From a virus: a DNA stretch of 47,958 nucleotides. Below the pieces are notes generated by a model that had not been told where the DNA came from, ran no database searches, and was given only the letters and a program-made list of their open reading frames with translations. The stretch lies in IMG/VR virus record IMGVR_UViG_3300031787_000197, positions 1 through 47,958 of that record; one strand, given 5' to 3'. The position numbers and the translations under genes are program-made. Positions 1 to 47,958 of the stretch are shown piece by piece. Each line of letters begins with the position of its first letter. Within the stretch, counting starts at the first letter, position 1.

Positions 1-93
1 GTACCGAGAACCTACGCTATCTTTGAACTTGGCCTTTGTTCTAAATAACGGCTACCCTTCTGCCTTGTCATTAACGCTCGTAGGGTCATTGCT
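1..93 (-). ncRNA. candidate group I intron in tRNA-Leu, partial
   Basis: The minus-strand sequence after the anticodon cannot complete a tRNA. It contains GACAAGGCA (70-62), which matches, from memory, the conserved core segment of the cyanobacterial tRNA-Leu group I intron. As in that intron, this segment lies between two strands that can pair (ACCCT at 86-82 with AGGGT at 58-54) and is followed by AGCCG. GGGTAG (57-52) could also act as an internal guide for the exon sequence CTACACTT. CCTACG (83-78) can pair with CGTAGG (16-11). The P7 element and 3' splice site are not identified and may lie outside the window. The insertion point, in or next to the anticodon loop, is where group I introns sit in many bacterial tRNA-Leu genes. 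Confidence 0.45.
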
Positions 94-127
94 AAGTGTA
101 GTGCGTCTACCATTCCGCCACCTGACT
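91..127 (-). tRNA. tRNA-Leu (UAG) 5' exon, interrupted
   Basis: Read on the minus strand, the gene starts with acceptor strand AGTCAGG (127-121), then TG, a D arm GCG-GAATGGTAGA-CGC (118-103) with three clean pairs and the GG of a D loop, A26, then CTACA as the 5' anticodon stem and CTTAGCA, which fits an anticodon loop with UAG in place. The D arm is typical of tRNA-Leu. The expected 3' anticodon stem TGTAG does not follow; sequence resembling a group I intron does. The T arm and 3' acceptor would lie left of position 1, so the gene is cut by the window edge. The exon end is uncertain by a few bases. Confidence 0.6.
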
Positions 128-131
128 ATTT

Positions 132-299
132 TTATTGAATATAAACTACCTCATCTAAATTCAAAATTAAAAGTAACTTTCCATTTTGGTCAGAGAATGT
201 TTGAAATTTACCACATCCTTTAACAATACGTTCATTCAATATTTCACCAATTTCTTTAATAATTTCTATTGATGCCCCGTTCTTAAAATAAATTTTCAT
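132..299 (-). CDS. small hypothetical protein (55 aa)
   Basis: An ORF of 55 codons with ATG at 299 and TAA at 134-132, fitting exactly between the interrupted tRNA-Leu gene and the next tRNA-like gene. The protein starts MKIYFKNGASIEIIKEIG and ends in a hydrophobic, beta-like stretch LLLILNLDEVVYIQ. This fits a small one-domain phage protein with an N-terminal helix and C-terminal strands. There is no signal peptide or membrane segment. I do not recognise the family. Its coding status rests on the clean fit into the gap, the plausible amino-acid composition and the same orientation as its neighbours. Confidence 0.6.
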   Translation of the reverse strand: MKIYFKNGASIEIIKEIGEILNERIVKGCGKFQTFSDQNGKLLLILNLDEVVYIQ

Positions 300-324
300 A
301 ATTTTAATTGTTTAATTGTTTTGT

Positions 325-430
325 AATCAGGACAGGACTCGAACCTGTATTAAGTAGCAACAGAATGTACAACATTCAAGCTTTACAACCTTTTGAGTAA
401 CTTAATTGACACCAATTCCGCCACCTGACT
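325..430 (-). tRNA. tRNA-like gene, anomalous anticodon region
   Basis: A 106-nt tRNA-like element on the minus strand. Acceptor AGTCAGG (430-424) pairs with CCTGATT (331-325) over 7 bp with one G-U pair. A perfect T arm, ACAGG-TTCGAGT-CCTGT, lies directly inside the 3' acceptor. The first 15 bases resemble tRNA-Leu, but the middle does not fold normally. CTCAAAA would give a CAA (Leu) anticodon, yet its flanks do not pair. The best helices are ATTAAGT/ACTTAAT, which abuts the T arm and encloses about 44 nt, and an internal hairpin GAATGT-TGT-ACATTC. It may be a type II tRNA with a poor anticodon stem, a tRNA with an insertion in the anticodon loop, or a decayed gene. No encoded CCA. Confidence 0.5.
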
Positions 431-432
431 GT

Positions 433-468
433 AAAAAATCCCCCAAATATAAAAAATTTGAGGGATTT
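433..468 (-). terminator. rho-independent terminator, leftward
   Basis: AAATCCCCCAAAT (436-448) pairs with ATTTGAGGGATTT (456-468) at 12 of 13 positions around a 7-nt loop. On the minus strand it is followed by a run of T (from the A-run at 433-438). It lies directly after the stop of the 475-693 gene and just before the tRNA-like gene, so it would end leftward mRNA from the protein genes or separate it from the tRNA transcript. Confidence 0.75.
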
Positions 469-474
469 ATTTAT

Positions 475-693
475 TTATTTTCTAATGCCCTTGAACCTTA
501 CAAGATATTCTTTATAATCGTTTGAAGGTTGATAGAAATACTTGTTTCTTTCTATTTTCAACCTCTTGTTGAGAGAAGATTGGGCAAATATATCTCTCAT
601 GAGTTTTGTAAATCTGTCTTCTTTTGGTTCCCATACTAATAGTGTGTTTGATTTGGGAAACCATTTTGTGCTGTAAACTAATGTTGCGTTCAT
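475..693 (-). CDS. small hypothetical protein (72 aa)
   Basis: A 72-codon ORF, start ATG at 693, ending seven bases before the terminator hairpin. The product is basic and mixed in composition, with aromatic residues spread through it (STKWFP, LLVWEPK, NKYFYQP) and a basic C-terminus RFKGIRK. There is no signal peptide or membrane span. I do not recognise the family. An overlapping ORF in another frame (512-736) was set aside because this one fits better between the neighbouring gene and the terminator. It is the last gene of a leftward group that includes the 717-935 gene. Confidence 0.55.
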   Translation of the reverse strand: MNATLVYSTKWFPKSNTLLVWEPKEDRFTKLMRDIFAQSSLNKRLKIERNKYFYQPSNDYKEYLVRFKGIRK

Positions 694-716
694 GATGTGT
701 GGGTTTTAAATGATGA

Positions 717-935
717 TTAATTTTCAAGGAACTCAATTGATTCTGGGCTTCCTGTGAGCTTTTTATAAATAACTTGTGCTTTAGCAGCCTGAACAGCAGT
801 TTTATATCCTGATAGAGCTAATGCTGCTACTTTTAAATCTTTATTTTTTTGGAACATATTGTTCAACTGATCACCTATGTCTCTTGTTACATTGATGATG
901 TCTGTAACTCCGTTTGTTTTAATTACTTTTGCCAT
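717..935 (-). CDS. small hypothetical protein (72 aa), helical
   Basis: A 72-residue protein starting MAKVIKTNGVTDIINVTRD. The C-terminal two thirds are alanine- and lysine-rich with helical periodicity (KVAALALSGYKTAVQAAKAQ), ending in an acidic tail. It looks soluble, with no signal peptide and no cysteines. The length and fold pattern suggest a small helical binding protein, but the family is not recognised. It lies 11 bp downstream of the zinc-finger gene (947-1567) and upstream of the 475-693 gene on the same strand, so the three may share a transcript ending at the 433-468 terminator. Confidence 0.6.
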   Translation of the reverse strand: MAKVIKTNGVTDIINVTRDIGDQLNNMFQKNKDLKVAALALSGYKTAVQAAKAQVIYKKLTGSPESIEFLEN

Positions 936-946
936 TGTTTTTGATT

Positions 947-1567
947 TTAATTTTTGATTAAAGATTTAATTTGTCTTGTTAAATTTACCGATTTTATACC
1001 TAGTTCTAATAATTCAGGAGTTAGATGTTTTACTGAAATCTTCATATTTAGAGCAATCTTAGAAGGAATATTTAATTCTCTGTATTTTTTATGCAATGCT
1101 GCTTTTTTTAATGGGTACATGTCTCCATACTCACTATAATCGTATTTTCTACTTTTTATACATTTTTTCTTTATTTTTTCTTTTACGACAACATCCCAAT
1201 TTTTAAAATCCTCTATTGTGTATCCCTTATTTAACATTCTTACTTTTTTAGCACGTTCTTTTGAAGGTAGATCTTTAAGTTCTAAGTATTTAAACTTTTT
1301 CATGCGTGTTTGAGCTCTACCTATTTTCTCTGCATTTTTTTGATATTCCTCTAAAGAGATATTTAATTCTTTAGCTCTTTTTTCTTGTTTAAGTAATAAT
1401 GTTTTTTTTGAATTACAAGTTTTGCATACACTTTTAAGAGAAATACAATCTTTTTTCAAAACATACCCATATCTATCTATTGTACCAGCTTTAGTTACTT
1501 TCTTATAAAAATATTCTAATGTAGCAGGAAATTCTTTTTTACAATAACCGCATATTTTTATTTTCAT
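947..1567 (-). CDS. zinc-finger protein, possibly HNH/homing-endonuclease related
   Basis: I start this gene at the ATG at 1567 (206 aa), not at an upstream in-frame ATG at 1666 that would run through the terminator at 1585-1617. The N-terminus has two CxxC pairs (C6/C9 and C48/C51) in the layout often seen in phage zinc proteins of the endonuclease VII/HNH type: KICGYCKKEFPATLEYFYK, then SVCKTC. The rest is Lys-rich and helical. It has a DYSEYGDMYP segment and a C-terminal LTPELLELGIKSVNLTRQIK that resembles tails of phage HNH/AP2-like proteins. No clear HNH catalytic triad is visible, so nuclease activity is inference. A nucleic-acid binding role is the safer reading. Lying near a candidate group I intron makes a homing-endonuclease origin worth considering. 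Confidence 0.5.
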   Translation of the reverse strand: MKIKICGYCKKEFPATLEYFYKKVTKAGTIDRYGYVLKKDCISLKSVCKTCNSKKTLLLKQEKRAKELNISLEEYQKNAEKIGRAQTRMKKFKYLELKDLPSKERAKKVRMLNKGYTIEDFKNWDVVVKEKIKKKCIKSRKYDYSEYGDMYPLKKAALHKKYRELNIPSKIALNMKISVKHLTPELLELGIKSVNLTRQIKSLIKN

Positions 1568-1584
1568 AATATGTAATTTTAAAT

Positions 1585-1617
1585 AATAAAAAAGCCCCCA
1601 ACATTTCTGCTGAGGGC
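1585..1617 (-). terminator. rho-independent terminator, leftward
   Basis: GCCCCCA (1594-1600) and TGAGGGC (1611-1617) form a 7-bp stem with one weak pair and a 10-nt loop. On the minus strand it is followed by a T-run (A-run at 1588-1593). It lies 20 bp past the stop of the 1638-1811 gene and upstream of the 1567 start, so it closes the leftward group 3152-1638. Confidence 0.75.
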
Positions 1618-1637
1618 ATAACACACACACCATAAAA

Positions 1638-1811
1638 TTAGTCCATATATACAATCTGCTTACCATGTAAACAGCTCACTCTAAACTGTTTGCACCATTC
1701 TTCAAACGAAATCCTTTTTTCTGGAAATGTGGACTTAAATTTTGGAATGTGAATTGATGTCTTTTGTTTTTTGGCTGGTTTGCCAAAGATGAACTCTGTA
1801 ATCAATGTCAT
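1638..1811 (-). CDS. small hypothetical protein (57 aa)
   Basis: I take the ATG at 1811 as the start, which gives 57 residues (MTLITEFIFGKPAKKQKTSI and on). The longer ORF from 1898 would overlap the acidic tail of the upstream gene and begin with an odd Met/Lys-rich run copied from it in another frame. The gene starts 10 bp after the upstream TAA. The product is basic, with a segment ISFEEWCKQFRVSCLHG that looks like a short amphipathic helix. It has two cysteines and no membrane span. It is the last gene of the leftward operon before the 1585-1617 terminator. Family not recognised. Confidence 0.55.
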   Translation of the reverse strand: MTLITEFIFGKPAKKQKTSIHIPKFKSTFPEKRISFEEWCKQFRVSCLHGKQIVYMD

Positions 1812-1821
1812 AATATTTAAT

Positions 1822-2301
1822 TTAGTTATCAAATTCTTCTTCCTCTTCGTAATATTCTTCATCATCATCATATTCTTCTTCTTCTTCATCTGTAACATAT
1901 CTCATCACCATTTTTTCTGCATATATAACAGGAACATATTCTCCTTCTATTTCATCATATTCTTCCATTTCTAAATCTACATACCCATCATAATCATTGA
2001 ATATGTTATTTATATGTGAAATAGAGATGTCAGAAAGCTCATCAACATGATCTCCTTCATCCCACCATCCTATTTGTTCAGGAGAAGCTAAAATATTCCC
2101 TTGGTCATCTATTATGTAAAGCTCTACAGGATAGCCATGTTGCTGTAAGAAAGATTCCTCATCCTGAGGCACCCTGTCAAGAGCAAATAGTTCAATCTGC
2201 TCTTTAGGAGTGCCTTTGTGAAGGATTTGGAGGAATAACATGCCTGGTTCCAATTGTAAAGGTTTATAAGATTTAATTACAACCTCTGTTTCATACCACA
2301 T
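1822..2301 (-). CDS. hypothetical protein with polyacidic C-terminus (159 aa)
   Basis: The first 100 residues form a compact mixed alpha/beta domain (MWYETEVVIKSYKPLQLEPG; later VELYIIDDQGNILASPEQIG). The C-terminus becomes extremely acidic: from about residue 138 it is almost only Glu, Asp and Tyr. Such tails often mimic nucleic acid or bind basic partners, and some phage anti-restriction or host-takeover proteins have this design. That function is inference here. The gene overlaps the end of the upstream 2291-2626 gene by 11 bp, which suggests translational coupling. No known family recognised. Confidence 0.65.
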   Translation of the reverse strand: MWYETEVVIKSYKPLQLEPGMLFLQILHKGTPKEQIELFALDRVPQDEESFLQQHGYPVELYIIDDQGNILASPEQIGWWDEGDHVDELSDISISHINNIFNDYDGYVDLEMEEYDEIEGEYVPVIYAEKMVMRYVTDEEEEEYDDDEEYYEEEEEFDN

Positions 2302-2626
2302 AGTTAAACAGTTTTTTGTTTCCCACCCATTGTTCTTGTGGGTTTAGTGTACAAATATAAAGCTCTATATATCCAGAAACAACAGTTTTACCTGTAAATG
2401 TAACAATGTTGTTTGAAACAAGAAAATCAAACATTCCCTCATTTTCTGAATAGTCTTTTATAAGCACCTCTTGGTGGTATTTCACATCTAAATCAGGCAG
2501 ATTTGCTGTTGGAACAGAATACGTAAGTCCATCTTCAGCATCCACCAGCCTGATGATTCTTCTGCCAGAAGGATAGTGTCCTAAACTGACAACCAGCTCA
2601 TGGTTTTTAAATTGATAGTTCATCAT
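2291..2626 (-). CDS. hypothetical protein, possibly DUF4313-like (111 aa)
   Basis: An all-beta-looking protein with the stretch MNYQFKNHELVVSLGHYPSG followed by RRIIRLVDAEDGLTYSVPTANLPD. This recalls DUF4313-type proteins from Bacteroidota mobile elements and phages, where a VDAEDGxPY...NLP motif follows a repeated-strand core. A similar motif is the only basis for that comparison. The end of the protein holds two aromatic-rich strands. The start is ATGATG at 2626, overlapping the stop of the tiny lipoprotein gene. The gene overlaps the downstream 1822-2301 gene, so it is inside one tightly packed leftward operon. Function unknown. Confidence 0.6.
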   Translation of the reverse strand: MMNYQFKNHELVVSLGHYPSGRRIIRLVDAEDGLTYSVPTANLPDLDVKYHQEVLIKDYSENEGMFDFLVSNNIVTFTGKTVVSGYIELYICTLNPQEQWVGNKKLFNYVV

Positions 2627-2748
2627 CGTATAATGTGTCTTTTTTTACAGGTTTTCCCTCCTGTGTTTGCAGCTCTGTAAGGACTATATGTTGTAACACA
2701 AGAACAGAGCATTGTTACAAAAAGCGTTGAAATAATAACTTTTTTCAT
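2623..2748 (-). CDS. tiny predicted lipoprotein (41 aa)
   Basis: A 41-codon gene with ATG at 2748 and TGA at 2625-2623. The product starts MKKVIISTLFVTMLCSC: a two-Lys n-region, a short hydrophobic core and LCSC, which fits a lipobox with the lipid-modified Cys at position 17. The mature part would be only about 25 residues (VTTYSPYR..., with a basic end CKKRHIIR). Its start overlaps the stop of the two-TM gene upstream (TAATG), and its stop overlaps the next start (ATGATGA), so it is firmly embedded in the operon. Candidates are a phage outer-membrane lipoprotein of the o-spanin or superinfection-exclusion kind. The sequence does not decide between them. Confidence 0.65.
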   Translation of the reverse strand: MKKVIISTLFVTMLCSCVTTYSPYRAANTGGKTCKKRHIIR

Positions 2749-2924
2749 TATTCTTCGTCATTTAAATCCCCTTCATCAATAACAATAATTTTACTAAGGA
2801 TGAAGAAGTTATTAATTAATAATAATGCCCAGAAAATCTTAGTGTAAAGACTTTCTTCAGCATGAGTGTAAAGAACTATCCCACCTATTGTAAAGGCGAT
2901 AGATAATGTTGCCCAAATTTTCAT
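2748..2924 (-). CDS. small two-TM membrane protein (58 aa)
   Basis: ATG at 2924, TAA at 2750-2748, 58 residues. Two hydrophobic segments are visible: residues 2-19 (KIWATLSIAFTIGGIVLY) and 29-48 (KIFWALLLINNFFILSKIIV). They are linked by a short polar loop, with an acidic tail DEGDLNDEE. Size and topology resemble small phage holins or inner-membrane accessory proteins, but no endolysin is nearby to support a lysis role. The stop codon overlaps the start of the lipoprotein gene by one base, so the two are probably translated as a coupled pair. Confidence 0.65.
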   Translation of the reverse strand: MKIWATLSIAFTIGGIVLYTHAEESLYTKIFWALLLINNFFILSKIIVIDEGDLNDEE

Positions 2925-2945
2925 AACTAATTGATTTTAAATGGT

Positions 2946-3152
2946 TTATTCAATTTCTGTGTAAACTGTGTAGATTCTATCATTAATATGTTCTACACTT
3001 TCAGGCCTCCAGCCAAGAACAGTTTCCCACCAGGAATGAAATTGGTTATAAAATTCTCTTGTAGGTAGATGAATGTTGTTGAATGTAAATTCACGTAGAG
3101 AATTAAATTGTTCATCTGTCAATGTAACTCTTTGTGTTTCAATGTCTTGCAT
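2946..3152 (-). CDS. small hypothetical protein (68 aa)
   Basis: A 68-residue ORF starting MQDIETQRVTLTDEQFNSLR. It is rich in aromatic residues in the middle (REFYNQFHSWWETVLGWRPE) and acidic overall. There is no membrane segment or cysteine. It appears to be the first gene of the leftward operon that runs to the 1585-1617 terminator, with 21 bp to the two-TM gene. A weak Bacteroidota-type promoter match may lie about 30 bp upstream on the minus strand (TAGGTTTA, complement of 3183-3190). The family is not recognised. Confidence 0.6.
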   Translation of the reverse strand: MQDIETQRVTLTDEQFNSLREFTFNNIHLPTREFYNQFHSWWETVLGWRPESVEHINDRIYTVYTEIE

Positions 3153-3230
3153 GTTATGTGTGTTTAAAATTATCCCTTCTTCTAAACCTAATAGGCAAAC
3201 TCAGAAGGACAATAAGTTTTCATTCATTGT

Positions 3231-3311
3231 AGTCAGGACAGGATTTGAACCTGCATCAGACGAGATGGATATCCAGTAACTCGTTGCTTTAGCCAATTAC
3301 GCCACCTGACT
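3231..3311 (-). tRNA. tRNA-like gene with 15-nt anticodon loop
   Basis: An 81-nt minus-strand element that folds as a canonical cloverleaf except for one arm. Acceptor AGTCAGG/CCTGACT has 7 perfect pairs. The D arm has only two or three pairs. The T arm is GCAGG-TTCAAAT-CCTGT, and the variable loop is 5 nt (CTGAT). The anticodon stem ACGAG/CTCGT is a perfect 5 bp but closes a 15-nt loop, TTACTGGATATCCAT, not the normal 7. The extra 8 nt contain a short palindrome TGGATATCCA. The isotype cannot be called. It shares its first 12 bases with the two other tRNA genes here. It could be an intron-remnant tRNA, a pseudogene or an RNA with another role. Confidence 0.55.
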
Positions 3312-3328
3312 ATATTCCCCTCTGCACT

Positions 3329-3386
3329 CAGTTGTAATACTTCTTACTACAGCTAACTTTATTTTGCTATTCAGGTATTACAACTG
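3329..3386. repeat. 12-bp perfect inverted repeat upstream of tRNA-like gene
   Basis: CAGTTGTAATAC (3329-3340) and GTATTACAACTG (3375-3386) are exact reverse complements separated by 34 nt. The element lies just 5' of the tRNA-like gene on the minus strand, in a stretch with no gene. It could be an RNA hairpin in a tRNA precursor, a processing site or an operator pair. There is no T-run on either side to make it a simple terminator. Confidence 0.6.
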
Positions 3387-3418
3387 TCTCACCCTTGGGA
3401 AGTGAGTTATGGTGCATT

Positions 3419-3451
3419 AAAAGGAAAGGAAGATTTTTAGTCTTCCTTTCC
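3419..3451 (-). terminator. rho-independent terminator, leftward
   Basis: GGAAAGGAAGA (3423-3433) and TCTTCCTTTCC (3441-3451) form a perfect 11-bp stem with a 7-nt loop. On the minus strand it is followed by TTTT (A-run 3419-3422). The stop codon of the 3437-3667 gene sits in the loop, so the terminator overlaps the gene end. Confidence 0.8.
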
Positions 3452-3667
3452 AAAAAACATTGGCATAGGATCGTGTGAATCAACAGAAGATACATATGCC
3501 AAACTTATACTGATTGCATACAATGTATAAATCAGAACAAAAGGCGTGCTCTGTATACATTCTTTATAGCCAAAGCTAAAAGCTGTTACAAGCATAAAGA
3601 ACAATACAAGACCAAAAGGAATGGCTAAATAGATGAGCCAGTTAAGAATGTGAATGAATGATTTCAT
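3437..3667 (-). CDS. small integral membrane protein (76 aa)
   Basis: A 76-residue protein with two hydrophobic segments, about residues 9-32 (NWLIYLAIPFGLVLFFMLVT) and 41-61 (FVLIYTLYAISISLAYVS), joined by a short loop with a cysteine. A soluble tail SSVDSHDPMPMFFGKED follows. It is probably inserted in the host inner membrane. Candidates are a holin-like or superinfection-exclusion protein, but neither is supported beyond topology. It is a single-gene unit closed by its own overlapping terminator, while the next gene upstream also has its own terminator. Confidence 0.65.
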   Translation of the reverse strand: MKSFIHILNWLIYLAIPFGLVLFFMLVTAFSFGYKECIQSTPFVLIYTLYAISISLAYVSSVDSHDPMPMFFGKED

Positions 3668-3730
3668 GTTATTTTTATTTATTTGTTACTTTTATTTCTA
3701 AAGAATTGTTATAACTGTATGAAACGATTG

Positions 3731-3756
3731 TAAAAAGAGCCTTATTACAGGCTCTT
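3731..3756 (-). terminator. rho-independent terminator, leftward
   Basis: AAGAGCC (3735-3741) pairs with GGCTCTT (3750-3756) around an 8-nt loop that contains the stop codon of the 3745-3954 gene. On the minus strand a T-run follows (A-run 3732-3736). Confidence 0.75.
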
Positions 3757-3954
3757 ATAACTACCATCAAAACAAGAATACTCTTCATACTCCTCCATAA
3801 ACTCTTCATGAGCATTTCTCCAATCAGCCTCATTGAGCAATTCCTGAATATCATCAGATGTCTGCATTACACAACCATTAGGACATTCCATCCATGTAGC
3901 ATAAAGCATAACTACAAATCTATTCTGAACACTAACAAGTGCATATTCTTTCAT
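3745..3954 (-). CDS. small acidic hypothetical protein (69 aa)
   Basis: A 69-residue protein, MKEYALVSVQNRFVVMLYAT at the start, then CPNGC, then a strongly acidic helix (NAHEEFMEEYEEY) and a short tail SCFDGSYKSL. The early hydrophobic strands and the three cysteines suggest a small folded domain, perhaps with metal binding through CxxxC, but this is not a clear zinc motif. It is a single-gene unit with its terminator overlapping the stop. A perfect 14-bp palindrome (3966-3979) lies in its leader. Family not recognised. Confidence 0.6.
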   Translation of the reverse strand: MKEYALVSVQNRFVVMLYATWMECPNGCVMQTSDDIQELLNEADWRNAHEEFMEEYEEYSCFDGSYKSL

Positions 3955-3965
3955 AACAATTGGTT

Positions 3966-3979
3966 GCCTGTATACAGGC
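3966..3979. promoter_or_regulatory. 14-bp perfect palindrome in leader of the 3745-3954 gene
   Basis: GCCTGTATACAGGC is a perfect palindrome 12 bp upstream of the start at 3954. On the plus strand it is followed by TTTTT, so it could end rightward transcription. For the leftward gene it is placed as an operator or 5'-UTR hairpin. The rest of 3980-4175 is AT-rich with no ORF or strong promoter match that I can see. Confidence 0.45.
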
Positions 3980-4175
3980 TTTTTGGTTAATGAATGCTAT
4001 ATTTATGCCTTGAACAGCAATATTTAAAGAATGAACAAATACATATAAAAGGATGTAATGGGATGTACACCTACTGCATTATACTTAAAAAGATATATAA
4101 AAGGTAAGTGATTACACTTAGTTTAGGTATTATTTCCCACCCTATGTGCTTATCACCCACCCTTTATATATGAAA

Positions 4176-4192
4176 GAAGGGCCCGAAGGCCC
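4176..4192 (-). terminator. probable terminator, leftward
   Basis: GGGCC-CGAA-GGCCC (4179-4192) is a compact GC-rich hairpin, reading GGGCC-TTCG-GGCCC on the minus strand with a stable UUCG loop, followed by TTCTTTC. It lies just after the stop of the 4198-4590 gene. Confidence 0.65.
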
Positions 4193-4197
4193 TATCT

Positions 4198-4590
4198 TTA
4201 ACCAATTAGCTCTTCAAGAGCCACTGCTTGAGGAGCATATTGCTCAATAGTGATCTTTTTAACCTCAACCCAACCTGCAGAAGGTAAACCAACAAAGAAA
4301 CCTTTCTCACCGTGAAACACTGGAAAACCAGCAACGTGATTTAATGTCACTTTATTATCACGAAACAAATCAGTGAGAGTTGGTGACATGATTAAAACTT
4401 GTTCAGCAACCTTGCCTGTAGCAATGTTTCTCATCATGAGAGAAGCACGGCGTGCTCCATTTTTGCTGTGTTTAACTGGTAAGAACTCAAAATCTTTAAA
4501 GATTTCTTTAACTGTACCAATTGAGCTGTTACCTTGAGATTGTTCATCACGGTAGGTAATTGTCTGAAGAATTTCTTGAACGTTTGTCAT
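4198..4590 (-). CDS. hypothetical protein (130 aa)
   Basis: A 130-residue protein of good coding quality (MTNVQEILQTITYRDEQSQG at the start). Its middle, FLPVKHSKNGARRASLMMRN then KVAEQVLIMSPTLTDLFRD, is basic and mixed alpha/beta. The C-terminus is hydrophobic and ends EQYAPQAVALEELIG. There is no signal peptide, membrane span or cysteine cluster. The gene is the first leftward gene beside the divergent control region and has its own terminator. That position and its near-optimal codon use suggest strong, perhaps early, expression. I do not recognise the family. Confidence 0.65.
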   Translation of the reverse strand: MTNVQEILQTITYRDEQSQGNSSIGTVKEIFKDFEFLPVKHSKNGARRASLMMRNIATGKVAEQVLIMSPTLTDLFRDNKVTLNHVAGFPVFHGEKGFFVGLPSAGWVEVKKITIEQYAPQAVALEELIG

Positions 4591-4929
4591 AATTTTACGT
4601 TTTTGATGTTAATAATACGGGGAGTATGTCAACTACCCCAAACTTCGGTGGGGTTTCTGTTGGGATTAGTCTCCCCTCCCATGCATATAATAGGTGGGGG
4701 GATTGTCAGGGAACAGGTTGGTATAGGGGGGCTTTTTGGAAAGTTATCCCCTGGTAAAAAATTTTTTTGGAAATGTCATATGTTCTCCTGTAACTTTGGG
4801 GCGGATGGGTGGGGAAGGATATTCTTTAGAAGGAATGAAAAATTGAATGCATAATATAGCATTTGTTAGAAAAAAGGTTAGTTGTTGTGTTTGACAATTG
4901 TCTATCTTTGTGTTAATTACAACTAAATT
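4591..4929. promoter_or_regulatory. divergent non-coding control region, G-rich and hairpin-rich
   Basis: No gene fits in these 339 bp between the leftward 4198-4590 gene and the rightward late operon. The plus strand is unusually G-rich for this genome: G6 at 4696-4701 and 4726-4731, GGG at 4709-4711, and the cluster G4-C-GG-AT-GGG-T-G4 at 4798-4814. Hairpins include ACCCCA/TGGGGT (4635-4640 with 4649-4654) and GGGA/TCCC near 4662-4675. A rightward promoter -7 match lies at its right end. It may hold divergent promoters, an operator, a packaging signal or an origin. The sequence does not decide. Confidence 0.55.
4878..4910 (+). promoter_or_regulatory. Bacteroidota-type promoter for the packaging/head operon
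   Basis: TATCTTTG at 4903-4910 is an exact match to the Bacteroidota -7 element TAnnTTTG. TTAG at 4878-4881 is a weak -33 element (3 of 4) at 21-bp spacing. The ATG of the first gene is at 4930, giving a very short leader. Confidence 0.5.
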
Positions 4930-5292
4930 ATGGAACCAACGAATAATAAGCCTGTAATAGTTCAAAAGCTTAGGAAGATGGATGGTGATATTCTTTCTAA
5001 AGCAGAGAGGTATTATTCTATTCTTTCTGCTGTTAATGGGTTGAAACTTACAGAAAGGGAGATACAGCTCATAGCGTTTGCTGCTGTTAGGGGGAATATT
5101 TCTTATGGTAATATAAGGAAGGATTTTTGTGAGAAGTATAACACTTCCTCAGCTACGATTAATAATATTATTTCTAAGCTCAAGAAAATCAATGTGTTAG
5201 TGAAGGAAGGCGGGAAGGTGAAGGTGAATGGTGTCATTACGTTGGATTTTACGAAGGATGTTAAACTGGAAATAACGCTGACAAATGGATAA
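4930..5292 (+). CDS. winged-helix DNA-binding protein (120 aa)
   Basis: The core, residues 38-95, reads as a helix-turn-helix: LKLTEREIQLIAFAAVRGN, then NIRKDFCEKYNTSSATINNI as turn and recognition helix, then KLKKINVLVKEGGKVKVNG as a wing. This layout fits a small winged-helix regulator or a terminase small-subunit-type DNA binder. It is the first gene of the long rightward operon, right behind the divergent control region, so it could regulate late transcription or recognise packaging DNA. Its stop overlaps the next gene by 8 bp. The fold is inferred from sequence pattern, and no specific family is claimed. Confidence 0.6.
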   Translation: MEPTNNKPVIVQKLRKMDGDILSKAERYYSILSAVNGLKLTEREIQLIAFAAVRGNISYGNIRKDFCEKYNTSSATINNIISKLKKINVLVKEGGKVKVNGVITLDFTKDVKLEITLTNG

Positions 5293-5644
5293 ACCAATTT
5301 CGCTTTCCGTAAAGGATTATATTATTAGGAAGATGGCGGTGAAGCTCATGGTGAGTGAGAAGACGATTGACACAGTGATTAGCCATCAGTTCAGTTCTGC
5401 TAACGAGGCTCTTAAGAGTAATAATAGTGTGGAGATTTCTGGGTTTGGAAAGTTTCTTTTTAACCAGAAGAAGGCCAACAAGAGGATGGAAAAGATGCTT
5501 TCTCAGAAAGCTTATTTTCAGAGTGTAATAGACAATCCAGAAACGTCCGAACAGAAGAGAGCTTCTACACAGACAAAGCTTACAAATATTCTTATAAATA
5601 TTGAAGCCTTAAAACCAAAGATGAACAACGATGAAACTGTCTGA
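5285..5644 (+). CDS. HU/IHF-like DNA-binding protein (119 aa)
   Basis: The N-terminal part carries the HU/IHF pattern: a helical dimer region (KDYIIRKMAVKLMVSEKTID), then the second helix ISHQFSSANEALKSNN and the signature strand VEISGFGKFLF at residues 49-59. This corresponds to the 'V.I.GFG.F' strand that leads into the DNA-binding arm in HU proteins. The C-terminus, after residue 64, is a Lys/Gln-rich helix, not the usual beta-arm end. IHF-like proteins are common in crAss-like phages. It probably bends DNA during packaging or late transcription. It overlaps both neighbours by 8 and 14 bp. A second IHF-like protein is encoded at 22831-23328. Confidence 0.7.
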   Translation: MDKPISLSVKDYIIRKMAVKLMVSEKTIDTVISHQFSSANEALKSNNSVEISGFGKFLFNQKKANKRMEKMLSQKAYFQSVIDNPETSEQKRASTQTKLTNILINIEALKPKMNNDETV

Positions 5645-5948
5645 AATTTATGAAGGGTGGAGAAACAAGCTTGTTCCCCCAGCACATTTGAAGAAGGTGA
5701 TAGAGGAAACGACGAAAGAGAGAATGAATGTATGTATGGGATGTCCTCATTATTCTGAGAATGCCAAAAAGAATGGATATAAAACAATAAGAACAGACAT
5801 ACATTGTTCTGATTGTGGATGTACATTGTCAGCAAAAACAGCATGCCTGTCTTGTGAGTGTCCTGTGAATAAGTGGAAAGCTGTCCTGTCCCATGAACAA
5901 CAACAAGAAATTGAAAAACAATGGAAGAAAATAAAGGAAAAAAAATAG
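5631..5948 (+). CDS. Cys-rich zinc-binding protein (105 aa)
   Basis: Eight cysteines lie in three groups: C35xxC38, C59xxC62xC64 and C72xxC75xC77, in a background of basic residues. This matches a two-site zinc ribbon or cluster. The segment HCSDCGCTLSAKTACLSCEC is typical of small zinc proteins encoded just before the terminase in crAss-like and related phages. The C-terminus is a Glu/Lys helix (EQQQEIEKQWKKIKEKK). Its role is unknown. Structural zinc with nucleic-acid or protein binding is likely. The gene overlaps the upstream gene by 14 bp and the next by 28 bp. Confidence 0.65.
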   Translation: MKLSEIYEGWRNKLVPPAHLKKVIEETTKERMNVCMGCPHYSENAKKNGYKTIRTDIHCSDCGCTLSAKTACLSCECPVNKWKAVLSHEQQQEIEKQWKKIKEKK

Positions 5949-6199
5949 TTTTGCGTAAGATTCATTTAGAGTCTTTCATCGAAGTGCTCCAGGAGCTGTA
6001 TGAGAATGGTGTGGATTATGTTGATTTACATGGAACAAACGATGAGGAGCAGGACAGTATAGACATTTCTTTTAAGAGAGAGTATACGGTGTTTAAAGAC
6101 ACAAGTGGTAAAGAAGAAGAGGAAGAAAATGAGAACGAAGACATTTCTCCTAAAATAATCACTAAACTATCAGATGACAATTTAAACCAATTATTATGA
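5921..6199 (+). CDS. small acidic hypothetical protein (92 aa)
   Basis: A 92-residue acidic protein. The first 55 residues look like a compact alpha/beta unit (IHLESFIEVLQELYENGVDY, then VDLHGTNDEEQDSIDISFKR). Then comes a low-complexity EEEEENENEDISPKII linker and a short amphipathic end LSDDNLNQLL. The gene starts 28 bp inside the upstream gene and ends in an ATGA overlap with the next, so translation is coupled. It may be a small adaptor or a chaperone for the packaging proteins. No family recognised. Confidence 0.6.
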   Translation: MEENKGKKIVLRKIHLESFIEVLQELYENGVDYVDLHGTNDEEQDSIDISFKREYTVFKDTSGKEEEEENENEDISPKIITKLSDDNLNQLL

Positions 6200-6378
6200 A
6201 CCCTGTTATTGAAGCCTGGATTGTAATTGAGAAGCTTGCAGCTTTAGTTGCCACTTCAGGTGTTGATGAAAAAACCAAAGAACTTGCAAATGAACAAATC
6301 CAAAACATGTTAAGAGATGTGGTGGCTCCCTCACTATCTAAACTCTCTGCATCCAGTGTTGGATTGATTGTTAAATAG
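6196..6378 (+). CDS. small hypothetical protein (60 aa)
   Basis: A 60-residue all-helical protein, MNPVIEAWIVIEKLAALVAT at the start, then a charged helix TKELANEQIQNMLRDVV and an LSKLSASSVGLIV end. It has the length and helix pattern of small phage morphogenesis accessory proteins, but I do not recognise it. The start overlaps the previous stop (ATGA), and it ends with TAG, which also shows that TAG acts as a normal stop here. Confidence 0.6.
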   Translation: MNPVIEAWIVIEKLAALVATSGVDEKTKELANEQIQNMLRDVVAPSLSKLSASSVGLIVK

Positions 6379-6385
6379 AACAGTT

Positions 6386-6670
6386 ATGAGCAGAAAACCA
6401 AATCACTTTAATAAACTACTGGCTCTACTGATAGATCTTCACAAAACCTACCCAAGTTATAATATGGGAAGGCACATCTCTACAGCTCTTGCTGATTACG
6501 GAGATTTCTGGGGAATAACAGACAGGGAACTCTTTTTTGCGTTGAGTAAGTATAAGGCACAGCTTGATATGGATGTTCCACATACAGACGATGAAGAAGT
6601 GGATGAGATTATTCAAGAAGCTATGAACCTTGAGAACATTCTAAAAGAAGAAGATAATGGCGAGTATTAA
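6386..6670 (+). CDS. small hypothetical protein (94 aa)
   Basis: I choose ATG at 6386 (MSRKPNHFNKLLALLIDLHK) over a TTG at 6368 because the ATG lies 7 bp after the upstream TAG and gives a normal start. The protein is helical and acidic at its end (DDEEVDEIIQEAMNLENILK). A central segment GRHISTALADYGDFWGITDR then ELFFALSKYKAQLD looks like a small helical bundle. It overlaps the next gene by 14 bp. A role in packaging is suggested only by its position two genes before the large terminase. Confidence 0.6.
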   Translation: MSRKPNHFNKLLALLIDLHKTYPSYNMGRHISTALADYGDFWGITDRELFFALSKYKAQLDMDVPHTDDEEVDEIIQEAMNLENILKEEDNGEY

Positions 6671-6989
6671 AAAAACTACATATATAAATACAGAGCTTGA
6701 CTGGGCTGAGCAACAGCTCACATCCTGGAAAGCTTATGTAGATGCCAATCCCCTTCATGAACTGAAAGATAGGATTGAATGGAAACCTACAGCTAAAGGA
6801 GGAATGCTCCCTATGGTGATTGCCTCTATAGAAGCTCAGGGAAAGTTTATACAGGAAACTATGAAGAACTACTTAGCCCTGCTTGAAGTGGTGGATAAGT
6901 TGCGTTCTGCAGAAGAGGCAAAGGTGGAAGTGAGAGGTAAAGGAGAGCTCAGCTCTATGGCTGAAGATTTCCTTAAAAGCAGAAAATAA
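6657..6989 (+). CDS. candidate terminase small subunit (110 aa)
   Basis: A 110-residue helical protein directly before the large terminase and overlapping its ATG by one base. It reads MASIKKTTYINTELDWAEQQ, a middle HELKDRIEWKPTAKGGMLPM and a long helix KFIQETMKNYLALLEVVDKL, followed by a Lys/Glu-rich tail. Position and size fit a small terminase subunit, and the ordered helix could be the oligomerisation core. I see no clear helix-turn-helix, so the call is mainly from context. The winged-helix protein at 4930 is the alternative candidate for the small terminase role. Confidence 0.4.
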   Translation: MASIKKTTYINTELDWAEQQLTSWKAYVDANPLHELKDRIEWKPTAKGGMLPMVIASIEAQGKFIQETMKNYLALLEVVDKLRSAEEAKVEVRGKGELSSMAEDFLKSRK

Positions 6990-9004
6990 TGAGTGCATTG
7001 CAATCTATAGATTATAAAGATTGGTATATAAATCAGAAACGTATTCCTGACAAAGATTCTTCTGAACATAAATCCTTTTTCAATTTCCACAAAGAACTGT
7101 GCCTGAATGGGGCTATGATGAATGGGGTGTACATTAATCCCTTTCTCTATTGGCACTTGAACATCTGGCATACAGAGGTGGATGTTATAGATGAACGTGG
7201 AAGAATCTCACAGAAGTATGCCAATCCCTTGCTCAGAGACAACGAATGGATTGTAACAAATGAGATTGATAAGTCTCAACAAGAGAAGAAAGGGTTGGTG
7301 ATATTAGGAATCAGACGTTTTGCCAAGTCTGTATTAGAAGCTTCTTACATTGGATGGGGAGCTACATTTGATGAAAACTCCCAGAACATTATTGCTGGAT
7401 TGAATGCTCCAGATATAAAGCTGATTACAGACAAGCTTGATAAAGGACTCAACTTCCTTCCAGAAGCTTGGAGGTGGCAGAGAATAGAGGACAACTGGAA
7501 GAATCAGGTGACACTTGGTATTAAAACAAAATCAGGAGAAAGGATTCCGTATTCTCAAATCCTCATCCGTAACCTTGATGAAGGTAATAACGAGGAAGCT
7601 ATTGCTGGTACAAAACCTCGTAAATTAATTATAGATGAAATTGGTAAGGGGAACTTTCTTAGAGGTTTCCAAGCAGCTGTCCCTGGTTTCACAACACCGT
7701 TTGGTTGGGGATGTTCTCCAATTCTTACGGGCACTGGGGGTGATATGAAAAAGTTTATGGACGCTAAGTCCTTGATGTTTGATGTAGACAATTTCAACTT
7801 TCTTACATATAATAATGAGAAAGATGATAAGCGTATACATGGACTATTCATTTCCTATAAATATAGGATGGAGGCTAAAGAACCCTCTACACTTGGGGAC
7901 TACCTCAACAATCCTGCTCTCAAAGAAATTCCAATGCTGGTGAGTAATGAAGAGAAAGCTCTTAATATCACCAACTCCAACCTGGAAAAACTTAAAAAAG
8001 CTGGAGACAGAATAGCCTATCTGAAAGAAAAGATGTACTATCCCATAGAAGTGGATGACATATTTCTTAATGAAGATACAAACATATTTGATATTGAAGC
8101 TGCTAAACGTCAGAAGTTTAGGCTTATGCAACAGGAGAGAACAGGTGTTCCTGTTATTCTGTTCAATGATGGAGATAAGATAGCACATCAATTCACTGAT
8201 AAACAGCCTATTACAAACTTCCCTTTAAAGAACAGTGATTTAAAAGATGCTCCTGTTGTAATATATGAGTTTCCTGTGGAGAGTCCTCCTTATGGGCTTT
8301 ATGTTGCTGGGGTCGATCCTTATAGACAGGGAAAATCAGCATACAGTTCTTCTCTTGGAAGTGTGTATATTTACAAAAGAATGCACGATCTTACAGGAGA
8401 GAAATATCAGGATATGTTCGTAGCTTCGTACTGTGCAAGACCTGATAAGAAGGAAACATGGGAAGAACAGGCCAGACTTCTCATTAAATATTACAATGCT
8501 CGTACCCTTTGTGAGAATGATGACATATCGTTTATTGAATACATGAAATCTAAAGGAGATGCACATTACTTGGAAAAGCAGCCACAGTGGCTTATGGAAG
8601 TGGTACCAAACACCACAGTTAAACGTGAATATGGTGTACACCGTTCAGCACAAAAAGTGATAGACTATTTACACAACTGTCTCAAGAAGTATATGGAAGA
8701 AGTGGTGTATAAAGAGACAGATGAAAATGGTAATGTTACAAAAGAAGTGACAGGAGTGAGTAAGATATTTGACCCTGTTCTTCTGGAAGAAATAATACAA
8801 TACAATGATCAGGGTAACTTTGACCGTATTGTAGCAGCAGAATTAGCTATTGCCCAAGCTATTAAGATGGACCCCATTCTTGGAAAGGTGGGAGGATCTG
8901 GAGATGATAGGGTGGCAGCAATGTTTGCAAAGAAATCTAAAAACACCTTGTTTACAGAATCAAGGGGAATGTTTAATACAAGAAAACGTAAATTGTTTAC
9001 ATAA
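6989..9004 (+). CDS. terL: terminase large subunit (671 aa)
   Basis: The DNA-packaging motor. The N-terminal ATPase domain has a phage-type Walker A, GIRRFAKS (residues 107-114), a Walker B LIIDE (213-217) with the catalytic Glu, and a coupling motif ILTGTG (245-250). The C-terminal RNase H-like nuclease has the first metal-binding Asp in VAGVDPYRQG (D443), an ENDDISFIEYM block and the late acidic pair GSGDDRVAAM (D639/D640). The 671-residue length is normal for crAss-like TerL. It cuts concatemers and drives DNA through the portal encoded next door. Start and stop overlap both neighbours by one base (TAATG), so expression is coupled to the portal. Confidence 0.93.
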   Translation: MSALQSIDYKDWYINQKRIPDKDSSEHKSFFNFHKELCLNGAMMNGVYINPFLYWHLNIWHTEVDVIDERGRISQKYANPLLRDNEWIVTNEIDKSQQEKKGLVILGIRRFAKSVLEASYIGWGATFDENSQNIIAGLNAPDIKLITDKLDKGLNFLPEAWRWQRIEDNWKNQVTLGIKTKSGERIPYSQILIRNLDEGNNEEAIAGTKPRKLIIDEIGKGNFLRGFQAAVPGFTTPFGWGCSPILTGTGGDMKKFMDAKSLMFDVDNFNFLTYNNEKDDKRIHGLFISYKYRMEAKEPSTLGDYLNNPALKEIPMLVSNEEKALNITNSNLEKLKKAGDRIAYLKEKMYYPIEVDDIFLNEDTNIFDIEAAKRQKFRLMQQERTGVPVILFNDGDKIAHQFTDKQPITNFPLKNSDLKDAPVVIYEFPVESPPYGLYVAGVDPYRQGKSAYSSSLGSVYIYKRMHDLTGEKYQDMFVASYCARPDKKETWEEQARLLIKYYNARTLCENDDISFIEYMKSKGDAHYLEKQPQWLMEVVPNTTVKREYGVHRSAQKVIDYLHNCLKKYMEEVVYKETDENGNVTKEVTGVSKIFDPVLLEEIIQYNDQGNFDRIVAAELAIAQAIKMDPILGKVGGSGDDRVAAMFAKKSKNTLFTESRGMFNTRKRKLFT

Positions 9005-11598
9005 TGGCAATAATTAGGTATACCAAAGATGCAACAATACGCTATGCGTATTTAAATATATTTCCAGATCAATTTAAAACTGAGAAAGAAAAGAAGGATG
9101 AAAGCTGGATAAAGAACACGATGGACTACTTTGCAAACAAGGCTTATGCTGAGTATGTAAAGAACCGTGATACGTTTGTAAAGAACTATGACCTGGTAAA
9201 GGGCATTCTCAGGATGGAAGACTTCTATCAAGAGCCTCAGGTGAAGAGTTTTACAGATATGCTTACAGCAGATTTACAGCTTCCTGCGTACGTGAAACAT
9301 TATTCAATTATCACCACTCCTATTAATAACCTGGTGGGTGAAATCACAAAAAGACCTGACACATATAGAGTGAAGGCATTTGATGATGATAGTAAATCAG
9401 AAGAATTACAATATAAGACAGATCTTCTCCAGGGATATATAATGAGCAAAGCTAAATCCAAGATAATGGAAAAGTTTGCAATGGAAGGACAAGAGGAAGA
9501 AGTTCCTGAAGAAGAAATTGAACAGATGACAATGGAACAAGTGAAAGATCAACTTGATTCCTATACATCTGTGGCTGAGAAATGGGCAAATCATGTTCTT
9601 ACAGCTCAGAAAATGGAGTTTAATTTAAAGGAGAAAAGTGAGGATGCTTTCAGGGATTTGTTAATATCATCAAGAGAGTTCTATCATATATATGAAGACA
9701 ATTCTAAACTTGGCTTTAATATAGAAGTGGCCAATCCTAAGAACACTTGGTTCCTCACCACACCTGATAGAAAGTATATTTCAGATACCACTGGCAGAGC
9801 ACAGGGTGCATATGCTGCTGGTACAGTGCAGGTGATGGAGCTTTCAGAAATTATTGAAAGTGTTCCAGACTTAACAAAAGAAGAGATTGACCATCTCAGA
9901 TCATCTCTCCAAGATTATGGATTGATTAATGTTAGAGAGTCCAATTTAGGAAACCCTAACGTTTCTCCAGGTATTGATTCAGTTACATATGATACTTTCG
10001 ATCCTCTTGTTCTTCAGACAAGGATGATTATTGAAAGTGAAATGAAGGAGAACAATGATGGGCTAAAAGATTTCCTCGGTCTCACATCTAACGTATCATC
10101 TTTTGGTTATAAGTATGTAGTGGTGAGAGCATATTGGCTCTCCAAGAAGAAGATAGGTAAACTCATCTATCTGGATGAAGTGGGCAATGAACAATCTGTT
10201 CTTGTAGATGAGAGTTACAAATCAGGCACTATGCCTACACAGCAGTCTTTGGAATGGGGATGGATAAATCAGTGGTATCAGGGTATAAAGATTGGTCCAG
10301 ACATCTATCATGTAAAACCGTTCAAACTTCTCACTTATTGTCCTATTATAGGAATGACTTTTGAGGTGAAGAATACAGAAGCTCGTTCTTTGGTTGATAT
10401 GATGAAACCTTTCCAGGTGTTGTACAATGTCTGTATGAATCAGCTTTACAAGCTTTTGGAAAAAGAGGTGGGTAAGGTGTATTTAACATCCATCAGACAC
10501 GTACCTATTCCTAAAGATGGTGATGCACAGGATGCGTTAGATGTTTGGGAAATGGAAGCACGTAACAGAGGTGTTGTATTTATTGATGACTCCCCAGAAA
10601 ACCTGAAATCTCCAAGTTCATTTAACCAGTTTAGAGATATTGACCTTACAAGAACACAAGAGATACAGTCTCGTTATCAACTTGCTATGCAATTGAAAAA
10701 TGAGTGTTGGGAACTGATTGGTATTACAAGACAGAGATTAGGTGGTGTAATGGCCTCAGAATCAGCGACAGGTACAAATGCTGCTATACAACAATCATAT
10801 GCTCAGACAGAACCTTTGTTCATAGCACATGAATATATAATGGGTCAGCTTTATCAGGCAATTATAGATGCTGCCTTGTATGTAGAAAGTCAAAAACCAC
10901 AGTCCACTCTTTCTTACATTACATCTGAAGGAGAATCTGCTTTTGTTCAGGTGAATGGGTCTGACATCAGATTCCGTGATTTAAAAGTGTTCCCAACTAA
11001 CAGACCTGAAGATAACCAAATGTTCCAGGAAATCAGACAGCTTTCTCAAGCACTTCTGCAGAACGGTGGTTCTTTACATGATGTTATAGAACTTTACACT
11101 ACGAAATCTATACGTCAGATGAAGAAGGTGTTCAAAGATCTGAAAGATAGACAAGAAGAAATGCAAGAAAGACAAATGCAGCTTCAGGAACAACAACAGC
11201 AAGCACAGCAGGAACAGCAAATGGCAGCTCTTGAACAAGCGAGAGTTATGGCAGCTGAAAAACAAGCCAATGAAAACTACCAAAAAGAGCTTGATAGGCT
11301 TTCTAAAGAAAAGATTGCCATCATTCAGGCTACAGGGTTTGGTAATGTGGAATCTGAGGATGTTAACCAAAACGCTATTCCTGATGTATTAGAGATGAGT
11401 AAGTTGGCTAATGAAGAGTCAAAGGCTTCAAGAGACTACCAAACAAAGCTTGCAGAAATCAACTCTAAGAACAAACAAGCTGCTGATAAGATGGCTCTTG
11501 AGAGAGAGAAGCTTCAGGTGGCTAGAGAAAACCAAGCTAACGATTTAGCAATAGCTAAGGAGAATGCTAAGGGAAGAAACAAAAAACCTTCTAAATAA
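9004..11598 (+). CDS. portal protein (864 aa)
   Basis: A long portal of the crAss-like type. It forms the dodecameric ring at the capsid vertex that docks the terminase and tail. The N-terminal 600 residues have portal features: the early segment IITTPINNLVGEITKRPDTY (joining clip/wing region), and the later MKPFQVLYNVCMNQLYKLLE and ECWELIGITRQRLG helices, as in other phage portals. From about residue 710 the protein becomes a Gln/Glu/Lys/Ala-rich coiled coil of roughly 150 residues, as expected for the long C-terminal barrel that projects into the head. It follows terL and precedes the SPFH protein, overlapping each by one base. Confidence 0.88.
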   Translation: MAIIRYTKDATIRYAYLNIFPDQFKTEKEKKDESWIKNTMDYFANKAYAEYVKNRDTFVKNYDLVKGILRMEDFYQEPQVKSFTDMLTADLQLPAYVKHYSIITTPINNLVGEITKRPDTYRVKAFDDDSKSEELQYKTDLLQGYIMSKAKSKIMEKFAMEGQEEEVPEEEIEQMTMEQVKDQLDSYTSVAEKWANHVLTAQKMEFNLKEKSEDAFRDLLISSREFYHIYEDNSKLGFNIEVANPKNTWFLTTPDRKYISDTTGRAQGAYAAGTVQVMELSEIIESVPDLTKEEIDHLRSSLQDYGLINVRESNLGNPNVSPGIDSVTYDTFDPLVLQTRMIIESEMKENNDGLKDFLGLTSNVSSFGYKYVVVRAYWLSKKKIGKLIYLDEVGNEQSVLVDESYKSGTMPTQQSLEWGWINQWYQGIKIGPDIYHVKPFKLLTYCPIIGMTFEVKNTEARSLVDMMKPFQVLYNVCMNQLYKLLEKEVGKVYLTSIRHVPIPKDGDAQDALDVWEMEARNRGVVFIDDSPENLKSPSSFNQFRDIDLTRTQEIQSRYQLAMQLKNECWELIGITRQRLGGVMASESATGTNAAIQQSYAQTEPLFIAHEYIMGQLYQAIIDAALYVESQKPQSTLSYITSEGESAFVQVNGSDIRFRDLKVFPTNRPEDNQMFQEIRQLSQALLQNGGSLHDVIELYTTKSIRQMKKVFKDLKDRQEEMQERQMQLQEQQQQAQQEQQMAALEQARVMAAEKQANENYQKELDRLSKEKIAIIQATGFGNVESEDVNQNAIPDVLEMSKLANEESKASRDYQTKLAEINSKNKQAADKMALEREKLQVARENQANDLAIAKENAKGRNKKPSK

Positions 11599-12125
11599 TG
11601 TTAGATAGCAATATTCTTATAAGTACAATTGAATGGATAGGGGAAAAGTGGAACAACTACCTTTCCCCAGTTTCCGTATTGAGATGTTATGAAGGAGGTG
11701 TCTTATTAAGACTTGGTAAATATAAAAAGGATCTTTCAGAAGGACTTAATTTTAAAATCCCTCTAATTGATGAGATTCACACATGTATAAAAACCATTGA
11801 TACATTTCCACTAAACCCTATAGACATTACAACAATAGATGGTAAACAGGTGAGCGTGGAACCAATTGTAATGTTTGATATACACGATCCCAAGAAGTAC
11901 CTGATAGACACAAATGATGCTGCTGGGAATATAAGAGATGTGTCACGTGGAACGATTGCAGACTATCTTACAGACTGTACATGGGAACAGATTAAGGAAA
12001 AGAAAACTCTTACAGCTATCAAGAATGCCATCAAGAAAGAATGTGAGTCTATGGGAATAGTTGTTCACAAGGTGTTTTTTGCTAGAGTGGTGACCACAAA
12101 AGTGTACACAGTGTTCAAAGAGTAA
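11598..12125 (+). CDS. SPFH/band-7 domain protein (175 aa)
   Basis: The sequence fits the SPFH (stomatin/prohibitin/flotillin) core. RCYEGGVLLRLGKYKKDLSE (residues 29-48), GLNFKIPLIDEIH (49-61), a DITTIDGKQVSVEPIVMFDI strand pair (76-95) and the helix NIRDVSRGTIADYLTDCTWE (111-130) match the family layout. A second helix/strand and then VHKVFFARVVTTKVYTVFKE follow. The usual N-terminal membrane anchor is absent, and the C-terminal coiled coil is missing. SPFH proteins form ring-shaped assemblies on membranes. The gene sits between portal and scaffold and starts with a one-base overlap on the portal stop, so a head or portal-assembly role is likely. That role is inference. Confidence 0.72.
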   Translation: MLDSNILISTIEWIGEKWNNYLSPVSVLRCYEGGVLLRLGKYKKDLSEGLNFKIPLIDEIHTCIKTIDTFPLNPIDITTIDGKQVSVEPIVMFDIHDPKKYLIDTNDAAGNIRDVSRGTIADYLTDCTWEQIKEKKTLTAIKNAIKKECESMGIVVHKVFFARVVTTKVYTVFKE

Positions 12126-12197
12126 ACAGAATTAGTTATAGTAAAAAATATTAATGCTATATTATTTGGAAAAATCACAAATAATCAGTATAAGTTC

Positions 12198-12228
12198 TTT
12201 GCTATTTAACGATTGAAATATACTTTTA
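12198..12228 (+). promoter_or_regulatory. Bacteroidota-type promoter for scaffold/capsid genes
   Basis: TTTG (12198-12201), 19 bp, then TACTTTTA (12221-12228; 7 of 8 to TAnnTTTG with A for the last G). It lies in the 132-bp gap before the scaffold gene, 29 bp upstream of the ATG. Together with the gap, it suggests the capsid genes get their own late promoter. Confidence 0.6.
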
Positions 12229-12257
12229 CATTAAACCAATAAAAAAACGAACTACAT

Positions 12258-13511
12258 ATGGCCGAAAATTTGGAAACTCCCCAATTTAATTTCAGTATTG
12301 AAAATACAATGGAGATGGGAGCAGGTAATGCTGAACTTCTAAATGACCTCATGTCTCCAGAAACTGCTTCTAGCAGTCCTGATGATATTAAGGATATTAA
12401 AGAAGAAGCTCCTGTAAAAAAGGAACCTGTAAAAGCTGAAGCGAAAGCAAATAGCGAGGATACAGAAAAGGAAGATGCATCAATCTCTCTTCAGAAATTC
12501 TTATTATCAGACACTGACAAAGAAGAAGAAGAGGAAGAAGAGGTTGTTACCACTCCTTCAAAAGAGAAAGCAAAACCTGTTGCTTCTGAAAAAGAACCTG
12601 AAGAATCTGAAGAAGCACCAGAAGTTACACAATTTGGTGCACTTGCAAATGACCTGTTCAAACTAGGTGTATTTACAAAAGGTGAAGATGAAGAAGATGT
12701 TCCTATAACCACTCCTGAAGAATTCCTTGAGAGATTTCAAGAAGAAAAAAGAAAAGGTGCTATTGATGTTGTAAACAACTTCATTGGACAGTTTGGTGAA
12801 GATTATCAACAAGCTTTCCAAGCAATCTTTGTAAAAGGAGTTGATCCAAAAGAATATTTCGGCACATACAATAATGTTTTAAACTTTGCTGAGATGGATC
12901 TTTCAGAAGAATCAAATCAGGTGAAAGTGATAAAACAAGCTCTTACAGACCAAGGATTTGATCCTGAAGATGTTGATACAGAAGTGGAACGTCTTAAAAA
13001 CTATGGTGATCTTGAAACTGTAGCTACAAAGCACCACAAGGTGTTGGTAAAAAAAGAAGCAGCAAAGCTTCAGGAAATGGAACAAAGGTCACAGCAAGAG
13101 TTACAACAAAGACAAGCTATCAAGAATCAGTATATTAATAATGTACAAACGATTCTTCAAGATAAACTTAAAACAAAAGAGTTTGACGGTATTCCCATCA
13201 ACCCCAAACTAGTAAACGAACTACAAGACTTCTTACTGGTGGATAGATATAAGACATCTTCTGGAGAAACTATTACAGAATTTGATCGCTCTATCCTGGA
13301 GTTGAAGAGACCTGAAAACCATGAAAAAAAGGTTAAGGTTGGACTTCTCCTCAAGATCCTTGAAAAGGATCCCACCCTTTCTACAATTCAAAAGACAGGA
13401 ATAAGCAAGAAGTCTGATCAATTATTTGGTGAAGTGGCAAGACAAGCATCTAAAACTTCAGTGAAATCAAATAATGGTGGGCAACAGAAGACCAATTCAT
13501 GGTTTATATAA
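12258..13511 (+). CDS. capsid scaffolding protein (417 aa)
   Basis: It is placed directly before the major capsid protein and has scaffold character. The first 130 residues are acidic and low-complexity (runs of E, K, P, S; EEEEEEEVVTTPSKEKAK). The middle is an alpha-helical domain (PITTPEEFLERFQEEKRKGA; NNFIGQFGEDYQQAFQAIF). Then comes a coiled coil near residues 255-300 (EAAKLQEMEQRSQQELQQRQ) and a helical C-terminus ending QKTNSWFI. There are no cysteines or signal peptide. Phage scaffolds guide prohead assembly and are usually removed by exit or proteolysis. No protease domain is visible in this gene. The promoter upstream would supply both this gene and the capsid gene. Confidence 0.75.
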   Translation: MAENLETPQFNFSIENTMEMGAGNAELLNDLMSPETASSSPDDIKDIKEEAPVKKEPVKAEAKANSEDTEKEDASISLQKFLLSDTDKEEEEEEEVVTTPSKEKAKPVASEKEPEESEEAPEVTQFGALANDLFKLGVFTKGEDEEDVPITTPEEFLERFQEEKRKGAIDVVNNFIGQFGEDYQQAFQAIFVKGVDPKEYFGTYNNVLNFAEMDLSEESNQVKVIKQALTDQGFDPEDVDTEVERLKNYGDLETVATKHHKVLVKKEAAKLQEMEQRSQQELQQRQAIKNQYINNVQTILQDKLKTKEFDGIPINPKLVNELQDFLLVDRYKTSSGETITEFDRSILELKRPENHEKKVKVGLLLKILEKDPTLSTIQKTGISKKSDQLFGEVARQASKTSVKSNNGGQQKTNSWFI

Positions 13512-13539
13512 TTACTAACAAAATAAAAAGGATAACAAA

Positions 13540-15093
13540 ATGGCAATTCAAACAATCCCAGGCTTAACTGGTTTTACGTATGCTCGTGTTGCTTCTATGG
13601 ACAAACGTGCTGTAGGAAAGCTCACCGATGCTAACCACCTGGAATCATTCCACTCAACTGAACCTGCTGACTATGATAAGAAGATCATCAGTCTGTATAC
13701 TCAGAGTTCTTTGTACAGCAATGACTTCCTGGACATGATTAATAAAAGCACACCTTATTACATTGATAATAATAGTGATGCTTGGAAATGGCAAGTGGCT
13801 GTTCCCTACAAATTCCCCAAAATTATTGACATCCCTTCAGCAACAGCTGAATTGAACAAACCAGGTATCGATGGTCAAGAGTTTTCTCTTGTTATTGATA
13901 CTAATGAGTTCTCTAAGAACGCTATTGTTTCTGTAGGTAGTCGTCAGTATGGTCCTCGTTTCTACGTGGTGAAAGATCCAGTTCCTTGGAACATGGGCTT
14001 TTTGTACACTTTCACTTTGGTGACTGATAACCCCACTGTAGATTTCGTTAGCTCTACTTTCTTACAAACTGGTATTGAATTAGAGTTGGTTGATGCTGCA
14101 ATTGGTGAATTTGACCAAGATTTGTTAGGTCTTCCTCGTTTGGGTGAGAAAATCACAATGTTTGAATCTTTAGGTTCTGCATATGGTTTCGAACACAAAA
14201 TCACTGAGTGGGCTGATGACAAAATGATGCGTGATGCTTCTGGTAAACCATTAGACATCTTAGTATATGCTCCTCAACGTCGTAATCAATTACCTTTAAC
14301 TCGTAATGATGTTAAATGGGAACCATTTATTGAGTTCTGGATGCGTAAGTCTATGCTTGAGTTGAAAGTTAAGCGTATGATTTGGAGCAAGCCTGGTACT
14401 GTTAAGACTAATGGTAGCAAGCAAGAATTGAAGCGTACTTCTGCTGGTGTATACCATCGTATGCGTAACAACGGTAACTTAGTTCAATACAATCGTGGTG
14501 AATTTTCTGCAAACCTGATCCGTTCTGTGTTTGGTGATTTGTTCTATCGTCGTGTTGATGTTAAAGACCGTCGTGTTAAGATGTACACTAATGAAGCTGG
14601 TTTTGACGTGTTCCAACAAGCTTTGAAAACAGATGCTTTGAACAGTGGTCTCACTTTCATAGCTGATAGCGGAAATCGTTATTTACAAGGAGAAGGTCAA
14701 CACATCACTTACAACTTTGCATTCGATGCAATGGTTACACGTGAGACTGGTCGTGTTGAACTGATTCACTTGAAAGAACTTGATCTTCCTCAGAGCAATC
14801 TGGAATTTGGTCAGAACAAGAAATCTACACCTGTATTCATGGTATTTGATGTTAGTCCTATGAGCGATGGTTCTTTGGTTAACAACATCCGTGAGGTGCG
14901 TATGAAGGGTGCTCCTTCTATGACTTGGGGATATATTGATGGAACTCGTCACCACTTAGGCTTTGCTAAGTCTCAGGGTATGAGCTCTGCTAACAAATTC
15001 CCTGGTTATGAAATCTGGATGAAAGACCGTTGTGATGTATTCATTGAAGACCTGTCTCGTACAGTGTTGATTGAAGAAATCCCACAATTCTAA
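13540..15093 (+). CDS. major capsid protein (517 aa)
   Basis: Position after the scaffold, length (about 500 residues) and motifs agree with the crAss-like HK97-fold capsid. The N-terminus MAIQTIPGLTGFTYARVASM is followed by the long N-arm, then the P-domain/spine-like segments SLYTQSSLYSNDFLDMINKS and the A-domain region DILVYAPQRRNQL. The late segment WGYIDGTRHHLGFAKSQGM precedes an acidic C-terminus DVFIEDLSRTVLIEEIPQF. Codon use differs from its neighbours: Arg is nearly always CGT, while most other genes here use AGA. This is typical of a very highly expressed gene. It is followed by a structured spacer of nearly 200 bp. Confidence 0.88.
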   Translation: MAIQTIPGLTGFTYARVASMDKRAVGKLTDANHLESFHSTEPADYDKKIISLYTQSSLYSNDFLDMINKSTPYYIDNNSDAWKWQVAVPYKFPKIIDIPSATAELNKPGIDGQEFSLVIDTNEFSKNAIVSVGSRQYGPRFYVVKDPVPWNMGFLYTFTLVTDNPTVDFVSSTFLQTGIELELVDAAIGEFDQDLLGLPRLGEKITMFESLGSAYGFEHKITEWADDKMMRDASGKPLDILVYAPQRRNQLPLTRNDVKWEPFIEFWMRKSMLELKVKRMIWSKPGTVKTNGSKQELKRTSAGVYHRMRNNGNLVQYNRGEFSANLIRSVFGDLFYRRVDVKDRRVKMYTNEAGFDVFQQALKTDALNSGLTFIADSGNRYLQGEGQHITYNFAFDAMVTRETGRVELIHLKELDLPQSNLEFGQNKKSTPVFMVFDVSPMSDGSLVNNIREVRMKGAPSMTWGYIDGTRHHLGFAKSQGMSSANKFPGYEIWMKDRCDVFIEDLSRTVLIEEIPQF

Positions 15094-15098
15094 TTTAC

Positions 15099-15144
15099 GT
15101 TATAGTCTCAGAATTATAACTCTGCTTCCTCTGGAAGCTATAAC
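15099..15144 (+). ncRNA. hairpin at start of post-capsid RNA spacer
   Basis: GTTATAG (15099-15105) can pair with CTATAAC (15138-15144), enclosing an inner hairpin GCTTCC/GGAAGC (15124-15129 with 15133-15138) with loop TCT. The inner stem shares one C with the outer strand, so both can form only in part. It lies a few bases after the capsid stop and is the first of three structured elements in the spacer. Confidence 0.4.
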
Positions 15145-15149
15145 CTACC

Positions 15150-15193
15150 GAGAAGAATCTCCCCCCACTAATCAAAAGTGGGGGAGTCTTCTC
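15150..15193 (+). terminator. long stem-loop after capsid gene
   Basis: GAGAAGA at 15150-15156 pairs with TCTTCTC at 15187-15193, continuing into TCTCCCCC/GGGGGAG and CACT/AGTG around a short AATCAAA loop, with one bulge. There is no T-run after it (AAAACTAC follows), so it is not a clear intrinsic terminator. It may act as an attenuator, an mRNA 3'-end stabiliser or a processing site for the abundant capsid mRNA. Confidence 0.55.
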
Positions 15194-15200
15194 AAAACTA

Positions 15201-15258
15201 CAGAGATGGGGATTGGGGTGTCTCTCAGTCGCTATGGGGTTCGATCCTCGCATCTCTG
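15201..15258 (+). ncRNA. tRNA-like element in spacer
   Basis: CAGAGAT (15201-15207) and ATCTCTG (15252-15258) form a perfect 7-bp acceptor-like stem. GGGGTTCGATCCTCG (15237-15250) contains the GTTCGATC of a T loop with a partial stem. The whole is only 58 nt, too short for a tRNA, and no proper anticodon arm can be drawn. It could be a tRNA remnant or a structure that mimics tRNA for RNase P/Z processing between capsid and next gene. Confidence 0.4.
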
Positions 15259-15289
15259 CTAAATTAAAACCACAAAAAATAACTACATT

Positions 15290-16258
15290 ATGGGCAAGAT
15301 TGGGAAAATTTCCACTATTAAGAAAGAGTACAACAACTCTCAACTTCAGACAATGCAAGGTGGCCTTGCGTTAAAAGGTTTAACAAGGATTCCTGGTACA
15401 GGTGTTTTCAAGTATCCTTATAAAGAACTTGATGGAACCTACAGAACAGGACTTGATCCTCAAGCATCTTACATACGTAGAATCTCTGATCCTATGGAAA
15501 AAGAATTAGAAATTGAACGTGTAACTGCACTTAAACAAAAGTTACAAGATGCTCTTGGAGGTATTGATCTTGGTCCTCGTTCTAAATTCTGGAACTATGG
15601 ACTTTCCACTTCTACAGAAGACACATTGCATGTTCAACCTGTAAAACTGTTAGATGGAGATAACTATTTTGATCTTAGTATTCCTCTGCAAGAGTTAGCT
15701 TTCTCCTGGTTACGTGTTCATCCAACAATTGCTTCTAGCTATCAAGCTTGGGAGCGTGGTGAATATGCTGCTGACGTACAGTTTTATGTAGCTGATGATG
15801 AAATTGAAAACGCTGTAATGTTCAAAAAGAAGCAACTTATCAACAAGGCTATTGTCAAGTTTGATAGTATGACTCCTGAGAGAAAGAGAAAAGTGGCTCG
15901 TTTGTTAGGACTTCCTGTAACAGATGATACAAAAGAAGAAGTGGTATACAACTTAGTAGATAACGTTCTGAAACAAACTGAGTTTAAGAATGGTAAATAT
16001 CAGGGACTCAATCCTATTGAAGTGTTTGGCAGATTTGCTGACATGAAGGAAAACTTGCTCCATATTAAAGATTTAGTAAAACAAGCACTTGCACACTCTA
16101 TATATAGATTGAAACCTAATGGTAAAGTTTATGAAGGAGAGTTTGAAGTGGCAAGAGATGAAGATGATTTAGTTAAGTTCTTGGCAGATGATGATAATCA
16201 AGACGAGCTAATCACTCTTGAACAAAAATTAAAAACTAAGAAACTTGCGTCTGTATGA
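15290..16258 (+). CDS. conserved crAss-like head protein (322 aa)
   Basis: A 322-residue protein directly after the capsid and its spacer. The N-terminus reads MGKIGKISTIKKEYNNSQLQ, with GLDPQASYIRRISDPMEKEL and ALGGIDLGPRSKFWNYG motifs, then a long helical half (FDSMTPERKRKVARLLGLPV; FGRFADMKENLLHIKDLVKQ). There is no signal peptide. Proteins at this position in crAss-like phages are conserved and structural. A minor capsid or head-completion role is likely but not proved by motif. It overlaps the next gene by 4 bp (ATGA). The gene begins well after the spacer, so its level may be set there. Confidence 0.6.
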   Translation: MGKIGKISTIKKEYNNSQLQTMQGGLALKGLTRIPGTGVFKYPYKELDGTYRTGLDPQASYIRRISDPMEKELEIERVTALKQKLQDALGGIDLGPRSKFWNYGLSTSTEDTLHVQPVKLLDGDNYFDLSIPLQELAFSWLRVHPTIASSYQAWERGEYAADVQFYVADDEIENAVMFKKKQLINKAIVKFDSMTPERKRKVARLLGLPVTDDTKEEVVYNLVDNVLKQTEFKNGKYQGLNPIEVFGRFADMKENLLHIKDLVKQALAHSIYRLKPNGKVYEGEFEVARDEDDLVKFLADDDNQDELITLEQKLKTKKLASV

Positions 16259-16986
16259 TACCTGTAGATAGTTTATTATATAAGATTGATCAAAGACTAA
16301 ATAAACTATCTACTAATGTACATCAACAGATACAGTTAGAAGATAAGATTTTAGCTTTGAACGAAGCTCAAATTAAGCTGATAAAACAAAAGGTTGATGG
16401 GTTTAGCACACTGAGTGGATTGGGACTCGATTCTTTTAAGAAACGGTATGAAGATTTACAAAGTTTAGTTATCACCTATATTAATCAACCTCTTGAATTA
16501 AAAGTTAAAAATCCTGAGCTGAATCAATGGTATGCTAAAATAAATGAGCTATCTCCAAAATACATGTTCTATGTCGATAGTTATGTATTAGCAGATAAAG
16601 GTAAATGTAAGGATAGAAAGATTTGGATAAATAGAGATTTGGCTAAACATGGTGACTTACAGTTCATTCTGAACAACAACCATTATAAGCCTTCTTTCGA
16701 ATATCAGGAAACATTCAACTTCCTGTCATCTGATGAAATAAGTATATTTACAGATGGTACATTTACACCTAAAAAGATTTACATATCTTACATGAGATAT
16801 CCTGTTTACATTGATAAATCTGGATATGTAAAGTTTGACGGAACACCTTCTGTAGACCAAGATTGTGAACTTGAGACATATTTAGAAGACGAGCTTCTGG
16901 ATTTAACAGTTCAAAACCTTGCTATGTATACAGAAAATCAATCTGCTGTACAAAGTTCACAGATAAGGATTCAAACAAACGAATAA
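16255..16986 (+). CDS. head-completion or ring protein (243 aa)
   Basis: The N-terminal 70 residues form a coiled helical region (KIDQRLNKLSTNVHQQIQLE; KILALNEAQIKLIKQK). A beta-rich part follows, with YMFYVDSYVLADKGKCKDRK and IYISYMRYPVYIDKSGYVKF. It ends in the acidic segment DQDCELETYLEDELLDLTVQ and a helix that would pack against a ring. The strand pattern ISYMRYP followed by an ELxxYL.DEL.DL.V helix is what I expect for adaptor/ring proteins below the portal. The call is from pattern and gene order. It starts in an ATGA overlap with the 15290 gene. Confidence 0.55.
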   Translation: MIPVDSLLYKIDQRLNKLSTNVHQQIQLEDKILALNEAQIKLIKQKVDGFSTLSGLGLDSFKKRYEDLQSLVITYINQPLELKVKNPELNQWYAKINELSPKYMFYVDSYVLADKGKCKDRKIWINRDLAKHGDLQFILNNNHYKPSFEYQETFNFLSSDEISIFTDGTFTPKKIYISYMRYPVYIDKSGYVKFDGTPSVDQDCELETYLEDELLDLTVQNLAMYTENQSAVQSSQIRIQTNE

Positions 16987-17015
16987 GTTTTTTCACAATT
17001 TAAATATAAAACAAA

Positions 17016-18173
17016 ATGGCTGATTTTTCATTAACTACGCTCTTCGTAGTGCCAGTGGGGCAAAATTCATTCCCAACTGGTAGCTCTACGCAGAACCTTA
17101 CAGCTGGCCAAGTTGGTATCTTTGATAACAACTATGTAGCTACAAACACTCCTGGTAGTGCCCCTTATTTCTACATTGCCCAAGGTAGGGTTAACACTTA
17201 TTTACAAGGATCTAAGCGTTCAGACAAAATCTCTGGATGTGGTGAAGGTGGAAATTGTAAATCAAACGTAACTGAATGGTACACTGTAACAGGATGTCCT
17301 ACAGCTGCAACTCAGGTAACTGATGTTAGTGGTTGGAACGTAAAATGTGGTGACACTGTAACTTTAACATTACGTGCACACTCTTCTTACATTGACACTC
17401 TCTACTTTAACGGTTTCACTCGTAGTGTAACTGTTCAAGCTCCTTGTTGCGATTGTGGCGGTGATCCTTGTGACACTGTTGATGTTCCTGCTTTGATTGA
17501 TGCTTTTATTCTTAAGCTTCAGCAAAAAGGACCTGGTATCAATCCTGACAACATTAGCTTTAGCACTTTCTATCAGTTCCAAAGAATTGGTAACGATGCT
17601 AATGCAATTCTTCGCATCTCTGGTAAGCCTCTGACTAAATATGGCCAGCCTTGTGATGTAGCAGCATTTCCTTTTGAATATGATAGAATGTACTTCCGTA
17701 CTTTCGTTTATTCTGGTCCTGCTACCACTGCTGACTTTATTGTGGCTGACAATTGTAACATTGTTGCTACAGCAACTATTACACAGCGTGCTTCCTATCC
17801 TACAGGTACTTCTGATGAAATCATCCAATTAGAAAAGAACTTCTATAGCTACCAAGCTGGTTATTTGAAGCATCTCTACAGAATGGTTGGTTACAACGAA
17901 AACTTTGAAAGCTGGGTGAGTGCTGGTACTACTTATGACACTTATTACATTAAGTTTAATGAGTATGACAAGTCTGTTTATAGCTGGGGTGACTACATTA
18001 AGGAAGATAGCATGGTAATCATTGCTGTTCCTCAGGCTGCTTCTGCTGCACTTGGAGCTATTCTTGAAGATGCATTGGGTGTTCCTGAAGGTGGTAACAC
18101 TTGTATCACAACTACAAGCACTACTACCACTGTATGGCCTACAACAAGCACTACAACAACTTTAATTCCTTAA
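17016..18173 (+). CDS. virion surface protein with Thr-rich tail (385 aa)
   Basis: A beta-rich, secreted-looking but leaderless protein. It starts MADFSLTTLFVVPVGQNSFP, has a cysteine-rich middle (SGCGEGGNCKS; APCCDCGGDPCD) and ends in a Thr-rich tail (CITTTSTTTTVWPTTSTTTT). Its position after the head genes and its conserved start fit a capsid-decorating or auxiliary virion protein of crAss-like phages. The Thr-rich end is similar to tails on two other proteins here (20309-20692 and the muzzle protein) and may be a flexible linker or carbohydrate/glycosylation site. The exact role is inference. A terminator-like hairpin follows 32 bp later. Confidence 0.6.
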   Translation: MADFSLTTLFVVPVGQNSFPTGSSTQNLTAGQVGIFDNNYVATNTPGSAPYFYIAQGRVNTYLQGSKRSDKISGCGEGGNCKSNVTEWYTVTGCPTAATQVTDVSGWNVKCGDTVTLTLRAHSSYIDTLYFNGFTRSVTVQAPCCDCGGDPCDTVDVPALIDAFILKLQQKGPGINPDNISFSTFYQFQRIGNDANAILRISGKPLTKYGQPCDVAAFPFEYDRMYFRTFVYSGPATTADFIVADNCNIVATATITQRASYPTGTSDEIIQLEKNFYSYQAGYLKHLYRMVGYNENFESWVSAGTTYDTYYIKFNEYDKSVYSWGDYIKEDSMVIIAVPQAASAALGAILEDALGVPEGGNTCITTTSTTTTVWPTTSTTTTLIP

Positions 18174-18205
18174 TGAGGAAATAGAGAAAACCTGATCATA
18201 TAACC

Positions 18206-18246
18206 TATGCCAGAGGTGAGAGGATAGCACTCAATCCTCTGGCATA
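18206..18246 (+). terminator. intrinsic terminator or attenuator, rightward
   Basis: TATGCCAGAGG (18206-18216) pairs perfectly over 11 bp with CCTCTGGCATA (18236-18246), with a 19-nt loop, then TTTATTT. It lies between the 17016-18173 gene and the next gene at 18261 in the same direction, so it probably cuts but does not fully stop transcription. Confidence 0.7.
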
Positions 18247-18260
18247 TTTATTTAGAAACA

Positions 18261-18824
18261 ATGCCAGACTTAAAATTAGACATATTAGTAATACCAACAT
18301 ATAACGTAGAAGTTTTAGGTATTGCTGATGCATCCACATATCCTGTATCTCCTCCTGTTTCTTCTCCAACAATTGAAATAACAATTCCTGGTTTTGGTAA
18401 AGTGGCTCTTCCTTTTGAACCAAATGAACTTAATTTATTTAATTCCACTTCTTTAGGACTGTCAGAAGTAGGTGATCCCTTACTTCCTCTTCCTGATGGG
18501 GTGTATTATTTAAAATATTCAGTTGCTCCTGCATATTTAAACAATGTTGAGAAAAGCATAATTCGTGTAGACAAATTACAACAAAGGTTTGATGAAGCTT
18601 TTATGAAGCTTGACATGATGGAATGTGACAGAGCTATTAAAACACAGGCAAAAGTTGACCTTAACAGTATATACTTCTTTATACAAGGAGCAATAGCTGC
18701 TGCTAATAATTGTGCTGTTAATGAAGCAAACAAACTTTACAACCAGGCAAGTAAGATGTTAAACAATTTTATGAAGAATGGTTGTCAGTGTTCTGGAACA
18801 AATTATATAACAAACTTTTATTAA
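18261..18824 (+). CDS. conserved structural protein (187 aa)
   Basis: The first 90 residues are beta-rich and proline-rich (ILVIPTYNVEVLGIADASTY; SSPTIEITIPGFGKVALPFE). The second half is helical (KLQQRFDEAFMKLDMMECDR; IYFFIQGAIAAANNCAVNEA) and ends with cysteines (NGCQCSGTNY). This mixture fits a small virion protein with a jelly-roll-like N-terminal domain and a helical hub. Such proteins occur at this place in crAss-like phages. The exact role is unknown. It starts 15 bp after the 18206-18246 hairpin and is followed within one base by the next gene. Confidence 0.55.
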   Translation: MPDLKLDILVIPTYNVEVLGIADASTYPVSPPVSSPTIEITIPGFGKVALPFEPNELNLFNSTSLGLSEVGDPLLPLPDGVYYLKYSVAPAYLNNVEKSIIRVDKLQQRFDEAFMKLDMMECDRAIKTQAKVDLNSIYFFIQGAIAAANNCAVNEANKLYNQASKMLNNFMKNGCQCSGTNYITNFY

Positions 18825-18825
18825 T

Positions 18826-18978
18826 ATGGCACAATGTAAACAGTGTGGAGCTAAATTTGGCTGTGGATGTCAATTGATTAACGGTCTTTGTGCAGCATGT
18901 CATTCTATTGCTCAACAAGGAACAAAAAGAGTAAAAAATGTTATTACCAAGACTTACAGATTGTATAAATTGTTCTAG
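18826..18978 (+). CDS. tiny zinc-ribbon protein (50 aa)
   Basis: A 50-codon gene, ATG at 18826, TAG at 18976-18978. The product has six cysteines: C4xxC7, C13xC15 and C22xxC25, in MAQCKQCGAKFGCGCQLING followed by LCAACHS. A basic helical tail (KRVKNVITKTYRLYKLF) follows. The spacing is what a small zinc ribbon needs, with two CxxC pairs and a central CxC. It starts one base after the previous stop and overlaps the next gene by 41 bp in another frame. The role is unknown. It may be a small assembly factor or a virion protein linked to the other Cys-rich proteins next to it. Confidence 0.65.
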   Translation: MAQCKQCGAKFGCGCQLINGLCAACHSIAQQGTKRVKNVITKTYRLYKLF

Positions 18979-19204
18979 TGTTCCTGTTTTACTTGCAGAC
19001 ATTGATTGTAAATTAACAGAGCTTGCTAAAGATCTGTATAACAATACAGTGTTCTCTTTGAACAGAAAGATACAAGGACAATTGACACTTGACTTATTAA
19101 ATTATAAGAGAATTTTACAATACAAACTTTGTAATCCTGATTATGCTAGCGGATACACAGTTGAACAAATTGCTAGCAGAGTTAAATTATTAATACATAA
19201 ATAA
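18938..19204 (+). CDS. small conserved protein with CxxC start (88 aa)
   Basis: An 88-residue protein starting MLLPRLTDCINCSSVPVLLA. It has the conserved-looking DIDCKLTELAKDLYNNTVFS and a helical C-terminal half ending in EQIASRVKLLIHK. The CINC pair plus another two cysteines continue the Cys-rich theme of the neighbourhood. The ATG at 18938 overlaps the zinc-ribbon gene by 41 bp. I accept the overlap because the protein pattern is clean and a later start would lose the CINC motif. It is probably a small virion or assembly protein. No family name given. Confidence 0.55.
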   Translation: MLLPRLTDCINCSSVPVLLADIDCKLTELAKDLYNNTVFSLNRKIQGQLTLDLLNYKRILQYKLCNPDYASGYTVEQIASRVKLLIHK

Positions 19205-19212
19205 ACTATAAA

Positions 19213-20298
19213 ATGGGTTGCTCAAATTGTTTTAATGGGTGCGCTGAAATTGTTTCTGATCAATGTGTTAAATATACAGGTATAGATGTACCTGTTTTAG
19301 GTATACAAAAAGGAGATAGTCTTTCTTATGTAGAACAAGCATTGATTGAGTTTTTAACATCCACCTTAGATGGTACAGGTATAAAGATAGATATTCCTTC
19401 AGAAATCATTTGTACCCTTGTTCAAGAGAATCTCCCTACGTGTCAAGACATCACTGTTGTAGATTTAATTACCGCTCTTATAAAAGCTGCTTGTGATCTA
19501 CAAGAACAAGTGGATGCAGTTGTTGCAGACATTGCTGAATTGAACGCAGATTATACAATAGAATGTCTTTCTGGAGTGACAAGCTCTTCTAACACACATG
19601 CTATTGTACAAGCTGTCATTAATAAGGTTTGTGCTCTTGAAATTGACCTTGAAGCACTTGCTTTAGATGTAGATACAAACTATGTAAAGATATCTCAATT
19701 AAATACATTGATTGCGGCCTATCTTGCAAGTGTAGCACCTTCAAATAAGGCGTATAACAAAATGGTTCCATATTCACCTATTCCTTATTTTGGACCACTC
19801 ACAGGCTTTCCTACTGGTGGGGATTCTTTGAATGTTGTTGGTGAAGGTATAGGATATTGGGAAAATGTATATTTATGTAACGGTTTGAATGGCACTCCAG
19901 ACTTAAGAGGAAGAATGCCAGTGGGTGTTACAGATGGCACTATGGGAGGTGGAACTATGAGCAGTGCTGTTAACCCTGCATTAAGTGCTTTTAATCCTTC
20001 TTATGGTGTAGGTACAACAGCTGGAGCTAATTCAGTTACACTTTTAACAACCCAGATTCCTTCACATACGCACGTAGCTACAGTAACTGATCCAGGTCAC
20101 TTTCATAATTTCCCAGGACAAGAAAACACTGCTCACCCTACAGGTGGTTCAAGTATAGAATACAGAGACCCTGCTACACAACAAACAGCTACTGCTGTGA
20201 CAGGTATCACTGTTACAATTGATGCTGCTGGTGGAGGACAGGCACACGCTAATAATCAGCCTGCTATTGGTTCTTATTACATAATGTACATTCCTTAA
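19213..20298 (+). CDS. tail/head fibre with tail-collar domain (361 aa)
   Basis: The N-terminus MGCSNCFNGCAEIVSDQCVK is a Cys-rich anchor of the type found on crAss-like fibre proteins. Next is a helical shaft (residues 90-180) and then a phage tail-collar-type C-terminal domain: GTPDLRGRMPVGV near residues 227-239, the metal-binding HTH motif at residues 285-287 with GHFHN about ten residues on, and a final AHANNQPAIGSYYIMYIP. These His motifs bind metal in trimeric fibre tips. It probably forms a trimeric receptor-binding or decoration fibre. The next gene has a related MGC start, which suggests two partners that share an attachment site. Confidence 0.72.
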   Translation: MGCSNCFNGCAEIVSDQCVKYTGIDVPVLGIQKGDSLSYVEQALIEFLTSTLDGTGIKIDIPSEIICTLVQENLPTCQDITVVDLITALIKAACDLQEQVDAVVADIAELNADYTIECLSGVTSSSNTHAIVQAVINKVCALEIDLEALALDVDTNYVKISQLNTLIAAYLASVAPSNKAYNKMVPYSPIPYFGPLTGFPTGGDSLNVVGEGIGYWENVYLCNGLNGTPDLRGRMPVGVTDGTMGGGTMSSAVNPALSAFNPSYGVGTTAGANSVTLLTTQIPSHTHVATVTDPGHFHNFPGQENTAHPTGGSSIEYRDPATQQTATAVTGITVTIDAAGGGQAHANNQPAIGSYYIMYIP

Positions 20299-20308
20299 AA
20301 TCTAAAAT

Positions 20309-20692
20309 ATGGGCTGTAAATCTGGTACTCCTTGTTATAATCTAAGTGGAAACACCTATCCAAAACATTGTGGTGTTGATCCTTGTAATGTCTATAAAAC
20401 TAATACAGATAACGTCTTTTACAATGGAGGAAATCTGCCATGTACAGAAATTTCTACCTGTGACCCATTAACAGTGGCTCTACAGAAGATAGATGACATA
20501 GTTTGTCCTGAAAACATGGCTTTGCAAATATTAAATGTTATAAACACAAATCCTTCATTAAAGTTATTGTTGTGTGAAATATTGAGTGGTTGCACCACTA
20601 CTACTACTACAACCACCACTATAGCACCAACCACTACTACTACAACAAGTACAAGTACAACGACAACAACTACTACTATTATTATATTGTAA
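20309..20692 (+). CDS. Cys-rich protein with poly-Thr tail (127 aa)
   Basis: The first 95 residues resemble the anchor part of the preceding fibre: MGCKSGTPCYNLSGNTYPKH, then several cysteines (CGVDPC; LPCTEISTC) and a helix-rich part with PSLKLLLCEILSGC. The rest, from about residue 96, is almost only Thr with a few Ser, Pro, Ala and Ile, and ends IIIL. The poly-Thr end is a low-complexity stalk, possibly glycosylated and exposed on the virion. It is the last gene before the strong terminator at 20741-20769. The repeat may vary in length between phages by slippage. Confidence 0.6.
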   Translation: MGCKSGTPCYNLSGNTYPKHCGVDPCNVYKTNTDNVFYNGGNLPCTEISTCDPLTVALQKIDDIVCPENMALQILNVINTNPSLKLLLCEILSGCTTTTTTTTTIAPTTTTTTSTSTTTTTTTIIIL

Positions 20693-20740
20693 GTTTGATG
20701 ATTTTCAAAAATCCTGTTTTGTTGGTTTTACAGGAAGTTT

Positions 20741-20769
20741 CCCCCGATGTATCCACATTGGGGGTTTTT
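20741..20769 (+). terminator. strong rho-independent terminator, rightward
   Basis: CCCCCGATGT (20741-20750) pairs over 10 bp (one G-U) with ACATTGGGGG (20755-20764), loop ATCC, followed by TTTTT (20765-20769). It ends the packaging/head operon. The 188-bp gap 20693-20880 otherwise holds only this and the next promoter. Confidence 0.88.
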
Positions 20770-20822
20770 GCTTAATTTCTAATTAATTTAATTATTGTAT
20801 ATAATTCATCTAGTTAAAATAA

Positions 20823-20854
20823 TTTGGTAAATCTGAAATAAGTTACTATCTTTA
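20823..20854 (+). promoter_or_regulatory. Bacteroidota-type promoter for tail genes
   Basis: TTTG (20823-20826), 20 bp, then TATCTTTA (20847-20854), which is TAnnTTTG with A at the last base. It lies 26 bp upstream of the ATG at 20881 and just after the strong terminator, so it begins a new transcription unit. Confidence 0.65.
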
Positions 20855-20880
20855 CCCCAATTTTAACTAAATCATTCCTT

Positions 20881-22116
20881 ATGCAGGAGAATCACAGCCT
20901 TTTACATCAGCTTGAACAGATGCTCAGCTGGAAAAAAAGTAAAAGTTTTTATGCCAAAAAACTTAACATAACAGAAGAAGAGGTTGAAGATCTGATAAAA
21001 GAACTAAGAAATAAAGATTCAGTGAGGGATGAGGCAGAAACAGCAGTGTATGTAAGTGCTCTTGAAGAACATGTTGTAGAGGTGAATAATGAGAGAGGTA
21101 CAGTGAAAAGCACTATTGAAACCACCTTTGAACCAAAAGATGATCTTGAGCTGGCTAAGCTTCACAAGATAAACCTTGACAAGTATAAAATCTCCAACTA
21201 TTGGACTAAGCAAAAGTCTAATGGTAAGTTTACATCTTCTGTATTTGCCACTCTTAAAAAATCAGATGATTATACAATAGAAGACTTTGCTGAATTTTTA
21301 CAGAACTACAAACCATCTGATATAATTATTAGAAAAGTGGATGACACTTTTAATAAACCACATGTTGATGTAGAGGTTTCTGTATGTGACTTTCACTTAG
21401 CCAAAAAGACTCTTGAAGGAGAAACTATACAAGACAAGAAGAACCAATATCTGGGAGTGATTGCAGATCTTGTAGAAAGAGTTAGAAATTCATTTGTTAT
21501 AAACAAGATTGTTTTCCCAATATCAAATGACTTTTTCCATACAGACAACTATCATAATCAAACTACAAACGGTACTCCTCAAGATGTTCTTGTAGAATAC
21601 AATCATGAATATGAAGAAGGGTTTGATTTGCTAGTGACATCAATTAACTATTTACAATCTGTAGCTAATAGTGTAGAAGTTATTCTGGTACAGGGAAATC
21701 ATGATAGAACCAAATCATTCTATCTTGCCCACGCACTGGATGTGTTCTTCAGAGAAAATCACAAGGTTGTGTTTCAGAGAGAACATTCAACAACTAAATC
21801 TATTGTATTAGGAAATACATTTATTGGTTACCATCATGGTAATTGTAAAATAGATGACCTTCCTCTTTTATTTGCCACTAACAATAATTCAGCTTGCAGT
21901 TTTGGAAAAGCTGTCTATCGTGAGGTGCACACAGGAGACAAGCATCATTATATGGCAAAAGAGGTGAAAGGTGTGAGAATACAACAAATGCCTAGTTTAT
22001 CAGGAACTGACAGATGGCATTTGGATAATAACTATGTTAATAACATACGAGCAGGAATTGCTCTTATTTACGATCCTATCTATGGAAAGATAGGAGAATT
22101 TGAAAGTAGAATATAA
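20881..22116 (+). CDS. calcineurin-like metallophosphoesterase (411 aa)
   Basis: Residues 1-50 are a helical, HTH-like segment (MLSWKKSKSFYAKKLNITEE). Residues 160-400 carry the metallophosphoesterase motifs: the first metal site CDFH (D170, H172), the second block PISNDFFHTDN (residues 213-223), the GNHD motif (272-275), then GYHHG (317-320; H318/H319) and HTGDKHH (350-356). The second block has SND where the family usually has GD. Such enzymes use two metals to cleave phosphoesters or nucleic acids. It lies in a tail-gene operon behind its own promoter and terminator. Substrate and role in infection are unknown. An enzymatic or virion-associated function are both possible. Confidence 0.8.
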   Translation: MQENHSLLHQLEQMLSWKKSKSFYAKKLNITEEEVEDLIKELRNKDSVRDEAETAVYVSALEEHVVEVNNERGTVKSTIETTFEPKDDLELAKLHKINLDKYKISNYWTKQKSNGKFTSSVFATLKKSDDYTIEDFAEFLQNYKPSDIIIRKVDDTFNKPHVDVEVSVCDFHLAKKTLEGETIQDKKNQYLGVIADLVERVRNSFVINKIVFPISNDFFHTDNYHNQTTNGTPQDVLVEYNHEYEEGFDLLVTSINYLQSVANSVEVILVQGNHDRTKSFYLAHALDVFFRENHKVVFQREHSTTKSIVLGNTFIGYHHGNCKIDDLPLLFATNNNSACSFGKAVYREVHTGDKHHYMAKEVKGVRIQQMPSLSGTDRWHLDNNYVNNIRAGIALIYDPIYGKIGEFESRI

Positions 22117-22121
22117 ATAAT

Positions 22122-22850
22122 ATGTCAACATTAAGAAAGCTAGTTTCGGATGTACGTAGTATGCACAAGTTGCTTTCTACAGACTCTCTTATTACAGATA
22201 GGGTGATTGCTTCTGAGATCAGAAACAACTCTCTTATGTTAATCAAAAGAGAGACTAATCTCAGAAAACTTTGGGCAACTGATACATTGTTTACCACCAT
22301 TCCTTGTTTAGAGATGGTGGAAGTTCCTATTTCTGAATGTTGTGAATATGCAGACGAATGCACTGTTGCCAGAAGTAAATATAAACTTCCTCGTATATCT
22401 GAAGGAAACTATCAATATGTCATCCAAGGTGTTTATTCCATAAACGCTATGGGAGGAAAAGGAAAGAAGTTAAAAGAGATTACAATCAACAGATATGTAA
22501 ATCTCCTCAAGCTTCCCATCATCAAGAAAGAAGAATACTACTGGATTGTAAATGGATATCTTTATGTAAGCAACCCTCTTCTTCAATCAATCAGGGTGGC
22601 TGCATTATTTGAAGAAGATGTTCCTAATGAGATTATGTATCCTGAATGTGGATGTGGTTCACCAGAAACTCCAGTGGAAGAAATTTGTAAAAATCCATTA
22701 GATAAAGAATTTTACCTGCCAGGCTATCTAGAAAAACAAGTTTTAGAACTTGCTTCTCAAAAACTACTTGCAACATATTTCAGAATAAAAACTGATATGA
22801 CAGATGATGGTATAGATGGTCAGGCACCAAATGCAAAACCAACAAGTTAA
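22122..22850 (+). CDS. conserved tail/ring structural protein (242 aa)
   Basis: The protein starts with helices (MSTLRKLVSDVRSMHKLLST; LMLIKRETNLRKLWATDTLF), then has the Cys-containing segment ISECCEYADECTVARSKYKL, a beta-rich middle (ITINRYVNLLKLPIIKKEEY; WIVNGYLYVSNPLLQSIRVA) and a helix LEKQVLELASQKLLATYFRI. This arrangement and its slot between the phosphoesterase and IHF-like genes fit a conserved crAss-like structural protein, perhaps a ring or hub component of the neck. I cannot name the exact ring. It starts 5 bp after the phosphoesterase stop and overlaps the next gene. Confidence 0.6.
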   Translation: MSTLRKLVSDVRSMHKLLSTDSLITDRVIASEIRNNSLMLIKRETNLRKLWATDTLFTTIPCLEMVEVPISECCEYADECTVARSKYKLPRISEGNYQYVIQGVYSINAMGGKGKKLKEITINRYVNLLKLPIIKKEEYYWIVNGYLYVSNPLLQSIRVAALFEEDVPNEIMYPECGCGSPETPVEEICKNPLDKEFYLPGYLEKQVLELASQKLLATYFRIKTDMTDDGIDGQAPNAKPTS

Positions 22851-23328
22851 CGTGAGAACCAAAGTTGATTGGAGAAGCGCAAGTAAAGACAATTACAACC
22901 AATTTTGTAAAAAACACCCCTCAATAAAACTATCGTTTAATGAGTGGAGGAACATTATTCACATCTACATAGAGTCTTACAAAGAGTATATTCTTGAGAC
23001 AGGAGAGAAAGCTAGGCTTCCTTATGGGTTTGGCGAGTTCTCTATAAACAAGAAAAAAAGAAGAAAGATAAAAGGTGTGGATGGTAAAGAGTTTATTAAC
23101 CTGCCTGTAGATTGGAAAAAAACTAAAGAAAAAGGTAAAATCATCTACAATTTCAACTACCACACAGAAGGATATTTTTTTGGCTGGATGTGGTTTAAGG
23201 ATTCAGCAAGATTTAAGTTTGCTGATCTTTGGTACTTCAAAACTTCAAGACTTACAGCAAGATTGCTTTCTCACTATATAAAAGTGAACGATAAATACCA
23301 ACACATTTATCACACCTGGAAAAATTAA
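22831..23328 (+). CDS. IHF-like protein in tail module (165 aa)
   Basis: I choose the ATG at 22831 over 22816. Both overlap the upstream stop, and the later one gives a cleaner N-terminus (MQNQQVNVRTKVDWRSASKD). The core resembles HU/IHF: a helix FNEWRNIIHIYIESYKEYIL, then ETGEKARLPYGFGEFSINKK, where YGFGEFSI is the equivalent of the GFG strand. A Lys-rich region KKKRRKIKGVD follows, and a C-terminal extension rich in aromatic residues (GYFFGWMWFKDSARFKFADL) replaces the usual arm. IHF-like proteins in this position are conserved in crAss-like phages and are probably structural in the virion. Confidence 0.65.
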   Translation: MQNQQVNVRTKVDWRSASKDNYNQFCKKHPSIKLSFNEWRNIIHIYIESYKEYILETGEKARLPYGFGEFSINKKKRRKIKGVDGKEFINLPVDWKKTKEKGKIIYNFNYHTEGYFFGWMWFKDSARFKFADLWYFKTSRLTARLLSHYIKVNDKYQHIYHTWKN

Positions 23329-23332
23329 TTAA

Positions 23333-24298
23333 ATGTCATACTATTACAGATATAATTTTACCTCTCCTGAAATTGTCTATTCCACTGTAAAAGAAGAGCT
23401 TAAGAGCTATTTTGATACAGGAGCTGTAGATGATCTCCTCTTTCCCACCTATTTAGATAAGTGTTTAAGGAAACTTGGAAGAGCCACTTATGTTATAAGT
23501 GAAGCAGCATTATATGTTGAAGATTTTCAAGCCAGACTTCCAGACAACTTTTTTGCTGTTAGAGAAGCTTGGTTTTGTACAGATGTAAATGGATTTCCTT
23601 ATCAAAGTGCAAATTCATTCTATTCTCAAGCAGCTTCTGAAACAACTATTCAAGTGAGTCCTGTTATAACTAATCAGGTGCCTTGTAACAGTAATTGTCC
23701 TCCAGATAGCTGTACATGCATGCCAGATATTATACAGGCTGTTTACAAGACAAATAATCAATCAGCAGTTTCTTACAGAAAACAATATCTCCTTAAACCA
23801 GGAAATATTTCTGTTAGAAGACACTGTGATGTTTCCTATACAAATGATTGGGAGCTCTATCAAGAATCTCCTCCAACAAATCAGTTCACTCCTGCATCAT
23901 CAAGTTATGATTCTTTTGATATCAGGGATAATAAATTTGTAACAAATTTTAGAAATGGACTGGTTCATTTGGTTTTCTATGCTACAGATTATGATGAAAT
24001 GGGAAATCAACTGATTCCTGACAACTATCGTATAAGAGAATATGTTGAAGCTTTCATCAAGTATAAAGTGTTTGAAACTCTTACGAATCAAACAAATGAT
24101 GAAACCTTCAATCAACTTCAGACAAAATTGGTTTATTACAAGCAACTTGCTGATGAGGCGTTTATAATGGCAGACATCGAAATCAAGAAACAAGATGCAT
24201 ACGCTAAACAAAGAAGGATAAAGAACGATTTGAACAGATTTAACATGTACGAACTTCCTAATAGAGTAAACAGATATGGCTGGAGACGAAATAATTAA
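23333..24298 (+). CDS. ring / tail-tubular protein, P22 gp4-like (321 aa)
   Basis: It fits the crAss-like tail-tubular family that is distantly related to P22 gp4. The N-terminus has SPEIVYSTVKEELKSYFDTG, then the conserved DKCLRKLGRATYVISEAALY and VEDFQARLPDNFFAVREAW. A Cys-rich insertion (CNSNCPPDSCTCMP) follows, then NISVRRHCDVSYTNDW and a helical C-terminus (YREYVEAFIKYKVFETLTN-like) ending NRVNRYGWRRNN. It likely forms the ring between portal and muzzle. The gene overlaps the 24276 start by 23 bp, so the two structural genes are coupled. Confidence 0.75.
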   Translation: MSYYYRYNFTSPEIVYSTVKEELKSYFDTGAVDDLLFPTYLDKCLRKLGRATYVISEAALYVEDFQARLPDNFFAVREAWFCTDVNGFPYQSANSFYSQAASETTIQVSPVITNQVPCNSNCPPDSCTCMPDIIQAVYKTNNQSAVSYRKQYLLKPGNISVRRHCDVSYTNDWELYQESPPTNQFTPASSSYDSFDIRDNKFVTNFRNGLVHLVFYATDYDEMGNQLIPDNYRIREYVEAFIKYKVFETLTNQTNDETFNQLQTKLVYYKQLADEAFIMADIEIKKQDAYAKQRRIKNDLNRFNMYELPNRVNRYGWRRNN

Positions 24299-27200
24299 GA
24301 AAATAAAAGATTTAGTTAGTCCTAGTGCAGATGCTATAAACATCAACCACAACACTGGTTCAATTGGGCTGAACATGGATCAATCTGTAAATCAGATTGC
24401 AAAAGGTTCTCTCACATATGCATTGAATGCTGCTGTTGAAAACTTTGACGATAATTCTATTTCCTATCAGAACGAACCTGGTAATGAACTTTGTGTTTCA
24501 TTTCCTGAAGGGTACGTTTTGATAGGAAAACATTTTATACAGGAACAGAACAAGCACATATTTTTTCTTCTCAACACTGAAGAAGGAAAATCTGAAATAG
24601 GATATATGGAAAACAACAATTGTGTTTATGTTCCTTACATAAATGCAGATTGTTTAAACTTTAATATAAACCATCCTATTCACAAAGCTGTTCATAAAAT
24701 AACTAACTGTTTTACAGAAATCTATTGGACAGACGGTATAAATCCAAGAAGATATTTAAACCTCTCAGAACCTCCTTATAAAATAAAACCAAACACTGAT
24801 GTTTGTGATAGAGAGTTTACAACTGAAATAGATTGTAACAAACTGTCTGTTCAACCAAACTTTACAATTCCTCAGATAGAAATTGTAGATGTGGTGAATA
24901 TTGGTAATCTTACAGCTGGCACTTATCAATTTGCTATACAATATTGTGATGTTGCTGGTGATGGATATACATCCTACTACTCAGTTACTAACCCTGTACC
25001 GATAGCAAATAAAAACATCATCACTCCTGATTTTAATTATAATGTAGGGAAATCAATCGTAGTTAATATAAATAACATTGATACCACTGGTTATTTTAAA
25101 TATTTCAACGTTGCTGTAATAAAAACAGTGAACGCAATTACATCAGTGGAATTGATTGGTACATATTTCATTGATGATTCTGTAAAGGATATCACCTACA
25201 GTGGACAGAATGTTACACAGATACGTCTTACAATAGATGATATATTTGAGAAGTTTCCTTATTACGAAATAGCACAGGATTTAACAACAGCGCAAGATAT
25301 TCTCATCTGGGATAATCTTACATCTATAGATAGAATAAACTATCAGAGAATTGCCAATCAAATTGATTTGAAATGGCAAACCTACAGACTTCCTTCTGAT
25401 GAAGACTATTCGAAAGAGATATATGCAACAAATCTGAGAGGTTATCTTAGGGATGAAGTGTATGCTTTTGAGATAGTTTTTCTTTTAGATAACGGTAAAC
25501 AAACAGATGGTTTTCACATCCCTGGAAGAACTTTATTTCCAGCAGAATCAACACTTCCTGATATTCCAGAAACAAATCCTGATTTCATTGGTGTTCCTGA
25601 TTATGTAGATTCTGGCACAGGAATAGGATATAGTAAGTATTGGAATATTTATAATACAGCCACTGTTATAGGTGCTGCTACAGGTTTTAATATTGGAAAT
25701 GCCACTCCCTATCGATATGGAGAATTTGCTTATTGGGAATCAACAGAGCTCTATCCATGTAATGAGGATGTATGGGGAGAACTTTCTAATCAACCCATCA
25801 GACACCACAAGTTTCCAGATGTTTTAGTTAGCCCCATATTTGAATCTCCCACCTATTCTGTAACAGGAAATATAAATCCTGTTATGCAGAATGATGCTGT
25901 TTTTCCAATAGGTGTTAAGGTGGATGTTGAACAGGTGGCACTTCTTATCGAAACTTCTAGTCTCACCAGAGAACAAAAAGACCAAATTGTTGGATTTAAA
26001 ATTGTTCGTGGTGATAGGAATACAAACAGCTCAATTGTTGCAAAAGGTATTTTAAGGAATGTAGGTAAATATGAAAGAGATGGTACAGAGTACTACTTCC
26101 CCAACTATCCTTATAATGATTTAAGAGAAGATCCTTTTCTTCTTGATAAAAGTAATGGGTTTATCGATGAATGTAAAGAATACACGCTGACATCAACTGC
26201 AAATGAAGTGTATACATATACAGATTGTTTTACAAATACACAAACTTCAGGAAATATTTCTGCAGGACAAACAATTCAGGTGTGTTCTCTTTCAACTCCA
26301 GTAGCTCCTGGTACAGTGACAATAACTCGTGTTACACCAACATCATACAGATTAACTTGTATATCAGGAATTTGTCTTTTCAGGATACAAACTACGCCAA
26401 CAGGACCAGTGAGTGTAATTCAAGTGGTTCAAGGAAACAGCCTCACTATACAATCTTTTTCTCTTCCTGAGGGAATATGTTTAGGTTGTGATTTTGGAAT
26501 TGAGGAAATTAGTAGTAATTCAGTATTAAGTTGCGAACCTGTAAACTTAAAAGCATTTGAATCAGATGCTTCTAAATATAGGCATGTGTTTAATTCTCCA
26601 GAAACATCTTTTGGACAACCTTTTCTTGGAGGTGTATTAAAAATAGAGAATGTTATATTTGGTGCTGGGGAAGGTCATTTTGTAAAAGTGAGAGATAATG
26701 CTAAGTATAAACTGCTTACAAAAGAGGCACAACAAGATGCTCTTGATGCAAGTAAGACAATTGCAGAGATTACAGGAACATTTAATGCATCAGCAATGTT
26801 TGCTGCCTATCAGTCCTATTTAACTATATATGTTAATGGGATTACAAGAAAGAATTATGCATATTCTTATAATTCAAGATTGTCTTATGATTATTCAGCA
26901 GCTGTTCAAAATAATGGATTTAAACAAAGGGAGATTGATAAGTGTCAATATTTATTCCCAGGAGTACAATCTGTTGGGGATGATTTAAATATTAATAACT
27001 GGAACAGAGAATCTTCTGTTTACATTAAAACTGTTGATTCAAGAAAATCAACACCAATATCTCCACTTGTCTATCCAAATAGAGTACCAAGTTTATTGAT
27101 AGGCGGTGTGTTTTCAGCAATAACTGATGAAACAAGATTTGTTGCATCAAGTGTACCTTCTAATACAGGAGGACTGGTAAGTATATGTAACGAACCAGAA

Positions 27201-29348
27201 AAACTGTTTAAAATAAAAGGTGTATCGTATTATGGGTCTTTGAAGAATGTTTTCCCTAATCAATGGGGACAAATATATTCATATAACACAATTGATACAG
27301 GATATCAAGAACTTATTGATAAACCTTCTTCTACAAGTGGTGTTGTCTTTGGAGGTGATACATTTATTAGCAGATTTGCGTTTAAAACAAAGCTTCCATT
27401 CTTTATTGATAATCGTGTAGGTGCACCTGATGATAGTGATATATTCTACGATGAGATTGGTAATGTTGCCTACCCAAAATACTGGCACTCAGCAAGATCT
27501 GTTCTTTCTGATTATATTTACAGTGTAGGAGGACCCACTGAATACTTAACAAATATTATTTCTTATAAGGCACACAATTTTGATTGTCCTAACAGTCAAC
27601 TACCTGCACCTGACCCAACAGCCACTCCTCCTGTTGTAAACCCAAATAGAACTTTCTATGATGGAAAGTTTTACTTGTTTGCATACGGAATACCAAATTT
27701 CTATTGTGAGTCTAGTGTGAATGTTGATTTAAGACAGGCGTTTAATAATAGAGAAGGTGATTTCTGGCCAAGGGTGAGTTCTGGTATTCCTGATGACTGG
27801 TTTCAGGAAAGGTTTGTTTCTATAGCAAACGATAATACATATTATTACAATTCTACATTCTCAAAACAAAACAAAGAGAATTTCTTCAGTCATCTTCCTT
27901 TAGATTGGAGAGAGCAATTGTGTTATACAAACTTTCCTTTCAGAGCTATTTATTCTGACACACAGCAAAGTTTTACAGACAACAGGATTAATAATTGGTT
28001 GATATACAGACCAATAAGCTCTTTTGACTTCCCTCAGAACTATGGAGATCTTATTTCTTTAGATGGTATTCAGAATAAAGCTGTATTAGCTAGATTTGAA
28101 AATAAATCTCTTCTCTACAACACTATGCTCACCATCAATACAAGCAACCCTCAAGCTGCTTATATTGGTAATGATACACTTTTCAAAGCTGCTCCTCCAA
28201 TTGATTTTGCGGAAACAGACCTTGGATATGTAGGAAGTCAGAACAAGATGCTCTTGAAGATTCCACAAGGACAGGTGACTGTTGATGCTAAAAGAGGTCA
28301 GATATTTGTAATATCTGGAAATCAAGCAACAGATTTATGTGCCCCTGGTTCAGGGATGAACAGGTTCTTCACAGATCATTTGGCTTTTGAAATCCTTAGA
28401 TATTTTCCAAATGTAAATACAGACAATCATTTCAATGGAATAGGATTACATGGAGTGTATGATAGTAAGTTTGATAGGATAATCATCACAAAGCTTGACT
28501 ACATCCCTCTGAATAAAGATATAAAATACGATGCTGATCTCCAAGAGTTTTACATAGAAGAAACTAATAATGACACTGTAGTGAGAAATACAGTGAGATT
28601 AACAGATCGTGAATACTTCTGTAATAAATCATGGTCTCTTTCTTACAATTTTGTAACAAGGGCTTGGGTTAGTTTTCACAGTTACATTCCTAATTGGTAC
28701 ATAGCTGAGAATAACTTTTTCTATTCTGGTATAAATGATTGTTGTACTGATTTTGAGGCAATTGTAGCAGTTCCAGTGGAAGAAACTACAACTACTACCA
28801 CCACTACAATTACACCAACTACAACAACCACAACAACATTAGAACCTACAACAACCACCACTACTACAACAGGAGAGCCCACCACCACTACAACAACTAC
28901 AACAATCTTCCAATGTGACTGTCATCAAGGATTTGTTAATGTCATTGATTATTACACTTATCAAAATTGTGAAGGTGTTATTGTTCAAGGGTTTGATAAC
29001 TATGGAGCAGTTGTTTGTTACAACATCTATTCTCCAACAATTGGAATAGCTGATTTAGGTGAGTCACCTTTGTGTCTATGTCCAGGTGAAACTACTTCTA
29101 CAACCACTTCTACCACTACAGTTATTCCATCTGTTGTTTATGAAGCAAGTAAATATGTATGTGGAAGTTGTATATTAGATGCAAGTAGTGTTTTGGTATC
29201 ATCACCTCACTCATTGACTATTGGTCAGTTCTACTTAGGTGATGATGGTTTCACTTATGAAATAGTAGGAACTACAATAGGTGTTCCAAGTGCAAATATT
29301 CCTAACAATATTCCTTCGGGAACTTGTGGAGGGGTGAGTTGTTCTTAA
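24276..29348 (+). CDS. tail stabilisation / muzzle protein (1690 aa)
   Basis: A very large beta-rich structural protein of the P22 gp10 type (crAss-like muzzle). The N-terminus holds the family hallmark SIGLNMDQSVNQIAKGSLTY and ALNAAVENFDDNSISYQNEP, then long WD-like repeats around the phrase TDGINPRRYLNL. Near residues 635-745 an extra beta domain (YTYTDCFTNTQTSGNISAGQ; VCSLSTPVAPGTVTITRVTP) is inserted. The C-terminus has a long Thr-rich linker (about residues 1500-1545), a Cys-rich module (CDCHQGFVNVIDYYTYQNCE), a second short Thr run (about 1605-1616) and a final module ending in GTCGGVSCS. It stabilises the head-tail channel. The extra modules may carry host-binding or surface-exposed functions. 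Confidence 0.8.
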   Translation: MAGDEIIKKIKDLVSPSADAININHNTGSIGLNMDQSVNQIAKGSLTYALNAAVENFDDNSISYQNEPGNELCVSFPEGYVLIGKHFIQEQNKHIFFLLNTEEGKSEIGYMENNNCVYVPYINADCLNFNINHPIHKAVHKITNCFTEIYWTDGINPRRYLNLSEPPYKIKPNTDVCDREFTTEIDCNKLSVQPNFTIPQIEIVDVVNIGNLTAGTYQFAIQYCDVAGDGYTSYYSVTNPVPIANKNIITPDFNYNVGKSIVVNINNIDTTGYFKYFNVAVIKTVNAITSVELIGTYFIDDSVKDITYSGQNVTQIRLTIDDIFEKFPYYEIAQDLTTAQDILIWDNLTSIDRINYQRIANQIDLKWQTYRLPSDEDYSKEIYATNLRGYLRDEVYAFEIVFLLDNGKQTDGFHIPGRTLFPAESTLPDIPETNPDFIGVPDYVDSGTGIGYSKYWNIYNTATVIGAATGFNIGNATPYRYGEFAYWESTELYPCNEDVWGELSNQPIRHHKFPDVLVSPIFESPTYSVTGNINPVMQNDAVFPIGVKVDVEQVALLIETSSLTREQKDQIVGFKIVRGDRNTNSSIVAKGILRNVGKYERDGTEYYFPNYPYNDLREDPFLLDKSNGFIDECKEYTLTSTANEVYTYTDCFTNTQTSGNISAGQTIQVCSLSTPVAPGTVTITRVTPTSYRLTCISGICLFRIQTTPTGPVSVIQVVQGNSLTIQSFSLPEGICLGCDFGIEEISSNSVLSCEPVNLKAFESDASKYRHVFNSPETSFGQPFLGGVLKIENVIFGAGEGHFVKVRDNAKYKLLTKEAQQDALDASKTIAEITGTFNASAMFAAYQSYLTIYVNGITRKNYAYSYNSRLSYDYSAAVQNNGFKQREIDKCQYLFPGVQSVGDDLNINNWNRESSVYIKTVDSRKSTPISPLVYPNRVPSLLIGGVFSAITDETRFVASSVPSNTGGLVSICNEPEKLFKIKGVSYYGSLKNVFPNQWGQIYSYNTIDTGYQELIDKPSSTSGVVFGGDTFISRFAFKTKLPFFIDNRVGAPDDSDIFYDEIGNVAYPKYWHSARSVLSDYIYSVGGPTEYLTNIISYKAHNFDCPNSQLPAPDPTATPPVVNPNRTFYDGKFYLFAYGIPNFYCESSVNVDLRQAFNNREGDFWPRVSSGIPDDWFQERFVSIANDNTYYYNSTFSKQNKENFFSHLPLDWREQLCYTNFPFRAIYSDTQQSFTDNRINNWLIYRPISSFDFPQNYGDLISLDGIQNKAVLARFENKSLLYNTMLTINTSNPQAAYIGNDTLFKAAPPIDFAETDLGYVGSQNKMLLKIPQGQVTVDAKRGQIFVISGNQATDLCAPGSGMNRFFTDHLAFEILRYFPNVNTDNHFNGIGLHGVYDSKFDRIIITKLDYIPLNKDIKYDADLQEFYIEETNNDTVVRNTVRLTDREYFCNKSWSLSYNFVTRAWVSFHSYIPNWYIAENNFFYSGINDCCTDFEAIVAVPVEETTTTTTTTITPTTTTTTTLEPTTTTTTTTGEPTTTTTTTTIFQCDCHQGFVNVIDYYTYQNCEGVIVQGFDNYGAVVCYNIYSPTIGIADLGESPLCLCPGETTSTTTSTTTVIPSVVYEASKYVCGSCILDASSVLVSSPHSLTIGQFYLGDDGFTYEIVGTTIGVPSANIPNNIPSGTCGGVSCS

Positions 29349-29372
29349 ATGTAAAAGTGATTGAAGAAAATT

Positions 29373-30239
29373 ATGTCAAAAACTATTATTATAAAACTTG
29401 TAAAAGCCTCTCCTAAAAGTGGTCCATTCAACATAAAGGATGGGTTTGGAAATGTGTTAGGTGAGAATGTTCCTATTGAGAGTCTCATTAGTGGGGTGGT
29501 TTACACAGTGTATGATGCAGTTAATGTTGTCACTCTTGAATCTCTTGGAAAATGCAAGAAAACAATTAGTTTTGGAATAACCACTCTCACACCATCAGAA
29601 CAGGCAAGATTGGACTTTGTAGAAACCAACACTGCATGTTTGTGGAAGCATTTGACAAATGTTGTAAATTATAATTACTTCTATGGAAATGTAGAACCGT
29701 ATATTATAGAATATCCATTTGCCTATCAATACCACGATGAGATTCTTCAATCTGTTAAAGACTATACAAAAGCATTCCAATACTTTACATCAAATCTAGG
29801 AGTTTTTGATAACAACGATAAGATACAAGTGGATGATTTATGGTTCAACAAGGCTGTATTATATAATGGACAACAATCAACTGGTATATTAGAGCTTGCT
29901 CCAAAACCAGTGAATAATCTTAAAGATTACATGAAATATCCAATATACAGCACTGACAGTAAAACCATAACATTCACAAAGAGCGATAGTTTCTACCAGT
30001 ATAACACATTCTGGTCTCTGGTGAAAGATAAACGATCTCCATTATTTCTTGCCACTTGTGAAAGTTTATCTTTTGATAAAGTGGTAAATCAGGCAAATAT
30101 GGATTACAACAAACGTTCTTTTAAGAAAGAACCTCTTAGAGCTAAGGATTTGAAAGTGAGACACATCTTAGACAATCGTTCAGATGTTCATTTAGTGAGC
30201 CAATTTATTATTACACAATCTCAAGTTTCTTATAAGTAA
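29373..30239 (+). CDS. conserved crAss-like virion protein (288 aa)
   Basis: I start at ATG 29373 (MSKTIIIKLVKASPKSGPFN), not at an in-frame TTG at 29361. The N-terminal 85 residues look beta-rich, and a predominantly helical domain follows (QARLDFVETNTACLWKHLTN). The region FWSLVKDKRSPLFLATCESL then SFDKVVNQANMDYNKRSFKK is conserved-looking and matches, from memory, a protein that follows the muzzle gene in crAss-like phages. It has no signal peptide. The exact role is unknown. It starts 25 bp after the muzzle stop and is followed at once by the next gene (overlap of one base). Confidence 0.6.
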   Translation: MSKTIIIKLVKASPKSGPFNIKDGFGNVLGENVPIESLISGVVYTVYDAVNVVTLESLGKCKKTISFGITTLTPSEQARLDFVETNTACLWKHLTNVVNYNYFYGNVEPYIIEYPFAYQYHDEILQSVKDYTKAFQYFTSNLGVFDNNDKIQVDDLWFNKAVLYNGQQSTGILELAPKPVNNLKDYMKYPIYSTDSKTITFTKSDSFYQYNTFWSLVKDKRSPLFLATCESLSFDKVVNQANMDYNKRSFKKEPLRAKDLKVRHILDNRSDVHLVSQFIITQSQVSYK

Positions 30240-32548
30240 TGAAGAAGTGGTTAGACAAATATGAAATTCCTGAAGCCCAAAATGGTATAGAAGGTACGAT
30301 GGGTGGATTGACAGATAAAGGATTTAATTATTCTCCTGCATGGGGAGGAGCTTGGAGAGATGGTGGTATTTTACAACCCCCTATGGCTGGTGCTAATCAA
30401 ACCCTTCCTATGTATGCAATGGGTGGAAACATTCCTGGTGCTGTAGGATTCACGTACGCACGCACGCAAGGAATTCCTTCTGAAGGTCCTTATGGAAAGA
30501 AAACAGTTCCTAGTGCTCAGAATGGAGCATCTATTCCAGTTATAGAAGATGTTGGTGATTTTAAAGATGGTGTATGGGTTCCTAACTGGAAAGCTATGGC
30601 AGCACAAGCTAAAAAGCTTGGAGCTAAAAAGGTGAAAACAAAAAGTGGAAGTGTTATTTATTTTAATGATAATTGGGAGGTAACAGGTGCTAACGATAAT
30701 CCAAAAGCACAGAATGGACAGGAGATGAGATTCTACCAAGAAGGACTAGATTGGACTCCTAAGAACATAAGTGAGTATGGGTCAGAAATTCACAAAGCCC
30801 AAGTGGGAGATGATATACCTTGGTATATGAGAAAGTCTTCTGACATCTCTCAAAGAGGTAATCAAAAATTAAAAACCGAAATAGCTACACAAAAAACAAA
30901 AGAAAAGAAAGCACAGGAAGCAAGAACAAGAACAACAATAGGTGCTGATACAAGAACAGCTAAACAGAAAGAGAAAGATAGACAAGCTTATGAAGATAGA
31001 GTGAAATATGAAGAGGAAGTTTTAGGTAGAGATTTTACTATGCCTACATCTTTGCAAGAAAGAAACAGAGAGCAGTCAGAAAGAATCATTCACAATCTTG
31101 TAGATGTTCCCTTAACGCTCATGCCAGTTGGTGAACTTGCATATTTAGGAGGTAAGGGAATAGTTAACGTTGCTCCAAAAGTGGGTGAATATCTTACAAC
31201 ACAAACTCCTTTAAGAAATGCATATAAATATAATCCTTGGGCATTTAAACCTAATCCTGAATCTTTATATAGAGGAATTGGAGAAGCAGGATATAGAGAT
31301 GCTATAGAAAGTGGTTTAATTAGACCTAATCCAAAAGGCAAATATCAAGATTTATACACCAGTCCTTCATTTGAATTTGCTGAAACTTATGGTGGATATG
31401 GTAAAGGAAAACAACATATGGTTGAATTACCAAAAATATTAGAAAAAAATGCAAAAGATATTCAATTTGATGGATCTGAAGTAATATTTGACAAACCTAT
31501 TCCTATTGATAATGCTAAATTCTATAAACAAGATTGGCTAAGAGGATATAAAGAAGTTCCTAAACCTAAATCAGAGGCTTTGCCTCCTCCTCAACAAAAC
31601 AACTTTGGATCTATTTATACATTAAATCCAATCACTGCTCTTGGCGATCTTGGGGATTATCAATACTATAGAAAAATAGGAAGCGGAGGTGGAATAAAGG
31701 ATTTAATAGAAAGTGGTGCTATAAGAAGTGGAGGTGGTTATGATGCTCCTTATTTTAGCCCTGAAACAACTTGGGAAGGGTATCGTGGAACTTTTGCTGT
31801 TGGTGTAAATCCAAAACAAGTAGAGGGATTAGAAATGCTTAATAAAAATAAAGCTGGTTTACAAAGAGGATATAAGTCTTCTCTTAATGAAATACCTTTA
31901 TCTGAAGGAGCTACAGGTGTATTTAGAAGATTTCCGTTCTCTTCAGCATATACCGAAATACCTATAATATCAGTGTTAGACCCTTCTAAAAGATCATTAA
32001 GAGAAAAGATATTATTAAATCCAACATTAGCAAATATTCAACATGGTTCAGAGGAAGCGTTGAGGTATGGAATAAAAGCATCTGGAGCCCAGTATGTAGG
32101 AAATGAACTATATGGAACAAAAGAAAATCCTACTCCTCTTGGAACTCCTCTTTTATTACCAGCTATATCGTATTTGAAAAAAGATGTTGGTAAATTATTA
32201 TCAAATAAACCTGAACAAAAGAAAAAAGGTGGTGTAGTGAAAGATAATGATGGGTATTGGAATCCTGATAATTGGGGAAAGGTGGTGGAAATAGATTCTC
32301 CAGATATAACGATGAAGAATGTAGAATATGGTCCTCTTTTAGGAATCTCAGATGAAGGAGATGTTCAATACATGGAACCAGGAAAAGATTATAAATTCAA
32401 GGGTAAGAAGGTGAAAGAATATCCTGTAGCTAAAAATGGTGTTAATCAACAGGATGAAAAGACTGTTCAACATTTAGATCAATTACTTAACTTTACTAAC
32501 TATAATAAACCTAAAGCCAAGAATGGTTGGCTTGATAAATACAATTGA
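30239..32548 (+). CDS. large virion protein with tandem ART-like domains (769 aa)
   Basis: The first 200 residues are Gly/Pro-rich with repeated AQNG-type motifs (PEAQNG, PSAQNG, PKAQNG) and a WLDKY at residues 4-8. A Lys/Glu helix (residues 210-265) comes next. Two related domains follow: residues 342-440 (LYRGIGEAGYRDAIESGLIR, then LYTSPSFEFAETYGG) and 474-590 (YYRKIGSGGGIKDLIESGAI, then PYFSPETTWEGYRG). Both share R-x-IG, DxIESGxIR and Y-[TF]-S-P, a pattern that recalls ADP-ribosyltransferases. The C-terminus has the crAss-typical YWNPDNWGKVVEIDSP block and ends PKAKNGWLDKYN. It is probably a virion cargo or structural protein. Enzymatic activity is a hypothesis. Confidence 0.55.
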   Translation: MKKWLDKYEIPEAQNGIEGTMGGLTDKGFNYSPAWGGAWRDGGILQPPMAGANQTLPMYAMGGNIPGAVGFTYARTQGIPSEGPYGKKTVPSAQNGASIPVIEDVGDFKDGVWVPNWKAMAAQAKKLGAKKVKTKSGSVIYFNDNWEVTGANDNPKAQNGQEMRFYQEGLDWTPKNISEYGSEIHKAQVGDDIPWYMRKSSDISQRGNQKLKTEIATQKTKEKKAQEARTRTTIGADTRTAKQKEKDRQAYEDRVKYEEEVLGRDFTMPTSLQERNREQSERIIHNLVDVPLTLMPVGELAYLGGKGIVNVAPKVGEYLTTQTPLRNAYKYNPWAFKPNPESLYRGIGEAGYRDAIESGLIRPNPKGKYQDLYTSPSFEFAETYGGYGKGKQHMVELPKILEKNAKDIQFDGSEVIFDKPIPIDNAKFYKQDWLRGYKEVPKPKSEALPPPQQNNFGSIYTLNPITALGDLGDYQYYRKIGSGGGIKDLIESGAIRSGGGYDAPYFSPETTWEGYRGTFAVGVNPKQVEGLEMLNKNKAGLQRGYKSSLNEIPLSEGATGVFRRFPFSSAYTEIPIISVLDPSKRSLREKILLNPTLANIQHGSEEALRYGIKASGAQYVGNELYGTKENPTPLGTPLLLPAISYLKKDVGKLLSNKPEQKKKGGVVKDNDGYWNPDNWGKVVEIDSPDITMKNVEYGPLLGISDEGDVQYMEPGKDYKFKGKKVKEYPVAKNGVNQQDEKTVQHLDQLLNFTNYNKPKAKNGWLDKYN

Positions 32549-32549
32549 T

Positions 32550-35500
32550 ATGAAAGCAAAGTTTCTCAAAATCGCTGGTGTTAAGAACGAATCTGAGTTC
32601 TACAAGAAATACCCTACAGAAGCAGCATTTTTTAAAGCTCATCCTGAAGCTAAAAAAGAAGTTAAAAAAGCTCAGACAGGAGATCAAGTTGTAGATCCTG
32701 AATTAATGCAGGAATGGAATAACTATGTACAATGGTTAGGTCCTATGAAAGGTAAACCAGAATTAGACAAAGACAGTGTAGGTTTGAAGAAATTAGAAGA
32801 ATATCGTAAGTTAAATCCTAAAACCAGATTAGGAAAAGAAGCAATACCTTCTATACAGAATACATTACAAGACTATCGTAATTGGGTGATTGAAGGTCAT
32901 AAAACAGGTGTTCGTCCTGTTAAATTTAATTTTCCAGTAAATGAAGATTATTCTAATTTTATGCCTTTTATATATCAATATGAACAACAAGGTAGAAAAT
33001 GGGGAGATGGTTATCCAGGACAATATACAACGTCTGTAATGTTTCCTTCAGAATATCTGAATGAAAAAAGACAAGGTTTTGCTGTAAATAAAAGTAAATT
33101 TCAAACAGGAGGTAATATTGGTGAATTTGTTGGTGGTGATGTAACAGATTTCCAACCAATAAACTTTCAAGAAGTTCGTGATCAACAAGACCTGATACTT
33201 ACAGGGATGACTGATGAGATGAGAAAAGAAGAAGCTTATAAGCAACAAATGTTACAGGCAGAAAAACAACAGGCTGCAAAAGATTCAAAAAATATGTTAG
33301 GAAATCTATTAGGAAACATTATGGGAGGTGGTGGCTCTGGGGTAACTTCTGGAGGAGCAACAGCTGAGGATGTTTCACAACTTGCAGAATTATCAGGTAA
33401 AAAAGGTGCAAAGATTAAAAAAGGTAAAGGTGGACTTCAACAATTTGCTGGAAATATGGGTGGTCCAATGGGAATAGCTGATGCTGCACAAAACATTATT
33501 CGAGGAATACAAATGCTTAAAGAGCAAAAAGAAGCTCTTAGCGCAGCCAGACAAGCAACAGCTGTTAGTGATGTAGCTCTACAAGCTGCTTCAACAAGAC
33601 CAGAAATTGCAGCAAGAAGATACACTCGTCCAGAAGATAACATGGTTACTCCTGGTCAAGCATTCATGTCTTATGGTACAGGTACAAACTTTCTGCAAGC
33701 TGAAGATGGTGCCATGATTGGTGGTAATCCTACAGAGATTCAAAACATGTACAATCCTGGCACTCTTTATTCAGACTTAGGATTTGAACCTCTTCAAGAT
33801 AGTGATAGAGTGAAACAGTATAAAAGAGGTGGCTATCTTCCTATGGCTCAAGGAGGATTTAATTTAAAAAGCTTTGCTAATAAAGGAGGGTTTGATGTAG
33901 CTGGACAATTTACAAATATTGTTCCAGGTGTGGGGCAAGATGCTGGATCTAGTATAGGTCAAGGTGTTGGTGAAGTAGTGGGATCACTAATTGGTATACC
34001 AGGAATGGGTAATGTTGGAGAATTAATTGGAGGGTTAGTTGATAGAAGTGCTGAAAAGATGGAGAAAGAACAAAAGAAACAACAGAAAAATCTCAGTAAA
34101 ATATCCACGCAACAAGGAGCAAGAGCTATACAAGGTCAATATTCTGGATTTGTTAGAAACGGAGGAGATGTTCCTATGGGAGAACATGGATGGGTGAGTC
34201 ATGATTGGCAGCCACAGGTGATTACAAAGTTTGGAGAATACGATGTAAAAGATTTGTTGAAACCTCCTGCTGATGCAGATATGTTGAGAACTGGTGGAAA
34301 CCTTCGTCAGAATTATGTAGATCCAGAAGAACAAATGGCTTTTGGCGGTGAAATGAAAACTCATTGGGGAGGATATGCAGAACCTATTTCTCAAAATCCT
34401 TACTTACCAGGAACAGGAGAAACAGTTATGTTCAGAGGACAATCACATGATGAAAGTGATGGTAAAGGAAGAACAGGTATTGGTGTTTCTTACGGTCCTA
34501 CAGGAAATGATACTTACACAGATTATGCAGAATATGGCACAAAGGCTGCTGAGAATAAAGTGGATGTTGAAGTGGAAAGAGGTGAACCAGCAACAGAAAG
34601 TGGTGATGGAAGTATGGTTGTGTATGGTAATTTAATGGTACCTAAACAATCTATTTCTGAAATAGGTGATCCTTCTCTATCTCACAACAAACCTATTAAA
34701 TTCAAAAACCTTGTGAAGAAATATTCAGAGCAGGAAGAAAAAGCTAATAAGAAAATAGAAAAAGCAACAAGTGCATTAGATAACATAACTCCTGTCACTT
34801 CTTTAGATAAATTAGCACTTAACACTCAGAATGTTATAATTGATGCTGAAAATGAAAAACTAAAACGATTGGCACAATACAAAATAAATGCTGCAGCTCT
34901 TCAACAGGCAATAAACAAAACAGCTGAAGAAATGGGAGTTGATGCAGATGCTCTTGCTAAGGGTAAGATAAAGACAGCTAAAGCAGATGATATGGCAAGA
35001 AATGGTAAGGAAATAGAAAGTGCACAGAAAGGTAAAAAACAAAAAAAGCAAAAAGAATTATCACTATCAGAAGTGTTAAAGAAAAGTAGAGAGATTGAAA
35101 ATGCACCTACGCCTATTAACCTCACCTCACCTTCTGGGTTTAGAGAAAGTATAGATTTTTCAGAAGCTGATGATTTTGGACCTAGTGAATATTTTGAAAT
35201 AAAAGGTGTTGGACCAGGTGGGAAAAGAATGCCTGGCTCACAAACTTTACCTACAAAAATAAAACAAAAAGAACCTCCAGATAAAAAAGAGACTACTTAC
35301 GACTATGCGAAAGCTCTGTCTTCTCAATTGACACCTATTTTGAATAGACCTCTTCAAGAACAATTAAATGCTTTACAGTTTCTTGGAGAGTTTACAGCAT
35401 TGGGAAACAACCAGTTACAATCTGTACAGGCACAAACATTCCAACCGTTGTTAGCAACACCAATGTCTGACGTAAGTTTCCAAAATCGGCTGAATGAAAA

Positions 35501-36047
35501 TCAGGCAACCTTTAATGCTTTACAAAGAATATTAGGATATAACCCAGCAGCACTTTCTCAACTTGCTGGTCAGAAATATGCAGCAAACAGTGAAGTGTTG
35601 GCTGATCAGTTCAGAATGAATCAGCAGATGGAGAATGAGGTGATTAACAAGAATAGAGAATTATTGAATGATGCTCAGTTGAAAAACCTTGCAATTTTGG
35701 ATCAGCAGTACACAAGACAAGAACAAGCTAGATCAAACACAAAAGCTACATTCCAGGAAGCAATGAACTCTATTGCTAGCAAAACTCTTCAGAACAAGCT
35801 TGAGAACAGGACACTTGCTACATATTCAAACCTCTTCCCACAATACGGATTCACTCCAGATATGATGGCTAGAAATAGAGGATTGACACTCTTTGATTTT
35901 CCTGAAAAACCTGGCTACAAAAAGGTGGTTGATGAAAATAGTGGAAATGTAAAATATGAGAAACAAAAAACCACTGATGCTAAAAATGGTGGAAAAACTA
36001 AAAAACATTCTACAAACGCATCAATCCTGAAAATGTATAAAGGTTAA
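32550..36047 (+). CDS. large glycine-rich cargo/tape-measure-like protein (1165 aa)
   Basis: I start at the ATG at 32550 (MKAKFLKIAGVKNESEFYKK), directly after the stop of the previous gene, not at an in-frame ATG at 32523 inside it. The N-terminus has a KKAQTGDQ motif (residues 40-46). Around residues 447-499 lies a hydrophobic Gly-rich stretch (FTNIVPGVGQDAGSSIGQGV; VVGSLIGIPGMGNVGELIGG) with GxxxG spacing. Then come GETVMFRGQSHDESDGK and VDVEVERGEPATES, as in other Bacteroidota phage large proteins. A long coiled-coil region and a Gln-rich C-terminal half follow, ending DAKNGGKTKKHSTNASILK. Such proteins are carried in the virion and are injected or line the tail in crAss-like phages. That role is inference. 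Confidence 0.6.
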   Translation: MKAKFLKIAGVKNESEFYKKYPTEAAFFKAHPEAKKEVKKAQTGDQVVDPELMQEWNNYVQWLGPMKGKPELDKDSVGLKKLEEYRKLNPKTRLGKEAIPSIQNTLQDYRNWVIEGHKTGVRPVKFNFPVNEDYSNFMPFIYQYEQQGRKWGDGYPGQYTTSVMFPSEYLNEKRQGFAVNKSKFQTGGNIGEFVGGDVTDFQPINFQEVRDQQDLILTGMTDEMRKEEAYKQQMLQAEKQQAAKDSKNMLGNLLGNIMGGGGSGVTSGGATAEDVSQLAELSGKKGAKIKKGKGGLQQFAGNMGGPMGIADAAQNIIRGIQMLKEQKEALSAARQATAVSDVALQAASTRPEIAARRYTRPEDNMVTPGQAFMSYGTGTNFLQAEDGAMIGGNPTEIQNMYNPGTLYSDLGFEPLQDSDRVKQYKRGGYLPMAQGGFNLKSFANKGGFDVAGQFTNIVPGVGQDAGSSIGQGVGEVVGSLIGIPGMGNVGELIGGLVDRSAEKMEKEQKKQQKNLSKISTQQGARAIQGQYSGFVRNGGDVPMGEHGWVSHDWQPQVITKFGEYDVKDLLKPPADADMLRTGGNLRQNYVDPEEQMAFGGEMKTHWGGYAEPISQNPYLPGTGETVMFRGQSHDESDGKGRTGIGVSYGPTGNDTYTDYAEYGTKAAENKVDVEVERGEPATESGDGSMVVYGNLMVPKQSISEIGDPSLSHNKPIKFKNLVKKYSEQEEKANKKIEKATSALDNITPVTSLDKLALNTQNVIIDAENEKLKRLAQYKINAAALQQAINKTAEEMGVDADALAKGKIKTAKADDMARNGKEIESAQKGKKQKKQKELSLSEVLKKSREIENAPTPINLTSPSGFRESIDFSEADDFGPSEYFEIKGVGPGGKRMPGSQTLPTKIKQKEPPDKKETTYDYAKALSSQLTPILNRPLQEQLNALQFLGEFTALGNNQLQSVQAQTFQPLLATPMSDVSFQNRLNENQATFNALQRILGYNPAALSQLAGQKYAANSEVLADQFRMNQQMENEVINKNRELLNDAQLKNLAILDQQYTRQEQARSNTKATFQEAMNSIASKTLQNKLENRTLATYSNLFPQYGFTPDMMARNRGLTLFDFPEKPGYKKVVDENSGNVKYEKQKTTDAKNGGKTKKHSTNASILKMYKG

Positions 36048-36066
36048 CCTTATTGGTTATAGTGAA

Positions 36067-36096
36067 TTACCAAAATCTGTTACAATTGTTTGGTAA
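36067..36096. repeat. inverted repeat overlapping promoter
   Basis: TTACCAAA (36067-36074) and TTTGGTAA (36089-36096) are exact 8-bp reverse complements with a 14-bp spacer. The right arm covers the -33 element of the promoter at 36089-36119. It could be an operator that hides the promoter, or a weak terminator of the preceding gene (no T-run). Confidence 0.55.
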
Positions 36097-36119
36097 TATA
36101 ATATTTTAAATTAAATTTG
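36089..36119 (+). promoter_or_regulatory. near-perfect Bacteroidota promoter for cargo genes
   Basis: TTTG (36089-36092), 19 bp, TAAATTTG (36112-36119): both elements match the Bacteroidota -33/-7 consensus exactly. It lies 14 bp upstream of the ATG at 36134 and begins the last transcription unit in the window. It overlaps an inverted repeat. Confidence 0.75.
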
Positions 36120-36133
36120 CTAATTCCCTTATT

Positions 36134-38920
36134 ATGGCTTCGTTTACAGACATTATACCTAAGTTTAACCCATACGTACAACAATTGCCCGTTGAGGCAA
36201 TGGTTAAGGTGGGTATGGCCAAACAACAGGCTTATGAACAGAACGTTACAAAAATCCAGTCTGAAATAGATAATATTGCAGGGTTGGATGTAATAAGAGA
36301 CGTTGATAAAAACTATCTACAATCCAAACTCAATGAACTAGGGAACAATTTAACAAAATTTGCAGCAGCAGATTTCTCTAATTTCCAGCTTACAAATGCT
36401 GTGGGAGGAATGACAAAACAGATTGTAAAAGATCCTACAATTAAAAATGCTGTAAATTCAACTGCTTGGTATAGAGAACAAAGAAAAAAGATACAAAAAG
36501 ATATAGATGAAGGTAAGTCAAGCCCTGATAATATATACAATTTTGATAAAAAAGCTAACGCTTGGATGTCATCTACTAATCTTGGTGAATCGTTTAGTGC
36601 TAATTATACGCCCTATTTTGATATATGGAAATTTGCAAAAGAAACATTTGATGCAGTAAAGCCAGACGAATATTCATTTGACCAAATTTATCAACTTGGT
36701 GCAGATGGTAAACCTTTAAAGGATAAACAAGGTAATCTTATATATTCAACAACCATGACAAGGTTGGAAAAAGAGGGAAGGTTTCCTAAAAAGGTTCAGG
36801 AAACAATAGCTCAAATATTTTCTGATCCTAGAGTAAGTAGGCAGTTGAATATAACAGGTGAATATAATTATAGAAATTATGATGAGAATGCGCTCACACA
36901 AAAAATAAACAATCAACGAGATAACATCAAAAATGATTACTTAGAAAAAATAGCAGATTTATATAGTAGAAAAACACACGGTGAAGATGTTCAGAATCAA
37001 ATTGATTTTTATGAGGAAAAACTTGAAACTATAGACATAAACTATAATACACTTCTAGAAACTGTACAAAATAACCCTGATGCTATAAGAGGACAATTGT
37101 ATAAAGAAGATGTTAATAATAGGTATGTGACGATGTTCGGACAAATTAAGAACAAAGAACAAGTGTTAGCAAACCCTGCTTGGCAAGCTCAGTTTGATAT
37201 GCAAAAAGAAGCAAATGATCAAAGTAGATGGGCTCAAACAGAGGCTAGACAAAGAAGGGAGTTTAATCGAACAATGGATTATAACTATGACAAATTAAGA
37301 CAAGATAGAGACATAGCAATATTAAACATTCAATCTAAACGTGGTGTAGGAGCAGGAGTGACAAGAGATGATTTTGAACAAGGTAGTCAGTTTTCTGATA
37401 TTGATGTAATTAGAATTGCAGAAAAAAACTATGACGATGCTGCTAATAATTTTGCAATGGGATCAGCAGATTTCATATGGGACAACTCTGGGTTTGGAGA
37501 TATTCCTGCAAATCAAAAAAGACTAAACAGTTTAATTGCTAGTGGAGATAAACCAGAAGTAGCTAAGTATAAAATCATTAAAGAGATAGCAGATAGAAGA
37601 AAAGAAAACGTTGAGGATTTTATGGCTACATATGTAAATAAATCTGTAAAAACATACAATAGTATGTCTGCTGAACAGAAGAAAAAAAATCCAGCTCTTG
37701 AGGATAGATATAATCAATTTAAAACATTAGAAAAAGAATGGAAAACACAACAAACTATTAAAAAGCAGATAGACGAGCAAGTATCATATGTTTACGGAAA
37801 CCAATATACAAAAGATAATTTTACAAAAGGTTTAAAAGAAGAATCAATCACATATAATGGAAAGAAATGGACTCTGACAAAAGATGATCAATATGACTTA
37901 GCATTATATTTACATGGAAATATTTCAGTATTGGGCGAACTTGGTGGTGTTGATGAAGAAGTTAGAAGAGTAGGAAAGGCAGCAAAAGCCAGACTTGATT
38001 CTAGAGGAAAAGGAGAATTGGCAGATGGGATGGTATATGAAAACTTAAGAAGAAGAGCTTACTCTGGAGGACCTATTACAGGCGCAGTTGATTTATTGAG
38101 TGACTTTGGTGGAATAAGAAAAGTTTACAGAGATATTAAATATTCAGGAGATACAAAAGATCCTTTCAAAACAGCCACTGGTATTTATGATAAAATCAGT
38201 GATCCTAATTTTGCTAAAATGTTGAAAGCTAAGTCCGAAGTTATACAAAAAGCTTACAATATGAGACCAAATCTAAAGGCTCCAGTATTTAGTGGAGATG
38301 CTGAAACAGATAGAAACTTATTGTATAATATTAAAAGATTTGCTGGTGAATATAGTAAAAAATCAGGAGGTAGAATAAATGTTTCTGGTGACTTTGAAGA
38401 ATTCCAAAAAGCTCTTGCCAATATTGATGATCCTAGTAAAATAACACTCAGTGCTCAACCTACAATAAATGCAAATGGAGAGATTGTTGTTGAAGTAGTT
38501 GCTTACAACAACACTGATTTAAGTAGACAGGGGGGTATGACAGTGCAACCAGACGAGGCTCTTAAGTTAGGAATTGATATTAATACATTGTATGAATCGA
38601 GACAAACATCATCTCTTAGAAACTTTATTAATTATAATAAAGGAAAAAGTTCAGCAGGTGATCCTGGGGAAACATCTACATACATACAAGGGGATGCATA
38701 TTTTGATGAGCTTGATTTTAGAGGATTGAAAGGTAGTGGAATTAGTGCAAAAGGAAATGTAATATACTCTAATGGTAAATATTATCCATACTTATATGTA
38801 ACTGATGGAAAATCTAGACAAGTTAGACAACTTCCAGGAAATTCAAATTTAGGAGCAGCAACACAAGCACTTCTTGAAATTAACCCAACTTTTGCAAGTA
38901 TTATATTAAACGGACAATAA
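36134..38920 (+). CDS. crAss-like cargo-type virion protein (928 aa)
   Basis: A helical, Asn/Gln/Lys-rich protein: MASFTDIIPKFNPYVQQLPV at the start, then QQAYEQNVTKIQSEIDNIAG and VDKNYLQSKLNELGNNLTKF. The protein continues with long helical segments (RWAQTEARQRREFNRTMDYN; LRQDRDIAILNIQSKRGVG) and a more beta-like C-terminus (GDFEEFQKALANIDDPSKIT; GKYYPYLYVTDGKSRQVRQL). The N-terminal start is of the kind I associate with cargo proteins of crAss-like virions that are packaged inside the head or tail. It has a perfect own promoter and overlaps the giant ORF by one base, so both are expressed together and may be ejected together. The function is not shown by motif. Confidence 0.6.
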   Translation: MASFTDIIPKFNPYVQQLPVEAMVKVGMAKQQAYEQNVTKIQSEIDNIAGLDVIRDVDKNYLQSKLNELGNNLTKFAAADFSNFQLTNAVGGMTKQIVKDPTIKNAVNSTAWYREQRKKIQKDIDEGKSSPDNIYNFDKKANAWMSSTNLGESFSANYTPYFDIWKFAKETFDAVKPDEYSFDQIYQLGADGKPLKDKQGNLIYSTTMTRLEKEGRFPKKVQETIAQIFSDPRVSRQLNITGEYNYRNYDENALTQKINNQRDNIKNDYLEKIADLYSRKTHGEDVQNQIDFYEEKLETIDINYNTLLETVQNNPDAIRGQLYKEDVNNRYVTMFGQIKNKEQVLANPAWQAQFDMQKEANDQSRWAQTEARQRREFNRTMDYNYDKLRQDRDIAILNIQSKRGVGAGVTRDDFEQGSQFSDIDVIRIAEKNYDDAANNFAMGSADFIWDNSGFGDIPANQKRLNSLIASGDKPEVAKYKIIKEIADRRKENVEDFMATYVNKSVKTYNSMSAEQKKKNPALEDRYNQFKTLEKEWKTQQTIKKQIDEQVSYVYGNQYTKDNFTKGLKEESITYNGKKWTLTKDDQYDLALYLHGNISVLGELGGVDEEVRRVGKAAKARLDSRGKGELADGMVYENLRRRAYSGGPITGAVDLLSDFGGIRKVYRDIKYSGDTKDPFKTATGIYDKISDPNFAKMLKAKSEVIQKAYNMRPNLKAPVFSGDAETDRNLLYNIKRFAGEYSKKSGGRINVSGDFEEFQKALANIDDPSKITLSAQPTINANGEIVVEVVAYNNTDLSRQGGMTVQPDEALKLGIDINTLYESRQTSSLRNFINYNKGKSSAGDPGETSTYIQGDAYFDELDFRGLKGSGISAKGNVIYSNGKYYPYLYVTDGKSRQVRQLPGNSNLGAATQALLEINPTFASIILNGQ

Positions 38921-41900
38921 TGCCAGAAAAAGAAAACTATATTAACAGACCAGCGGTGGCTTTGGGTTTACCTAAAACACCAAATGTTCCATTCCCATCT
39001 ACACAAAAAGGTAATCTGAGTGATACAAAAACTCTTTCTGTAAATGATTACTTTACAGAAAAAATGAATGCTGTAAAACCTAAAGGTGTTGCAGATATTC
39101 CTATATCATCTGTTTATATAGGAAATAGATATGATGAAACTAGACCAGGTACAAATTATGAAGAAATGGCTGGTCAACAACAGTCTGCTTGGGATAAGCT
39201 TGCCAATGGTGTTGGTAAAATGGTTGGTACAGCTGCTACATCATTTGGATCTGGTACATTAGGGCTTGTATATGGTGCATTATCTGTGCCTTTCAAAGGA
39301 TGGTCATCTCTTATAGATAACGATGTTACTAGAAGTTTAGACAATATGTCTAAAAACTTAGAGAATATTCTTCCAAACTATTACACTCAAACTGAAAAAG
39401 ATGCTGAATGGTATTCACCAGATAATATTCTTACAGCAAATTTTTGGTCTGATAAGATAATTAAAAATTTAGGATTTTCATTAGGTGCCCTTGGAGGTGG
39501 TGTTGCTTGGAGTAAACTTTTTCAAGCAATTGGAGTTACAAATAAATTAGTTCAAGTTGGTCGTGGGCTTGAAACAGCTACAGCTGTAGAAGCTGCAATA
39601 AACACTGCTCCTAATCTGAAGAAATTTACTGCTTTTGAGGGTGCGTTAAATTCGACTGCTGGTAAATATCTCAGAGAAAAGGCAGCTTCAGCATTAGTGC
39701 AATCTGATAGAATTTTAACTTCTACAATGGGAACATTTGGAGAGGCTTCTATTGAAGGATTGCAAAGCATGAATCAATTTAGAGAAAAAGCAATTGAGGA
39801 ATTTAGAGAAAAATATGGATACAATCCAACAGGAGATGATTTAGAAAGAATTAATGATTTTTCTAAAAAAATTGGAATGTACACATGGGGAATGAACTCA
39901 ATTCTTCTAACTGCAACTAACTACATATCTCTCCCTAAGATATTAAACTCATCGAAGAAAGCTGAAAGAGCAATAATAAACGATGTTTATCAAGAGACAG
40001 TTGGCGATGTATTTCAAAAATACACTGCTAAAACATATGCTGGAAAATTAATTAGTGGTGTAAGAGGTGCTGGTAGATTGTTATTTGCTCCAAGTGAGGC
40101 TTTTGAAGAAGGTGCTCAGTTTGCCATAGAATCAGGCGTAAGTAATTATTTCCAAAGAGGATATGATAATGCAGAAAATGTTAAGTCTTTTGTTAAAGAT
40201 TTTAATAATGCTGTAGGAAATGTTTTTGGTGAGGGTTTAGAAGAAGCAATTTCTACAAAAGAAGGATTGGAAAGTATATTAATTGGAGGTCTTTCTGGGG
40301 GAATGCAGCAAGCTGGTTATATTGGTACTTACAAAGATGAACAAGGAAATACAAAGTTTGGATTTGGTAAATCTGGTATTCTTGGTGAACAAGGGTTGTT
40401 TGGACTTGGTGGAGAAAAAGGAATAAATACAGATATCGCTGTAAGTGCTCTGAATAAAACCAATATAAAGAAAGTTTTAATAGATCAGGCTAAATACTTG
40501 GGAGCAGCAATGGGTTCTCAAAAACTTAGACAAGGTGCTATAGAAGCAAACGATACATTTTCTGAAAAAGATTATGAGAACGACTATTTGTTCTCATATG
40601 TTATGCCTAGAGTAAAATATGGAAAAGGAAGTTCTATTGAGAACGAACTAAAGATGTATGAGAAACAGGCAATGGATGACGATGGTTTTCGTGAACTTCA
40701 AAATGAGGAAATAGTTAATAAGAATGAAACAAGAGAACAATTTCTTAGTAGGATAAACAAAATAAGAAACACTGTAAAATCTACAGAAAAAATATATTCT
40801 GCTATTTCTGATAAGTATAGTGGTTCAATGGATGATGGTGTAATAGATAAGCTCACTTATGCAGCATCAAAGATTAGATTTTATGATGAAAGAATTCCTG
40901 AAATTAATTCTGGTATAGTTGGAATTGATACGCAACCATTGGTTGATGAACTTTTAAAAACAGGGAAACTTACAAAAGGTGCGAAATTATCAGAAGAAAC
41001 AATTAAATATATAGAGGATCAAATAAAGGAAACAAGTGCTACAGACGATGATGTACAAGATAAAGTGGATTTAGTTGAATCTTTGTCTGAATCAGTTTTA
41101 AGAAGACGAATGTTTATAGATGACTATAACGACATTCTAAAATCTCCAGAAAAGTATAAAGAAGTTAGTAAAGAAGTTGTTAAACCAGAAGACATAGCTA
41201 AAAGACCAAGGATTAAGGTTGTTACACAAGAAGGTGATGGTGAAATTATTGTAGGAGAAGAATATTTTGCTGGAAAAAGAGTTAGTGTAAAAGAAACTGA
41301 AGGAAAGGTGTTGGACATCACCAGGTTCAAAATACTTGAAGAAACTCCTGAAGGGAATATAAAATTACAAACTCCTGATGGTAAAATTCACACAGTTAGT
41401 AAAAAGGCATTTGAAAAGATTACATTGGGAAGAGTGGCTGATGTTGATACAGATAATGCTAAGTTTTTTGTAGAAACCTATGATCATATATTCACTTATA
41501 ATAGAGGGGGTGGTAAAAAAGTTGAAGGTAGACTGTTTTATGATAAAACAAATGATTCTCTTACATTCAAATCTTTTGATGGAAAATTTATTAAAAGAGT
41601 GACAAGAGATCAATTCTCTCCCAAGGAAGGATATAATGTAGCTCAAATATATTCTAACAAAAAATTTACACAAATAGCTGAACAAGCATCTAAAGAACCT
41701 GTATCTCTAGATGAAAAACTTGCTACAAGAAATCAGATAATTGCTGATTTGTATGATAGTAGTAAAAGTAGACTTGATGAGATAAACAAGAAATTAGAGT
41801 CTAACAAGAAAAAGCTTTCTGAAACAGTGGAAGCTTTGGACAATCTTTCTAAAACAAAAGAAGGACTTCCTAGGAAGAAGTTTACAAAAGCTATTAGAAA

Positions 41901-44900
41901 AACAATTGACACTCTTACAAAAATAAAGTCTGATGTTGAAACTGAAATTTTACAATTAGAGGTGGAGAAGGAAGAGCTTGAATTGATGCTTCCTTATTTT
42001 CAGGACTTGGCACAGAATGCACAAGAACTTCCAGAAAAGGGTGGAGAACTCTTAAGTGAGTTGAAGGAACAAATCGGAAGTCTTGAAGAAATGATTGATA
42101 ATACAGACACTGCTATTAAGTCTGGGAAGTCATTATTAAAGTCTGTGGAAAGTGCTCTTGACAATGCTCTTTCTTTAATGAATGATTTTGTTAGAAGAAT
42201 TAAAGAAGAAAACCCCAATGTTCCTCTTTCTGTAGAAGAATTACAAGCTCGCCTTGAGAAATATCAGGGAGAAGAAGGAGCTAAACAGTTTATTTCTGAA
42301 AAGCTTGGATTTACAGAACTTGTAATGGAACTACAGGATCAAATAGATTCTTTTGGAGAAGAATTGAAAATTCCTGATTTAACGAAGAGAGTGGAATCTT
42401 TAACAGAACAGATTAAAGAACTTGAGTTAGGAATAGATGGTCTGATGATAGAACAGATGGCAAAACAAAAGGTGCTAGACACTCTTGAGGAATATGCTGA
42501 AAGAATAAAGAAACAGAAAGAAGAAGAGGCAAAACTTAAGAAGAATCAAGAGTTAAGAACTCAACTACTTGGTACAAATAGTAATGACGTAGCTAATAAT
42601 GTAAGCGAGTCTAAAACCTATCAGCAAGAATCCAAAAAAGAGGATTTGGCTGTTGTAGGTAGTACAATGGCTCCTTCCTATAAAGATGCTGAAAAACCTT
42701 TTAACCAAAGAGCAAATAGGTTCGGATTCAGATTTAATTCTCTAGAGAACAGGGATGATATCAAGGGAATAGTTGTCACAGCTAATACAGAAGATCAGCT
42801 TATTCCTGGACTTACAAATAAGCTTGTAGAAGGAACAAACATTCCTACAGATGGGATTATTGCTCTTGTAATGGTGCAGGATAATGGAGATGGTACATTC
42901 ACACCTGTGGATGAATTTGGTGCTCCTATTCCTGAGGGTGCAAATCTATTAGATCTTGCTGTGTTTCAAGTGTTTCCAGAGTCTAAGCTTACAGCAAATT
43001 ACGATGGTCAGACACAAACAATGTTTAGGGACACAACACCAGATTATGTTGAAAAAGCTCTCAGAGAACAATATGCTAAGTGGAGAGAGGAAAGACTGAA
43101 GGAAACAGAACTTGGTGAACCAAAGAGCATATCTGCATCTTTTGGTATTCCTAAGTATGTAACATATATAACTCCTGGTGGGAAAGAAGAAACAGATCAT
43201 GATGCTCGTACATCTGCAGAAGATGCTGGACTAATCACCTTTGCAGATCTTGCAGAAAAGCATCTCATCACTGTTGCTACAAACAATGATGCTGTATCTA
43301 ATGGATCTGTTACATTCAATACACCATTAGGTAGGGTGTTTTTGAAAGTTCCTGGTGGGATGGCTAAATTGTTTAACACTAAATTTTCCAACAAAAAAGC
43401 CACTCTCATATATGATGTAATTCATCAACTTGCTAAAAACTCTCTTGAAGATGGGTCTGTGAAAACAGATAGATCACAAAGACTCATGACATGGTTAAAA
43501 TCAGTGGTGTATTGGGGTATACCAAAGAATCTTCAAACAGGAGAACGTAAAGAAGCTAAATTTAACAGTGTGTTCTTTGAAGATGTTCCTACAGCTGATG
43601 GAACCACAGAAACTAGATTGTTTATATCGGGAAGAGGTGCAAGTTTTGAATTTTCTCCAACAGGTCTTGAGCAAAACAGAGACACAATAATTGCTCTCCT
43701 GGAGGGAATGTACCATAACGCAAATGCTACATCTCTTAATGCTGAGGGTAAATTCAAACAACCATATTTTGAAATAGTAGGTCTTGACAAAGAGGGGAAT
43801 CCTATATTCAAAGAATGGAAAAATTATCAGTCCTACCTGCTATCAGATAAAGATGCTGATGGTAAAAAAAGAACTGGTGCGGATATTCCACTTACAACAA
43901 AATTCAGACCTCTTAAAGGAGAAGGTGATGTAAATAGAGAAGGTATATATTTTACATTAAATGACACAATTGATGATTACATTATTCCTCAAAAACCTGT
44001 TGTAAAATCAGCTCCTGCTCCACAAGCTGCTCCCACTGCTCCTGCAGCACAACCAGCTACAAATTCTTACAAGCTGGATGGTACAATGGAAACTATGACA
44101 TTGGGTACATTTGGAGATGTCAAGTTTTCAATTGATGGTAAGGTGTTTGCTGAAATAATGCAAAAGCAAATGGAGGAAACAGGAGAACCATTTAAAGTGA
44201 CAGTTGATGTTCAAAAGGAATTAATTGATAGAGGAGCATTAAATTTTGAAATTCCTGAAACAGTTGAAGATGCTGTTGACAAAGCTAAAGGAAAAGGAAA
44301 AGATTTTGCAAGGGCGGTTATTGTCACTTCTATAATAAAGAAAGCATCTACTTCTGTAAAAATAGAAGTTCCTTCTACAGGAATTGCTCCTACAGCACCA
44401 GCTCCTACAGCTCCTGTAGTTTCTGATATAGAAGCTAATCAATTAACAGCAGAAGAAGCTGATTGGTTATATAATAACATTAAACAAATTACTGATAAGT
44501 ATAATAGTTCTACACTAGCTGATTCAGCTGATCCCAATTTAAAAACACCTTTAAAATTTGGAGATACTACTGTAACAGCAATTGAACCTAGGGCTGGTGA
44601 TAAATCTTATATTTGGTTTGAAAGACCAACAGGTAAATGGTTAATTTCAATTGATGAAAGAGATGGTAAACAGTATTTAACTTTGTCAAAATTCAATGAC
44701 AAAGGTACGTACTATGCTCAGAGTATTTCTGAAGAAGAATTACAGAAACTTGTTGATACATCTGGATTAAGAAGTTTAATAGATTCTATATATAAGGATA
44801 CTAATATTAAACAACCTGAAACAAGAAGAGACCAGTTTGAAGCTCAAAACGCTCTTCAGCAAAAGTATGGTTTAAAAAGAACATATAAAGATATTGTTAA

Positions 44901-47900
44901 AGAACTAGCTGCTTTAGAAGGAGCTAAACCTACTGCTCCTACAGGAGGAGCATTTGCAAACAGAAAGAAAGGGAACAATGTTGATAATGAGGCATACAGG
45001 TTGAAACTAGCAGAAGAAGCAAATAGATTTGAAGGAGAGAATTGGACTAAACTAGAACAATGGCTTAAAAAGAACTTTCCAAACATTCCTGTATATAGAG
45101 TGAAGAACGTGCTTAGAACAACAAATGGTTTACAGGCATGGGGTAAGTTTAGAGATGGAGCTATTTACATTTATCAAAATGCTGAGGTGGGTACAGCCTA
45201 CCATGAGGTGTTTGAGGCTGTATGGAAAATGTTTGCTGATGCAGATGAACGTGTTGCTGTTCTTAAAGAGTTTAGAGCAAGAAAAGGATCTTACACAGAT
45301 GCATTCACTGGTAAACAAGTAGAATATGCTACAGCTACAGATCAAGAAATAAAAGAACAATTAGCTGAAGAGTTTAGAGACTATGTAATGTCTGGTAAGA
45401 TTCCTGCAAAACCTACAGTGGGTAAACCATTCATTCTCAAGCTATTTGCTGATCTTGCATCCTTTATTAAGGAGTTTTTCACTGGTGTGAAAGCTCAAAC
45501 AAACACAGCTAATCTATTTGCTAAAATAGGAAATGGATATTACAAAGACTATATTCCATTTGAAACCAATCTATCTTACGCAAAAACAGGCATTATTGAT
45601 ATAGAAGATGCTCCTCCAACAGTTGAAGATGAGTATAGACTGGATAGAGTTCCTGGTGTACAAAGAGGTGAAATCATGCAACACATGACATACACCCTTT
45701 TGTCTAGTCTCAGTAAGACCAATCAAAGCATATTCCAAATATCTAAACTTGGGGCTAAAAAGAAAGAAACATACGATGATCTTAGAGAGAATGTACTTGA
45801 TGTATTAGGAAATAAAGCAGACTCGTATGATAAAGATCTTAATGAGGGTTTAATTACAAAAGAAGTACATGCTTCTAAAGTGGAACCTATTGCAAAACTT
45901 TACAATGAGGTGCATGATAATTGGGAAGAGTTTATTGAAGAGCATGAGGATTTCTTAAAGCCTTACGGTATTGAGTTTGATGAGAACGATGATCTTCAAT
46001 TAACAGATGAGAACAAAGTTAAAGAAAGTGACTTCATCGATGCTAGAAAGGTAGACGGATTTAGAAAAGCAAATGCTGCTATTAAAATGTTGCTTGCCAC
46101 TGTTCCTATTTCTAGAATTGTAGATGGTAAACCTCAAATAGTTCCTAATACAATAGGTGGTGCCACTCTTCTTCCTGCAGATAAAGTGTTCATCACTCTG
46201 AAGAACGAACTTTATGATGCTACCAACTTAGACACTATGTTGGAAAAGTTTAGGAAGTTTGCTCTAAACAATCCTAACTACTGGTCCCTATACAGAAGAC
46301 TTACAAAGAATCTTCCTACAGAAACAGATAAGTACACAAAGGTGACTGCTAAACACGACTGGCAATTGATGGGTGCTTTCTGGAAACTTATGAAAGGACA
46401 GAACCCTGATGTAAAAACAGTGTTTATTCTTCCTTCTGGAGATGTTGTTGTAGGGGATGCTAACTTATCAAGTGATGCTGCTCAGGCTAAGTATGACTTC
46501 ATGAACGATATTATTTCCAAAATAAGAGAAGGAAAGAATAAATATATTGTCTATGGTCTAGATACAAAAACATTTAATTCTACAGATTCGCTAAAAAGAG
46601 TAGAACTAAATCCTTCAGAACTAAGCACTTACACTAAATTCTTAAATGAGATAGGTATTGACTTTGATGTAAAAGATGCAAAGAAACTAAGAGGTAATTC
46701 AAAAACTCTATTTGTAGAAGCTGTGAATGGTATTAGAAACAGCATGATTAGGATGAAAGAGATCAAGTCTCTTACCAAGAAAACGTTAGACATGGACAAA
46801 CGTTTAACGCAACTTGGAACAGTTCAAGCGGCTATAAAAAGTCCTGACTTTGAAAGTACATATTTCAACTTGAATGGAGAACGTGTACAAACCTATCTTG
46901 GAACTAATGCACTAAGTAATTTACATGATGTTATATCTACGCTAAAAAACTTTAGTGAGCTGGCTGGTACAAAATATAGCTATCTACTTACAGATGTATT
47001 TACATCAACAGTCAAAGATGGTGCACCTGTTCCTGGAGGAAGTAGCATGGTTCTTAAGAGAATGTTTAATATTGATGGTGGTACAGGAAACAGAATAGCT
47101 GGAACTGAAAGTATCTTGCAAACAGCTTATGTAGATGGTACGGTAAATGAGGAAAATGGTAAAAGCAAAGAGTCTTCAAAGTTGAACTATAGAGAGCGTT
47201 TTCTACAAGAGATAAATCTTAACTTGAATGGGTATTACTTAAACCTTGTTCCTGGAGATTCTTCTCTTGAGCATGCTGTAAAACTTCACGAACCTGAAGA
47301 TCCTTTTATCAGTGAAGAAACTGTAAAAGCCACTGGATTGCAAAAAGCTGTTGAAATATTTGCAGACTATTTTATATCTGAAGTGGAGCTTGCAAGAGAT
47401 GGTCGTAAGATTGCAAAGGTGGAAGGTAGAACCAAGAACGATCTTAGATTCTTTAAATCTATTCTTGGAGAAAAGCTTCATAATCAAATTATTTCAGAAA
47501 AGAACTCAAAGTATACTTCTGAAGAGTTGTATTATGGCAAGGGTAATTTTAAAGGATATAAAGCACAAATAGATGCTGCTGTAGAATCTTTCATAAACAA
47601 TGAAGCTAAGCAGACAGAAGAAATACTAAAAAAATACGGAATAGTATATTACACAGAAGAAGGTCTTCAAGTGGACGCAATAGAGTTTTCTGAAAAGGAA
47701 AAGTTTACAGAAGAAGATCTTGCTAGAAACTTGAAAACACTTAGTGCAAACTATATAATCGCAAATATAGAGTTGCATAAAGTTCTCTACTCAGACCCAT
47801 ACCAATATAAAGACGAGCTTAAGCGTGTTAAAAGTTTTAATTCACCTAGACAAGCATTAATGGATTCTGATGATGTAAACGTTGCCCTGGAAAAGACCTA

Positions 47901-47958
47901 TAACGAGGGTTATGAACCAGGAGATGCTGGATATACAGAAATGTCGAGAAACTATCTG
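38920..47958 (+). CDS. giant virion protein, likely leads into virion RNA polymerase (partial, 3,013 codons)
   Basis: Starts at ATG 38920, overlapping the previous TAA, and stays open to the window end. Order of parts: polar start; hydrophobic Gly-rich segments (TLGLVYGALSVPFKG near residue 107; LGFSLGALGGGVAW near 186; SILIGGLSGGMQQ); long coiled coil (about 930-1210); beta/alpha domain; Ala/Pro linkers near 1698 and 1825; a degenerate zincin, YHEVFE at H2095-E2099 with LAEEF at 2148-2152 as third ligand; then helical domains. Near residue 2943, ANYIIANIELHKVLYSDPYQ and KDELKRVKSF resemble the segment next to the catalytic core of crAss-like virion RNA polymerases. No DxDGD catalytic motif is within the window, so the polymerase call depends on unseen sequence. 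Confidence 0.65.
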   Translation, partial: MPEKENYINRPAVALGLPKTPNVPFPSTQKGNLSDTKTLSVNDYFTEKMNAVKPKGVADIPISSVYIGNRYDETRPGTNYEEMAGQQQSAWDKLANGVGKMVGTAATSFGSGTLGLVYGALSVPFKGWSSLIDNDVTRSLDNMSKNLENILPNYYTQTEKDAEWYSPDNILTANFWSDKIIKNLGFSLGALGGGVAWSKLFQAIGVTNKLVQVGRGLETATAVEAAINTAPNLKKFTAFEGALNSTAGKYLREKAASALVQSDRILTSTMGTFGEASIEGLQSMNQFREKAIEEFREKYGYNPTGDDLERINDFSKKIGMYTWGMNSILLTATNYISLPKILNSSKKAERAIINDVYQETVGDVFQKYTAKTYAGKLISGVRGAGRLLFAPSEAFEEGAQFAIESGVSNYFQRGYDNAENVKSFVKDFNNAVGNVFGEGLEEAISTKEGLESILIGGLSGGMQQAGYIGTYKDEQGNTKFGFGKSGILGEQGLFGLGGEKGINTDIAVSALNKTNIKKVLIDQAKYLGAAMGSQKLRQGAIEANDTFSEKDYENDYLFSYVMPRVKYGKGSSIENELKMYEKQAMDDDGFRELQNEEIVNKNETREQFLSRINKIRNTVKSTEKIYSAISDKYSGSMDDGVIDKLTYAASKIRFYDERIPEINSGIVGIDTQPLVDELLKTGKLTKGAKLSEETIKYIEDQIKETSATDDDVQDKVDLVESLSESVLRRRMFIDDYNDILKSPEKYKEVSKEVVKPEDIAKRPRIKVVTQEGDGEIIVGEEYFAGKRVSVKETEGKVLDITRFKILEETPEGNIKLQTPDGKIHTVSKKAFEKITLGRVADVDTDNAKFFVETYDHIFTYNRGGGKKVEGRLFYDKTNDSLTFKSFDGKFIKRVTRDQFSPKEGYNVAQIYSNKKFTQIAEQASKEPVSLDEKLATRNQIIADLYDSSKSRLDEINKKLESNKKKLSETVEALDNLSKTKEGLPRKKFTKAIRKTIDTLTKIKSDVETEILQLEVEKEELELMLPYFQDLAQNAQELPEKGGELLSELKEQIGSLEEMIDNTDTAIKSGKSLLKSVESALDNALSLMNDFVRRIKEENPNVPLSVEELQARLEKYQGEEGAKQFISEKLGFTELVMELQDQIDSFGEELKIPDLTKRVESLTEQIKELELGIDGLMIEQMAKQKVLDTLEEYAERIKKQKEEEAKLKKNQELRTQLLGTNSNDVANNVSESKTYQQESKKEDLAVVGSTMAPSYKDAEKPFNQRANRFGFRFNSLENRDDIKGIVVTANTEDQLIPGLTNKLVEGTNIPTDGIIALVMVQDNGDGTFTPVDEFGAPIPEGANLLDLAVFQVFPESKLTANYDGQTQTMFRDTTPDYVEKALREQYAKWREERLKETELGEPKSISASFGIPKYVTYITPGGKEETDHDARTSAEDAGLITFADLAEKHLITVATNNDAVSNGSVTFNTPLGRVFLKVPGGMAKLFNTKFSNKKATLIYDVIHQLAKNSLEDGSVKTDRSQRLMTWLKSVVYWGIPKNLQTGERKEAKFNSVFFEDVPTADGTTETRLFISGRGASFEFSPTGLEQNRDTIIALLEGMYHNANATSLNAEGKFKQPYFEIVGLDKEGNPIFKEWKNYQSYLLSDKDADGKKRTGADIPLTTKFRPLKGEGDVNREGIYFTLNDTIDDYIIPQKPVVKSAPAPQAAPTAPAAQPATNSYKLDGTMETMTLGTFGDVKFSIDGKVFAEIMQKQMEETGEPFKVTVDVQKELIDRGALNFEIPETVEDAVDKAKGKGKDFARAVIVTSIIKKASTSVKIEVPSTGIAPTAPAPTAPVVSDIEANQLTAEEADWLYNNIKQITDKYNSSTLADSADPNLKTPLKFGDTTVTAIEPRAGDKSYIWFERPTGKWLISIDERDGKQYLTLSKFNDKGTYYAQSISEEELQKLVDTSGLRSLIDSIYKDTNIKQPETRRDQFEAQNALQQKYGLKRTYKDIVKELAALEGAKPTAPTGGAFANRKKGNNVDNEAYRLKLAEEANRFEGENWTKLEQWLKKNFPNIPVYRVKNVLRTTNGLQAWGKFRDGAIYIYQNAEVGTAYHEVFEAVWKMFADADERVAVLKEFRARKGSYTDAFTGKQVEYATATDQEIKEQLAEEFRDYVMSGKIPAKPTVGKPFILKLFADLASFIKEFFTGVKAQTNTANLFAKIGNGYYKDYIPFETNLSYAKTGIIDIEDAPPTVEDEYRLDRVPGVQRGEIMQHMTYTLLSSLSKTNQSIFQISKLGAKKKETYDDLRENVLDVLGNKADSYDKDLNEGLITKEVHASKVEPIAKLYNEVHDNWEEFIEEHEDFLKPYGIEFDENDDLQLTDENKVKESDFIDARKVDGFRKANAAIKMLLATVPISRIVDGKPQIVPNTIGGATLLPADKVFITLKNELYDATNLDTMLEKFRKFALNNPNYWSLYRRLTKNLPTETDKYTKVTAKHDWQLMGAFWKLMKGQNPDVKTVFILPSGDVVVGDANLSSDAAQAKYDFMNDIISKIREGKNKYIVYGLDTKTFNSTDSLKRVELNPSELSTYTKFLNEIGIDFDVKDAKKLRGNSKTLFVEAVNGIRNSMIRMKEIKSLTKKTLDMDKRLTQLGTVQAAIKSPDFESTYFNLNGERVQTYLGTNALSNLHDVISTLKNFSELAGTKYSYLLTDVFTSTVKDGAPVPGGSSMVLKRMFNIDGGTGNRIAGTESILQTAYVDGTVNEENGKSKESSKLNYRERFLQEINLNLNGYYLNLVPGDSSLEHAVKLHEPEDPFISEETVKATGLQKAVEIFADYFISEVELARDGRKIAKVEGRTKNDLRFFKSILGEKLHNQIISEKNSKYTSEELYYGKGNFKGYKAQIDAAVESFINNEAKQTEEILKKYGIVYYTEEGLQVDAIEFSEKEKFTEEDLARNLKTLSANYIIANIELHKVLYSDPYQYKDELKRVKSFNSPRQALMDSDDVNVALEKTYNEGYEPGDAGYTEMSRNYL

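Follow-up and report, generated by a model that had tools for sequence, protein, structure and literature searches.

The 175-aa SPFH protein encoded between the portal and putative scaffold genes of a crAss-like phage fragment is probably an exchangeable accessory directed at the host cell, and not a fixed part of the virus head. The gene is frequent at this place in a common group of environmental crAss-like viruses. The window (the whole stretch of DNA analysed, a fragment of 47,958 bases from an IMG/VR virus record) has the gene order terminase large subunit (TerL), portal, SPFH, putative scaffold and major capsid protein (MCP), with the SPFH ATG and the portal stop sharing one base (TAATG). 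The window portal is about 24–29% identical to the portals of named crassviruses and of Leptolyngbya phage Lbo-JY46; in the latter, the named relative that gave the top-scoring portal match, 75 nt separate the portal from the next gene. The scaffold label for 12258–13511 is putative, with position as its sole basis. The features used here, in which type A denotes the window-like SPFH subfamily, are the following:

6989–9004, + strand: TerL, opening the TerL–portal–slot run (PHROG 6681, 5e-87)
9004–11598, + strand: portal protein, the flank upstream of the slot (PHROG 6547, 9.7e-98)
11598–12125, + strand: type-A mini-SPFH gene, 175 aa, ATG start
11607–11663, + strand: N-terminal helix, residues 4–22, replacing the transmembrane or hairpin anchor (DSSP of the model, VIA alignment to HflK, hydrophobic moment)
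11670–12095, + strand: SPFH core, residues 25–166 (Pfam, AlphaFold model, Foldseek, VIA)
12126–12257, + strand: leader of the scaffold gene, the downstream edge of the slot (box TTAATGCTATATTA at 12151–12164)
12258–13511, + strand: putative scaffold protein, the flank downstream of the slot (position between portal and MCP; PHROG 16294, function unknown, 4e-07)
13540–15093, + strand: MCP, the anchor for the survey of relatives (PHROG 11589, 4.5e-31)

Family, fold and termini of the SPFH protein

The window ORF is a stomatin/HflK-type SPFH protein. Pfam Band_7 (PF01145) matches residues 32–170 (E 5.5e-15, 56.3 bits against a cut-off of 23.6), and both SPFH subfamilies encountered among the relatives (A and B) pass this curated profile. 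In searches of the PDB, phmmer with the window protein retrieved HflK (1.7e-5) and stomatin (0.0016–0.0042), and a profile of 29 relatives matched stomatin at 6.9e-18, QmcA at 8.1e-14 and HflK at 1.4e-13. The AlphaFold model of the window protein (pLDDT 86, pTM 0.69) matches human stomatin in Foldseek (6.7e-14, TMq 0.78) and the SPFH domains of stomatin in VIA (Z 15.0–16.5, the best being Z 16.5 over 102 residues with an rmsd of 1.1). Since profile and fold both match stomatin, the resemblance is not due to chance, and the family call of the earlier note, which had been made from the letters alone, stands on the Band_7 match, the stomatin profile and the fold.

The closest curated models for both subfamilies are the FtsH modulators hflK and hflC, with all scores under the cut-offs. 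TIGR01933 (hflK) gave 5.5e-13 and 48.9 bits on the window protein and 1.2e-22 and 80.6 bits on a type-B protein (L060), both missing the equivalog cut-off of 159.4. The phage protein shares the SPFH core with HflK and HflC (TIGR01933, TIGR01932), and its N-terminal helix aligns at the start of the HflK segment, but it has neither a transmembrane segment nor a coiled coil and is encoded beside a portal gene. Stomatin, its best profile and fold match, has a hydrophobic hairpin and a C-terminal oligomerisation region, both of which the phage protein lacks. SPFH genes in phages are already known, including a UniProt 'HflK' of 173 aa from an uncultured Caudovirales phage (BFVD A0A6J7WFI0), which is 67% identical to the window protein. 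Against named phages, the type-A query matched only HflK plus one unannotated record, and the type-B query matched 20 records, each less than 60% identical.

Both the coiled coil and the membrane anchor had been described as lost in the earlier note. For the coiled coil this is borne out by the model, in which the last SPFH strand ends at residue 166 of 175, so that the 9 residues remaining leave no room for one. For the anchor it holds with a qualification, as the window protein has no transmembrane segment (best 19-residue Kyte-Doolittle mean 1.18, with 1.1–1.5 in five relatives), but helix 4–22 occupies the anchor's place. In the VIA alignment, residues 3..175 of the model pair with residues 79..256 of the HflK chain, and helix 4–22 meets the start of this aligned HflK segment, which at residue 79 is presumably the HflK transmembrane helix. 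A membrane anchor is not universal in the SPFH superfamily, the vault being a case without one. The helix is more amphipathic than shuffled sequences (p under 0.05) in 87% of 70 distinct N-termini; in the window it is not significantly so (p 0.19, hydrophobic moment against shuffles), and the type-B N-terminal helices are net acidic by eye. These last two observations argue against plain lipid binding.

Slot contents and turnover among relatives

The survey of IMG/VR relatives comprised 335 loci, 294 of them with portal and scaffold recognised, which reduce to 155 sequence-distinct junctions; the window's own copy (L005) and loci in which the portal or scaffold was cut were excluded before counting. 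The portal–scaffold slot of these 155 junctions holds a subfamily-B SPFH gene in 92, a subfamily-A gene in 15, a different gene pair (state C) in 13, a fragment in one and an orphan ORF in one, and it is empty in 33. Among the 125 junctions of the MCP/portal-anchored subset, which was not chosen by SPFH, the states are B in 67, A in 10, C in 13, empty in 33, a fragment in one and other in one. With the fragment counted, SPFH is present in 108/155 distinct junctions and in 78/125 of the subset. An SPFH gene proper occurs in 77 of these 125, in addition to the one fragment, and is absent or replaced in 47; it is therefore not found in all close relatives. Among loci reached through the more distant anchor, empty slots are commoner (30/67) than in the set with MCPs 96–98% identical (5/54).

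Subfamilies A (172–176 aa) and B (176 aa) are homologous (hhalign probability 99.4, E 1.8e-21), yet their identity is 22–33% even in pairs with portals up to 90% identical. At 80 loci with MCPs 96–98% identical, TerL and portal are mostly about 80–92% identical and the scaffold mostly 63–81%, and the slot gene is 22–29% identical in most. State C is a gene pair of 77–83 and 89 aa, including a protein with the motif HEHFH, and an empty slot measures 126–180 nt. Single loci have further contents, namely an orphan 73-aa ORF (L018), a remnant of B (L067) and an endonuclease VII gene (L053, 8.3e-26). The slot of L213 has a 51-aa ORF that, by eye, is possibly an endonuclease remnant.

The place of the gene is constant. 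In all 80 retained type-B relatives it directly precedes the scaffold gene, both flanks being recognised in 79, and the nine surveyed type-A loci all carry it in the slot. The case that the earlier note had named as refuting its suggestion, a gene found only outside this slot, did not occur in the survey.

On a portal tree (FastTree, 142 rows, last 60 portal residues omitted), in which weakly supported forks matter to the count, the slot states need at least 20 changes, with 5 for A alone, 6 for C and 9 for empty; the starred branches alone force 14 changes for B, 8 for empty, 5 for A and 4 for C. Six junctions were examined, the slot included; four of the others keep an unchanged gene content and a fifth is mildly variable. 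The TerL–portal spacing is within 60 nt of the median in 137/139, the scaffold–MCP junction is stable in 153/153 and two further junctions in 143/143 and 113/113, and the junction from MCP to the next gene varies mildly (133/150). The scaffold leader is common to all slot states, with the box AATGC[TC]ATATTA upstream of the scaffold in 146/155 junctions. At the other edge, the first cassette gene begins exactly on the portal stop in 6/15 A, 52/93 B (remnant included) and 13/13 C loci, and nearly all the remaining ones begin at most 7 nt from it.

A scan of the slot for sigma-70 promoters was at chance level, and a terminator-like site was not found there. The own promoter (sigma-70 type) and terminator of a classical moron are thus not seen at the slot; what is seen are alternative unrelated cassettes at one fixed place between conserved flanks, as in a gene-swap hotspot. 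The slot is very likely the 3' end of the TerL–portal run, lying before the scaffold leader and taking in alternative genes.

Judged by selection, the SPFH gene is functional, its dN/dS medians of 0.069 (B, 771 pairs) and 0.056 (A, 11 pairs) indicating strong purifying selection. Within a subfamily, SPFH and portal diverge in step (Mantel r 0.50 for B and 0.91 for A), which suggests that replacement is episodic. Band_7 occurs once or zero times per record (present in 13/25 and 9/16 records) and is absent throughout records of 91–117 kb with slot state C or empty. Relocation of SPFH elsewhere in slot-negative genomes was considered and rejected, as the near-complete records searched contained no Band_7. 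The locus with the B remnant (L067) is 99.9% identical to a type-B carrier (L072) over 12.9 kb and lacks about 229 nt at the gene's beginning, with a frameshift, on one contig in which an assembly error is possible. The SPFH gene is dispensable over longer time scales. An essential head gene is ruled out by the empty and replaced slots together with this frameshifting deletion.

Possible virion, protease and exclusion roles

The earlier note had suggested that the protein forms a ring on the portal or acts as a head-assembly chaperone. In its present form this would be a membrane platform or a small ring of SPFH proteins, an aid to the portal in initiating head assembly in the phages that carry the gene, which is considered unlikely. 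It draws on the fixed portal-side position with its stop–start overlap and on the flagellar protein FliL, the stator's stomatin-like ring, which likewise has an SPFH-like domain without a coiled coil and, in excerpts of PMC6426602, makes a decameric ring thought to encircle part of the motor. FliL is also among the VIA structural matches (Z 11.4), but it is periplasmic and has a transmembrane helix, so that the likeness is structural only. A short SPFH gene also comes after TerL in the unrelated podovirus MW202733; there, however, it stands at 41 kb in the record and the head-to-tail joining (portal) gene at 21.5 kb, a long way off.

Among the relatives of the window, the gene is absent, replaced or deleted even though the MCPs are 96–98% identical and the portals about 80–90%; of the 155 junctions, 33 are empty and 13 carry the other gene pair, and L067 has its deletion. 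Five contrasts of type A with its sister, which have low power, gave 2 tracking columns in the portal, 1 in the scaffold and 0 in the MCP, within the ranges obtained by relabelling over 32 labellings (portal 1–15, scaffold 0–14, MCP 0–1). That the gene is missing from near relatives, and that tracking changes were not found at this low power, tells against its being a structural partner within the head. The suggestion of a portal ring or chaperone is accordingly unsupported, and either role is rather unlikely. At portal position 750, 13/15 type-A rows and 14/128 others have H, and the window has A.

By gene position, the protein could also replace the head fibre gp21 of gut crassviruses as an accessory surface or cargo protein of the virion, which is judged very unlikely. 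In PhicrAss001, gp21 carries the number following that of the portal gp20, and extracts of PMC10172136 describe it as a head fibre, a trimer seated on the capsomers that adjoin the portal vertex. A head fibre protein is also annotated directly after the portal of Bacteroides phage DAC15, and head fibres are plausibly dispensable. The SPFH protein, however, has no fibre, adhesin or known capsid-binding domain, and its conserved part is the SPFH core.

Cassette C was found at 35 loci, 22 with the clade's flanks and 13 in contigs of other phages in which these head genes were not detected; in one such contig, the C pair ends a rightward gene run before genes on the opposite strand. Its HEHFH protein had no match in Pfam, PHROG, NCBIfam, the PDB or phage proteins, and its model is poor (pLDDT 57). 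The HEHFH motif is the sole hint at a metalloprotease, and with the motif alone, no match in these databases and such a model, this assignment was rejected. The gene order of T4 and HK97 is the analogy behind reading the slot as the place of a prohead protease. This was also rejected, because A and B carriers lack a protease at this place and the C pair is found in another phage as well, apart from these head genes.

Superinfection exclusion, or another action against competitors, in which the protein would alter a membrane complex that other phages need for DNA entry, is regarded as quite unlikely. It would agree with the hotspot behaviour and the alternative cassettes, and a P2-like hotspot beside the portal gene gpQ likewise has variable accessory genes at a fixed place, among them the exclusion genes old and tin (portions of PMC9122126). 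That hotspot belongs to a different phage group with known exclusion genes, and no SPFH gene was seen in it in the same portions. No significant defence-model match speaks for exclusion here, as in PADLOC the window protein and the L060 type-B protein matched nothing and the L082 type-B protein gave one non-significant match (0.07). The company of packaging genes would probably entail late expression, which is late for exclusion.

A proposed host-directed accessory protein

It is tentatively proposed that the protein is a host-directed accessory mini-SPFH, held in the gene-swapping slot, which may well act on host SPFH/FtsH complexes. Counting in its favour are the SPFH fold with hflK and hflC as nearest curated models, the turnover of the slot, the purifying selection on the gene, the occurrence of cassette C in other phages apart from these head genes, and the precedent of the P2-like hotspot for exclusion genes at the portal. 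Its gene, at the 3' end of the TerL–portal run, is coupled to the portal by the stop–start overlap, and the protein would work at the host membrane's inner face while infection proceeds. There, the SPFH core may dock on host SPFH assemblies, that is HflK/HflC- or stomatin-like rings, with FtsH and, without the cage-building coiled coil, would cap, poison or redirect these complexes. The result would be an altered choice of the membrane or phage proteins that are degraded, and subfamilies A and B would fit different host SPFH partners.

A control search with Band_7 was positive in 14/14 bacterial genomes, one Bacteroides included, so that the putative targets are present in ordinary bacteria. 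A control of membrane proteolysis, the second idea of the earlier note, fits the SPFH family best and may apply; the fixed slot, the coupling to the portal and the presence in 108/155 junctions would be equally expected of a non-essential virion or assembly factor. A pattern scan of bacterial genome contigs retrieved no relative of the phage SPFH proteins, homologues that are too distant escaping such patterns. Neither a bacterial origin nor mimicry of a host protein was retained after this single scan.

In other phages, SPFH, band-7 or prohibitin proteins have been classed as moron, lysogeny-related or uncharacterised, and effects on HflK/C–FtsH have been proposed for them, untested, in the portions consulted of PMC10269572, PMC8540360, PMC3220722 and PMC1524935. 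Most of the matched phage SPFH proteins differ from the present one in being longer and encoded elsewhere, for example near rIIA/rIIB in Rhizobium phage RHEph10.

A possible companion of the SPFH gene is a protein of about 145–154 aa (type M) with an HExxH motif and an N-terminal membrane anchor, or a lipobox-like cysteine in G007 (both by eye), which matches PHROG 1365 (function unknown) at 2.1e-9. It was the best SPFH companion in a gene-content comparison of 15 near-complete relatives, chosen after looking from 143 families present in at least 3/15 genomes; by our own estimate, chance alone would produce about one such pattern among them. Over 40 records, type M occurs in 12/28 SPFH carriers and 0/12 non-carriers, and the association gives a Fisher value of 0.002 on 26 long records. 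In tree-aware pairs it is not significant (median p 0.25; 7 pairs, with M differing in about 3, always in the same direction). The two genes are not neighbours, and type M is absent from the window, a fragment of 47,958 bases. The co-occurrence is a weak lead. A phage membrane-proteolysis module gained and lost together, with mini-SPFH on the cytoplasmic side, membrane-anchored HExxH type M and cassette C as a protease-only alternative at the slot, would be a highly doubtful extension of it; the module would be a pared-down counterpart of the cellular pairing of SPFH protein and protease, its two parts being encoded separately. A 115-aa family anti-correlated with SPFH in the 15 genomes was discarded, as the pattern failed in 40.

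In searches of open-licence PMC papers, nothing was found on SPFH in crAss-like phages, and no earlier description was found there of a coiled-coil-less SPFH protein in a portal–scaffold slot or of its exchange there. Closely related phages that differ at one slot, which holds A, B, a gene pair or nothing, offer a testable case. An action on host SPFH/FtsH complexes would represent phage control of membrane proteolysis by an SPFH core alone, and a ring on the portal would put the SPFH fold to a new use. In both cases, host-interaction genes are worth seeking at the portal–scaffold junction of these crAss-like phages.

Genes replacing or accompanying SPFH

Among relatives of the window phage, the SPFH gene at the portal-scaffold junction is replaced in 13 distinct slots (L012 and 12 others) by a two-gene cassette, which consists of a 77-83 aa gene and an 89 aa gene, the latter having a conserved HEHFHLKHP. 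The two genes also occur together in another type of phage, on 13 contigs (L356, L359-L370). Family searches with the cassette proteins gave no match; a mini-metalloprotease with its partner is possible. A membrane-anchored HExxH protein was found only in SPFH carriers, being present in 12 of 28 such relatives versus none of the 12 without SPFH, and its gene does not adjoin that of SPFH.

L012:4102-4567, two-gene cassette (example)
G032:C1:20810-21265 (= L427:810-1265), membrane-anchored HExxH protein (also in 11 more records)

Variants around the slot SPFH

In four relatives, an additional ORF separates the portal from type-B SPFH, the form 22-33% identical to that of the window. The contig L067, 99.9% identical to the type-B carrier L072, has a frameshifting deletion. 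Additionally, the unrelated podovirus MW202733.1 has TerL followed by a small SPFH protein that lacks a coiled coil (L174:5001-5540).

Slots of L124, L158, L160 and L268, ORF of 64-68 aa (MLEFRNPIPVVVE...)
L067:3590-4115, type-B SPFH lacking ~229 nt at the gene start

Other features of the head module

The portal gene of uncultured phage cr131_1 (L087:4977-7472) contains eight in-frame stops under table 11; a stop codon is therefore probably read as an amino acid in this phage. In relatives L115 and L118, TerL is only 57-59% identical to that of the window, versus 81% for the portal; judging from these identities, their TerL seems to have been exchanged as well. The MCP-to-next-gene junction (region of window 15094-15289), which deviates by >60 nt from the median in 17 of 150 cases, is a second, milder insertion site.

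12151-12164, scaffold leader: conserved box TTAATGCTATATTA

This box, with two weaker copies in the window at 3991 (+) and 4852 (-), recurs in this leader in almost every relative regardless of slot content, and may be a late promoter.
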